In this document: positions 1 through 64,000 of the stretch, piece by piece
Layout: the number at the start of each line of letters is the position of its first letter
Position numbering within the stretch: position 1 is the stretch's first letter
From: Leptodontidium sp. MPI-SDFR-AT-0119
Taxonomy: Eukaryota; Ascomycota; Leotiomycetes; Helotiales; Leptodontidiaceae
Assembly: GCA_020726505.1 (NCBI GenBank)
Contig: JAHLEZ010000048.1
Location: 124,001 to 188,000, forward strand
Reading direction: 5' to 3'
Length of the DNA stretch: 64,000 bases
The notes under the pieces: model-generated
Databases searched by the model: none
What the model saw: only the letters and a program-made list of their open reading frames with translations
Told to the model about the DNA's origin: nothing
Made by a program: the position numbers and the translations under genes

Positions 1-875
1 CCTCTTACCGCTTTGCTTGCTTCCAGTCGTTTCATGAGGTTAAAGAGGAGGGCGAAACGACGTACCACCCTTACATAATCTACATGGTTGTCTTCTGCGA
101 AGGAACACTGAGTTTCTGTTTCGACGACAGTGAGCATAGCGTTCATGTCGAGAACAGAATCGCCAAGTTCGGAGGCCACGTTTTGATAAAGAGTAATTGG
201 GTCTTCTACGCATTCATGTAAGTCCTTCCCCTTTATCTCCTCCATGAAACTAACCAAGCATACAGCGACGATATTGTTGATTCTTTTAGCCCTTTACTCG
301 CCTGCATTGAAAGAGAAGTCAACCAAATCGACGACCAAGTCTACACAACCCACAAAGACGACATGAAAGTCTTCCTCTGGGAAATCGAAGCCGTCCGCCG
401 CCGCGTCCTCTCCCTTATCCGTCTCCTCGGCGGCAAAACCAACGTCCTACGTGCATTCGAGAACCACCACTGCGCAACCACATCCTCCGACTCGGAAATC
501 AAAGTTTACGTCGACGATGTACAGGGCCATGTCGCTGCTATGCTTGGAAGCTTGCATCAGTTCGAGGGTTTATTGAGTAGATCGAAATCGAGTTATTTGG
601 ACCAGCTTGAGATCTCGAATTTGACGGATCGGATTAGGGTTTTTAGGCTCTTGAGTCGGATGGCGGTTATTAGTTTGATTCTCACGTTTCTGATGTTGGT
701 GTGCAATATGTTTGGCATGAATACCAGTGCTGGGTACGTGCTCTTTACGCGGAGTAGCACGCTGCCGTGGTTTATAATTGTGTCGGGAGAGGTAATTAGT
801 GGTTGCCTTGGGGTTGTTCTATGTTGCGAAGAAATGGAGATTGTGGTGGTAGACTGGTCACTAATACAAGTATGA
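1..875 (+). CDS. CorA-like Mg2+ transporter, 3' part, frameshifted near the C-terminus
   Basis: This is the 3' end of a gene that begins before the window. Exon 1 (to 217) joins exon 2 (from 266) across a 48-nt GT-AG intron with a CTAAC branch site; the join restores the residues IDDIVDSFSPL typical of the fungal ALR/MNR2 branch of CorA. The second membrane-region motif is present as CNMFGMN (the GMN signature), followed by a hydrophobic stretch, so the product should be a plasma-membrane or vacuolar divalent-cation channel. The frame as read stops at 873-875 with an atypical tail. A second frame from about 802 reads ALGLFYVAKKWRLWW and stops at 850-852, which is the usual end of this family. 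One extra base near 798-803 would explain this, either as a real mutation or a sequencing error. The family call is firm; intactness is doubtful. Confidence 0.85.
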
Positions 876-2760
876 GGAAGAAGGAACAGATAAGGGTATA
901 TGATAGTGACTTGAATATTTTGACACCACAAATGTGTTTCCAAGCTGCAACTCTCTCCTCTATCCTATCAAGACACCTTCGCCAGCAGCCCGTTGGGCCA
1001 CCTCCTAACACCTACTTCCTCGCCTCATCCAAAAACAGTATCCCCAGACCAAACGCAGCTGGCAGAAAGAAGTGCTCAGCCGAAACGCTAACTGCTCGTG
1101 CCCGAAACATTCCGCAGCTCGGGATCTATCACGTAGACCCATGGCCCCATGATCCTGATGATTCCCTCGTTTTAGCTTCTCTGTGCAGCGGGGTGGAGCC
1201 TCACGGCCAAGACACACTTGATTACCCCGTCTGTGGGTAAGGAAGGTATGTCCGTAACAGCTGAGGCGGAGGATTTGAGGAGGAACACAAGTCTCATTTG
1301 AAACTGATGTCATAAGTCATCTGGAAGTTTAATACCTATCTCATTTGCTTCCAAAAACCACTGGCTTACTAGTTAAGATAAAAAGCCCAAGAAGCTATGT
1401 GCACTGTAAATAAGCAACCTACGGCTGATGCCTTCGTCTTTTAAATATGATATTCTTCTGGAAAGCTTTTTCTCGTCATAGTGCGTACCTCAAAGCTTCT
1501 GAAGACTAAGGCGGTCTTAGTCCGAGCATCATGTACCTACCTTAGCTGACACAATTTAATGTATGCAACTTAGATGTGGCTTCTAGGTGAGGCCAAGATC
1601 GCGAGTAGACCCTCAGCACTTTGCTTCCAATCAATCAACGACGGAGCAGAGCGGCAGTTCGCCGGTTGGAAGACGACTGCCACCGCCAAGCCTTATCTTC
1701 GAAAGCTTAGTTCTGCACCCGATTATCCGTATGAATAAGATGTTGACAAGAATAAAGCTAGGCGATTTATTGAAATCCGGGGTGTAACGGTTTTAGCATC
1801 ACGGTAGATAACGACAGTAGAGGTTTAAGTACCTATTGTTTCTAAAACTACTCGCTGGCTTCTGATCAAGCTTTCCCTTTTCTTTTGGCTGATTCTGAGA
1901 TCGGCATTTGCCAGATTGATCGGCCATTAAGGTTTGAATTATTGAATTCTCACCGCCATGATGGATGGATCGATCCTTTGTTAACTGTAAGCGAAGGTGG
2001 CAGTGCACAAATTGGAATTAAATACCTCATCGGCGAAAGCGAACTTCGCACGACTGCATTCGATCCGTATATACATTGGGCCAAGCCAATCATGAGTTGA
2101 AACAAGCCCAAGCTAAGTCACAAACAAGCCTGGCTGGTGCAGATTCTAATCTGCACCCGCTAGTGGAGCTTCTGGCTTTGCTGGTACTACCTTTCAAGGT
2201 TGTGTGAGAGAAGATGTGATAGTCCGACAACTGCAAGCATAGGATCTCGCAATTACCACCGCCGTACGGAAGGGGGTATCAAGTCCAGCCCAGCATTTTC
2301 CCTCGCTAACTGAGGAAATTTATGGGGAGAATCAGAGTGTCGAAGATTTTTCGGCACGGAATTGTCTCGATATGGGTTCAGCTCGTGCAGCTAGTGGCTG
2401 CCTTAGCTTGTGCATGGCTTTTCCGCTATATAATCTCTCATTCGCAAGATCATCATCGCTCAGCATCGTTCAACAAGCTGCATTTCAAGTACTTTTGGGT
2501 GTTTTCAAGACGCTCTACTCGAATAGATCGCCTCCTACTTTTACAAACTGGCCACCTACAGCTCCGTGTGCTTTGGCACAGTGATGCAAATATCTTACCT
2601 TCCACCATAAGATTGTCTTATGTGGAATACAACTTAGGTTCGAATACTGTTCTGCTACAATCTGCACGAACCGCGGACTGATGACATGTACCAGAAACCA
2701 TCTGATTAGCACCATCTGTTATGATCATCAGAACCGTTTTGAATTCCTCGAGTAGCGACA
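876..2760. other. Intergenic and upstream region of the Fet4-like gene
   Basis: There is no convincing coding signal here. Several short open frames exist (for example 2322-2681 plus) but they match no family I know and have no supporting splice structure. The last few hundred bases before 2761 should contain the promoter and leader of the metal permease gene. I see no clear TATA box or siderophore-GATA site that I would defend. Confidence 0.5.
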
Positions 2761-4281
2761 ATGCAGCGACTTATTGAGGTCTTGAAGGCTCCTGGATCCC
2801 AGAGTCCAATCACAGTAACGGCTCCCATGCAGCTTGTTCTTCCTGCTGGAGTCTTGGAAGACGTGCACATAGCCTCTGCAATTGACGACGACGAGAAACT
2901 CGACAACCACAGCGGCCATGGCCTAAAGAAAGCAACACTGGATCGTTGGCTTGACAATATTGTGAAGGCTTCCGGGAGCACACCTGTTTTTGTGCTTATT
3001 GTATGCGGGCTTCTGGCATGGGCTTTCTTGGGCATCCCGTATGGCCACAGCGAGGAGTGGCCGATTCTGATCTCGGATATTCAAGCTATTCTATGCTATA
3101 TCTTCGACTCGTTTATCATGCGACAGCAGTTCAACGCACACCAGCAGCATATTAGGTTCTCGGCAAGCCTACGATCTCGACATCAGAATCTGAAAAACAT
3201 GCTCCTCCAACTCAGTTGCCAGCCTCGGGTCGCTGGTGGCGCAGCCCTAGTACAAGAGAGTCCCCAGGATACCTTCGAGGTCGAGGTTCTGCCAGAAGGC
3301 TGGTTGGGCTGGCTAGCGACCAAAGCCTCTTTGGCTTTCGGCCATTTCATTACACTGTGCCTTTTCTGGGCCGGGATCTTTGTTTGGCTTGGTTTTGGTA
3401 ATTACTGCGACTGGAGCAATCAATGGCAATTATACATCAACTCGGCGACGTCGGCACTCATGGTCTTAATCTTCGCCTTTCTAGCCTACATCCAAGAGTG
3501 GCACGGCACGTCCACACAGAAATGTCTTACTCGACTCACACAAATCGATTGCGATCTTGAGAAATCTCTCCGCCAAGCAACCAATTATGCTACTGAGAAT
3601 AGCACGATAATTGTTGCACCTCCAAGCATGTCCAAAATACAGCGAGCGATCTTCTACTATGCAGATCTTGTTGGCACCCTGACCGGAATCGTGATACTTA
3701 TCATTGTCATTGTCGTTTGGATTGCACTTGGTCCGCTGCTATCCTTCAATGCCAACTGGTGGCTCATCATCGGCACTTACGCAGGCTTGGTTGGAATGCA
3801 TGATGGATTCGTGTTGCGCAACGTGCAGAAGAATCTCCGCATGCGCGAGGACGAGACTTTTGAGCAGAACAAGCTGGAGGATATCGAACTCCTCGAGATC
3901 TTGGGAGCTCGTGCGCACCAGGAGTCACCCGTCCAGAAGCATTCCTTGTCATATCGCATCTCCAACAGGATTAGCAACGTTTTCTCGCACGAGCTGGCCG
4001 TCGTTGTCGGCTTGCTGACAGTTATTGGGCTCCTGGTCGCCGCGACTGTCATGGGCTGGTCAACGACCGGGCAGCTCATCTGTAATTTCCCGCCTAGCAT
4101 CATCGAGTCATTTGTTATGATGGTTGTCCTCTCGGCTCACAACATGTCCGATGGGCAACGACGAGATGATTTGGAGAGCTTTTACGCAACTAGGGTCCAA
4201 GTAGCAAAGTATGTGCAGCAGTTCAGTCGACATTCTATCGCTCTCTCCGAGCAAGGCAAACTGATCAAGATTTTGGAATAA
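2761..4281 (+). CDS. Low-affinity iron/zinc permease (Fet4-like)
   Basis: A single exon encodes 506 aa of the low-affinity iron permease family (Pfam Iron_permease; yeast Fet4 is of similar length). After a soluble N-terminus of about 75 residues come repeated hydrophobic segments near residues 79-97, 104-122, 193-217, 230-245, 300-325, 335-350, 405-430 and 435-455. They are separated by basic, amphipathic stretches, including a duplicated pattern in which a helix ending in a Met/Arg-rich turn is followed by a coiled region (FIMRQQFNAHQQH and later MMVVLSAHNMSDGQRR). This internal repeat is characteristic of the family. The product should import Fe2+, Zn2+ or Cu+ across the plasma membrane. 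The ATG at 2761 follows a long AT-balanced leader; no intron is needed. Confidence 0.88.
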   Translation: MQRLIEVLKAPGSQSPITVTAPMQLVLPAGVLEDVHIASAIDDDEKLDNHSGHGLKKATLDRWLDNIVKASGSTPVFVLIVCGLLAWAFLGIPYGHSEEWPILISDIQAILCYIFDSFIMRQQFNAHQQHIRFSASLRSRHQNLKNMLLQLSCQPRVAGGAALVQESPQDTFEVEVLPEGWLGWLATKASLAFGHFITLCLFWAGIFVWLGFGNYCDWSNQWQLYINSATSALMVLIFAFLAYIQEWHGTSTQKCLTRLTQIDCDLEKSLRQATNYATENSTIIVAPPSMSKIQRAIFYYADLVGTLTGIVILIIVIVVWIALGPLLSFNANWWLIIGTYAGLVGMHDGFVLRNVQKNLRMREDETFEQNKLEDIELLEILGARAHQESPVQKHSLSYRISNRISNVFSHELAVVVGLLTVIGLLVAATVMGWSTTGQLICNFPPSIIESFVMMVVLSAHNMSDGQRRDDLESFYATRVQVAKYVQQFSRHSIALSEQGKLIKILE

Positions 4282-6025
4282 AAGTCCGGGCTTTAGGAAG
4301 GGCAAATTTCAATGCGGGGGCAGCTCCAGTATGTTTGCAGTTCAGTGTTGAGAATTTGAGTATGGTTCAGTTCGGTATGGTGCAATTCAGAGGGAAAGAA
4401 CTTTCAGAAAGGGGCAATGTTCGGTTAAGGAGGAAGGTCAGAAAATGCAGTAGTTGGCATCTACTTGATATCTTTATTTAATATTTTGCGTTTTCCCATC
4501 TATTCCCCAGCTAGCATCTGTGGGTAGGGCTACAAAAGTCTGATTATAACACTGAAGGTAACGTCCCAGAGCAAGTTCCTGCAAGTCGAAGAAGGGCTGA
4601 GGCACCAATGTGCTTGCTCGAGTGCCGTACATGATTTGTGAGAAGTGCCTCGGAGAGATGCTTCTTGATGGTCACCATCCAGATCCAAACCAGCCTCGGT
4701 TCTCTAAAATTTGGGTATATATTCCTAGAATTTCCTAGTGTATTTATTTACAATCATGGAGTCAGTTTCTCAGCGGATGACATGCCTCCCAAGCGTATTT
4801 ACGGGCCTAAAATCCCTGGGGAGAATGTTAACACTAACCGGCACACTCGATTTCCTGGAGGGACCTAACACCTTTAGATGTATCTCCTATACAACCAAAG
4901 TAGTAAACACTGGCAGATGACACCCTCTTTTCATTGCGCTTATCAATTCGCTGGGTCCCAACAAACTTGACTTTTGAAGATGATGACTTGAGCTTGTTCG
5001 TTTAGAGACACTCCTTGACAATTAATCCGGATTGAAAGTCTTTGAGCGTGGTTTGATAGGTTTGATAGCGAAGAGCGAGTTTCGTCGTCGTATGTTGGAG
5101 GATGCTCGCTCCTCGGCTGGGATGGTTTAGCTAGATCCAATCTGGAATTATGTAAACATGGAATACTCGCAATTCTCCCACCAGTATTACTAGTATCTGG
5201 ATTTATCATCTCCTCTCTACCCAGAGGACAACAATAAGTTTCGTGAATCCCTTTGCAATGCGCTGTACTTGGGGATTAGCGACCAGCCCTAATCTGTGAG
5301 ATCACCGTTACAAAATCAACGAAAATGAGTAAAAAAAGGAGAGCTGAGCATCGTTCTAAAATCCACAACGAAGGAACGAGCAAGATAAGGGTAGAGGCCA
5401 AGGCTTCCCACTGCCTGATTGCCATGCCACAACATTGTCTTGGTTGAAAGACTGACATCTGCATCTTTCATCATTGCACGTGACATATGGTATCACGTTT
5501 TTCGTAGCAGCATCTACATCTCTGCAAAAAGAATCGGTATGGGGCGGGAAAAATTGGAAGCCTGTTGAATGTGTCTGAATTACATGCCAGCAAAATTGGT
5601 TTTGTTCCACGTTGAGATCCATACGGAAAGTGAATCCACCGTCGCTTTCCATGCCGACGCCCTTCAGCTTCCACGGCCAGGATCCATGGCATCTCAACGC
5701 AAAGATCATCGAAGTCTTCGATAATCAAGAACTGTGAAGTATTGAGTATTTCAAAGCTGATGATCAAAGGAGTGAGTACGTAAGCAAAAGGCGTGCGATG
5801 ATGTTGTCATCAGGTCGGGACGGATGGACCAGTGGAGAAGCCTAGACCTAATTCGCTAAACGTTACGAGACTGTTCCGACCTCACCCCATCAACAATCAT
5901 ATAAGATCAACATCTTGTGCTTCCCATTTTCACTTATCTTTCCTTCACTCCCGCCTTCCTTCAATATCGAAATCATATTCAGAAAGGTCCAACAACAAGA
6001 TATCAATCTCCAACCCCAAAAGACA
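4282..6025. other. Intergenic region; one weak cysteine-rich frame on the minus strand
   Basis: This is mostly non-coding. Overlapping minus-strand frames at 5276-5767 encode short stretches with several cysteines, the longest 117 aa (5356-5709). They need a frameshift to be joined and resemble no known family, so I treat them as unproven or as a decayed small secreted protein. The 200 bases before 6026 are pyrimidine-rich and look like the leader of the epoxide hydrolase gene. Confidence 0.35.
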
Positions 6026-8220
6026 ATGGCAACCCAACTCTATTCCACGATCCCTGCATCCGTGTAGAGGAAACCCACGCCCTTCAAGGTGTCCATCCCA
6101 GACCAAGACATTGCTGATTTTAAACAACTCTTGAAGCTATCCAGACTTCCGAAACAGACGTATGAGAATTCACAAGAGAACCGTAGGTATGGAGTTAGCC
6201 TTTCTTGGCTGACCGAAGCGAAGAGGGTTTGGCTGGAGGAGTTTGATTGGTGAGTTATGTCTTTTTCATTGTGTTGTGATTATTGATCTTCTGTTTGTTT
6301 CATTCTTTGCTTGCGATCAATGAGTTGTTGCTTGGATATTCGTACTTGGTGCGGATTCTGACAACTCGTACGGCCGGTGAGAGAGTCTCACAGGGTCACC
6401 CTCTCCGTTTGATCGATTTCGTTATCTCAAATCCCATGAGATCTGAATTTCAATTTCCATTTTCCATAATCAACAAACGGTCATCTCTTGTGTTATCTGT
6501 CTCCTTGGAAGCAAATAACGAATTCCAATTTCTGAAAACTCTCTGCGTTCATCTCAAGAATCCAACTTTTCGAACTCTTTCCACCAGCTCAGTCGTGAGA
6601 AAAGTTTACCCCACACTATCCTCAAGGTTTTTTCCACAAAAGTATTGCCCCTAGATCACCTTCTAACACCGTCCTCCCAGGAAGAAAACTGAGGCCCACA
6701 TCAACACCTTCCCCCACTTCACTGCCACCGTCACAACACCAACACCAATCCCCACTCCATCCTCCCCAGACTCCCCAAAGTTGGTCCCCACAACACACAC
6801 AATCCACTTCGTTGCGCTATTCTCCACCAACCCCTCCGCAATCCCACTCGCACTCTTCCATGGTTGGCCAGGCAGTTTCCTAGAATTTCTCCCCATCCTC
6901 TCTCTCCTGCAAGAGAAATATCCTGATCCTAAAGACTTGCCATATCATGTCATCGTGCCGAGTCTACCCGGGTTCTCGTTCTCGAGTCCGCCACCGTTGG
7001 ATATGGACTTTGATGTTGGATCTGTGGTGAAGGTTATGGATCAGTTGATGCAGGATTTGGGGTTTGGTGGGGGGTATGTTGCGCAGGTGAGTTGTATTGC
7101 TTCTATGTCAGATCCCTTCCACCACCAGAAAGTGGCTTGGAATATCTCTCACACCCGATGTGATTCTTCCAAAATATCTCAAATACCTGCTAACGACTTC
7201 GAAAGGGCGGCGACATCGGCAGCCGAACTGTAAAAGCCCTCGGCGACGACGACTTTCCAACCTGCAAAGGTACATCACTTGATCCCTCTTCCCAATCAAT
7301 AAAATCAAACTGAGATCTCCCAGCTGTCCACGTAAACTTCAACTACATTGGTTTGGCCCCTTCCGGAACCGACCCATCAACTCTCACCGCAGCAGAAAAA
7401 GCCATGGTAGAGCGCGGTCAAGAATTCATGCGTACCGGCTCAGGGTGTGCGTCTCCCCATTTCCCCTCTTCCCATCCCCCTCTTAAACCCAAAATTTAGA
7501 CGAGCTAACACCACCCAGACGCCAACATGCATGGCACACGGCCTGGCACCATTGGCGCCGTCCTCGCCTCCAGCCCCCTCGCACTCCTATCTTGGATCGG
7601 CGAGAAATTCCTCGCTTGGATAGACGACGATCCGAGTCTTCAAACCATCCTCGAGAGCGTGAGCCTTTATTGGTATACGAGGACTTTCGAGAGTAGTATC
7701 TTTACATATCGGAGGGTACGTCTCCCCCTCATCTCCCCTTCCTAATTCATCTTCCTTCCTTCCCCTGTCCTTGGCATCTGCCCACCTCTTGAAGCTGTTC
7801 GAGGACCATCGCTGTCTCGCTGTCCTTTTATACCTGCACCTCCATATCCTCAACGGGACTAACAAATCCCGAAAACAGCGATTCCTCCCCACCTCCCAAC
7901 AACCCGCCGAGCCAAAAGTCCGAAGCGTCCCATTCGGCTTCTCGAATTTCCCCAAGGAACTCATCCCCGTCCCTCAAAGCTGGGCCGAGACAGAAGGGAA
8001 TCTTGTCTTCTACCGGGAGCACAAGAAGGTAAGTTTCCTGCTTTCCTTAAAATCTCCAAATCGCCACCCTGAGAGTTGTAGAAGGGGGAGGCTGGTGGAG
8101 AAGTTGGTGAGGCAATGTGCTAACGTTTCCATGCAGGGAGGACATTTTGCCGCGTTGGAACAACCTAAGGTTTTGTTGGGTGATATCGAGGATTTTATTG
8201 CGCAGGTGTGGAAGGCGTGA
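6026..8220 (+). pseudogene. Epoxide hydrolase (microsomal type, EHN + alpha/beta hydrolase), broken by one in-frame stop
   Basis: Seven exons can be placed: 6026-6249, 6681-7086, 7206-7269, 7324-7446, 7519-7715, 7879-8028 and 8137-8220. Exon 1 carries the EHN domain (PFKVSIPDQDIADFKQLL onward), exon 2 the oxyanion-hole motif HGWPGSF, exon 3 the nucleophile Asp in GGDIGS, and exon 7 the catalytic His in GGHFAALE. All active-site residues therefore survive. However, codon 14 is TAG (6065-6067), directly before the EHN domain, with no later in-frame ATG ahead of it. The stop could be a CAG-to-TAG transition, or the first exon may really lie elsewhere, because GTGTAG could also serve as a splice acceptor. 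Intron 1 is unusually long (431 nt). The enzyme would hydrate epoxides to diols. Family call strong; pseudogene status likely. Confidence 0.78.
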
Positions 8221-8401
8221 AGCAATTTGTTGAATTTCAGGGTTTTGGCACTCTGTAGATAAGTTGATCGAACAGGAAGGGGAGTTTTCGGCTACGGGAA
8301 GCGAAAATTGTAAAGTCAACAAGCCAAGTCACGCGATTTTCATAGCACATATTCGAAAGGAACAAAGGTATCAGCCAGGAGAGTTAAAGCACTAAACATT
8401 C

Positions 8402-8676
8402 TGTGGGAGTGACGAAGTCTAATAACCATACAACAAGAGAGGTAACATGTAGTGAGGTACGGGAGAGATTCTAGGTTAGGAAATCGCGAATTGTTTAAAT
8501 CTAAAGACTATGAAAAGCCGAGGGAGGGGAGGAGAAGAAAAAGGTTTATTAGATAGAATTCTATAAAAATGCTGTGTTCTTGAGTAATTCTTCAAGTGTT
8601 GACTTCTTTTATGTGGAAAGAGTTTATCCGGCTAGGTGACAAAAAACCGACTGGGCTGAGGGTCTTCCCCACCACA
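8402..8676 (+). mobile_element. Solo LTR, copy 1 of a dispersed family
   Basis: This 275-bp block is closely matched by 20089-20369. It starts TGTGGGAGTGAC and ends CCCCACCACA, giving the TG...CA ends and short inverted termini of an LTR. The four bases ATTC occur immediately on both sides (8398-8401 and 8677-8680), as expected for a target-site duplication. There is no internal retrotransposon sequence, so this looks like a solo LTR left by recombination. It lies in the 3' intergenic space between the epoxide hydrolase and the beta-glucosidase. Strand is that of the TG-start reading. Confidence 0.7.
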
Positions 8677-8745
8677 ATTCTTAATTCTTTCGTTTCAGTC
8701 ATTGTAACTTCAACACCCTCTCTTCTCCCCACCTCACACAACAAA

Positions 8746-11700
8746 TTACACCAACGCTCCACTCAATGGCAAACTCCTTGAGCTCCCTCCGACATACACA
8801 GTCTTGGGATACTGACTAACGACCCAGTTCTGACTCTTCGTATCCCAGTTACTAATATCTCTCCTCGTGAGCTCGACTTCGAAGGTCTGGCTCTCACCAG
8901 GGTCAAGTGGGAGGTCATCGAAGCCACGGAGGACGATTTTAGGATCTGTAGGAGCGCCTAGAGAGAGGTACTGTTCCGGCGTAAGCTTAGGCTCGGACTT
9001 ATTGAAAGAGTGAAGTTTTCACAGCCGAAATAGCCGATGGGGGTGTGAGAAGTAGAACGATAGGCGAAAGAAAAGGAGAAGAAAACACATGACTTACCAA
9101 CTGCGGAATCTCAACCCCCTTCACCCCACCCGTATTCGTAACCGTAGCACTAACCACATAAACGACATCATACAACTGTCTATTCCCCCCTCCACTTCCA
9201 CCAGCAGGTAATTTTGGCTGCGGCGTCCCGTCTCTACTGCCCGCTGGCAAATTCTGCTCCTGCCCCGTGGGCACCGCATCACTCAGATACGGATAGATAT
9301 ACTTATTCACCGCATGGAAACCAGGCGGGAATTCCGCATTACTAGCATTAAAATCAATCGTTCCAAACGTCGGCGCCGGCTTTGTCATGCCCTTGGTCGG
9401 TTCATACGGCCCCGGGTTCTGCTTTACAATCTTAAGATCCGAGTAAGCGAACGTAGTGTACGAAAGCCCGAACCCGAATTCATAAGACGGCTCGATATTA
9501 TTCGCGTCGAAATGGCGATAATCGATGAAATTCCCCTCCTTGAAATTCATCTGTGGCGGATCGGCTACAGGTGTATAAATGACATCTACACCCCAATCCT
9601 CGCGCTGTTTTCCCCACGTGAACACGGATTTCGCGGAGGGGTTGCGCTTCCCGTACAGGATGTCTGTTATTGCGTTTCCGGATTCCTGGCCGGGGAGGCC
9701 GGCCCAGAGGAGAGCGGTGATGTTGGGGTGGGTCTTGAATTTCTCGACGATGACGGCACCGACTGTGTGGAGAACGACGATGGTGTTGGGGTGGATGGAT
9801 GCGACGTGGGCGATGAGCGCGTCACCGTTGCCCCAGAGTGTGAGGTTGTTCCTGTCGCCTGCGTTGCCGTCGACGGTGATATATGCTTCTCCTGAATTTG
9901 CGTTCGCGAAGACGATAGCGGCGTCGGTGCCTTGAACTGCTGCTGTCACGGCGGCGAAGTTATAGTTGTCGCTTACGTTGGCGTATTTCGTGCCGTCTTG
10001 CAGGGCTTGGGCTTTGAGTGCTGTGTTCGGAGCGATCAGGTAGGGGAAGTTTGCTGTTCCTGAGCCCCAGCCCATGGCGAGCGTTCCGCTATTACAGCCG
10101 CGGTCGCCGCAGGAGTTTGGACCGCCTGGATTGTCATGTGCGTCCTCGCCAATGACGGCGATGCTGGCGGGTTTCTTGAGGGGGAGAGCATTGTTCACAT
10201 TCTTGAGGAGCACGGTAGATGCACCTGCGATTTCGCGGCAGAGGCGGGCGTGATCGGCTTGGACGTTGACGTGGAAGTTGATTTGTTGATAGCCTTCGTT
10301 GGCTTGAGGATGGATGTAGCCGAAGGTTTCAGAGGACCAAGAGTTGAAGTTCGTGGGTACTCTGGCTGTATCTCTGCCGACCTAGTTTCGGTTAGTGGTG
10401 GAAAGGTAGTGGTAGTTTAGATAGGGGACAGACTTTGAAGTATGCGGACATGATTCTCGTTACCATGTCATCCAGACGCCATTGTGGTATTGTGCCGTTC
10501 AAGACTGCGGCTGTCAAGTTCGATCCCCAAAATGTATTTCCTGACGCGAGGCCCTGATCACCAGCCATGGTCATGTCGAGACCCGCTAGAGCTGAAGCTA
10601 CTCCCGAATGCTGTGCCCACCAATCACTGACCACTTGGAGGCATCAGCGAAGGCAATGTCATCAAGAAATGAGAAGCTCACCGAATCCTTGGAAGTCAAG
10701 CTCGTTTTTGAGCAAGTAGTTCAAAGTCCAACTATTTTGCGAGCCATGACTGTTGTTGATCTGTATGTGGTGTCAAAAATCGAGTATCTGCCTTCACTGA
10801 CGCTCAATGTACATACCTGATTGTAAGAACACATGATCGAACCAACTCCAGCACGGACAGAATCTGCGAATGGCTTGGAACCTGTCAGCTGAAGTAATGA
10901 TGATTGGATTATCAATTGACGCAGCACGTACCCATAGATACAACTCATGCATGGTCTTATCGTCAAGATTAGCAGAATAAGTATCTCTGTCATGTTCCTG
11001 TTCATTCATGATATAGTGCTTCGCGCAGGCAATCACACCAGCATCTTGAATTCCCTTGATGGTTTCGCTCATGGCGATTCCAGTCAGAACTGGATCGGGG
11101 CTGAAGCCTATACATTTTGTCAGTCATCACTTCTCCGCTTTGTATTGTAGGTTAGGAATATACCTTCCCAGTTCCGTCCACCAGCAGGAACACGACCTAT
11201 CGGGCCGGCCACGGGACCTAATTGCACATCGATACCTTTCCCACGGTGTTCCATTCCCATCGCATTACCACGAGATTTGAAGAGGCGAGTCGTCCATGTC
11301 GCAGCAACGTTCATGCCAGATGGAAAGGCGGAATTGAGATCCGCTGGTCATATGTCAGTAAATCCAGGACATCGACTCCATTCCCCCCAAAAGGTGAAAT
11401 GAGTAGAAAGAAGCAGAGGTAGGCGAAGAAAAGAAAGAAACAAAACTCACCAAAACGAATCCCCAAAGGAGAATCCTGAAGACAGAGACCGGCAAAGTTA
11501 AGACGGGGAATAGATCCAGTGTTACCAACACAGGCCTCTCCCTCCCACCCAACACCAGTTGTGAGGTTAATCTTCTCCAGCAGAGTAAGTCCGCTCACGA
11601 ACTGCTGGGCCTTCGCATATGCATCCTGCCAACCATTCCCGCCTCTCATCCAGGGAGAAGGATAGCTAGGAGGAGATAAATCGCCATCATTCTGCGCATT

Positions 11701-11772
11701 AGCTAACCCCGCCAACCCCGCCACGAGAGCAATTGATGATGACAACCACAGCATTTTGGAAGCTTCAATCAA
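8746..11772 (-). CDS. Secreted beta-glucosidase, glycoside hydrolase family 3
   Basis: Eight exons on the minus strand give an uninterrupted 840-aa protein: 11772-11451, 11343-11164, 11107-10932, 10873-10817, 10760-10682, 10633-10434, 10381-9098 and 8970-8746. An N-terminal signal peptide (hydrophobic core ending ...GLANAQ) marks it as secreted; translation may start at 11772 or at the second Met, 11754. GH3 landmarks appear in order: [12 protein letters not shown] (substrate-binding Lys-His), LRAGVGS-like segment [15 protein letters not shown], and the nucleophile Asp in [11 protein letters not shown] (about residue 275). These are followed by the alpha/beta sandwich domain and a C-terminal fibronectin III-like domain ending [17 protein letters not shown]. 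It should release glucose from cellobiose and other beta-glucosides. All introns are GT-AG, 48-127 nt. The frame is intact. Confidence 0.93.
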
Positions 11773-11880
11773 TCGGTTGATGCTGTCTGTAACACAAAGA
11801 ACAAAGGATTGACGGTGATGAAGAAAGCAAGGAAGAAAAAAAGAAAAGGGGAAAAATTGAAGAGAGACAAAGATCGTCGG

Positions 11881-11890
11881 ATTTATATAC
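11881..11890 (-). promoter_or_regulatory. Probable TATA box of the beta-glucosidase gene
   Basis: Read on the minus strand this is TATATAAAT, about 110 bp upstream of the GH3 start codon, followed by a pyrimidine-rich stretch (11820-11870, purine-rich as given). Both are common in fungal promoters. Two CTGGGG motifs at about 12281-12297 match the SYGGRG consensus of the carbon-catabolite repressor CreA, but at over 500 bp upstream they are only suggestive. Confidence 0.45.
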
Positions 11891-14800
11891 TTTCCTGGCG
11901 AGAAGTTAAATGAAATTGGGACTGGTCATCATTACGATGCAGTGCAGTGCAGCGCAGCTTAACATACAGAGTGCGAGCTTAACGTAGCTTCCATGCAGCT
12001 TAACCAAGAAGCTTTCTCTCTCTACCTGGATCACCCCCATTGCATATGTTGTGCTGCCGTGCAAGGAAGGTGGCCCGGCCAGTAGACCTCGGGATTTGAC
12101 ATATTGTAAAGTATATGGTCTGATGCAACCACTCGAGTCCATCTCCTCGAGTAGACTTTCCCACGAAAAGGGAAGCTTGCAGCTTACAATTTCTTTCCCC
12201 AAAAACTTTCAGATGAAAAACTTTCTTCGCCAGTCTGATGTCACCGGCTGCCCGCATCCCACACGGCACGGCGACGGACGTCTGGGGTAGCCTGGGGACG
12301 GAACAGGGGAAAGAATCAGGGGCTGGATAGGCGGCCGTCAAATATCGCCGATCCTACCACTAAAGTTCTAAAGGCCTGATAATCGGTCCGACGAGTACAC
12401 CAAGGAAGTACATTTACTGTATGATTTTGCTGGAGATGTCTCCATCTCGCGATGCACGAACTGTCAGTTGACGCCTCGTGACATGACAAGCTAGTCCTCA
12501 AGATCTCGTAGTTCGGCAGGCTGCATGCTTCTTCCCCTCACTTGGGCGCTGGCTGAGGCGGGGTTGGAGAGATGGAGATGCTGTGCTGCACTGCTGCCCC
12601 TTGCTATTTTATGCATATGCTGGGATGGCTGAACCTTGTTGGATGGTGGCATGGCATTGCATGGAATGGAATGGCATGCTGGGTGATCGGATAAAACCAT
12701 CACATCAGATGCTTCCTCAGATCCGGTTGGTTGATGCGTCGATACTGTGATGTACTCTACATGAGTGAATTGAATTACTGGCCTGCCATCTTCTCGCGTG
12801 GTAACGTGGCATCCGTGGCTTGAAATGAGCTTTGGAAGAAGTCGAGTAGAGTACTGGTAGAGCATAGATACCTTAGTACTCGAGTCGAGTAGAAGAAAGG
12901 AGAAGAGGGCCAAGAGACAAACCCCCCTCCCCCTATTTACAGCGCTAAGGAAGCCGCCGAAAAAGTCGCCGCCGTGGCTTGGGTGGCTTCGGCAGAGGAG
13001 ACAACAATGGCCAGCACGTGATGCGGGGAAGCGACCTCCATCTTCCGAATGCGCACTACTTCTGAGCTCTTCTTGTCTTTCTGCATGTCCAAGAGAGGTC
13101 AAGAAGTTGAAAACCATGATACCTCGGCTGTCTTCTCCATAATTTCGTGCAGAATGTGGCTGGGCAGTTGAAGGAAACACCGAGAGCCAGGCCGAGAACT
13201 GCTTCAAAGTGGAGCAAGCTTCGCTTGAGAGACTACTTTGCTTTGTACACACCCAAACGTGTCTAAAGATTGATGCCCCCCGACCATTACGTGCATTGTG
13301 GTACTGTAAGAAAATGGAACGAAAGGGAAAGCAAAGGAAAGCAGAGTCTAACCAGTCTCCACTCGGGAGTTTAAATGGGCTGACATGAAATCCACATCTC
13401 GGATGCCCAGATCTGGTCACACCAGAGTCCAGACTCAACAAGCTGCATAAGCCTGGTGCTAAAAGCAAAAGAACCTTGCTACTGTACACAAAACCTCCTT
13501 CTACTTAACGAGAAAGTCTTAAGGTTTCCTACTCCGCTTGAAGCGTGATGCTACGAGAACTTGTTTAGTACCCGAGTAATCATTAAAACTGTAACATCAA
13601 CAATGCAGCCAGCCAAAACCGAAGAGCAGCAGAACGGGCAATCAAACGAATGCAGAAATACAAATGCTGATGCAAACGATATCCTCCCCTTTGAGATACA
13701 CCTAATCACACACCAGGTCTTTGTTTTGATGAATTTCAGTTGTTCATTCGCATATTTTTCTGCTCGTCACCTCGCTAAACTTCTCAACAGTTGCGGGCGA
13801 ACGTCCAAAGAAGAAATCGCCACGTCCAGTGTCTCTGCTCAATCTGGCTAGCACATCGTTTGCTGATGTTCCAGGCTCTTTCGAAAGGCGAACTCCAGAC
13901 ATTGGGATATTGTCGGAATAATGTTTGGCTATTGTCATGCTGTTGTTTTCAGGTGTTCCAGCTGCGACTACGCGCGACGGTAACATATTTGCGCGACTTC
14001 AAGATCCGGAATGGAGATTGAGTTGAAGTGGAAGCTGTAAAAGGAAACTTGGAGGTCACGTCCAGGACGAAGGGACCTCGAATGTGAAAGAACTGCACTA
14101 GCCCCTATGGGGAAAGTGCGGGGTGAACAAGCGAGAGGGCAACACATCACCTCGCCAAAACGTGATAGGATAAGATGAATGGAAGGTAGTGTTGAAGATC
14201 TGGAGGCATCACCTTGCCTCAGAGGCCTATGGAGGAAAGATTAGATGGAAAGAGTTCGTACGGCCCAGCCCCAGCATCAAATTCCGACGAAACTCGGAGT
14301 GTCATCTTCGACAATCAGTTTGAGGGTCTGACAATGTCCACGGTACTTCCACGTTCTGAATAAAGCACTTAGTGATTGAGGAACCGGTTTTCGATATCTA
14401 GGTACTAGAGTGTAAGAAAGAACGTGATCATATGCTACTTGATTGTTTGATGGGAATCCCGGGGTGCCAGTACATCCTCCATAAACATTTATGTGAATCT
14501 TTCGTCAAAGCTCACGAGAATTTGGCAGGATTTCCCATTGCGCTAAGATCTTGCTCTACAGATATTTTGCATCTTATGCATCAAATGTAAGCAGTTTGAA
14601 GTGGCGGCGGAGTAGATGAAGAAACTGACAAGGGGGGTTTGTTTGGGGGCGGCTGAGATTCTCAAGACTTATCAAGGAAAGTACAGGCACAGAAAATATA
14701 TGACTGGTGTCTGTTCTGGTGGAAGCTTAGTCACTTTTTCTGAAACCATCTAAAATGCTTCATAGATGGAATTTCCCAAGAGGGATCTTCAATATCTAGG

Positions 14801-15449
14801 TAAGAATGCAGAAGATGTTGATGACTGCCAATGTCGATGAGGTTCGGGCTGGGCCGAAATTAAAATTTCGGCAATTAGATTATCGTCATCAAAACCGCAT
14901 ATCTGTAGGACCCCAGACAAAGGAGACGCTTCTTAAAAGGGCATGTGTATCGAGAAAACTATCTAACGGTCAAAGAAAATTCGTGATAGTGGACGAGAAG
15001 ACAAAGAAACCGAGCTTACTAAATGGACAAAGGGGCATATGTGTCAGAAAGTCCTTTATATATGGTCATGGAAAACTTTCGTGATAGTGGATGCAAGGGC
15101 TTAAACCCCCAATCTACTACGGCGAGCTAAGATGATCAAAAGCTTGCTTGATGGTGGGCCGTTTCTTGTTTATGCCTTCTTTTCCATGAACAGGTTTATC
15201 CATTGTAGTATAGTGATGTAGGTTCTTTCGGCCATTTCCTCAATGCTACCAGGAACACAAGAGCAATTCCAAGTTTGCATACGAGGCGTCAGGTTCTGGA
15301 GGCAATTTGTAGAGATCATACAGCTTAGTTTCTTCAACGTGACAATACATAAACACAACCACTACCTACCCAGTGTTACTTCCCTTTCTATTCCCATCCA
15401 TCACCTGGACTGCCTCCATCGCATTGTCAACAGACGCCATTCACGAAAA
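11891..15449. other. Long gene-poor region with one orphan open frame
   Basis: I find no recognisable gene in this 3.5 kb. A minus-strand open frame of 332 codons (13489-12491) has a hydrophobic start, but its composition (rich in Ser, His, Cys; no domain) and its place over the beta-glucosidase upstream region make it most likely a chance frame. A 92-codon plus frame at 14806-15084 is Lys/Arg-rich and also unsupported. The segment 11940-11960 has short GCAGT/GCAGC repeats. Confidence 0.4.
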
Positions 15450-16657
15450 TGCGGTTCGCACAGCTCGCCATCCCGGCACTCGCCTCCCTCCTCACTCACC
15501 ACTGCCCAAGCAAGTACTTCTTACGGCTGATGGTCCAACAAAAGTGACACTTTTCCACAATGACTGCAAAGTTGCATACACTGCACTGGTGATGCAAAGG
15601 ACCGGTACCAACAGCGCCTGGATCCCACCATATTCAATCTCATAGAGACATCAAAGCTATACGGTAACGATCAAGGGCACCGGAGATATGGTTTAGGCTC
15701 TGAACTTGATTACTTCGTTTGATCAACTCGGGTCTCGATGCTAAAATGGTTATTGCTGTTATGACGCTGGTGTATTTCCTCCCTAACTCTCTGCTTCCCC
15801 ATTTCTTCTTAGCCAGAATTTTCGGTGTATTTTATTGTCATAGTTTGTATTTGGGATATGGATTGGCGCTGACGGGATGTAGTGGCTGGACGCAAATATC
15901 CAAGGCCATGCCAGCTGGAAGCGCGAGATTTCCTCGGCGGACAACGAGACGGAGACCGCAAGTCTTCCCGAAAGAATCTAAGAAGAAAGTTACCGACCAC
16001 CAGTCACTGGGTCATTGAAGAGAACGTTACCTATTCTATCGCTTCTGCTGCTGACGCCGAAGAGTGAGTCAAGGAAGCTGGAAAAATCTCGGGAGCTCAA
16101 GCATGAGGATAGCTAAGAGAGAAAAAGGGGGGTGTTGTGCGCGCAAGAGCCATGCCGGGAACGTACATCAGTAGCATCTCTAGCAACAACAAGATCTTTG
16201 CAATGTACAGGGCTGCTACTGTGGTTCTGAATGGGCTTACACCAAACGATCGAGATCTGGCTGATACTCTTATGGAATGGATGGGAGATGCTCTTGGTGG
16301 TCTTATTAGTAAGTCACGATGTTCTTTTCCTCATGGAGCACGATTCGCTGACCCAACGCAGCCAGCACAACATCGAGTTTAGTGACCACAGGCACCGATG
16401 CCTTCGATGGAACTCACTCCATGAGCGCCTCTATGGTTGCAAAGCTCAGTCACGTCAACAACTGGCAAGCACTGTTCGACTACTTTGGCAGCGGAACCAA
16501 TGTGGTCTTAGATTTTATGGAACGCACGGTTAATGATTGGGTTGACCGCAGCTGCACGGCGTCTGTCTATCGTGTGTATGATACCCACGGAGAGGACGTA
16601 TGCCTTTCCTTCATTGTCAATGGGGTGGCTGGAGTCGAAAGCGCTTTGCCTTCGTAG
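15450..16657 (+). CDS. Unrecognised protein, probably secreted, gene model incomplete
   Basis: I do not recognise this family. The 3' half is well supported: exon 16211-16308 joins exon 16362-16657 across a 53-nt GT-AG intron, and the upstream exon ending at 16063 (IEENVTYSIASAADAE) joins 16211 in phase. The joined C-terminal part (about 130 aa) contains conserved-looking segments such as DGTHSMSASMVAKLSHVNNW and RTVNDWVDRSC and ends at a stop at 16655-16657. The 5' part is uncertain. An ATG at 15450 begins a signal-peptide-like MRFAQLAIPALASLL, but the frames that follow (15500-16000) contain stops or need frameshifts, so the gene is either multi-exon in a way I could not resolve or partly decayed. 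Confidence 0.4.
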
Positions 16658-17675
16658 AGAAACTCGTGGTTTTCATCGTGCAAGGAGATTAAGAATGAAA
16701 AGTTCCTGGAGAGATGCAGAGACTGGTGGAGGGTTAGATAGCGGTTGCGGGAAATGGAGAGGGATACGAGGCGAGGGGCAAGTTGTGGAAAATAGAAAAT
16801 GAACAAAGTTCTGATTTGTCTACTATTGCTGAGAATACTGTAAATTCTAATGCCTTCCGTAACCCAAGCACCACGCACCGCCAGTCTTGATTGATAAAGG
16901 CATAAAAAACACTCCAAATTTAGCTTTCCCTAGCAATAGTCCCCCGTATCTATGCCATTAGACAAGAACAGTTAGGTAAAGCCGGGCTTAACTTTAATAT
17001 CTGAAAAGTCCTCCAGGGGGTGCTATATGGTTTGTAAAACTGTATAAATCTTACATTAACTTATCCTTCTTTCTGAAGCTATCTCACATCACAAAAGGCT
17101 TGCTGGTGCTCCCTCTTCTTTGGTATCTTGCCTTTAAACTTTACCTGATCTTCTCATGTGAGATTGATGTCTCTCACACTGCATAAAGGGGTCGGATTTT
17201 GTTTGAGGTGCGGCTTAGACTAGGAAAGGGGGGGTACAGGACACGCTTAGAGAGCTTATAGCTAAGCATGTAATAAAGTGGCGAATCAGCGTGAAGCAAA
17301 CATAAGAAGTAGAAGTAAGAAGGCTGTTGACTAAGTCTATCGGTCGAAGTACTTACTGTGTTCTCTTAAGGAGTGTAATTAAGTAGCGTAGAATTGAATA
17401 AATAGCTGATCTGAATAAGGTTCTATGATTATCTATTACTACTGCCTATCTATAATAGGTTTCGGTAGAAGAGTTTAGTTATTTTAATAAGAATTGACAA
17501 TTCCCTCCAGAATGCAGCGAAATTTTGTATTCTTTTTTTATTTTATAACACCACTAGCTGTTGTTGCAGGTTTAAGTCACGAGTATGTTAGGTGGCCGGA
17601 TAACCAAATCTCTACACGCTTGTGGTTACCGAGACTACTTGCAATCTCCCTGATTGTTAGTCCATAGCTTTTAAA
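16658..17675. other. Intergenic, AT-leaning, no gene seen
   Basis: There is no open frame of interest and no repeat matching the rest of the window. Base composition becomes AT-rich towards 17,300-17,560. Confidence 0.5.
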
Positions 17676-19438
17676 CTACAAGCTGATTAACCCAATTGAC
17701 ACTCTACTGCTTCCTCGCTGTGCGTGATTATCCCAGCAATAGCTGTAAAGCCGGGCAAATGGACCCGTCAAATAACTATCGTAGCTGACTCCCAATGCCC
17801 AAGGCCATGGGAAATAAGCATCAGAGTAGTCATCTTTTGAAAGCTTGGGAGGAGTGGCAGAAGAGACAATCTGCTGCCTGGAGTTTAGATACTTTTCTAC
17901 CTCCGTAGGGGGCTCGGATTGGCGAAGGGTATCTGGCATTAAAAGCTGTCGAGTAGGCTCCCGGTATTTTCTCTGCAAATGAACCACATACTTTCTATGA
18001 GCCTTAGTAACATCATCTTGGCTGTGTCTTACGAGGGCTGTATCTAGAACGAGCAGGTTGAGTTTGAAATCGCCTCTGACTTTTAAGGTCCGCAAAGGGG
18101 TCAATTTCTGAAGAGGCCCTTTTTCTAGAGCAAATGAGTCGAGGTCATATTGATGTGCCTTGAACTCAACGGTCAGTGACGTTAGATCGAGGGTTTCTGC
18201 TACTACCTGACACCATTTGAGATTGGGTCGCCGTAGCCGTCGCACCAAGATTCTAGATCATCCAAATTGATAGACAGACTCTTGATGCCTTGGTGAGCGG
18301 CTGGTCGTTCTTCGAGAAATGCAAGCAATCGATCACCCGTCTCAACTAAACCCGTGTCAGTTGCTCCCATAATGAGGCGGGTATTTGCCCAGACGATAGA
18401 TCCCAGCTCATGTCGGAACTAGGAAGATACATTTGAGAGATGTCGCATCAAGTCAATCATCAACCAGTCTGTTCCTATGAAGTGCGGGCCAATTTGTGGT
18501 TTCCTAACAGGCACTTGTACTGTGTAACAATAAGTTCGTTCTGGATGGACGTGGCGGTCGTATTTCAACCGCTGGTCAACTTCCTTGCTTTCGAATTCTT
18601 CACAGTTTCTAATGTAACGACTCCTTAGACATGTCAAAGTCAGTAATTGCAGCATTTGATATGTTTTTGGGAAGGAAACTTGATATCTTTGCAGACGATT
18701 GGAGCCTCCAAGCAACACGTTAAGAAGTCAAGAAGATAAGGGCAGGAGATGCAGGATTACTTGCCAATGGCTCGAATTGCGGTCAACAACTGCCTCTAAT
18801 CCATACTGGAAATCGATTGCGTTATAAAGGGTTCGCTGCTCCATCAAAGCTAGGTTTAAGACATATTGATTGCTGTCCGGATCCAGTTCGAAGAACGGCT
18901 GAACTAGCTCACGATATATCTTGCGGCGAATATCTAACGGGAGCTTGAAGAAAGGGAAATAACCGCGCCTGTATCAAATGGGTTAGCAAAAATCTATACG
19001 ATGTACTGGCAGACTATTTTACCTCTCAAAGCCATCAATCTCTTGATGGAGAACGTTTTTGCTTCCAGATCGAAGGCCTTCTTCCTCGGTGTAGCATATA
19101 CGGGTCTTTCGGCCGTATGGGTCGGTTATCACTTTCTTGCTGAGGGTATACATATCTTGCCTCCCGAAGCAGAAGCCACCATATCCAGTGTTACGGGTAG
19201 GCGGGGTAGTTGGAGGAGTTGTCGTCGAAGAGCTCGGTGTCTGATCATCGTTGGCATGGCCAAGTACACCATATGAGCGAGCAACTGACTCGCTAACATG
19301 GCTAGAGCGCGCCAAAGCTAGAAGAGATTCTGTTAGCAAAGAAGCTAAAGATAAGAAGCGCCTGTTAGATATTTGGACTGGCAGGTGGAAGGCCTAGATG
19401 TTAAACTTACTATTGGTAGATGTTGAATGAGTCTCCAT
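17676..19438 (-). pseudogene. 2EXR/F-box-like fungal protein, damaged (paralogue 1)
   Basis: On the minus strand, an ATG at 19438 begins a short exon (19438-19411) that splices to 19317-19023 and then 18968-18761. The third exon has the N-terminal 2EXR/F-box-like signature FPFFKLPLDIRRKIYRELV, common in large ascomycete-specific families of unknown role. The downstream part is homologous to the loci at 20784-21559 (WANTR... LLAFLEERPAAHQGIKSL against WAKTR... LLAFRDFLSDRPAARTGISS) and at 24674-26221 (RQLLMPDTLRQ against RDLMLPDTLRK). An in-frame TAG at 18421-18419 is followed by sequence that continues the family in the same frame, and a frame change is needed near 18,240-18,290. It is therefore probably a pseudogene, though unrecognised introns could explain part of this. 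Confidence 0.6.
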
Positions 19439-20088
19439 TGCGCCGAGAAGCGAGAAAGTTTTAGGAGTTGCAAGGATTCACGAGATCTGGTGATTAAAGA
19501 ATGATTCCTTCAAGGATTGATTTCAATCATCTATGAATTTAAGAGAGAGAGCTGCTCCTATGTGTACATGATTATCGAAAGCTGTTCTGAACTACGCTAA
19601 GCTCAAAAGAAATTTTGAGGGCGTAAAGGGATAAACAAAGCAAAGTGATCTAAGAAATTCGCCTTCTAGGTTAAGTATTAAAGAATGATAAAGAGACACG
19701 ATTATTGTAAATTATCAATATAATGCTAATCATAAAGAAGAGTCTTTGATCTAGAAGAAAGGGAACTAACCCGGTTAGCATTAGACAAGAATGTCGATGT
19801 CTGTTGAATCCAAACTACTATATTTACGGTAGCAGTGATTGCCAGTGCAAAAAATAATTTATTGATTCATTGATGCTTTTTTTTCTCTCTGAGTTTGGGT
19901 TCAGAGCGGGGTGTGGGCATTTACCAAATGACATAGGGATTGTTGTCGCAGCCGCATCTGCGGGTTTCATGATGAATATGAGAGAACTCGAGGAAGAGGA
20001 TGTTTGCTTACTGGAACTCCGTATCTTTCTAATCATAGGACGAAATGGAATTGAATTATTGATTAAAAAATATGTCTAAGTTATATGC
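19439..20088. other. Intergenic, no gene seen
   Basis: This AT-rich spacer lies between the start of the 2EXR-like locus and the second solo LTR. It should hold the promoter of the minus-strand gene. No open frame longer than about 70 codons occurs, and none looks coding. Confidence 0.5.
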
Positions 20089-20369
20089 TGTGAGAGGGAC
20101 AAAGCCTAATAACTATACAACAAGAAAGGTGGTATGTAGTGAGGTATGGGAGAGATTTTAAGTTAGGAAATTGCGAATCGATTACATCTAAAGATATTAC
20201 ATATTTAAAGATCGTGAAAAGTCTAAGAAGGGGAAGATAAAAAAGTATATTAGATAGAATTCTATAAAGTGCTGTGTTATTTAGTAGTTTTCAAGTGTTA
20301 ACCTCTTTATGTGAAAAGAACCTATCTGGTCAGGTAACCATGAACCGACTAAGGGTCTTCCCCACCATA
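20089..20369 (+). mobile_element. Solo LTR, copy 2 of a dispersed family
   Basis: This 281-bp block aligns along its length with 8402-8676. It starts TGTGAGAGGGAC and ends CCCCACCATA, where copy 1 ends in CACA, so the final CA has become TA. The bases ATGC flank it on both sides (20085-20088 and 20370-20373), a different four-base duplication from that of copy 1, which shows two independent insertions. Many differences from copy 1 are C-to-T or G-to-A (for example ACGG to ATGG, CTAGG to TTAAG), consistent with mild RIP or old age. There is no internal coding sequence. Confidence 0.7.
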
Positions 20370-20783
20370 ATGCACATCGTTATCACGTCTCATTTAACCA
20401 CAAGGCACTTCTCCCAGTGGATCTGCTTTCAATTTGTTGCTCTAAAAAAGAATTTCACTGGCTTTGATTGGTTGTGTTACTAAGTGAAGGAAGGTGCTTG
20501 GGTTGCTGATTTTTGCTGTCGGATTAAATTTAGATGTCAGCTTCCTCAAATAAAATCTCACAAGTGCTTTTGTATTTTCAATGAACAAACAACAGAGATC
20601 ACAGCCACCGCATCCCATGGACTGGGGAACTAAAATAGAGTGACCAAAAAAAACCGCTTTCTGAAGAGAGTATAACTCGTCCGGTTGCGGATGTTGATGA
20701 AGCTCCGGGCATGCGAAATAGAATTTCCGTGAGGCCAGTCCCAAGACAAGGGAGTGAGAGAATACTATCTAAGTAATTATTAG

Positions 20784-21559
20784 TCACTTTTCAGAGAAAT
20801 ATAAGTCCCAGAGATACTTGAATTCAGCTCCAGGTTCGGGGAGCCGGAACTTTCGGCAATATTCTGCAAACCATGTGGAATTTTGGTCTATTATGGGAGA
20901 TGACTATTGAGGTAATCGCCCATCTCGGTACTTGGAGGTTAGGATAAGTGCCTGAACCAGCGGCTCGAATTCCTCCCCAAGTCTCGCAGCAATGTGGTCC
21001 CCATGCTCGTCTGGATGATCATCCTGGAATACTGACACCGAGACATACAGCTCAAAATACTCATTGATCAGTAACAATCCCAAGCTTTGGATGATCTGCT
21101 TTTCCATATCTTGGCCTCTATCCTGGAGTAATTCGTGCCATTCATGTTCGCCAGTCTGAATGCTGAAGGGGAAAAAAATGCCTTGGCTGAATTCATGCTG
21201 ATGATTTCTTTGCATACTGGGAAATATTCTTCTCCTGCATAGTCGCAAGAAGTCTCAGGGTCGCCCAGGTCTAACACTAGATGGATACTGCTAATTCCAG
21301 TGCGAGCAGCTGGGCGATCGGAAAGGAAATCCCGGAAAGCCAATAATTCACAGTCGTTTGTGAACTGGAATCTTGTCTTGGCCCATAAAACGCCTCTAAG
21401 TTCGTATCGGAAATCGGTACCGGTGTTTGTCTTTAGATAGTTGGAAGCTTGTCCATTCGAGGGGAGGTGGATCTTTGTAGTATTTTGTTTTCTCGCAGTC
21501 GAACTCCCCTGCGCAGCCCCCTTCGCGTCTCTATCATCGCTGCTGCTTGACGGCTCCAC
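20784..21559 (-). pseudogene. 2EXR-family relative, damaged (paralogue 2)
   Basis: From the ATG at 21559 the frame runs through a Ser-rich start and then a block (LRGVLWAKTRFQF, LLAFRDFLSDRPAARTG) that matches paralogue 1. The frame is lost around a seven-base homopolymer (AAAAAAA at 21172-21178 as given). After a one-base shift it continues with acidic, coding-like sequence (HEWHELLQDRGQDMEKQ and on) to a TAG just before 20904. The same frame resumes beyond that stop with STWFAEYCRKFRLPEPG and ends at 20786-20784. One slippage and one nonsense change would explain the locus; an intron over the TAG is the alternative. No function is known. Confidence 0.5.
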
Positions 21560-21623
21560 TTTCTCCGATACAGTAATTCCGACTATAATACACTTGCCAA
21601 GCTTGACTCGGACACTCTTCAGC

Positions 21624-23066
21624 CTACTTCATTTCCGCTATATTCTCCTGTCTGATATCCTGGTGTCCAAAAGATTCGATGCTGGTGAGCTGAATTGGAG
21701 TGATTGGAGTGTTGTTTGAGCTCCCAAATGCTTTCGGGAAATACCGCCCCAGTAAAGGTTTCATGTGTGGGAGACAGGCGCATATGACTCCGAAGTGGAC
21801 TTCCATTGCGCTGTGTGATTGTCAATTGATCTGTTAAGTTACAGGATTGTAAAGAGGGGCAGAGCACGAATTGGGACGCAGAACTTACTTCCACGGGATA
21901 ACTTTAGCTGAAACCCATGTCGTATCATGATTACTGAAGATAACCACATGAAACCTCAACCGAATGATACTGACAATACAAACTCTACCACAATATCAGC
22001 TTCAAGTCGTAATGTAGTATAAAGAAGAGGCCTCCTTACAGTGATCCAGTCATAAGAATAACAATCACACTAATCTTCTCTCGTCTTCGCATCCGCACAT
22101 TCCAGAGCATCACGATAGGTAGAATTAGCATCGCGATATCCACCATAGCATTTGCAGCCGAATTCGTCACGCACATCTCCATCGCGCCGGAGCATGATCC
22201 AGTTGTGATTGACAAATCCCAGGCTTTTGCCATAGGTCTGCAGCTGTAAGTGAATTCTAGCATTTGAGCGAGGCAGTAGGCGATCGTTATAATTCCAATG
22301 ACATACACGCACACCCGGAACCTCTGGAATGGGGACATTTGAAGGTAGAATAACAGGATAGACAGCTTAACGCTGAGAGTTGACATGCTATAGAATGCTC
22401 CACTGATTATGGACATCTGGAGAAGCGAGTTTTAGCTGGTGACTAGACGTTGAATGCATCGCCAAAGCGAGACGACCCAAGCTTAAGCTGCCAATGCTCG
22501 TACAGATGTAAACTTACCTTTGAGAAGAGACCGAATTGATTTATGGGCAGATCCCATGCATGAATTCCTAACCCATGTTTTGTCCCTATAAGATTCAGTC
22601 TAAGACCAATGCCGTTCATTGATAATAAACCCCGAACTTACAGACAATACTAGTAATCAAAAAGCCTAAAGACAAGAACTAGCAGGCACAGTAAATTAGC
22701 AATTATCATTTGCGCCAAGGAGTTTATCCGTACCCATCCCACGGCAAGTGCATCTGATGTACAAAGTCAATCCTGTGCTCATCTGCTAATATGAATTTAG
22801 GGAAACCTACAATCTCCAAAATCCACAGAACGAACAACTGTACGACGTGTGTATATGCGCAAGAAGAATATCAGGGTGGAAGGCACTACGAACACCAGAT
22901 TTGCCACTATCACAAAGTTTCCGTTAAACTCAGGATGCTCGAAATTTGATGTCACCCCAGGTGGAGGAGGCATCAGGCCAAGAGCCTCGCCCCTTTTCAT
23001 CGTAACCGAGAAGCGCGTTGCGTCCATCGAGACTTGGTCGCTGTGGAACTGTATCAGCTTGGTCAT
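21624..23066 (-). CDS. SAT4-family (fungal rhodopsin-fold) integral membrane protein
   Basis: This is a multi-exon minus-strand gene of the SAT4/PTH11-related family (Pfam Fung_rhodopsin). Exons supported by frame and splice sites are: first exon 23066 to about 22805, then 22678-22642, 22585-22518, 22416-22040, 21984-21889 and 21810-21624. Landmarks are a PPPPGVTSNF start, a first helix (FVIVANLVFVVPSTLIFFL), the loop motif HGLGIHAWDLP, helices with the conserved C-x(10)-W pattern (YSCRPMAKAWDL), VRMRRREK, and a final WNAMEVHFGVICACLP helix plus a short cytoplasmic tail. The exact first exon boundary near 22,805 is unresolved because the phases of the visible donor and the next acceptor do not agree. 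The start may be 23066 or 23027. It is predicted to be a seven-helix plasma-membrane protein of unknown ligand. Confidence 0.75.
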
Positions 23067-24673
23067 GGGAGGTAAGGCATGGAAAGATATATTCTCGAGT
23101 AAATTTCATCTCAACATCGTTCTGGGCTCGCGCCTGGGTGACCTCATTTGTGTCGGCGACCAGAATTTGATATGTCGAAAAAAGAATCGTGCGCAAAGGA
23201 TCCAACGGAGGATGCCATGCAAGCCGGTTGGTTCGCGGGGAAGTTTGGTCTCAGTCCCGGACCACGCTAGTCCATTGGAAGTACAGACCAAAAACAGTTC
23301 AAGGTATGGAAAAGAAAAGTGTGGCGGTTGTGCGGCTGGTGCAAAGCATGTGATAACTTCGTAGCACCTCATTCTACCAAGTCAGTCAGTCTAAAATGAG
23401 GAGCAAGGCTTTTTCCGCATCGCGAAACAAAGCTATCTTGGAACTTTTCTTGTGACGCTGTATGGCGCCTGTGAGGTGGTTAGACGTCGTTTCTGGACGA
23501 AGCTGAATGCTGTTTGTAGAGAAGTTGAATGAGCCATGCTTGAATTTGGGAAACTTTAGAGTTTGATATCTTGATATTGTGGATCGAAAGCCCTTGTTCT
23601 CTGGGGAGATACTAAACTCATCATAGCCAAGGAGCGACCGAAACCAGAGCTTGCAGCATGCGGAACAGTCATTCCGGTGGCGGATGTGGCTGCACAGCCG
23701 TTCTGGAAAGGGAGCGAAAAGCGAGACCTGGCGGGAAATTCCTACTGTAGAGAGCTAGGCACGGCTTCTAGCAGTAGTGGATCGATCGATTGTGTGGCAA
23801 TCTGTGGGAAACCTGTGCCGGACTCTCGGCGACCCGGCTCCGCGGTCGACGGCCTTCGAAGCTTTCACGGCATGTTGTTCTAAAGGCCAAGCCACTGAGC
23901 TGTCCCAACCTTCCCTTCGAACCTATCCATATCCTCAATGTTTTCCAAGCAAGCTTGTAGCTGAACGCAGGTAGCTTTGAGCTTCAAAATTTCCAAGATG
24001 AAGATGCAGGCCAGGAGGTCTACAGCAGAGGAATCGTTAACATATTTTGGTAGGGCTATCACCGATTAAAACCTACCAGTGGAGTGATATCTGAAGATAT
24101 TACAACACCACGGAATCCAGAAGCAGAAAATGTGTCTTGATAGGGATGAATGAGAGGTGAGAAGGAAATTATTGCGAGTGTCATTTTTTGAATTGCTATA
24201 AACGTTCTGACTACCTTCTTGGCAGAACGAAAATCTTCCTTTGAAGGGCGTTGCGAAGTATCCCATGATATTGTACCAGTCGTCCTTCTCCGAACGCATT
24301 GAGTGTGCAAGACAAACCAACCAAAGAGATGAAGAAATCAATTTTGTGTATTGTCTGAAAAGAGAGCTGCAGTTGTTGAAACCACCGAAAGTGTCGGATA
24401 TAAGTATATCCACGAGAAGCGCCAAACCACAAAGTTCCGGAATGTATTGGCCTCGTGGTAGAGTACCAAAATCAACTAGAGGCGGCGGGAATCCGGGACG
24501 CCGTAAGAAAAATTCTTTTTATTGGATGGTGGTGCTGGACAGACGCTGAATGTCTGAAGCCGACGTCGGGCGGTAAATTCTGTGACGGCTGTTTCTTGCT
24601 GGTAGAGGCAGTCTTGGGAGAATTTCCAAAGTGACCCGTTGTGTCGTTCTCCAGAGCGCTTTGTACCAGGTTT
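23067..24673. other. Intergenic, no gene recognised
   Basis: Only short overlapping frames on both strands occur. None resembles a family or shows a splice pattern. The first part is the upstream region of the SAT4-like gene. Confidence 0.45.
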
Positions 24674-26221
24674 TCAACTCCCCACATCAAGATGCATTGA
24701 GATTGAGCTAGGGCTGGGGTGTTTCGTTTTCACTGGCAGAGGTGGTGGTTGAGGGCGAGATTCTAGACAGAGACTTTTTTCGGTCAGCTCTTTGCGCAGC
24801 GTGTCCGGCAGCATGAGATCTCGCACCAAAGTTGTATACCTCTTTTCTAGCTTGTCCCTTCGATTCTGATACACTTTTGCCTCGTCATCTTCCGAATCGT
24901 AGAAGATATCAGCCGAGACCAAAGACAACGATATCCGGAACTCATCTGTGACTGGAATTTGCGACATGCTCTTGAGCAAGCATATTTCCCTTCTCCACTG
25001 CTGAGGAGCTCCGGTTTATCCTCCTCAATTGTAATGCAAAAGGTTCAAAGTTCTAGCTCCAAGGCCGCTGTTATGCAAATACACCACTTTTGGAAGTTCC
25101 CAGTTGACATACCGGACTTAAAGTTGTTGTTCGCGTCCGCTTCCCGGCCATCCATACCTTCGCATGAAAGACTCAGATAAAGTGACTTGATGCCGCTGTG
25201 TATCGCTGGTCGTTCCTTCAAGACGGTTGGAAGAACCCACATATCATTGTCGCCATGGCTCCTTGTTACGGAAACCCTCGACCAAATTACTTCTCCCAGC
25301 TCTTGTCAAAAAAGACAACTTTTGATATCTTTCGAATCCACTCGAGAAACATGTAATCAGTATTGTCCGTGGGAAGTTTACATACCAAGTAGTGCTTTCT
25401 GACGCCGGGGTAGAGAATATATGAAGCATCTCTTGTTGGATGAAGCCTTTGTTGCTGCTTCGTGATCTTCTGCGCTCTTTTGAAAGTGGCCTTTCGAACC
25501 TCATACCCTTAAGGACTCAAAGCAAACCTATTGGTATCGCTTTCGTAAATGGTTACCCATAAGCAAGCCCTCTTTTGTCGCTCTAGCAACGAGTCAAAGT
25601 CGCTGTCTTCTTCTCCATAGCCCAGTGAAAATTGTTCGTCGACCTTACTCAGGTATAGCCGAATAAATCGATAACCACGTCGGGTAGTACTCATAAAATG
25701 GTTCAATCAAGATCTCGAATATTTATCTGCGGATATCTTTTGGAAGTTTGAAGAAGGCAAAAGGACCGAATCTAAATTTATCGTTAGCAAAGCCACCGGG
25801 AATGAAGAGTTGATGATGGATCATGTGTTCTCGATTTCCCATACCTGTTGAAATCATCCAGCTTCTTAAATATTACTCCAAAACTTCCTTCGCCTAATTT
25901 TTAAATATCATCTGCTTTTTCGTTTGAAATGCGCTTACGTCTGTCAATCAAGCTCTTGAAAGCGAAGACCCCATGGCCTGTATTGTATGACAGCCGTGGA
26001 GCCATCGGTACAAGCTGGAAGCTGACCTGATCATTCCCCTTGAGACAAGATAGGTCATTTGTCTCATTTCCTGTGGATGACTGCGAAATCTCTTCGTCGC
26101 TCTTGAGATCATCTTCGTCAGAAACCGAACTCGTAATTGGAGAGTAGCTTGATCCGATCTCTCCCGAGCGGGAGATTGCACTTGGAATTGTCATCAGTGA
26201 TGGTTCCGGGCACCCGACCAC
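24674..26221 (-). pseudogene. 2EXR/F-box-like protein, decayed (paralogue 3)
   Basis: Pieces of the same family as the locus at 17676-19438 lie in order on the minus strand. They are a Ser/Glu-rich N-terminus from 26221, the 2EXR signature as FAFFKLPKDIRR followed by a stop where the relative has Lys (AAA to TAA, near 25,728), a middle part (GIKSLYLSLS near 25,190), and the C-terminal motif RDLMLPDTLRK near 24,820. These pieces lie in different frames and are interrupted by stops, so no full protein can be read. It is most likely a dead paralogue. Confidence 0.55.
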
Positions 26222-27315
26222 CCCAATACGTACGCCCGACTAGGTAGTGAACATGTATGACTTAATGGGGAGTGTTGCAGCTCCTTACTCGGGGCAGACT
26301 GTAGGAATATCACCAGATAACAGCCCAAGGCTTACTTGTAATATCTCGGGAGTCACCGCGTACATAAAAATATGATGGAGAGCTCCGAGCTAGGACGGGA
26401 ATCTTTTCTTAAAGAAACTTTGTAAATACTCCCAGATACTGGAGTACCTACTCACTTGGAAAGGTCGATGATTCGCCGCGGTTGATAGATATGCCAGTAA
26501 GAAATTCCTGTCGAATCTGCCCAGTCTACAGGGAACATAGGGGTGGGGACATTAGCTTCCTCAAGGCTCCAGATGAGACTAAAAATGCGTTCGGTATCTT
26601 GCAAAAGCTTGGCATTAGGATTTTATTGGTAGGATTTTAGTTCGGGCCTTTCAGCACATTCTGCTTGCTGTTTCTCAACAGGATTTTCTCGCCTGAAGGC
26701 AGCCCAAGCCAGTGATGTGTCTACTAGTGTATGCTTAATCTTACCTGAAGCCATACTTGAGTTTTTACTCAATGGTAAGTTCATTGCACCTGAACAGATT
26801 GATATTCTATTATAAATGCTATCTATTTCTGTGTAGAGGTTTAGTTAACTCGCAACTTTGATTTCATACGTCCCTGATTCGTGAGGCTGGCACTAGCCCT
26901 GGGGGGTATGTGAAGCCCAGCGAGTGAGACCTATCCAGTAACTGATGATTGGAATAAGACGTGCCCCGCCATTTCTGGCTGAGGCTGTGGGAGTCGCTAA
27001 GCCTCGGTTACTGGACAGTTGTGGAGGCTTGGATGACTGCTTTGAGACACCGAAAAGTTTCTCATGTCATGCCACATCTCGAACAAAAGGGTCAAACCAT
27101 CAGTCAGTCCCTTCTCTTCATATTCATAGGAGATTTGCTGGCAATTCGGATGGGCCACGGTCAGCAGTCATTGGATTACAGCAAGTTGCTAACATTGGCA
27201 TCCCTTTGACAGCTACGATCGAGACACCAAGTCAGTTAATTTGCCCAACCTGCACGCCCCGGTGAGAACTTCGAAGTAATCTGCACCAGGCAAGATAATC
27301 GAAAGTGATGTGACG
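26222..27315. other. Intergenic; upstream region of the first NLR gene
   Basis: No gene is visible. The plus frame at 26945-27265 has no family resemblance. The promoter of the NLR gene starting at 27316 must lie here or just before it; no clear TATA box is seen. Confidence 0.45.
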
Positions 27316-30300
27316 ATGGAACCGTCGGAAAAGAACATGCTTGACCTTTCGTTAGTAATTTCAGTCTATCAATTGACTAGTGTTCTTGTTGAGCCCTGAA
27401 AACAGTGATCCCTTGCAATTCGCAATGTTTAGATGGGTAGATATTAGTGATTCATCATTCGAGTCTCTGTCGTTCGAAGGTACGCCTCCAGAGTAATCTT
27501 TCCAGTATCAGCAGCTGCTAATATAATATGTCTAGATCAACGGAGAATAAGTGAGTTTGGAGTCTATGACGCTGTTGTCAGCGAAATTCAATCAAAGATC
27601 AAGGATCCAAAATCTTCTCCAGCAACAAAACGACATTTAATCAGCTTGAATAATTTACCTCAAGCAGTTGTCATCCTGACGCAACAGTTTGAACGCTTCA
27701 TCACTCCCCGCCAGGCGGATTTTCACATAATTTGGGGCATCTTCTATCTGATACTTAAGGTAAATTGGCTTCTTAAGACGATTGAATAGTATGTGAAAGT
27801 AACTTTGTCAGGCAACATGCGAATTTCCGGCCCTCTTTCAGCGAGTAACTGATTTCTTGACGCCTCTACGAAGAGCCATCGAATTATTCAATGCTGCCTT
27901 GGCTAGGAGGAGTGTGTTGGATAATGTCCGAACAGGAGTCTCCGACTTTCTTGAGATCCTGCTTGAAACGCTTATGGAATTGCACACACAGTGTCGGAAA
28001 CAAGATTGCGGTAAGCCTACCATTTTTGAGCAATTTCCTCAAAGCAAGGGTAAAATGCCGTACTAATCGATCTGGATCTGAAAGTAGATGGCTCATGGTC
28101 TCAGCTGAGCGACAGCCTTAGTAGCAAAGTTCAGCGTCTAGTTGATATAACGAAGCACGTGAGCTCGTTGTATAACATTTCGAAGACTCCACCCTTACAG
28201 CTAAATCATGATCTAGAAGAGGTGGTGCTGAGTGCGAATGACAGAACAGAAACGATAGAGCTAGTTGAGCAGCATTCAAGTGAACGCTTTGTATTGCCAC
28301 TCCAGAGAAACACCAACTTCTATGGTCGTCAAAAAGAACTGGATCGGATCATGAAACATATTGCTCCAAATTCAAAGAGCAGCTTAGGTGCCTACACGAT
28401 TTATGGCCGAAGAGGTGTTGGAAAAACTGCCCTTGCGCTTCAATTTGCGTACGACTGCATCGACACCCGAACATATGACTTTGTCTTCTGGGTTCAGAGC
28501 GAGACGATGGTTAGCACACGGCAAAGTTTTGCCTCAATTGCGAAGTTTCTCCATCTGGGGAGGGATGATGGTAGCCAGGATCACGAAATTTTGGTTGCAG
28601 TTCATAACTGGTTGAGAAAGACAGGTACACCGTAAATCATCGAATGGCTGTATTTGAATGCTGAGCAAATTACCACAGACAGTGCTTGGCTACTCATATT
28701 TGACAACATTGGTACGTATTATCCTTACTGGTTCAAATATATCGCTGAGAAATAAATACAGAGAACGAAAGCATCCTGCGGCTGTATTGGCCAGTCAATG
28801 CATCGAGAGGATCGGTTTTGATCACCTCACGAGACTACCACCTCTTTATCAAAAAGGTGTGCATTCGTGGGGATACATTGAAGCCATTTGAGAGCCAGCA
28901 GAGCTGGGAACTTCTGTTGATACTGTTAGGGAAAGATTGGAAGAAGAAATATCAAGGTGATGCACCTCAAACGGAAATAATGGCCGGTAAGGCTTTGCTT
29001 CTGACACTTGAGGGCTTGGCCCTGGCTATTGAGCAGACGGCGAATTTGATAAAGGACGAACAAATCGGAGGTTCAACAATGGCAGGCACATTCGAGACCT
29101 TCAAATTCAGGATTGAGAACTTACCAGAAGGCCACTCGGCCCCAAGGTCTGCTTCCGAACGAGCATTGGATACTATTTGGGCTATCTCCTTTCAATCTCT
29201 CACACGAAATTCGCGAGCGCTTCTGAGCTTGATGGCCTGGTTCTCACCCGGTACATTATTCTCAGCAATAGCAAGCAGAGACTAGCTAACTTGTAGAACA
29301 GATGGAATTCCTGTCGACATGCTACGTCTGAGACAAGAGCATGAAAACGCGAACAGTGGCTCAAGACCAATTCCTACCTCATCTGCCGACGGTCAATATC
29401 TCCGGACATTTCTCCGAAGCGTTCTGACTTCACCGTCTGACCTCCAAACCGCAATTACAGACTTGGCAGAGAGAAAGCTGATTAAGACTCAATCCCGGAA
29501 GTTGACCATCCATAGAGTGGTGCAAGAAGCTACATACTTTCAAAGTATCCAAAGCCTCCAAGACACTTTCGACTTTGCTTCGTGTCTCCTTTTCGAGCGA
29601 TTTCCAAATGACCCGCCACCAAACCAGTCTTTACACCAACAATGGAACTTATGCAACAAATATGTAGGCCACGTCTTATACATGAGCAAAGCTTTCTCCA
29701 AATACTCTATGTCAGGGGTACTGAAGGCGTCGGAAGAGTTCATCGAAATGCTGAACAATGCTAGCTGGTAAAGTGTTTAATCCTCAACAGGAATATTACG
29801 TTGATCAGAAAACAGGTATCTCTACGAGATAGGAGACTACGACACTTGTGAATCTGTCATAAGAGTAGCGCTGTCTGCTTCAAGTGATCAAAACTCAGCT
29901 CAATATTCTCGCCTCCTTATTACCGACGGAAGTAGATTATACGAGCAAAACAGACTGCAGAAGTGCCGCACTGTCTGGGAGGAGTGCCTACAAATTCGAG
30001 AGAAACTTTTTCCTAATAATCTCCGCCGAAGTATACTCTCAGAGTCTATGGTTGATGTATTCTGACGTTTTGCAGTTGCAAATATTCTAACGAACATCGG
30101 AAACCTAGAACTTGCCATGGGGAACCCAACCGCCGCTCTTATACACTATCGTAGGGCTCAGAATATCTACCTCCAAGGTGATGTTCCAATGGTAGACAAG
30201 CTCGCGGTAACCCAGTTGAACCTAGGTAGACTTTACGCGCTGCAAGGCAACTTTGTTGAAGCCACGAAGCATACAAAAAGCGCAGAGCTAGTGATCCAAA

Positions 30301-30909
30301 AATCAAGTCTCAGCTTCATGGTTCAGTATGATCTTGAACCACCTCGGTCGGATCACCTAGCTTACCTACTCCTAGTGTCTATTATGCCTACGGCAAGATC
30401 TACATGTTCCAAAAGAAATGGGATTCAGCGCGAAAGGGCTTTGCAGAATGTCTCAACATTGGATTGACGTCAATGCCAACACACCAGATAACATGCGCAG
30501 CCTGGTACTCAATGGCATGTTTAGAGTATATCCAAGGCGATGGGAAAGCATCACTGTAAGCCAAAATCTCTTTAGCATCCATATTGTTTTATTTGAGTGC
30601 TGGTAGAATCTAACGGGCGCAAGTGCCAATCTCGCCAAGGCCAAGGAAATCGCGGTGATCCGAAGTCCAATTCGCAAAGATGGGACTCTGGCCAGAATTC
30701 TGTGGAAAACTGCGGTAGTTCTGGACAGCTTTAACCATGTGGAGAGTGGAACAGAGGCTGTCGCGTTGAGGCGCAGGGCCGAAGGAATAAAACAAAGCTT
30801 GATAGCTGCTGGAGAAGGAGGGCATATTTGCAGGAGCCACTCTTCAATGTTTGGTATTAGCAAGGAGGAAGATAGTTATGATGCTCTTGTTCCTTTGTTC
30901 TTCCGTTGA
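27316..30909 (+). CDS. NLR-type receptor: N-terminal helical region, NB-ARC, TPR (NLR-1)
   Basis: Twelve exons give an uninterrupted 996-aa frame: 27316-27350, 27406-27479, 27536-27759, 27812-28010, 28085-28624, 28679-28711, 28762-29250, 29302-29767, 29816-30030, 30076-30325, 30376-30555 and 30624-30909. The N-terminal ~250 residues are helical (a Goodbye-like or other fungal STAND N-domain is possible). The nucleotide-binding region has the P-loop GRRGVGKT at about residues 285-292, Walker B WLLIFDN at about 361-367, VLITSRD (sensor-type motif) and a winged-helix region. The C-terminal third holds tetratricopeptide-like repeats (LTNIGNLELAMGNPTAALIHY and similar). Such proteins act as cytosolic sensors in fungal non-self recognition and cell death. 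The paralogue at 36197-40127 faces it tail to tail. The start ATG is supported by phase and by homology starting at SDP. Confidence 0.88.
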
Positions 30910-32107
30910 TGTCAGTAAACGCGAGACACGAGAAAATACGATCTTTGAGTACTACAGAACTCAGGTGCCCTGTGCCTTGATACCTAGGTACAGCAGAGGA
31001 ATCAAGTGTCGAGTTGAACTCCACTTGGAACTACCTACCTATGTACTAGTGGTGAATTTTAATGTATGGACATCAATCCTGACGGTTATGGTGTCCTGAG
31101 AACCATTTGCGTTACCAGGCGTACCACCACATAGGTTCAAACCTGAGAACAGATTGTGAAGCTGACGGCTGGTCTTTGATTATTCACGAAGCAATGAACT
31201 TTGGCGAGTTTGCCGATTTGAAAGTGAAGGATCTTGGACCGCCTGCTTGAGCTAATCATCTCAGTTTCTTCACGGTAAGTCTATCGATGGTGTAGACATG
31301 TTATGATTCACGTCGTCATATGAACCAGCGGGGTGATGCCCAGTTGATTCTTGAAGGTTGATGACAATGCAGGCAATTCCATGCTTCTAACAACGGCTCA
31401 TGGAAGACAATTAGGTCTTGAGGAACTTCCAAGCTTTCTACTTCTCGATCGGAGTTCAATTCGATAGGCTGTGTTATGCATATAGAATGAAAGAGTCACT
31501 TTTCGTAAATCTTGCGGTGGCCATTCCGCGCATCCTCTCGATACTTCACACGTTCAGTCTGCACTCGTAGCGGTATTTTGCTGTCACCTTGGCGATGGCC
31601 ACGACCACATCTGTGGCGAAAAGTATGAGCCAAAACACAGTTTTGCTTTCACTGCCAGCTTTTCGTTGTACCAACTATTCGCCTACCGTCATGACTGGTG
31701 ACACGGCGGCGGGCGGGTCTTCTGATGTCAACAATGAGTAAATATTGTTTGGAAAGAAATAAGCGAGAACTGACTCTGGCAGATATGATCTCATCGCTGA
31801 TATCCCCGGTCTCATACTCGGAAACAAATTCTTCGGGAATCCAGAAGCCCCTCTCATCGACGTTACGCATTTTCCGCTGCAGTTGTTTCTTTGGCATTAA
31901 TAACCGCACTCGCATACCTTCAAAGCAGAGCGCCTGGCGGACACGAAATGAAAAGTATAGCATAAACAACAGGCATGAGGAAACGGCAACAATAGTTGAA
32001 GTGGCTCTCTTGAGAACTTTTATTGTCTCTGCATCTCCTCAGTCACACTCATCTTTGTTGCTAAGATAACATCGGTAATACAAAAAGCATGTGCACTAGT
32101 GTTACTC
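30910..32107. other. Intergenic; small unrecognised minus-strand frame
   Basis: This is the 3' flank of NLR-1. A minus-strand open frame of 106 codons (31969-31649) contains a charged, coding-like stretch (DERGFWIPEEFVSEYETGD) that I cannot assign. It may be a fragment of an unknown gene. Nothing else is supported. Confidence 0.3.
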
Positions 32108-32490
32108 TAACCTCACATGTTCACCCTAATAGTTATTATAATATGGAATGTCAGAGACCTGATGGGGTCAATCTTAGCCGTGGTATTCGAGTTTCCAATG
32201 AGGTATCCTTGTTTCATTTTGGCCCTTTTTCTTACTTGGCTCGGCTTTATCCTATTATACTTGAAGTGCAATATCAATAAACGAGGCTCTTTACTAGCGA
32301 CTGGGTTTGTCTTGGCGTTCAGGTTCTGTTTGGCATGATGCATGGGCCGCTGTCCGGTACGATTAGGATAGGCATACTAGAATGGGTCGAGCCTACTGAT
32401 CGTGAAGATACGGGGGCATTCATAGGGATGACTGTGGTTACTGGCTTAGTTGCAGGCAGTATTTTGGGGCTGGTGACGGCACAGAAATGA
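32108..32490 (+). pseudogene. C-terminal remnant of an equilibrative nucleoside transporter
   Basis: The plus strand encodes the last membrane helices of an ENT-family transporter. First comes WNVRDLMGS (family: NVGD motif), a helix (FILALFLTWLGFILLYLKCN), then, after a one-base frame change near 32,318, VQVLFGMMHG and WVEPTDREDTGAFIGM followed by a final helix and a stop at 32488-32490. The N-terminal two thirds of the protein are absent, and the frame change sits inside a conserved helix, so this is a fragment rather than a working gene. Confidence 0.6.
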
Positions 32491-34307
32491 AGGGTGGGCG
32501 CGGTCTGTATGAGAAGAGAGGATCTCCTCGAGGTGGAGAAAATACTAAAAAGGAGACCATATCCCGCAACGAAATTCATATGAGTATAGATGTCTTCAGA
32601 GCACCTAGAAGAAATTCTAACACAAAATAGATTATCAGGTAGGCATGTTAAGATACAGAACTGTTGTTGAGATAAAGTTCGGCAGGTGGGTCATGCTAGG
32701 TTAGCCCCGCAGTGAGCATTTTAACATTGCGTCGGGATTTCAATGACCGTCCCCTTTCACTGGATCTAATCACATGCATGTCTTTGGGGATCTAGGAATT
32801 TTTAATATTATTGCATATAGGATGATTCACGAGGCTATTTACGTTTCCCCTATTGATATTCCTCGTTCTCGCTCAATTGGCAGCTGGAACAAATAAACAC
32901 CGGACCCCAACCTTCACCGATTTCCTATCCTGCAAGCTCTACTTTTCCCGAGTTCACCCCGTTGAATTCAGTTCTTCTTCGCCATTCTCAAAGCTGCTTT
33001 AACTAACAACCATGTCTTCTCTGAGACTCCCTTGATGTTCGTTCTCGAGTAAGTCTCGATCTCGCAGGTGATAAAGTCGGCAGACTAAGTTCGCCTTACC
33101 CATTAGTCTGGACATATAAAATATTCCGCAGCATATTCACCATCACATTTCGCAAGACATGCATTGCGAAATGATGCGAGAGAAGAATCAAAGTCTAGTA
33201 AAGCTGCCCGAATCTGCAGCAGATCTACCAATTTTGTCGGGTTGATTTGCAGTAGACTCCAACCTCTACGACAGTGGAGAAAATTCCTGATTATCATTAG
33301 TTGAATCTAAGATTTTCCCCAAAGGGCTTTGTGATTTATGTATAGAAATTAGATTTTTTTTTTTTTTTAAAAAAAAAAAAGACTTGTTATAGAGTTAAGA
33401 CTGTGAGCAAGACTTCACACCTCGCTCCTCTCAACAGGGAAGCATCAAGTGGGGATGACATTTCACGTGCCTGAGATTTTAGTTAGAACTGACGTTCAAT
33501 AAACATGCAATGTTCCCTGTACCAACAAAATATTAAACTATAGAATGCTTAGGGACCAACTCCTCACCATTCAGACCATCCTGTGTTGTGGCCAACCTGA
33601 TGCTTAGTGAATATTTTTTTATTTTCTTCACTTAAGCGAGCCAAAGGAGGGGTTTGGACTCAGCCACTGAGCAGGCAAATAGGGGGCTTAGCCATCCCCC
33701 ACACCAGGTTTCAACTTGTTCCAAGCTGCCAAAAGGACAGCCCATCAGAAATACAGCCTCTTCGTGTCATGTTCACATGCGCCAGGAAATTGTGGCTTTT
33801 GCTTCTCTCCAATGCTTGTTCTCTCTCCTGCCCCGCCACCAGGATTACGTTGGGTGACGTCCCATCTTGACACTGGATACTCCAACTCGCAGCACATAAT
33901 CATGGTGTGGATGACAGAGCATAAAGCATCCTAGTAGCCGCGGAATAGCCAACGAAGAATTCGATGTGCTTCAAAATGCAACGAAAATCGCCAGGCATTC
34001 TTGGTGCCAGACATACTGGCAAACATTCGATAATTTTCTGTGGGGATGCATGCTGATCGGACGCTAAATCAACCTATCGAGTTCCCGATTCTGTTTCGTG
34101 TTGGGTACGAACATGGTCGTACACTACGTGGCCCAGTGGCGTTGAGATTTTGCCACAGGCTGATTCTCTAAAGTCGCAGTCACGCCAGATAATCATGCCG
34201 AATATGACCCCATGTCCCAGCGGTTGTTGACTTTAAAAATATCCTGCATTCGCTCCGAAAGTATTGCAGAGTTTTCTAACTACATAATTTAGAAATCACT
34301 TGTCAGA
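32491..34307. other. Intergenic; contains a T-run/A-run palindrome
   Basis: No gene is seen. At about 33,353-33,380 a run of T is followed at once by a run of A, a perfect homopolymer palindrome. The 34,240-34,307 part is the leader of the next gene. Confidence 0.45.
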
Positions 34308-35848
34308 ATGGCTGCAACTGATAATCCGACTCCAGTCCAAATGCACTCGACGCGATTGGATCATACCTCGATGGATACTTGGAACCACGAACTTGAATTA
34401 AGTTTTATTCAGACTCACGGTCAGTAGGTACCAGATTTTCTCTGATTTTAAGCTGATGACTTTGGTAGACTACCCAAGCTCGACAGTCGAAGAAGTTCGA
34501 CACCGGGATGAATTCTTCTACAGAGTCTTCGGCAAAGAGTCATTGAATCCAGAATTTGCTAGCACACGGTCATGGTATTCACAATTTCTCGAATGGAAAT
34601 TTCGCATCCACTGGCGCCTCATGTCCCAAGCACTCAGAGGGCTCGATGAGGATTCTCTCATGCCACAGCCTGGAAACTTGGTGGTTGTTTACGACTTCCT
34701 CACCACAGTGGGCGTGCTCCTCAAGGCTCGAGAGAATCTTGTTTTGGTTGAAGTGGTCGATGAGTTAGACAACAACAACGCGCTCAAAGAACAGTTAGAT
34801 CAGGAGCGTGGTATTCCAAACCAGGTTGTATTTGCGGCTATTGGATGGCTGAGTACGGCCCTGTTCTTCATCGATCTCTCACTTTAGAGCTTCGCTGACT
34901 TTACCTTCAGGCATGCTTTATGACATGGTTTGCAGCCCAAATCCGTCCAGGCTCGAAGTTACGGGATTTCCGATCAATAGTCCAAAGTTTCGGGATTTTG
35001 AAGCTTCAAAGAATCGTGTCATCCAACAAGGGTTTGACTACATTGACCAACCGATGCATGTTCTTATCAACAAATTCGGACCTTTGATTCCAGAAGCACA
35101 AAAGGCATCATCCTTAGAGAAAAGTCTCGTCAGTTACCCGACTCAACAAACAATTGAGACTCGCGCAGTTCAGGTCAGAACTCTGCTTAATTCGAATCAG
35201 CTGAAGATCGACTGGGCGACCTCATTGGAATCTCATTTGCAGCTGGATGTAAACACAAGAACTCTGAAACTGTTCAAGTTTCCTTCTTTCTGCAAACTGA
35301 TCGTAGCTGATAAAGAGGCCTCCCTCTTGTCAAGGTCGAGACAATTCCCTGAAACCAGAGTTTGCTCATGCTAATTGGAATCTAGGCTGTTCGATGACCA
35401 TCAAGCATATACCATCGATGATGTCTCCCGACCTCGATTCCGCTCAAACGATTACTTCAGGGAGCTACTCTTGACATATCACTTGATATTTCAAGATGAC
35501 TCCGAACTTTGGAAATCATTCTCAAGGTCGGGGTCTGATCAAAACATCGAGATACTACCTGCAGACCCCGGAGAGCCACATGACCCCCTCCTTACTAGGC
35601 TATGCTCACCAAGTCCAACATCTTGGGGCTCATGGCAGGTCTGCAAAGGTCTTGCTATTGGGGAACCTGCCAATTTCTACAACACACATGCATCTTTCCC
35701 CTTCTTCGGTGCACGACTTCTCGAATTGCAAACATTTGTCCAGAATTGCGAGGCAGAAAGAAAAGCGTGCAGTCTACGAAGTCCTTGGACTGCACCAATC
35801 GGTGATGACATATCTCAGGTCTGTTGCTCTTCCGCTTTCATGACTTAG
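34308..35848 (+). CDS. Unrecognised ascomycete protein between the two NLR genes
   Basis: I do not recognise a named family. Four exons read cleanly: 34308-34419, 34469-34852, 34911-35334 and 35386-35848, with GT-AG introns of 49, 58 and 51 nt and phases that match. The product, about 460 aa, is acidic, mostly soluble and probably helical, and starts MAATDNPTPV. No signal peptide or clear membrane helix is seen. Proteins of similar layout that I know from fungi usually end in a membrane segment; here the last stretch (after about 35,800) ends abruptly, so the C-terminus may be truncated or the last exon misplaced. It lies between two facing NLR genes, in the orientation of NLR-1. Confidence 0.6.
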
Positions 35849-36196
35849 CTTCCAGCTCACCAATTTATCGTTAGTGGCTCATCATCTTGATACTCGTCCT
35901 TTTCTTGATAATTTTTATCTTAAGGGGCGGCATGTGGTAGTTAGGCGATCATCAAAAGTTCTATTTTTGCACATGGCATCATCGTTCTTTGTCTTCAAGT
36001 ATTGATTTTAGGAGAAATATAATATTTTGTCGTATTATCGTTGCTTGACTGAAAGTAGAAGAGAGATCATATGGGTCGTTACTCTTGTTTGATTCATGGC
36101 TTCACGTTTAAAAGTGCAAAGTGTCGCATCGCAGAAGATGGGAAGATTTTGATTGGAGCTAACAGCTAAATGAAAAGAAAACTATGGAGAGCATCA
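35849..36196. other. Short convergent spacer before NLR-2
   Basis: This 348-bp spacer lies between the stop of the unknown gene and the stop of NLR-2. It probably holds both 3' ends. No other feature is seen. Confidence 0.6.
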
Positions 36197-39100
36197 TCAA
36201 CGGTAAAATAAAGACACAAGCGCATCATAACTGTCTTCCTCCCTGTTCTCCTTGTCCTTACTGTTGCCTTGGTCCTCATAGTGAGGGATCATGCCCCCTT
36301 CCCCAGACGCCATGAGACGTCGCTTGATCTCAGCTGCTTTAGCTTTGAGGTCGGTTGCCTCTTCCGCATGTTTCCCACTCGAGTCGCTCTCTAAGATCGT
36401 AGCCCTCTTCCAGAGTATTCTTGCTATCGGGCCATCATCACGGGCAGGGCTCCATAATCTCGAGATTGCTTCTGCCTTGTCGAGATTGGATCTATATAGC
36501 ATTAGACAGCTACATGAAAGTGTTTGGTAGGATGTGAGTCAGTGTCAGCATACCTTGCTGCATCGTCATTCCCTAGAGCAAGATTTACGCATGCAAGGGA
36601 ATACCAAGTTGCAGCGATGATAGGATGAAGAGGCATATTTTTCAGACCAATGTTGAGGCATGCCTGGTAGGATTTCATCGCACTGTCCAGATCATTGAGA
36701 CGAAGATGTATATCCCCGTATGCATAGTGGACGCTTTTCAAATCTTAGCGAATCTCAGTTGGAAATATCCAAAGTTGTCACTTACTTAGCCATGAATCTA
36801 AATCCCATACGCCTTGTTCGTGCCACCAAAGCCTTAGCGGAGTTAGTGTACTTCAAAGCCTCGGTAAGATTGCCTTGGTACATATAAGCTCTGCCCATGG
36901 ATAGGTACGTCTTAGCAAGAGACTGAGCTGATTCTTCGTTGGAATTGATCCACACTTGCAGTGCTCGATCGTAGTATTTCAGTGCTGCTCCGACATTTCC
37001 TACCGCGAGTTCAAGATTTCCTAGATTGCTCAACATGCCAGCAACTAGAAATATAAGCATATTTTCGAAGGGAACGACAAAAGAATGGAATAAGACGGCT
37101 GGTCGCGTACCATGAGGATCATCATGTGGCAATATTTCTTCGCGGATCTGCAATGTCTCTTCCCAGGCCTCTCTGCACTTGGACAATAAGGTCAAGTCAA
37201 AGAAGAGGCCACCTTGGGTACTTCGGAGTCGCGAGTAAAGCAACGATTTCCTATCCTTGCATGTCATTAAAGCCGTGTCAATGATTTGTTCACATGTGTC
37301 GTAATCTCCCAGCTCGAAGAGATACCTTTTAAGAGCATCAGTAATAAGCACCTGATAATGTCAAGGAGCAACTCGCCAGCTTGAGTCTGCCAACAACTCA
37401 ACAAATTCAGTCGATCCTTTCAAGACCCCCGATTTCGAATACTCAGAATACTGCTTGCATAAGCTGACAACATGAGATATATATTGGCTGCATTTCGGCC
37501 AGTCCTGGTACATTGTATCAATGATTAATCTCTTGGGGAACTGGTCAGCGACCAGCTTTGTTGCTGCGTCAAAAGTTTCTTGGAGGTCTTCAACGCTTTG
37601 GAAATTGACTGCTTCTTGAGCGACTCGATGAATTAACATCACTTGATTATTGTACTTGATCAACTTCTTCTCTTGGAGCTCACGTATGGCTTTGTCTAGT
37701 CCGGGTGAAATTGTAACTCCACCGTGGAGAAGTTGAGAGGATCCGGGTTTGCAGAATGCAAGTGTGGCATTCAAGATAGTCGAATCTTCCGGCTGAAAGA
37801 GCTGGATCTGAATAGCATCTAAAATGAAGTTAGATGACTTGTCATAGCCTGCAAATACCGATCATACCGGGAGACAGCCACGCCAGGACACCGATTAGGC
37901 TTCTGGCATTCCTGCTCAGTGCCTTGAATGTTATATCCCACAAAGCATCTAAGGCCTTCTCGGAGGCCGAACGAGGCATAGAAAGTCGTTCTGGAAGAGC
38001 CCTGATTCTATCCTTAAATGCTTCATAAGTTCGGGCAATTGTTCGTCCACCGATAGTTTCGTCTTTAATGAGAGTCGCGGTTTGCTCAATCGTCAATGGA
38101 AGGCCTTCTAACTGCTGAAGCATCGACTTAGCAGCAACTATCTCTGAGTCTGGGAGCTGGCTCTTCATGCTTAATTCCTTCCAGTGGTCGCCCAAGAGAT
38201 CGAGGAGGAGCTCCCAGCTCTGTCTAAGATCCAGAGATTTCACTGTTTGTCCTTGGCGACATACGTCTCGGATAAAGTTAAAATACGATCTTGATGTGAT
38301 AAGCACGGCGCCGCTCACACCCTTTGGCCAATATGGCCGCAGGACTTTTTCGCTTTCTAGATGACATTAGTTTGAATTAAGCACAGAGTTTTCGGGCTAC
38401 CTACCGACATTATCGAAAACAAGTAGCCATGTTCTTGCTACAGATTATTAGTATATAGTTTAGTATCTCAGTTGTTTATACTTACATGTAAGCTTCAACC
38501 AGGTTTTAATGGCGATTAAGTTCTCCTCGTGGCGATTATCATACTCTGCTCCAGGTATTTCCAGTACCCTAGCTATCTTCGCGAAGCTTTGACGAATGCT
38601 GACAGAAGTCTCGCACTGAATCCAGAATATAGCATCGTAGGTAGCATCGTCTGCACATGAATGCGCAAACTGAAGTGCAAGTGAAGTCTTGCCGACACCC
38701 CTTCTCCCATAAATCGAGTAAGTTTTGAACGACGCATCTTCTTTTGGACCCAAGAAAGCCGCAATCCGCTTGAGTTCTTCTTGACGGCCGCAGAATGTAG
38801 GGTTTGGCTCGTACGGCAAAATAGATACCGGAAACGTCACTGACGTGGCTATCTGAGTCGATTCTTGCTCGGGAGTGATAGAGAGGGACTTCAGCTGCTG
38901 GTTGACTGATGTGATCCTGGTCAGTTCGCTGACGTGTTGGACAGTGCCGTACAGTGTCGAAATATGATGATTAGCACTGCTGTTTAGATCTGGCCACTTG
39001 TTTTCGGCCAGTTTTTCTGTTTGGCTCATTAGATCTGAGAACGAAAGCTAGTATCTTGCGAACTACTTGCCAGATGAAGATTCGTGTAAGTACTCGACCA

Positions 39101-40127
39101 CGTCACAGAGTATCGACAGGAGTGTGTCCAGGAAGTCGGAGGTTGAAATGGATGCTTCAGACGGTTTCTGCAGATTCTCAAGACATCCGTTGAAGAGCTC
39201 TATCGCTCGCTGTGTTTTGTGGAGCAAGTCTGAGATACGTTCAAGTCTGGTTGAGGATGTATACGACATCTTATGAGGCCAAAGATTTAGCAATGAACGG
39301 ACTAAAGTTCCCAGTGTCTCAACTCACCTTCAAGCTGAGGTGCATTAGTTTCCAGATCACCGAAAAGTCTACAGGTACAGGGGCGACTAGGTTCGAGAAG
39401 GCTTGGATCAAGACAGCTGCAACTCGGGGCAAAGGTTGGATTCTGCTCATCTGTCGCTTCATCGTTGGTGTAGTTTTTAAGGCGGTAATCTTGGACTGAA
39501 TTTCGGCCGTGAGACCTTCCGAGCTTTCAATAGATCCATCTGCCTGCGAGCCTAGCCAATGTAAGTCTTTCTATACGATCCTCAAGGTTGCGACCTCTCA
39601 CCAACGGATCGTAGTGTTTCTAATGACACCGCGCGAAGATCTTCCCATCTTGCTACCACAAATGCTCGAGGGTCGCTAAATCTTACGTCAACATACAAAC
39701 ACGCAAACGAAGCTCTAAGTTACTCACGCAAAGTCGATCTCATATTCGTCCAACCTTGTTGTGGCAGAGGAAGCGGTGCCTCCGGGACCGAAAGTACCCT
39801 GGATAGGGCTATCTACGTGAACTTGTTCGTGAGCTAGGATGTCAATCTAATTTGTTGCTTCTTACTTTGGATCTCCATCGTTTTGCCACCGCTCCCTTGT
39901 TGTCTTGCGGTTTCGAGGTCCGGCCTACTCGCCTGGAGCACCTTCTCGCCAAACGTCATGGCAATGATGTTTTTTCCCCCGTGAGATACGAGTGCTATCT
40001 TCGGTAATTCCTGGAGATTGAGATAGAGATAGTGAGAATGCACTGGTAGGACGTGTGGAGGTTCGGACTTTACACGTCGTGAGGCTGTTGACGTGAATGC
40101 TGAGGTGACACTGGCTCTGCCTGGCAT
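36197..40127 (-). CDS. NLR-type receptor: N-terminal extension, helical region, NB-ARC, TPR (NLR-2)
   Basis: Thirteen exons give an uninterrupted 1100-aa frame: 40127-39866, 39821-39728, 39681-39602, 39551-39328, 39269-39071, 39016-38486, 38437-38405, 38356-37868, 37818-37377, 37325-37111, 37044-36786, 36733-36554 and 36491-36197. It is a paralogue of NLR-1: exons of 224, 199, 33, 489, 215 and 180 nt have exactly the same lengths in both. The P-loop GRRGVGKT is at about residues 390-397, followed by WLLVFDN and VLITSRS, then TPR-like repeats. It has about 115 extra N-terminal residues (starting MPGRASVTSA) that NLR-1 lacks. Two introns (39070-39017 and 37376-37326) have GC donors (GCAAGT and GCGAGT) at positions where NLR-1 has GT donors. 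Likely role: cytosolic sensor in non-self recognition and cell death. Confidence 0.87.
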
Positions 40128-41799
40128 GATGCCTACATGTCGGAAATGCAGATGCCTGATAATTACGCCCGACTGCGGTGTGTTTTGTGGCTTGGCCTTA
40201 GTGAGTCTGATTTGTTGCACGTATGCATGGCTGCATGTGGCGATCAGGTGTCCCAACTCGACTGGTCTCCGAACACCGCACAGCTGCGCCCAATGAGTCC
40301 CAGTGTCGATAGCCATGAGGCGTAGGCGAAATAAGAAACAACGAGATCGACGGAAACTGGACGGAGATCTAATACTGACACTCCAAATCGAGACTGAGTG
40401 CAGAACTGAGACGTTGCCATGGCTGACGACGTAATTGAAGTTATCTTGCTAGCTGCTGTAGACATCTCGCAGTAGTTTCTCAAGTCTGTTTTCCCAGACC
40501 TAAGCTTAGAGAATACTTCTAAGACCTAGTTGAGGCTCATCGAAGGTGGTGCGGCTTTAGTGAATTCCGCGGTGCTTTCTCTAGTATTCTCTATAGTCAA
40601 TATTCTCCTGATCTCGAATTTTAGAAGTAGACGGTTCTCATTCTTAAATTGAGCCTATATATACAGCGTGCGTAGTACTGTAGTTAGCCAGGCAATTCAA
40701 TTCCAGTCTACTGAAACGAAACACAACACAATAAGATGGCCGCAACACGTTCGCAGTAAGAACATTTGTATAAGCATCAATATTACGAGCGGAACGCAGT
40801 GAGCTGAGCAAGCAACAACACATATTTGGAAAACATGCAGCTTGTGCAAGAATGGTATTCAGATAAAGTTCGGATACTGTAGTGGGGGTGGGGCTGGCTA
40901 GATTAGCTTCCGGGGGGGGGGGGCGAGGCTCGCGAAAGTCTAGTGCTTCATTTCGACGACGAAGACAGAGTTCCAGAGACTGGGCAGTTCCATATCGCCA
41001 TCAACGTCTTCCATTCACTGTATTTTCTGAATGCTGTCCGGAAGGGACTTGACCACGAATATGACAAATCTTGAGACGGAGACCGGGCTGAAGGACTTTC
41101 GAATCACTATCGCGACTACTCTCTCTACATCACTGCATGAATCATATTAGGCAGAGTCTGCATTGTCACCTAGAGCTTAGCCCCACGGCGAAGAACAAGC
41201 ACGTGTCAGCTTCAGGCCAGGTATTTTATTTGGGGAATGCTGAGAAGCATACTTGTCACCTTCTATCGGCATATGGAATCGTTAGCGCCGCGCAGCGGGG
41301 TTGATGATACTATGCGTCGCGCCGCAGCGCTAAGCCCTCTCTTCAATCGTACCTCCTTGTTTTCGGTACTCCTCCATGGTTCCTTGGAGATCTCTCTATT
41401 CGTACCGCTTCAGGTACCCGACGCGCTTTCACCCACTGGAAGACCACTGTCTCCGACATCCCTTTCAAGCCGGCTTCAGTACTATTCAAATTAAGAGAGC
41501 CGGGCATACCGTAGAAAAGGAAATCAGGCAGCGTTACAGAATCGCACTCAAATCATCTTCTCATCGACATATTCTAGGAGCAATGCCAAAAGTGAATTTC
41601 GTCTAGGCTAGACCAGCAAGAGGTATCTCAGTCCCAGGGAACTTCAACAGAGAAAAGCCGCTAAAGCTCGAACTGGGCTTAAAGAAAGGTAGTCCAGCCG
41701 TCTTTAGAAGCGAAATTCGCGTCGATAGCATTACACAGAAGATCTTTTACAAATTCATTATCGATAGAGCATAAAGTAAGGAAACCTCCTATATGTAAG
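40128..41799. other. Intergenic between NLR-2 and the transposon; possible orphan promoter
   Basis: A TATATATA at 40656-40663 lies about 70 bp before an ATG at 40736 in a good fungal context. That frame stops after seven codons (or could splice at GTAAGA, 40757), and nothing coding follows before the transposon at 41802. It may be the start of a gene lost downstream, or part of the divergent upstream region of NLR-2. A run of G occurs at about 40,913-40,923. Confidence 0.3.
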
Positions 41800-41801
41800 T
41801 A

Positions 41802-41898
41802 CTCGTCGGTTTCCTGATTTTTTTTTGAAATATTTACTGACCTGCGCTAGTAGGTCGGACCCAGCAACTTGGACATCTTAGCAACTTGGACATAGCGA
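41802..41898 (+). repeat. Left terminal inverted repeat of the pogo element
   Basis: It pairs with 58208-58304. Within each repeat the motif AGCAACTTGGACAT occurs twice in tandem, which would suit a transposase binding site. This copy differs from the right one by about six C-to-T changes, most at CpA (for example GCCAGCAGG has become GCTAGTAGG). Confidence 0.88.
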
Positions 41899-42209
41899 GA
41901 CCGACTTAATTAACTACTTTATATAACTAATTCTAGTCCGTTTGACTTGATTTTTTTATAGAAAGATGCGCCGTAATTGAAATTATAATTACTAAATAAG
42001 TGTATTAGGGTTAGGGCTAATTGATAAGGTGTTGTTTGGAGTTGAATATGGATTTTGAATGAATATTCTGTAGGTCTTGGCGCTACGGGATATCCCGTAG
42101 GGCATCGACAGGGGTGCGAATCGCGTCTGAATTCCCCTTCTAATACGTAAAAACGCGATTTATTTTACTTATATATATTATTTAATCTAGACCACGAACT
42201 ACGCCTACA

Positions 42210-43464
42210 ATGGCCAAATCTACGCCTTAAATCAAGTATAGAGGGTCTAAGAGAGGCAAGAAGAAGTCCTCTTTGGATGCTAGTATTGCTCGTATACGGA
42301 AGAAGCCCAAATATAAGACCCTTGTATATATGAGCTAGGAGGCTAGGATTCAAGTTGCCTTGGAAGTATATGAGAACCCCGACGACACTAATATTACTAG
42401 TCTATGTATTGCCGCCGGCGTCTTTAGTGGAGTTAGTTACTTTACTTTGAATCACCGTTATAAGAAGAGAGACAGTTTAAAGAATTTGGCTAAGAATGGC
42501 GGCTATAACAAGAAGTTGAATAAAGCTTAAGAGGCGTCTTTAATATAGTATATTAATATTGTTATTAAGAGAGGCTTTTCTATGAGATATAATATAATTG
42601 TTGCCGCTACAACTATAATATTAAGTCTCTTTATAAAAGTTTTCTAGCGAATTAGACATAATTAGGCCAAAAGATAGGTTAAAAGAATAGACGCCGCTGG
42701 CCGATATTATACTTTACAGACTACTCTAATAGACTAAAAGCGTAAAGATTATATAATAATTGGAGAGATCCCTAGTTGCTTTCAAAAGTTAGTTATAGTA
42801 ATAGCTAAATACTTAATACATTAGAAAGATATCTTTAATATAAACGAAATTAGCTTTCGTGTTAAGTGTATTAGTAATATAACGGTTATTACGTACAAGA
42901 ACATCCGAAAAGTACGTTTTCCCGCCTAAAAAGCGCTTATCCTAATAACTAAGTACGTATTAACTATTTTTAGGTTTATACCTGTGACCCTGCCGACCGC
43001 GAATCTATGTTAGTCATTAAGTGTATCTCTGTCGCTAGTTACGCTATTAATTATTATATTATTATGCCGGGGGCTGTCTACTTAGAGAAGATGTTTAATA
43101 ACAACTTACCTCTAGGCACGAAGATCTCTTGTAATAAAAAGGGGGTACTTAAGTAATGAGCTTGTATTAGAGTGGCTTAAACACTTTAATTAACAAACTA
43201 AAGGCCGCTAATAAGGCTAATGGCGTCTTTTAGTGTTTAATGGCTATAGGAGTCATATAACTTACGAGTTTATTTCTAAGTGTAAGTAATTAAAGATTAT
43301 ACCTTTTTATTTAATTACTCACTTAACACATGTTATATAATTACTAGATGTTGTATGTTTTTAAATAGAAAAGTATTAGTATGGACGAGTAATTAAAGAT
43401 AGAATTAAAGATAGTTGTAACACCTTTATTAAATATACCTTTCTTTAATGCCTTCACTAAATTA
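42210..43464 (+). pseudogene. pogo transposase, N-terminal and DDE core part, decayed
   Basis: A degraded frame from the ATG at 42210 shows an N-terminal DNA-binding region (ITSLCIAAGVFSGVSY, a helix-turn-helix pattern) and a CENP-B-like part. The DDE domain then follows, with the first catalytic block reading NINEISF where active relatives have NFDETGF, then DPADRESM, MPGAVYLEKMFNN and the SHITYEFISKC block. At least ten codons are TAA/TAG where the family has Gln or Trp. The frame is cut at 43464 by the AATTA target duplication of the inserted gypsy element. Confidence 0.8.
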
Positions 43465-43764
43465 TGTTACGGCTGGCTAAAGGTTGATACGGCGAGTTGA
43501 CTCAAGCTTTGTATTTGGACCTAAGGCTACGCTCAGAATCGAGAAGAAAAGACAAGGAGAAAAGGAGAGCTCTCTATAAGAGGGAGCTCGAGTATAAATA
43601 CATAAAGGAGCCTCCTAATAGGGCCTAGCGTAGTCGGGGGCTATTCACCCACATGTCGCAGGCTTGCTACTAAGTCTTCCTTATTAGGCTTAGCGCCATC
43701 GTATAGCCAGCGATACTACGAGCCCGTATTAGTTAGAATGCGAGGCGTATTGTAGGTCGTAACA
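43465..43764 (-). repeat. LTR of retrotransposon A (downstream LTR)
   Basis: It runs from TGTTACGGCTGGC to GGTCGTAACA in the given orientation, with TG...CA ends and inverted TGTTACG/CGTAACA termini. It matches 56330-56629 directly and both LTRs of element B in inverted orientation. Confidence 0.88.
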
Positions 43765-43778
43765 TTACCCCCCCCTCC

Positions 43779-46700
43779 TAAAAAACTGCGTTCGCGTAGT
43801 TGTAGTTATAACCGTGTCGTCCTCTAGGTCGTTATAGTCGTTAATACTGGCGTTATAAGCCTTTAGTTATTTTAAGAGAGCTCTTAGCGGCCCTTTAGCG
43901 TTAAGATACTTTAGGTGGAACTGTTTGACTATATACGGAGTTATTATAGTATCTAAGTATAAGTACTACTCTAAGTCTTTGTCGGCGCCTAGCTACTTAA
44001 TATAGTAGAATAGCTTATTCTATATGACCTTAAAGCCAAGGATGCCTTTAATTTCCCACTTATCTTACTTAAATAATAGCTAAATAAGTACCGGCGTAGC
44101 TCTAGCTTGTTTAGGTAGGGGATTGTTAATATACTTACGGAGCGAGTGCGAGTAAAAGACGGGATGGATTTGCTAGTCCTCTAGGAGCTTAACTCTCTAA
44201 CTCTCTCCTTCTTTAGCGAGTACCTTAGTTAGGCTATATTACTTGTCGGAGAGCTTTCTTGAAGGTCGGTCGATATTTTAGTTCTGAGTATCGACTAGTA
44301 CTAGGTCGTTAACGTCTTAATTAATAATACGTCGCTTACGGTTCGTTAGTCGTTTTATTTTCTCTTATTAATCTTTTAGGGACGACTATACGACTTTTAT
44401 AACCTCCTTTATTCGTAATACTACTTATAAAGCCTCTTTATAATTGAGTTTCTCTGTTACTGTAGTTAGAGGCTTTAGGTTAACTAGGTCTTAAAAAGTC
44501 CTTAGTTTAACGCCGTTAAGTAACTAAAAAGGGGATAAGCGGCTTAGGGACTCGTGTAATAACGTTAATTAAGCGATGTCTATAATTAGTAAGAGGTCGC
44601 TCTAATTATCTTAGTAGTAGTAATAAAAGGGACGAAGTCGTTGCTTATATATTAGTTCGTTACTTTCGTTTAGCCGTCGACGTTTAAGTTATACGCCGTC
44701 GTTAGCTTTACTTTAGTCCCAAGGATATAATAGTACTTTTTTTAAAAGGAGGAGACGAACTAAGGTCCTTAGTCTAAGATAATAAAGTCTAGTATACTAA
44801 AGTATTAAGTCTAATAGACAAAGAAGAGAATAGTTATGTCTTTAGCCGTAATTATATTATTATAAGGTATTAAGACTAATTTCTTAAATAAGCGGTTAAT
44901 AATAATTATAGTGAAATTATAACCGTGCTTATTTAGTAGTAACTTCGTAAAGTCTATTGTGAAGTATTAATACGGCTAAGTAAGGATTGACAGGGGGTAT
45001 AAGAAACTAAGAGTCTTATTTCTACAGGCCTTTTGTCGAGAGTAACTATAGTTTATTACGTATTAAGTTATATCTGTGGGGAGGCCGTTCTAGTGATATT
45101 TACGACTTAGTAATACTTTTATCTTTTTAATCCTTATATATATTACTAAAAGTTAAGAATATATATAGCGAATAAGTATTATACGAAGCTCCAGCGATTT
45201 TAAAGGCACTTTTAGGCGGCCTTAGAAAAGTAACTTATTGCTTATTAGCTCGTAATCTAACGACTACTCCCTAGCTTTTTATTAGAGAGGCTCTAACGAA
45301 GGCGAGGTCTTATTAGCTAGGAGTACTTAGTCGATAACGTCGTATTTTATAATATTATATACTACTATAAAGTTAAGGTCTAGCTCTTCCGCGGTAGGCG
45401 TCTCCGGGTTAATTAGTACTTCCGTATTCGACTCTGGCTCTGGCTCTAGCTCGTCACGTGTCTCAATATCGCGACTTGGGGTTATGGCGTTTATAAGTGC
45501 TAGGGGTATTGTTTCTACGACTTTAATATAGGCGTCTATAGGATCGACGGCGGAAAGTTAAAGGTCGCTAGCGACTCGTGGGTCAATCTTATTAGTAAGA
45601 ATTAGTTATTAATTACGAATAGCCCGCTTACGTGCCTCTATAGCTGTGAAGTCTTAATCCTGTCGAGACAAGGTATTAGTTAATATATTAGTCGTCTCAG
45701 TATAATATATAATCGTAAAGTAAAAGTCCGCAAAGAACTCAGCCTATTAAGCCTACTTAGCTATAAGGTTCTTAATAGTTATAAAATACTTTAGGGCTTA
45801 GTAGTTAATATAAATAAGGACATTTTTTTAAGTATTTAAGAGCTCTAAGTAATATTACTTAAATAACCGGAAAATCGCTAGTATTTCTTTATCGTGAATC
45901 GGATAGTTAAACTCGGGGTCTATTATAGTCTTCGAGAAGTATCTTACGAGGTAAAAGGTGTCGTCTTCTTAAAGTTAAGATAAAATCTTAGCGACGACTT
46001 TATTAGAAGAATTAGTCTCTAGTTATATCTATTTAGTAAGGTCGTAGTAGTAAAGAACCGGCGTAGATTAAAGGGCTTCCTAAAGAGTTTCTTAAGCGTC
46101 CTTATAGGCGCTATTAAATTTAAAAGGAACGTCTTTTTTAGTAAGTATTATAAGAGGTCGTATAATATAACTATAGTCCTTAATAAACTGGCGATAAAAG
46201 TTATAAAAGCTAAAATAACTTTATATACCTCGTAAATTATTAGTGTATTATTAGTCCTTAATTATACTAATCTTTTCTAAGTCTACTTTTATACTATTAA
46301 CTTTAATAATAAATCTTAAGAACTTAGTCTTTTGTACGTTAAACTTAGACTTTTTAATATTAGCCTAAAGTCCGTGTACTTATAATATTACTATATCCTT
46401 TTTAATATAGACCTCGTGTTCTTTAAGAGTAGACGAATATATAAAGATATTATTTATATATACTATGTAAAAGTCGTTAAAGTATTTTATGAGGATATTA
46501 TTAATAAAACACTAAAAAGTCGCCGGACTATTTATAAGGCTAAAGGGAAGGACCTTATACTTATACGTGTTATATTAAGTACGAAAAGTCATATAGTTTT
46601 CGCTCTCGGGGGACATATAAATGTGATAAAAGGCTTATTAAATATCGAGCTTTATAAAGACTTTTTCCTTATAGATGTGTGTTATTATCTTATTAATTAG

Positions 46701-49128
46701 TAGAATCAAGTACAGGTCCTTCTTTAATAGGGCATTTAACTTCTAGTAGTTAACGTATAGCCGGAAACTATTGTCGGCTTTTTTAGTAAAGAGAATAAGG
46801 GCCGTATATAGTACGCTAGAGGGCTTAATAAAACCTTTATATAAGTTGTTAATAATATATCGCTTAGTCTCTAATAGTTATTCTTTAGTTATACGCCGGA
46901 GAGGTTTAAAAAATAAGTCGTTCTCTTTAGTAAGTTTAATTTAGTAGTCTACGCTTTAGCGGTACTTTAGTAGCTCGTCGGAGGCTCGCCGGGAGAAGAG
47001 GGGGGTATACTTTTAATACTTTGCCGGGAGTTTCTTACTTACTAACTTATTATTTTGCGCGTACTTAGCCTTTAGGGCCTCCTTTAGGGTTAAGTCTCTA
47101 TTTATTAATACGAGTTTAATACTTAACTAGTCTAAGGCCTCTCGCCGGTAACGAGTTAACTCTTAGTTAATCTTATATATTAATATTATAAAGGTTTCTA
47201 CTTTACTTTTTTTAGATTTCTTAAGTTAGAGGTACGTCGTAAATATTATTATTATTAATATAAGGAAAATCTCTGTAGTAAGCGCCTTTAGCTAGTGATT
47301 TACTAAGGAGGCTTTATAGGCTCTCTTGTCTTTAAGTAATAATCCTAGATCACGGGATGTTAAGGGGTTTAATTACTTTTTTATAACTTATAGGCGCTCT
47401 TTGACTTCTCTAGTAAAGCTTAAGGGTCGAGTTAGCGAGACGTTAATAGTAAGTTAGACAGGGGCCTTTGTCTTAAAGGAATCGTTAAGCGCTACAAGCT
47501 TAGCTTATTTCTAGCGGTAGTTATTTATATTTATAAGGGTATCCCTTCGTTTTACGTTAAGTTAATAAGACTTAATGATTAACTTATTAGAATAATTAAT
47601 ATTAACGAAGACTCGCTAGTTAAAGTATAATTAAACGAGTATATTTAATAACTATTTTAGCCGATTGCGGTTCTTTATATACGACTACTTTAAGTCGTAA
47701 TACTCGAGGAACTTCTGATTAATTAAGACATTAATGTTACTTAAGTCAGTTATTAAGAAGAGGAAGTTAATTCGCCGGCGATTGATTGTTAAAGTAAGTA
47801 AGACGGCTGTGTTAATTAGCTTGTCTTTTTTACTATTATAGCTAGTTAAGACAATTAGTTAAAGAAGAAATATAAAAGAAATATCAAATTACTTAACGAG
47901 TCAGTATATAAAAGAGGTTTTAATAATATTAAAAATATTAACTCTATTATTAATATATATAAGTGTCTTAATAAAGAATCTATTTCTTTTTAGTTTAATA
48001 CTAATTAAGAATTGTCGTCCTTTAATAAGAGTATAGAAATTAAATATTAAGTCCTTTTATAAATTGTAACTTATATTAAAGTATAAGTCTTTACCACGGC
48101 CTAAGAGTTTTTTAATAGCTCGTTAGTCTTTAAATCTTCGCCGACGACTAACTTAGAAATTGACTTATTGAGAGCCTGATTTCTACGACGCTTAGGGCAG
48201 TTATTAACTTAATAGTCAGTCTTATTATAATAGAAACAGGTGTTAGAAGAGACGTCCCTAGGTATAAGAGGAGGTATAAGGGACTTAAGTCGGCGTAAGA
48301 CAGGCGAAGGAGAGGGCGTACACTAGCGGATATTTGACGACTGTCTTAAAGTCGGTAGTCTTTATATATAAGTAATAAGGGTAAGTAAAGTCGAACGCTA
48401 GCTGTCCTTTTTTAAGATGTCACGCGAGTTATTAGTACTAGTGTTATTAAAGGAGACTCGAGGGGCTTCGTAGATAATAGTAATAGTATGTTTATTAACT
48501 CGTTTAATAGCGATATTTTATAGCTCGCGATTTAAGACAGTTAAGAACTTATTAAGAGTTATATAATCTCCGGCGAATTTATACTTTTTAGTTTAAATGT
48601 CGTACTTAAGTTTATTTAAGACTTTCTTATATACGTCGTCGAATTAATAATTAAGTGAGATTTTTTTAATAGCCGCGTATGTCGTGAATTTTATATAGAA
48701 CTTATTATAAGTTATATTACTTATTTATAATTAGTTATACTTAAGCTTAACGGCTTATACTTAGTTATAATTAAAGAAACGCTAGTTTAAAGCCTTTAAG
48801 ACGTCGGCGGCTTTATTAAAGTCTCTAGTAAAGTCAGGGTTTATTTATTAAAGAATAATAGTCTTAGCCTTTCCCTTTATATACTTAAAGTAAGCGTAAA
48901 CTTACGATTCGCTAGTAAGGAAGTTACTTAAGTATCTTTAAATAAAGAGCTTTATATTTATCTTTTAGGCGTCGTATTTAATTTCGCCCTTATAATTACT
49001 AAAGGAGTTATAAGGGTACTTGACTTTATTAAGCTTAACGGCAGGGATAACGGGGTTTAGCTTAGGGAGGTAATAGTCGGCGATAGGCTAGAGGTCCGCC
49101 GTAAGAGCACGTATAAATTAGTTAAAAG
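43779..49128 (-). pseudogene. gag (3' part) and pol of retrotransposon A, decayed
   Basis: Read on the minus strand this is the counterpart of 49,960-55,400 of element B: the rest of gag with its zinc knuckle near 48,230, then protease, reverse transcriptase (active-site region near 46,440) , RNase H and integrase regions. Stops are present throughout. A 94-codon plus-strand frame at 46416-46700 is only the antisense of the reverse transcriptase and should not be annotated. Confidence 0.7.
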
Positions 49129-49430
49129 TGTTACGACCTACGATGCGCCTCGTATTCTAACCGACATAGGCTCGTAGCATCGCTGGCTATACGACGGCGC
49201 TAAGCCTAATAAGGAAGACTAGGAGGCGAGCCTGCGATATATTGACGTGAATGGCACTCGACTACGCTAGGCCCTATTAGGAGGGCCCTTTATATATTTA
49301 TACTCGAGCTCCCCCTTATAAAAAGTTCTCCTTTCCTCTTTGTCTTTTCTTCTTGATTTTAAGCGTAGCCTTAAGCCTAAATATAAAGCTTAAGTTAATT
49401 TACTGTATTAACCTCTAGTTAGCCGTAATA
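49129..49430 (+). repeat. Left LTR of retrotransposon B
   Basis: It starts TGTTACGACCTACGATGCGCC-like sequence and ends CCGTAATA, where the undecayed end would be CGTAACA. It is the inverse of the LTRs of element A. Confidence 0.85.
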
Positions 49431-49689
49431 TAAGAAAAGACTAGTACCCTTTCGTTATAAAGCGTTATATCTCACTTAGTCTTGCGCCTTGTCGACTTGC
49501 CCTTATAGTAAGTTAATAATAAGCCTTAATACCTTAGCCTATTTAATAAATAAGTACCTCTCTACTTTAATAATAGACTATCTTAGAGAAAGTTAAATAT
49601 TCTCTCGCGATTAACTTACTTTGCCGTAACTTGACGCGCGCCCCGTTTCGAACGTATATCTAATTAATATATTAATTAATAACTTTAAA

Positions 49690-52600
49690 CACTTCTCTAC
49701 TTTACTTTATTATTATTACCGACTTCTCCCCCTCGTCGGCGAAGCTCTAGAGAAAGGAGCGCCCTTATACGGCTAGGCTTTACTAACACCCCTATCCCTT
49801 TAGTCGAGACTCTCTCGGAGGAGCTAGAAAGCTTTAACGGATTCGATTCAGACTTAAAGGGCAAGCCCTAGCGTTTCTTCGACGCATTACTAGAGCCTAC
49901 TAATATAAAGGGCCTTACCCCTGCTTAATAAGCTAAAGTAAATTAGTTAATTAAGGACTCCGTTAGCTCTACTGTCGCCGCCGCCGTCACATAAGCCCTC
50001 ACTTAATATATTATTAATAACTCTCGCTAAGAGACTAGTACTCCCTCTCTTTTTATTTGATCTGTACGTACTCTTACGGCGGACCTCTAGCTTACCGCCA
50101 ATTATTACCTCTTTAAGCTAAACCCCGCTATCCCTGCCGTCGAGCCTAATAAGGTCAAGTACCCTTATACTCTCTTTAGCGACTATAAGGGCGAAATTAA
50201 ATACGACGCTTAAAAGATAAATATAAAACTCTTTATTTAAAAGTACTTAAGTAACTTCCTTACTAGCGAATCGTAAGTTTATACTTACTTTAAGTATATA
50301 AAGGGAGAGGCTAAGACTATTATCCTTTAACGAATAAACCTTAACTTCGCTAGAGACTTTAATAAAGCCGCCGACGTCTTAAAAGCCCTAGACTAGCGTT
50401 TCTTTAACTATAATTAAGTATAAGCCGTTAAGCTTAAGTATAATTAACTATAAATAAGTAATATAACTTATAACGAGTTTTATATAAAGTTTACAATATA
50501 CGCGACTACTAAAAAAATCTCACTTAATTACTAGTTTAACGACGTATACGAGAAAGTCTTAAATAAGCTTAAGTACGACATTTAGACTAAGAAGTATAAA
50601 TTCGCCGGAGATTATATAGCTTTTAATAAGTTCTTAGCCGTCTTAAATCGCGAGTTACAGAATATTATTACTAAACGAGTTAATAAACGTGTTATTACTA
50701 TTGTCCGCGAAGCCCCTCGAGTCTCCTTTAATAATATAAGTACTAACGACTCGCGCGGCATCTTATAAAAAGACAATTAACGTTTGACTTCACTTACCCT
50801 TACTACTTACGTATAAAGACTATTGACTTTAAGACAGTCGTTAGATGCCCGCTAATATACGCCTTCTCTTTCGCCTGTCTTACGCCGACTTAAGTCCCCT
50901 ATACCTCCTCTTATACTTAAGGACGTCTTTTCCGACACTTGTTTTTATTGTAGTAAGACCGGCTATTAGGCTAGCGACTGCCTTAAGCGCCGTAGGGACT
51001 AGGCTCTTAATAAGTCGATTTCCTAGTTAGTCGTCGGCGAGAATCTAGAGACTAACGAGCTCTCAAAAAACTCTTAGGCCGTGGTAAAGACTTATACTTT
51101 AGTATAGGCTATAACTTGTGGAAGGACTTAGTATTTAATTTCTGTGCTTTTATTAAAAGACGACAATTCTTAATTAATATTAAACTAAAAAGGAATAAAT
51201 TCTTTATTAAGACACTTATATATATTAATAGTAGAGTTAATATTTTTAGTGTTATTAAAACCTCTTTTATATACTAACTCGTTAAGTAATTTAATATCTC
51301 TTTTATATCCCTCCTTTAGTTAATTATTTTAACTAGTTATAATAATAAGAAAGGTAAGTTAATTAATACGGCTGTCTTACTTATTTTAACGATCGACCGC
51401 CGGCGAATTAACTTCCCTTTTCTAGTAATTGACTTAAGAAACATTAACGTCTTAATTAGTCGGAAGTTCCTCGAGTATTACGACTTAAAGTAATTATATA
51501 TAAAGAACTATAATTGGCTAGAATAATTATTAAATATACTCGTTTAATTATACTTTGACTAGCGAGTTTTTGTTAATATTAACCGTTTTAATAAACTAAT
51601 CGTTAAGTCTTACTAGTTTAACACGGAATAAAGGGATGCCCTTATAGATATAAATAACTATTACTAGAGATAAGTTAGGCTTACGGCGCTCGACGATTCC
51701 CTTAAGACAAAGGCCCCCGTCTGACTTACTATTAGTGTCTCGTTAACTCGACCCTCGAGCTTTACTAAAGAAGTCTAAGAGCGCCTACGGGTTATAAAAA
51801 AGTAATTAAACCCTTTAATATCTCGTAATTTAAGATTATTACTTAAGAACAAGAGAACTTATAAAGCTTCTCTAGTAAATCACTAAATAAAGGCACTTAC
51901 TACGAAAATCTTCTTTATATTAGTAATAGTGATGTTTACGACGTACTTTCGACTTAAGAAGGCTAAGAAAAATAAGGTATAAACCTTCGTGGTATTAGTA
52001 CTTAAAATTAACTAAGAACTAACTCGTCGCCAGCGAAAGGCCTTAGATTAACTAAGTGTCGAACTCGTATTAATAAATAGAGACTTAACTTTAAAAGAGG
52101 CCTTAAAGGCTAAGTACGCGTAAAATAATAAACTAATAAATAAGAAGCTCCCGATAAAGTACTAAGAGTATATTCCTCTCTTCTCCCGGCGAGCCTCTAA
52201 CGAGTTACTAACGTATCGCTAAAGTGTAAACTACTAAATCGAGCTTACTAAAGAAAACGACTTATCTTTTGAGCCTTTCTGGCGTATAATTAAAGAATAA
52301 CTATTAGAGACTAAATAATATATTATTAATAACTTATATAAAGGCTTTATTAAGCCCTCTAGTATACCTTACACGGCCCTTATTCTCTTCGCCAAGAAAG
52401 CCGATAGTAGTCTTAGGTTATATATTAACTATTAAAAGTTAAATGCCTTGTTAAAGAAGGACCCGTACTTAATCCCTCTAATTAATGAGATAATAGCTCG
52501 TATTTATAAGGTAAAGGTCTTTATAAAGTTTAATATTTAATAAGCTTTCTACCGTATTCGTATGTCTTTTAAGAGCGAAGACTATATGACCTTCCGTACT

Positions 52601-55398
52601 TAATATAACACGTATAAGTATAAGGTCCTTCTCTTTAGCTTTATTAATAGTCCGGCGACTTTTTAGCGATTTGTTAATAATATCTTTATAAAACACCTCG
52701 ACGACTTTTACGTGGCTTATATAAATAATATCTTTATATATTTGTTTACTCTAAAGGAATATAAGGTCTACGTTAAGAAGGTTATAATAATATTATAAGT
52801 ATATAAACTTTAGGCTAATATTAAGAAGTCTGAGTTTAGTGTATAAAAGACTAAGTTCTTAGGATTCGTTATTAAAGTCAATAGCGTAAAAGTAGACCTT
52901 AAGAAGATTAGTGTAATTAAGGACTAATAATACGCTAATAATATATAAGGTATATAAAGTTACTTTAGCTTTTATAACTTTTATTATTGGTTTATTAAAG
53001 ACTATAGTCGTATTATACGTCCTCTTATAATACTTACTAAAAAGGACGTTCCTTTCGTCTTCGACAACGCTTATAAAAATATATAAGAGACTCTCTAGGA
53101 AGCCCTCTAATCTACGCCGGTTCTTTACTACTACGACCTTACTAAGTAAACGCGACTAAAAACTAATTCCTCGAATAGAGTCGTCGCTAAGGTTTTATTT
53201 TAACTTTAAAAGGATAACACTTTTTACCTTATAAGATACTTTTCTAAGATTATAATAAACCCCGAGCTTAATTACTTAATCTATGACAAAGAGATATTAG
53301 CGATTTTCTGGTTATTTAAATAATATCACCTAGAGCTCTTAAGTACTTAAAAAAATGTCTTTATTTATATAGACTACTAAGCCCTAAAGTACTTTATGAC
53401 TACTAAGGACCTTATAGCTAGATAGGCTCGATAGGCCGAGTTCTTTACGGATTTTTATTTCACGATTATATATTATACTAGGACGACTAATACTTTAGTT
53501 AATACTTTATCTTAATAGGATTAAGACCTCACGGCTATAAAGGCACATAAGCGGGCTATCTGTAGTTAATAGCTGATTCCGACTAACAAAATTAACCCAC
53601 GAGTCGCTAGCGACTTTTAACTCTCTGCCGTCGATCTTATAAAAGCTTATATTAAGGTCGTAGAGACGATACCCTTGGCACTTATAGACGTTATAATCCC
53701 AAATCGCGATACTAAGACACGTGACGAGCCAAAGCCAGAGCCAGAGTCGAATACGAGAGTACTAATTAACTTAGAGACGCTTACTACAGAGGAACTAGAC
53801 CTTAACTCTATAATAATATATAATATCGCGGAATACGACGTTATTAATTAAGTGCTCTTAGCTAATAAGTCGTCTCCTTCGCTAGAGCTTCTCTAATAAA
53901 AAGCTAAGGAATAATCGCTAGATTACGAGCTAATAAACGACAAGTTACTTTTTTAAGGCCGCCTAGAAGTACCCTTAGAGTCGCCGGAGCTTCACACGAC
54001 ACTTATTCGTTATATATATTCCTAACCTTTAGTAACACACGCGAGGATCGAAAAGATAAAGGTATTATTAAGTCACAAATATCACTAGAACGGCCTTACC
54101 ACGGACATAGCTCGATATATAGTAAACTGTAGTTACTCTCGACAAAAAGCCCGTAAAGATAAGACCCCTAGCTTCTTATACCCCTTATTAATCCTTACTT
54201 GGCCGTATTAATACCTTATAATAAACTTTACGAAGTTATTATTAAACAAGCACGGTTATAACTTCGCTATAGTTCTCGTTAACCGCTTGTCTAAAAAACC
54301 GATCTCGATACTTTATAATAATATAATTACTATTAAAGGCATAACTATTTTCTTCCTTGTTTATTAGACTTGACACTTCGGTATATTAGACTCTATTGTC
54401 TTAGACTAAGGACTTTAGTTTGTCTCCTCCTTTTAGAAGGAGTATTATTATATCCTCGGGACTAAGGTAAAACTAACGATAGCGTATAACCTGAACGTTA
54501 ACGGTTAAATAGAAGTAACGAACTAATATATTAAGTAGCGGCTCCGCCCCTTTTATTACTATTACTAAGACAATTAAAGCGACCTCTTACTAATTATAGA
54601 CATTACTTAATTAACGTTACCGCACGAGTCCTTAAGCCGCCTATCTTCTTTTTAATTACTTAATAGCGTTAAGCCGAGGACTTCTTAAGACTTAATTAAC
54701 TTAGAGCCTCCGGCTACGGTAATAGAGAAACTTAATCGCGAGGAGGCTCTCTAAGTAATATTACGAATAAAGGAGGTTATAGAAGTTATATAGTCGTCCC
54801 TTAAAGATTAACAAGAGAAAATAAAACGACTAGCGAATTATAGGTAACGCGCTATTAACTAAGACGTTAGCGACTTAGTACTAGTCGACACTCGGAACTA
54901 GAACGTTAACTGACTTTTAAGGAAGTTGTTTAATAAGTAATACGGCCTTATTAAGGTAATTGCTAGGGAAGGAGAGAGCTAAAGAGTTAAGTTATTAAAG
55001 GACTAGTTAATTTACTTTATCTTTTACTCGCACTCGCTTCGTAAGTACGTTAATAACCCCCTGCCGGGATAAGCTAAAACTACGCCGGCACTTATTTAAC
55101 TATTACTTAAGTAAGATAAGTGGGAAATTAAAGGTATCTTTAGTTTTAAGGTTATACGAAACAAGCTATTTTATTGTATTAAGTGACTAGGCGTCGACGA
55201 GGACTTAGAGTAGTACTTATGCTCAGATGTTATAATAGCTCCGTATATAATTAAGCGGTTTTACTTAGAGTATCTTAACGCTAAGGGCCCGCCGAGAGCT
55301 CTCCTAAAGTGGCTAGAGGCTTATAACGCTAGTATTAACGACTATAACGACTTAAAGGACGATATAGTTATAACTACAACTGCGCGGACGTAGTTTTT
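49690..55398 (+). pseudogene. gag-pol of retrotransposon B, decayed
   Basis: Only fragments can be read. A zinc knuckle at about 50,936-50,990 reads CFYCSKTGY then a stop and ASDC, so the zinc-binding His is now Tyr. The reverse transcriptase active site near 52,705-52,735 reads AYINNIFIY, with both catalytic Asp positions now Asn. RNase H and integrase regions follow to about 55,390. The predominance of C-to-T and G-to-A effects (Gln codons to stops, His to Tyr, Asp to Asn) is what RIP produces. No intact protein remains. Confidence 0.75.
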
Positions 55399-55414
55399 TA
55401 AGAGGGGGGGGTAA

Positions 55415-55716
55415 TATTATAACTTACGATACGCCTCGTATTTTAACTGACATAGGCTCGTAATATCACTGGTTATGCGACGGCGCTAAGCTTAATAGGG
55501 AAGACTAAGAGGCGAGCCTGCGACATGTTAACGTGAATGGCACTCGACTACGTTAAGCCTTATTAGGAGGGCCCTTCATATATTTATACTCGAGCTCCCC
55601 CTTATAGAGAGCTCTCCTTTCCTCCTTGTCTTTTCTTCTCGATTCTGAGCGTAGCCTTAGGCCCAAATACAAAGCTTGAGTCAACTCGCCGTATCAACCT
55701 CTAGCTAGCCGTAACA
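55415..55716 (+). repeat. Right LTR of retrotransposon B
   Basis: It is a 302-bp copy of 49129-49430, with its first bases changed from TGTTACG to TATTATA and its end intact as CCGTAACA. Confidence 0.83.
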
Positions 55717-55721
55717 AAAAG

Positions 55722-56329
55722 GGGAGGAAGCGCTAGTCTTTTAGTGAAGGTTATTAATAGTATATTAAGTGAGGGCTTATATGACAGCAGCGGCGACAAT
55801 AAAGTTAATAGAGTCCTTGATTAGCTGATCTACCCTAACTTATTGAGCGGGGGTAAGGCCTTTTATATTAGTAGGCTCTGGCGATGCGTCGAAGAAACGC
55901 TAGGGCTTGTCCTTTGAGTCTAAGTCGAATCCGTTAAAGCTTTTTAGCTCTTCCGAGAGAGTCTTAACTGAAGGGATAGGGGTGTTAGTAAAGCTTAGCC
56001 GTATAAGGGCGCTCCTTTCTCTAGAGCTTTGCCGACGCGGGGGAGAGGTCAGTAGTAGTAGTAAGGTAAGGTAAGGAGGTGTTTAAGGTTGTTAATTAGA
56101 CATACGTTCGAAACAGGGGCGCGCGTCAAGTTATAGTAAGGTAAGTTAACCGCGGGAGAATATCTAGCTTTCTCTAAGACAGTTTATTACGAGGGCAGAG
56201 AGGTACTTATTTATCGAATAGGCTAAAGTGTTAAGGCTCGTTATTGACTTACTATAAGGGCAAGTCGACAAGGCGTAAGACTAAGTAAGATATAACGCTT
56301 CATAGCGAAGGGGTATTAGTCTTTTCTTA
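55722..56329 (-). pseudogene. 5' leader and first part of gag of retrotransposon A
   Basis: On the minus strand this matches 49,431-50,000 of element B in sequence and order, including the GC-rich block around GACGCGCGCC. It is separated from the rest of gag by the insertion of B. Confidence 0.72.
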
Positions 56330-56629
56330 TATTACGGCTAGTTAAAAGTTAATACGGCGAGTTAACTTAAGCTTTATATTTAGACTTAAGGCTACGCTTA
56401 GAATCGAGAAGAAAAGACAAGGAGAAAAGGAGAGCTCTTTATAAGAGGGAGCTCGAGTATAAATATATAAAGGAGCCTCTTAATGGGGCCTAGCGTAGTC
56501 GGGGGCCATTCATCCACATGTCGTAGGCTCGCTACTAAGTCTTCCCTATCAGGCTTAGCGCCGTCGCATAGCTAGCGATGCTACGAGCCCGTGTCGGTTA
56601 GAATGCGAGGCGCATCGTAGGTCGTAACA
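56330..56629 (-). repeat. LTR of retrotransposon A (upstream LTR)
   Basis: It matches 43465-43764 directly. Its first base pair TG has become TA (TATTACGG), and its other end is intact as GTCGTAACA. Confidence 0.87.
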
Positions 56630-56634
56630 AATTA

Positions 56635-57999
56635 GAGCCAAAACCTTTAAGAAAGAGACTATTTAGTCAGCCTTTAGACGTACCGGTATATAACTATTAA
56701 ACCCGGACGTTATTATTAAAGCTTTTAAGCTTACCTAGGATACTTAAATAGGCGATAAAAACACCGGTGGACGGGTGTATAATTATACTCTAAATGATTT
56801 ATCTGTTGTAATTTATGTTCTTGTATTTAACGAAGCTGTATTACGTTGGGTACTAGCTAGTAATCGCTTTTAGGAGGCCGAAATTGCGTTAGACAAAGAA
56901 TACGACTATATTCTGTGGATTTATAATGATAGAGCTTTTAACGATGATCTAGAAGACGATATTTAGCTTTTATAGCTCCCACGTGACGGAAATATCGATA
57001 TTATAGACGATTTGATAGCTTTATTAGTAAGCTCTTATATTAACGAGTTACTTAATATTTAAGATTTAATAGAAATAGTAACTTTAGAGTAACCTTCGTA
57101 ACTTAGAGGTGTGGAAGACTACGGTGATTACGGCCTTAGAAAGACGACGGAAAATCCACGTTAGTACACGAAAACACTATTCTTTGATATATTATACGGA
57201 GCTAAAGGAATTAACGTACACGCCTAATTCCTAGAAACCTACGAAGATATATTGTCGTCTCCGTTAAAGCGACTCTTTAATAAGAAGTTCTAAAAAGGTA
57301 ATATAATTAATGCGATATTAGGCGACGCTGCGCGCTAAGAGCTCACTTTAATCGTGTCAAATAATACTTGGGGCAGTAAATCCCTTGTGCTTAATGACGA
57401 AGACGGTGCCAAGAGAGTTAAACCACGCGGCGGGGGCTGTGTAATCTCCTCTGGCGAAGGGCTGCGAATTATCGGCGACAAGAACGAATTTGCCTAGGAG
57501 TCTAAACTTACGAAGCTCTGTAGAGAGGCTAATATTACTGGAAATATATTGAAGATAGAGGAAGAGAAGGTTACTAGAGCTTTAGCTCGACAGTAAAAGA
57601 AAGAGGAGAAGGAGACTGTAAAGGCTTAAAAAAGAATAGAAAAGACACGCATTCAGGAGGAGAAAGCTTAGGCTAAAATACAACAAAAGCTCGACAAAGC
57701 TGTAAAGAAACAGGCTTTAATTGATATTAGGAAGAAGCCTAGGGGTCGGAAACCAAATACAATTAAAGAGGAAGAGGCTATATAATAAGAGCCTATGGTT
57801 ATGGCCGCATCTCAAAGACCAATTTGCACTAAGAGACTAACACAAAAGGCGATTGAAATACTTAGCGACGACGAGTAAGATAGTAGCAGTAATATTAAGA
57901 GTCTTATAGAGTCAGATTCGTCCGCTGATTCCGATTCCGACGTTAATTTGACTAATAATAGTGGTGGTGGGCCTGTAGATTACGATGATTACGATTAAG
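56635..57999 (+). pseudogene. pogo transposase, C-terminal part, decayed
   Basis: It continues the transposase frame after the retrotransposon nest: KTFKKETI, then a stop, SAFRRTGIYLLNPDVII, the end of the DDE_1 domain. A long charged tail rich in Lys/Glu (coiled-coil-like, about 57,530-57,780) follows, then a final acidic Ser/Asp-rich end stopping near 57,999. It again contains several in-frame stops. Confidence 0.75.
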
Positions 58000-58207
58000 G
58001 AGTGTCTAAGTTGGTAGTCGGATGTGGGATTACATAAGCGAGTGCATTCGAAACCCCCTTTACTTCAATTAATTACAATATATAACATAAATCAAATGAC
58101 GTCATCTAAGTTGTGATTAGTGTAGAATTTTATTCCGGATCTAATAGTCCATCCCCGAAGTTAATTGTATTAGTAGTAAAAAAGTTATTCCTTGATTAAG
58201 ACGGTAT

Positions 58208-58304
58208 TCGCTGTGTCCAAGTTGCTGGGATGTCCAAGTTGCTGGGTCCACCTGCTGGCGCAGGTCGGTAAATATTTCAAAAAAAAAATCAGGAAACCGA
58301 CGAG
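58208..58304 (-). repeat. Right terminal inverted repeat of the pogo element
   Basis: It is the inverse of 41802-41898 with the less mutated sequence (for example CCAGCAGG read on the minus strand). It contains the same doubled AGCAACTTGGACAT motif. Confidence 0.88.
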
Positions 58305-58306
58305 TA

Positions 58307-59250
58307 GCGGGTTGAGCTGTACGCATTAACGTTTCATAGCGTACGCAAAGGAAGAGCCTTAGCAACCCCTATATTCTGACACGGTTAATCCATCGTAGCG
58401 CCTTAGCAGTGAAGATGGAGATTCGCCTCAAGGCCATCGTCATTACTCAATCTAAATCTGCACTGGTAGAGTAAGGGATGGACTTGGAAATAAAAGACAC
58501 TCTGTAATTCATCATGAGTAGCAGAGTGATATTCTTGAATATCTCAAGTAGGTTCAGGAGTATTGACGACCTTCTATATGGATGGCACAGCTGGCAGCCG
58601 ATGAGAAAGAAGGTGATGAGGGGAACTCAAATGGTCATCACAGATGTTACGTAAAATGATCAAAATAATATGAACTCTCGGAGAGTAATATTCACGTAGC
58701 AGGCCATTAATCACCTTCAGACTTGCTTGTGGTCTCTTTGCACTTCACGATTGAGCTTAAAAATAATTATAGTCATGATTTCATTCTCGACATCAGTTTT
58801 TGGTGGAAGACCCTCTAATGACCACCTAGATGAACAGATAAAGAAAACGAGTCATTCACAATTCATATCAAGAAAAGACCCCCCAGCTGCTCGTTTTACA
58901 AGAAATCCCACCCGGCGCATGAAAGAGGCGTTGATACAAGGCCAGCAATTGGTCGGCCTCGCAACTCGGTGTTCCCTTTCGAGCCTACTTCACTCATGTC
59001 GCCTGTCCCGCCCATCGGCCATTGGCGGGGTTTTGAATATCATTTGCTGAATGGCTGCAACCACAATGCCTATAACTCAGCCCTGCTAAGTAGATGTGTT
59101 TGGCAAGCTCGACAATGGACAATGGGCAGCGTAATCAACAGTATTATATAATATGCAGGTCTTGCGTTTTTACGACCGCATTCCCCGCTCTCCACTTTTG
59201 TCACAAGCCGTCGCATCGTCACCGCCAACAGACCCAGCATCCAAAACCTT
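58307..59250. other. Intergenic; upstream region of the S8 protease gene
   Basis: Base composition returns to normal directly after the transposon. Open frames (58727-59050 and others) have no family resemblance. The promoter of the protease gene should lie in the last few hundred bases. Confidence 0.45.
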
Positions 59251-61257
59251 ATGTCGGAAGAACGTCGAGGGCGTAGACGTCTGTCTAGTTCCGGAAGGAG
59301 ATCCGAAACTAGGAAAGGACCTGTAGTCCTACCCGCGCTGCCAACTCTGAGTGGCTTTTCGGAAGCGGCTCATCAGCAGTTCTCCCCCCCTCAAAAGCAT
59401 AAAACCCAAGCAATAAAAGGTCCACGCAGAGCGACAGTGGGTGATTGTTACATTAAACGTTGATTCGTATTTTACTGATCTCTATAGCCAACTCACAAGC
59501 CGAGCGATAAAGATGTAAGAAAACAAATCAAGGTCTTCTCGAACAAAGACGACTGGACGGAAGTTACCGCTACCTTTGTCGATGATCTTGTCGAAGCATG
59601 GATATCCAAAGACGTTTTCGAGCATCTGGAACTTGATGCTTTCCCAGGAACGCCAGGGGATCCAGAATGGGGGGTTCTGGGAATGAAATCGGTTCCGTTG
59701 GGGGGCACAACTGACCTCCAGTGGTTTCCGAAGGATTGCAAGAAGGTAAAAGATACGAGATGTCGCATTGTTGAGAGCAAAGATTTTGAAGTCTACCTTC
59801 AATCACACTTGCTGCCATCGAATGGTTCATCGGGCTCGAAGTCCAGCAGTGTTGAGATTCCCTCAAGTCCAAAGTTGATTCCAGAACCGCCCGCGTCTCC
59901 ACTAAGGAAGCTCGCCATGGTTGACAGCCCTCCAATTCAAAAGGATCCTCTTGATACTGACACTGCGACTCTAAAGGAGGATATTGACAGAGTCTCTGGC
60001 ATTGTACCAAAAGGGTCTTTCGATGGCCTTCCGGAGAATATCAGCGAGACATCAGTGGAGTAGGTGCATCATCCCCTTTATTGATCGAGTCGCGTGCTAA
60101 GCTACCAAGAGCCAAACATGCAGACAATTGGATGGCTTATCTCAAACACTCTTTCCACAATCGTTTTGAGAAAAAGCCAGAGATTGTGCACGATCCTGTG
60201 AAAATCGCAGGTCAGTCATTTCCCGGCGGTTTGCGGTAAAGCCTTGGGGGATCATGGCTCTTCGAATCCTAACGAGACAACAACTTTTGAGCTGCTCTCT
60301 TTATTTCCCAGATCGTGAAAGGATTGTGCAGCTAATAGGTCCGATACAGTCTTAGATACCGGCCTTGATATAACAGAAAACTCCATAAAAGGTGCTTTAA
60401 GGCAAAAAAGAGTGAAACTTGTGAAGAGTTTTATCCCAGGCGATCCAAGCATAAGCGATGAGTACGGTCATGGCACTCATGTTGCATCGCTTCTATTGAA
60501 AGTCGCACCGCATGCCCAAGTATTCGTATTAAAGATTGCAAAGACGGAGGAGATCTTGTCTACAGAAATTATAGCCGAAGTAAGTCGATGAGCATGAACT
60601 CATCTGATTCTAGGAGCAACATCTAATCCACGCTTGAAGGCGATCAACCATGCTGCCAATGAGCTCCGGGTAGACATCATCACCATGTCATTCGGCCTCG
60701 ACAAGGAAAACGCCGTAGTCCAAGCCGCAATACGCAATGCCTTCTCCAAGAACATTCTCATGTTTGCCGCAGCCTCCAACAGCGGCGGAAACCTCGAGGT
60801 CAAATACCCCGCCAGAAAGGACGAGGTGACCTGCGTGTACGCAACTGATGGGTCCGGAAACCCATTCGACAAAAATCCCAACACCATGACGAGCTCAAGC
60901 TTTCACTTCGCATCGCTTGGAGTAGGGGTGAAGTCTTCTTGGCCGAGGGACTTGCAGAATCCGCCTCTGAAAGCGGGAGAGCCGTCGGAACGAAGACAGA
61001 CGGGAACCTCGTTTGCAACGCCCATTGTGGCTGGTATTGCGGCATGTATTATTGAGTTTGCGATCGTGCATAACCTCTCGGAAGATCTTTTAGGGGTGTT
61101 GAAGACGCGACAGGGGATGCAGAAGACGTTTTCTAAATTTATGGTGGATGAGACACCACGATCGGGGCTGCATTATATTCACCCTTGGAAGATGTTTACG
61201 AATGATCGGGATGATGAGGTAATTGTGCATATGATGGCGGACATTCTGAAATGCTAG
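59251..61257 (+). CDS. Intracellular subtilisin-like serine protease (peptidase S8), HET-Q2-like by context
   Basis: Five exons give an uninterrupted 574-aa frame: 59251-59436, 59488-60059, 60110-60210, 60332-60579 and 60640-61257. The first ~280 residues are basic, then Pro/Ser-rich and acidic, with no signal peptide. The S8 domain follows with a complete catalytic set: Asp in VLDTG (about residue 295), His in GHGTHVASL (about 333), Asn in AAASNSGG (about 416) and Ser in GTSFATP (about 493). Lack of a secretion signal and a long N-terminal region separate it from secreted fungal subtilases and resemble the cytosolic S8 proteases found beside fungal gasdermin genes. The next gene converges on it, 110 bp away. 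Its probable role, by inference, is to cleave and activate that neighbour. Confidence 0.85.
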
Positions 61258-61366
61258 CGATGAAGTCGGTTCTGTTGGTTCAACTGAGTCCTTGTATTGA
61301 TGGGTATCTGGAGAATATTCTGTAAGTTTATAGGAGGAAATATTTTTAGAGGCGCACACTTCAACC

Positions 61367-62152
61367 TTACTCTATTGACTGAGATGGTGGAACCACAACG
61401 CACTTGCATTCCGTGTTTCCGTCCTCATCAAACGCCGTGACTGATTTGCTTCCAACAATTTCATGTGCAGCCACTTCCCAACCTCCGTCGATGTGTGCGG
61501 TCAGAGTGATCCGCAAAGAACCAAAATCCGTATCCCGCTCATCGTCGTCGCCCAACATCTTCCCCATAACTTTGGACTTCTCCTGCTTCTCTCTCCCCTG
61601 ATCTTGAATTTCACCAGCAGTGATCCTGACCAGCCGATATCCAATGACAAAGTCCGAGGTGCCTCCCAAGGGTGCATGCTCTTGTGGAGTTTGTTGGTTG
61701 GGTCTTTGCGCCAAGCCCCGTCCAATCTTCAGACCCGTAATCATGAATACTGGCAGTTCGTACTGGGACCCCTCGAGGTATCCACGCACACTTTCTTTGT
61801 TTACCGCTTCGTGGATATAATCTTGTGTAGGGGCAAAGTCGAGGGTTTCCACATCCTGAATTGAAAAGCGGCTTGTAACTTCCGAATCGAGGCCGGTACC
61901 ATTCGTACCATCCAATCTCAGGCTCGAGAGAAATCGGGCTGTTACGCTGACTTGGCCATTTTGCAGGGATTCGGTAATGTCCCAGTCGCGTTTGTGACTC
62001 GTGTGCACATGCGAAGAAATTGCGACAACATCACCAGGATTCAGAATCTCTTCTGGCTCGAGGGGATCAGCAATGATGCTTCCGAGTCTGATCGGGCCGT
62101 CTGGTGGGAGATCAAAGTTGGTCAAAACAAAGTATGTCTTCGAAGCTGCCAT
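61367..62152 (-). CDS. Gasdermin-like cell-death effector (inferred)
   Basis: A single exon encodes 261 aa, starting MAASKTYFVLTNFDLPPDG at 62152; upstream codons in the same frame (to 62440) are hydrophobic leader noise. There is no signal peptide or obvious membrane helix. The sequence alternates short hydrophobic strands, contains DGPIRLGSIIADPLEPEEIL near the start and GTSDFVIGYRLVRIT in the middle, and ends with about 30 less conserved residues. Fungal gasdermins are of this size, lack the large C-terminal repressor of animal gasdermins and are activated by removal of a short C-terminal piece. The combination of size, fold-like pattern and a convergent S8 protease gene is the reason for the call. 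The family assignment rests on my recollection of these proteins and on context, not on a search. Confidence 0.55.
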   Translation of the reverse strand: MAASKTYFVLTNFDLPPDGPIRLGSIIADPLEPEEILNPGDVVAISSHVHTSHKRDWDITESLQNGQVSVTARFLSSLRLDGTNGTGLDSEVTSRFSIQDVETLDFAPTQDYIHEAVNKESVRGYLEGSQYELPVFMITGLKIGRGLAQRPNQQTPQEHAPLGGTSDFVIGYRLVRITAGEIQDQGREKQEKSKVMGKMLGDDDERDTDFGSLRITLTAHIDGGWEVAAHEIVGSKSVTAFDEDGNTECKCVVVPPSQSIE

Positions 62153-62476
62153 GTTGAAGAGGGAGGATAGATATAGCGAGGCTGTAGAAACATGTGCTTG
62201 AAGAGACGGGGGGGTGGGGGTAGACAAAAACACAGAGACAGATATATCGTAGAGACAGACAGACAGAAAGAAAGGAAGAAATGGGGCGACAGCCGGCAAG
62301 ATATATGGATGCTCAACATCCCGGGCAGAGAGAAAAAGATGTGAAGCAGTGATAATAGCAGCAGCCAATCTGCATGGAGCAAATCCACCCACCCCCTTGA
62401 GAAATGAAGCCAGGAGCATCTCCATGATTCGCAGCGACAAACGACAGACACACCGAGTTGGTATCGAGCCCGAGCC

Positions 62477-62533
62477 AGACAGAGCGCGAGTGCAGACAGA
62501 GCGCGAGTGCAGACAGAGCGCGAGTGCAGACAG
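62477..62533 (+). repeat. Tandem repeat, 17-bp unit, about 3.3 copies
   Basis: The unit AGACAGAGCGCGAGTGC occurs three times without change, followed by a partial copy. It lies about 330 bp upstream of the gasdermin-like start. Confidence 0.85.
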
Positions 62534-63311
62534 ACGATAAGGTTGGCTGGTTGGCTGGTTGGCTGATCTGATTCGAGTGTTGGTTTTTCCGTCCGTTCTC
62601 TGGCTGGTGCTGGTAGAAACCGGGCGTCGAGCTTATGTTATGTCAGCAGCAGAGCCAGGCCAGGCCAGGCCAGGGCAGGACGGACCAGGACCTCGGACAG
62701 ACACGTTCATTCTCTCTCTCCCCATGGGTGTGGGTGTCAAAGGGGGGGGGATGCGAACGACAACTAGACCTCCGTGCCTCAGCTCAGAGTAAGTATGGCA
62801 TCCTTTGGGACTACCTCAGTACCTATCCCCTCAACTGCCAGAAGCACAAATCGCACACTTTTCTACAGGGGGTTACGGGGTTGCCATCACTACAGGGCCC
62901 GTGCGGTGCGGGGCTGGGTAAACAAAAACATTGACAACTTTATTTTCCCACTTATTTCCCTACCAAAAGACCTACCATTTGATGCAACAATCATGCCCGA
63001 ACACGCAGTAACAAATCCTACCGATGCAGGGACTTTCGTCCGGATGAGCTGTAGAATACACTGAATTTGGATGACAGCCTAAAATTTTGGTGTTCTTCGC
63101 TTAATTTAGGGTGTCGCTACAGGGGCCTTCAGTGGGTCAAAACTCTGGCAGCTGAGGGGATACAGCAAGTTGGACGGGACGGTACCTTAAATACGGCCGC
63201 CACGGTACGGTACGGACCTGGGAATGGGATACAGCACCCCCACTTTCCACTTTCGTTGTCCACTTTCGTTTTCCACTCTACGCGTAAGGTGACGGCGGAC
63301 TGGATCGTGCG

Positions 63312-63352
63312 TGACCTTGACCTTGACCTTGACCTTGACGCTGCTGCTGCTG
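63312..63352 (+). repeat. TGACCT hexamer tandem followed by GCT triplets
   Basis: TGACCT is repeated about four and a half times, then GCT/CTG four times. Confidence 0.85.
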
Positions 63353-63390
63353 TAAAACTCACGACTGGAGGCTGGACCGCACTGCTGGAA

Positions 63391-63420
63391 CTGATCTGAT
63401 CTGATCTGATCTGATCTGAT
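63391..63420 (+). repeat. CTGAT pentamer tandem, six copies
   Basis: Six exact copies of CTGAT are followed by the palindromic CGACCGATCG. Confidence 0.88.
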
Positions 63421-63771
63421 CGACCGATCGACACCATATTCTGCCCACTTCTTGGTTAGTCTTAGTCAAAGTCAGTCAGTGAGGGTTTTCCCATCTTCCT
63501 TCCTTCTCGACCTGACTTGACCGTGCTGTCGCGTACTGTCCTGCGATCGATCCATGCTTGGATTCTCTCCCGAACCTCGACCTTATCTCGCCCCGCCCCC
63601 CGCCCCCCGCCCTTCCCCCTCATCATCACCACATCTGCTCCTGCACCTGCACCGCACCTGCAAACAAACATATCGGTCGCTCGCTCGCTCGCTCCATCGA
63701 CACGACAGTCAACTTCTGGACATCGTCAACAGCATCCCTCGACAGACAGGGGCTTCCGACAAAACCCAACA

Positions 63772-63795
63772 ATGAGGTGCGCTGCGACTCCATAG
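63772..63795 (+). promoter_or_regulatory. Upstream ORF of seven codons
   Basis: An ATG at 63772 starts a seven-codon frame (MRCAATP) that ends at TAG two bases before the ATG at 63798. Such an upstream frame could reduce or regulate translation of the main frame through re-initiation. Confidence 0.4.
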
Positions 63796-63797
63796 CA

Positions 63798-64000
63798 ATG
63801 GAAACTCCGTCAAACCATATCGATTTCCTTCTACAAGCTGCGAATAGCGACATCCCTGACAATACAACCTGGTCAATCTTCAAATTTACACTCGAGAGGA
63901 GGAAAATTGATACCACAACCATAGATGAGACCGAAGCAATGCATCTCTTTCGAAACATACGCCGTGCGATCACAGAGGAACGGAAGGACGGAATGCGCGA
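63798..64000 (+). CDS. Unrecognised protein, N-terminal part, runs off the window
   Basis: The frame from the ATG at 63798 (context CAATGG) stays open to the window end, giving at least 67 residues. The residues are charged and helical in character (FKFTLERRKIDTTTIDETEA). No signal peptide or domain can be named from this much. Later introns cannot be excluded. Confidence 0.55.
   Translation, partial: METPSNHIDFLLQAANSDIPDNTTWSIFKFTLERRKIDTTTIDETEAMHLFRNIRRAITEERKDGMR

What the first reader, a model, noticed from the sequence alone, without database searches (positions are those of the whole stretch)
59251..62152. Convergent subtilisin-like protease and gasdermin-like gene: a candidate protease-activated cell-death pair
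Sequence: an intact 574-aa S8 protease with a full catalytic set and no signal peptide converges, with 110 bp between stop codons, on an intact 261-aa single-exon protein. Knowledge: fungal gasdermins (RCD-1 of Neurospora, HET-Q1 of Podospora) are small pore-forming proteins, and HET-Q1 is activated by the S8 protease HET-Q2 encoded next to it. Inference: this locus is a similar pair, with the protease cutting the short C-terminal segment of its neighbour.
Basis: partly seen in the sequence, partly recalled or inferred. Interest (0 to 1): 0.9.

Follow-up and report, generated by a model that had tools for sequence, protein, structure and literature searches.

The report
Protease-paired gasdermin missing a pore hairpin
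Two neighbouring fungal genes encode a subtilisin-family protease and a relative of the cell-killing gasdermins that lacks one of the two hairpins gasdermins push through membranes, so the protein likely cannot punch holes by itself and would instead restrain or assist the fungus's other gasdermins.

Summary
The 261-aa protein is gasdermin-derived: its family profile matches RCD-1 (1.6e-20) and HET-Q1 (1.7e-10), and its model's best solved matches are RCD-1 chains. The protease has an intact S8 triad; the better model is 568 aa, not 574. S8/gasdermin pairs are a published class (PMC10197012, passages); in this genome 7 of 8 gasdermin hits lie within 3 kb of an S8 hit.

What is new is in the gasdermin. 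Where the second transmembrane hairpin belongs it has 20 residues. Its clade has 9-30 (8 of 8 sequences); 13 of 13 long-form relatives have 39-53. The stump varies freely (26% identity) while core (81-92%) and C-terminal tail (81%) are conserved in six complete clade members. A long-form relative modelled from the same sequences shows both hairpins; the window protein does not. The clade is one branch (98/98); 3 of 8 relatives show the protease beside it.

I read it as a protease-released gasdermin that likely cannot build the usual pore alone and likely modulates full-length gasdermins. Function is untested; decay is a live rival.

The parts
59251..61257 (+). S8 (subtilisin-family) protease gene, 568 aa, five exons: 59251-59436, 59488-60059, 60110-60210, 60350-60579, 60640-61257
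   Evidence: Splice model, supported by the annotated orthologue P0017; Pfam PF00082 3.2e-26
59497..59832 (+). N-terminal region of the protease (about residues 66-177), shared with orthologues, without Pfam or significant PDB match; likely the sensor part (inference)
   Evidence: not found elsewhere in the own genome
60355..61011 (+). Stretch holding the catalytic residues D289 (60355-60357), H327 (60469-60471), N410 (60778-60780), S487 (61009-61011)
61258..61366 (.). 109 bases between the two stop codons (tail-to-tail genes)
61367..62152 (-). Gasdermin-derived gene, single exon, 261 aa
   Evidence: profile match to RCD-1 and HET-Q1; Foldseek and VIA
61853..61981 (-). First hairpin region (residues 58-100), 43 residues, of normal length
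61655..61714 (-). Place of the second transmembrane hairpin, reduced to 20 residues (147-166)
61370..61621 (-). C-terminal tail (residues 178-261); residues 196-256 are 81% identical in the clade; likely inhibitory (inference)
61523..61525 (-). F210, candidate cleavage position (inference by analogy with HET-Q1 F238); would release 51 residues, 5.4 kDa
   Evidence: HET-Q1 data from PMC10989679 (passages)

Best explanation
The locus is a convergent pair of an S8 protease and a gasdermin-derived protein that lacks the second transmembrane hairpin, in which the protease would cut off the conserved C-terminal tail and release a protein that likely cannot build a gasdermin pore alone and likely acts by joining, and thereby restraining or tuning, full-length gasdermins. 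Shown by sequence: gasdermin core, intact S8 triad, a hairpin loss shared by the aligned clade, a conserved tail, linkage kept in three relatives. Inferred: cleavage by the neighbour, perhaps near F210; loss of pore formation; any effect on other gasdermins. Six own-genome gasdermin loci with a measured long second-hairpin segment, and two or three more read by eye, could be the partners.
For: Gasdermin ancestry. S8 fold and triad; orthologue P0017 against solved subtilisins 4.7e-20. Hairpin loss: 20 residues between anchors G146 and D167; clade 9-30 (8 of 8 aligned), long forms 39-53 (13 of 13); RCD-1-2 and HET-Q1 pore chains 48 by the pattern. The 8jyy RCD-1-2 crystal chain, whose deposited sequence lacks a stretch in each hairpin, still has 35, so the window protein is shorter there than that chain. 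AF2 from the same 15 sequences reordered: P0010 has long strands 148-163 and 182-196, the window protein a loop with pLDDT under 50. Foldseek: the window model's best hit is soluble 8jyy (5.2e-8) and its 14 hits at 0.001 or better are all RCD-1 chains; P0010's best hit is the RCD-1 pore 8jyz (1.9e-10) and its 17 such hits include GSDME, GSDMD, Trichoplax and bacterial assemblies. Retention: core 81-92% and tail 81% identical against 26% in the stump, six sequences. Clade one branch, 98/98. In 9 of the 10 own-genome S8 loci most similar to the window protease a gasdermin-like ORF lies beside it; none was found at the 11th and 12th.
Against: No functional data. The restraining role has no direct evidence; it rests on lost pore parts plus retained core, tail and protease. 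The window model is of low confidence (mean pLDDT 57.2), so the case rests on segment length. VIA-align does not separate soluble from pore RCD-1: the window model scores 14.5 (rmsd 4.4, 145 aligned) with 8jyy and 13.5 (4.0, 167) with the pore 8jyz, and P0010 ties at 14.4 with both. The first hairpin is still 43 residues long and 66% identical in the clade, so some membrane activity may remain. In Oculimacula both gene models look damaged or mis-built (P0008 lacks the first hairpin, P0019 lacks the GTS motif), and the Cadophora sp. DSE1049 model P0009 leaves the frame, which favours decay in some lineages. For 5 of 8 relatives no protease on the same contig was listed (best 120 of 653 hits shown), among them P0002 (1.47-Mb contig) and P0009 (221-kb contig). 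F210 lies in a poorly aligned acidic stretch, so its absence in long forms depends on the alignment.
Confidence: 0.48

Rival explanations
1. Canonical killer pair: the protease cuts the tail and the released protein still forms lethal pores, using the first hairpin alone or an unusual assembly.
For: Conserved core and tail, first hairpin of normal length; active-looking protease; the published behaviour of HET-Q1/HET-Q2 (PMC10989679, passages; PMC12881547, passages and one section).
Against: Gasdermin pores use two hairpins, four strands, per subunit (PMC12547243 and PMC11952106, passages); the second is absent from the eight clade sequences aligned and from the model.
Confidence: 0.22
2. A decaying pair: the gasdermin lost its killing function with the hairpin and both genes are now drifting.
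For: Odd gene models in Oculimacula (P0008, P0019) and DSE1049 (P0009); a second short-form gasdermin on C67 has a broken frame; the locus lies next to a RIP-mutated island.
Against: Core and tail are 81-92% identical in six sequences while the stump is 26%; window and C. gregata protease and gasdermin frames are intact with the catalytic motifs kept.
Confidence: 0.17
3. A decoy or sensor: the gasdermin-like protein is a substrate or membrane anchor that holds the protease, and the protease acts on something else.
For: The pore part is reduced while the pairing with the protease is kept in three relatives; the protease has its own clade-specific N-terminal region.
Against: No direct evidence; the tail, the part cut in HET-Q1, is among the best conserved parts.
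Confidence: 0.08

Closest known systems
HET-Q1 / HET-Q2 (Podospora anserina)
   Same: Small gasdermin (278 aa) with short C-terminal tail and an S8 protease partner; about 5 kDa (40 residues) removed after F238 (PMC10989679, passages). HET-Q1 profile match 1.7e-10.
   Different: het-Q1 and het-Q2 are idiomorphs, alternatives at one locus (PMC12881547, section read); here both genes sit side by side in one genome. HET-Q1 keeps the second hairpin segment (48 residues by the pattern). HET-Q2 has 388 aa, this protease 568.
RCD-1-1 / RCD-1-2 (Neurospora crassa)
   Same: Closest solved fold and sequence; shows that two different fungal gasdermins can co-assemble (PMC11760362, passages; PMC12881547, section read).
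   Different: RCD-1 keeps both hairpins, has no long tail and is not activated by a protease (PMC12881547 and PMC12547243, passages).
Other gasdermin/S8 (Q2L) pairs of fungi
   Same: Same two-gene class; about 63% of some 1,900 fungal gasdermins lie with an S8 gene (PMC10197012, passages).
   Different: In this genome 5 of the 7 S8 partners of the gasdermins have DUF7580 just upstream on the same strand; the window protease has a clade-specific region instead, and its gasdermin lacks the second hairpin.
Pejvakin (animal gasdermin family)
   Same: A gasdermin that lost pore formation but is said to keep membrane binding and insertion (PMC8742441, passages).
   Different: Pejvakin lost its repressor domain; the window protein keeps tail and protease and lost a hairpin. 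Animal, not fungal.

Membership tests
Fungal gasdermin (RCD-1/HET-Q1 family), by descent | Sequence homology of the N-terminal domain to RCD-1 and HET-Q1 | tested here: met
   Profile E 1.6e-20, 7.9e-20 and 1.7e-10; single sequence 1.6e-4
Fungal gasdermin (RCD-1/HET-Q1 family), by descent | Gasdermin fold | tested here: met
Pore-forming gasdermin | Two transmembrane beta-hairpins per subunit | tested here: not met
   Second segment 20 residues against 39-53 in long forms; no such strands in the model. So not filed as a pore-forming gasdermin
Pore-forming gasdermin | Forms pores and kills cells | not testable with these tools
   Needs protein or cell assays
Pore-forming gasdermin | Inhibitory C-terminal tail removed by a protease | tested here: inconclusive
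   A conserved tail is present; inhibition and cleavage not testable
Q2L gasdermin-linked S8 protease | S8 domain with Asp, His, Ser triad | tested here: met
   PF00082 3.2e-26; D289, H327, S487 and N410
Q2L gasdermin-linked S8 protease | Gene next to a fungal gasdermin gene | tested here: met
   109 bp apart; kept in 3 of 8 relatives
Q2L gasdermin-linked S8 protease | Closer to other gasdermin-linked S8 proteases than to unlinked ones | tested here: met
   9 of the 10 best other S8 loci of the own genome lie beside a gasdermin-like ORF
Q2L gasdermin-linked S8 protease | Sensor region beside the protease domain | tested here: inconclusive
   About 110 aa shared with orthologues, without Pfam match and best PDB match 0.2
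Q2L gasdermin-linked S8 protease | Direct sequence similarity to HET-Q2 | not tested
   HET-Q2 sequence was not held in any tool used
het-Q1/het-Q2 allorecognition system | The two genes are idiomorphs, alternatives at one locus | tested here: not met
   Both genes lie together in this genome
het-Q1/het-Q2 allorecognition system | Allelic polymorphism between strains | not testable with these tools
   One genome only

The most novel reading that the evidence does not exclude
Fungi keep a protease-licensed gasdermin that has thrown away half of its membrane-piercing machinery and works as a brake on, or a regulatory subunit of, pores made by its full-length relatives: a fungal counterpart of pejvakin in which the safety catch and its protease were kept and the barrel strands were lost, and which arose more than once.
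Probability: 0.4. Interest if true: 0.78.

Novelty: new variant of a known kind. Interest (0 to 1): 0.56.

Why it matters
Protease/gasdermin gene pairs are taken to be killer units. A conserved pair whose gasdermin lacks a hairpin separates protease control from pore formation and gives a direct test of whether fungal gasdermins have non-lytic or regulatory jobs, as pejvakin suggests for animals. It is also a natural counterpart of the RCD-1-2 crystal chain that lacks hairpin stretches, useful for finding which step (membrane binding, assembly, insertion) needs which part. It warns that counting gasdermin genes in fungal genomes over-counts killers unless the hairpins are checked.

Tried and rejected
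Chance pairing: rejected. Unrelated fold of the 261-aa protein: rejected. Hairpin hidden in an intron, or an assembly error: rejected, since the frame is continuous from 62152 to 61370 and the clade shares the short form. CHAT protease neighbours: 16 matches, none on C43 or C25. The C25 gasdermin: no S8 match on its contig; ORFs around it were listed but not identified. Loss of the basic lipid-binding patch as a second defect: a trend only (Mann-Whitney p 0.011 on related sequences; long forms L014 at -4 and L013 at -2 overlap the clade), so not claimed. Identity of the protease's N-terminal region: the region search returned P0017 alone; it also missed P0018 and P0019, which share the region in the alignment, so it is no proof of absence elsewhere; no Pfam match; best PDB match 0.2. 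A resemblance to retropepsin-like domains is recalled and untested. Pfam finds no family in 5 of 5 gasdermin relatives scanned, nor in the window protein.

Literature: no held paper has both 'gasdermin' and 'Cadophora' or both 'fGSDM' and 'hairpin'. The six with 'fungal gasdermin' and 'hairpin' were seen as listing and abstract starts, three of them also as passages; nothing that I saw reports a fungal gasdermin lacking a hairpin. Searches were seen as listings only. The key primary paper (Clave 2022, PMC8851545) is not held, so mention there cannot be excluded.

Rows left out: P0009 (model leaves the frame) from all alignments and counts; L010, L012, L014 from A1; L012 because its frame is broken; P0007 and P0008 from the identity figures because they lack parts. 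The pattern stopped too early for P0010, P0011 and RCD-1-1 and missed P0013; the relatives were recounted by alignment, RCD-1-1 was not recounted by a call.

Full report
Where and what. The window is part of a 77-Mb fungal genome (G000:C43:124001-188000). The closest named relatives of both proteins are from Cadophora and Oculimacula, so I take it as a Cadophora-like fungus (inference). The two genes of the finding are present and intact. The gasdermin gene is one open frame of 261 codons, 62152-61370, minus strand, stop to 61367. The protease gene runs from 59251 to 61257 on the plus strand; 109 bases separate the stop codons.

Correction of the protease model. A start at 60350 removes six residues and gives VKIAVLDTG around the catalytic aspartate; the annotated Cadophora gregata orthologue P0017 aligns there without a gap. 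The 568-aa protein has one Pfam domain, Peptidase_S8 (residues 283-502, 3.2e-26), and D289, H327, N410 and S487.

The pairing is a known kind. Reviews report about 1,900 fungal gasdermins, about 80% clustered with a protease gene and about 60-63% with an S8 protease (PMC10197012, passages; PMC10989679, passages). The own genome agrees: a protein search found 8 gasdermin loci, and 7 of the 8 lie within 3 kb of one of 47 merged S8 loci, five of the seven convergently as here. Six further S8 loci were fetched and scanned; gasdermin-like ORFs turned up at three of the six. These three were found because they lie near S8 genes, so they are not independent evidence of linkage. The window's catalytic domain is most similar to gasdermin-linked S8 proteases: nine of the ten best other loci lie beside a gasdermin-like ORF (the exception is C69:1.51 Mb), and none was found at the two next loci fetched (C1:2.77 Mb, C11:0.87 Mb).

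The pair is kept in relatives. Among the eight relatives P0002-P0009, three have the orthologous protease on what appears to be the same contig: C. gregata (ONS95_008899 and 008900), Oculimacula yallundae (VTL71DRAFT_13051 and 13052) and an unnamed contig of 13,211 bases (P0004/P0020). For the other five none was among the 120 hits listed; two of those have long contigs (1.47 Mb, 221 kb), so real absence, or a gene model outside the searched length range, is possible.

The new point: the second transmembrane hairpin is gone. Published gasdermin pores use two hairpins, four strands, per subunit (PMC12547243, passages; PMC11952106, passages). The second lies between the strand ending GLKIGRG and the strand beginning DFVIGYRL. 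There the window protein has 20 residues. By alignment the eight clade members (window, P0002-P0008) have 20, 19, 19, 19, 9, 24, 30 and 28; the 13 other sequences (seven database relatives, six own-genome paralogues) have 39-53. RCD-1-2 and HET-Q1 chains have 48, and the RCD-1-2 crystal chain 8jyy, whose deposited sequence lacks a stretch in each hairpin, has 35. P0010, a relative with a long segment, modelled from the same 15 sequences reordered (mean pLDDT 64.5), shows strands 49-67/83-106 and 148-163/182-196, that is, two hairpins; the window model shows a loop with pLDDT under 50 there. Foldseek ranks the RCD-1 pore first for P0010 and the soluble RCD-1-2 crystal first for the window model. 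VIA-align does not make that distinction within RCD-1 (P0010 ties at 14.4 with pore and crystal; window 14.5 crystal, 13.5 pore), but other gasdermin pores score higher with P0010, for example the GSDMA3 pore 8.5 against 5.4 and the Vitiosangium pore 9.4 against 5.7.

Loss with retention. In six complete clade members mean pairwise identity, gaps counted as differences, is 26% in the stump, 81, 82 and 92% in three core parts, 66% in the first hairpin, 46% in the linker after the core and 81% in the tail. The clade is a single branch (98/98 on core columns without hairpins; 99/99 with three more paralogues and fewer columns). A second short form exists in this genome: the gasdermin on C67 has 26 residues in the same place, but its frame is broken. 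By its N-terminal part it falls outside the clade, so shortening probably happened at least twice.

The protease also departs from its neighbours. DUF7580 (PF24476) lies just upstream of the S8 hit on the same strand in 5 of the 7 pairs (C2, C5, C56, C67, C69), presumably in the same gene. No DUF7580 match lies on C43 or C68. The window protease carries instead a region of about 110 aa shared with its orthologues, not found elsewhere in the genome, without Pfam match and with a best PDB match of 0.2. The region search returned only P0017 and missed P0018 and P0019, which have the region, so wider relatives are not excluded.

How it most likely works. By analogy with HET-Q1, which loses about 5 kDa after F238 (PMC10989679, passages), the protease would remove a C-terminal fragment. 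F210, present in 8 of 8 clade members and, in this alignment of a variable acidic stretch, in none of the 13 others, would give 51 residues and 5.4 kDa. Without the second hairpin the released domain likely cannot close a barrel alone. Since RCD-1 shows that two different fungal gasdermins can co-assemble (PMC11760362, passages; PMC12881547, section read), I consider co-assembly with a long-form gasdermin, with a restraining or tuning effect, the most likely role. Cleavage, loss of pores and this role are inferences. The rivals are an unconventional but still lethal pore, decay, and a decoy.

Against my reading. Oculimacula's two gene models look damaged or mis-built, and the DSE1049 gasdermin model leaves the frame. 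The first hairpin is kept. The helix-pair charge trend is weak. The primary paper on fungal gasdermins and proteases was not held, so hairpin-less forms may have been seen there.

Verdict. Observation confirmed; interpretation partly supported; the pairing is known, and the hairpin-less, protease-coupled gasdermin is a new variant of a known kind.

Noticed in passing
window 42001-58000: A 16-kb AT-rich island (GC 0.30-0.40) with a strong RIP signature (composite index 1.02-1.70 in 8 of 8 two-kb bins; the 24 other bins lie between -0.92 and -0.11) ends about 1.2 kb before the protease start.
   Followed up: partly
L012 (G000:C67:150500-160000): A second gasdermin with a short second-hairpin segment (26 residues), frame broken by a stop, beside an S8 hit with DUF7580 upstream.
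   Followed up: partly
L017, L018, L020: Three more gasdermin-like loci beside S8 genes that the single-sequence search missed; in L017 and L018 the gasdermin is split over several ORFs.
   Followed up: partly
L015 (G000:C25:469000-478500): The only one of the eight gasdermin loci with no S8 or CHAT match on its contig; perhaps an orphan or a gene with another kind of activator.
   Followed up: partly
window 59497-59832: Protease N-terminal region without identified relatives outside the orthologues; a resemblance to retropepsin-like domains is recalled only and untested.
   Followed up: partly
P0008 and P0019 (Oculimacula yallundae): The gasdermin model lacks the whole first hairpin and the protease model lacks the GTS serine motif: either both genes are damaged there or the gene models are wrong.
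   Followed up: no
P0009 (Cadophora sp. DSE1049): Gasdermin model of 162 aa, 90% identical over 42% of the query, then out of frame.
   Followed up: no
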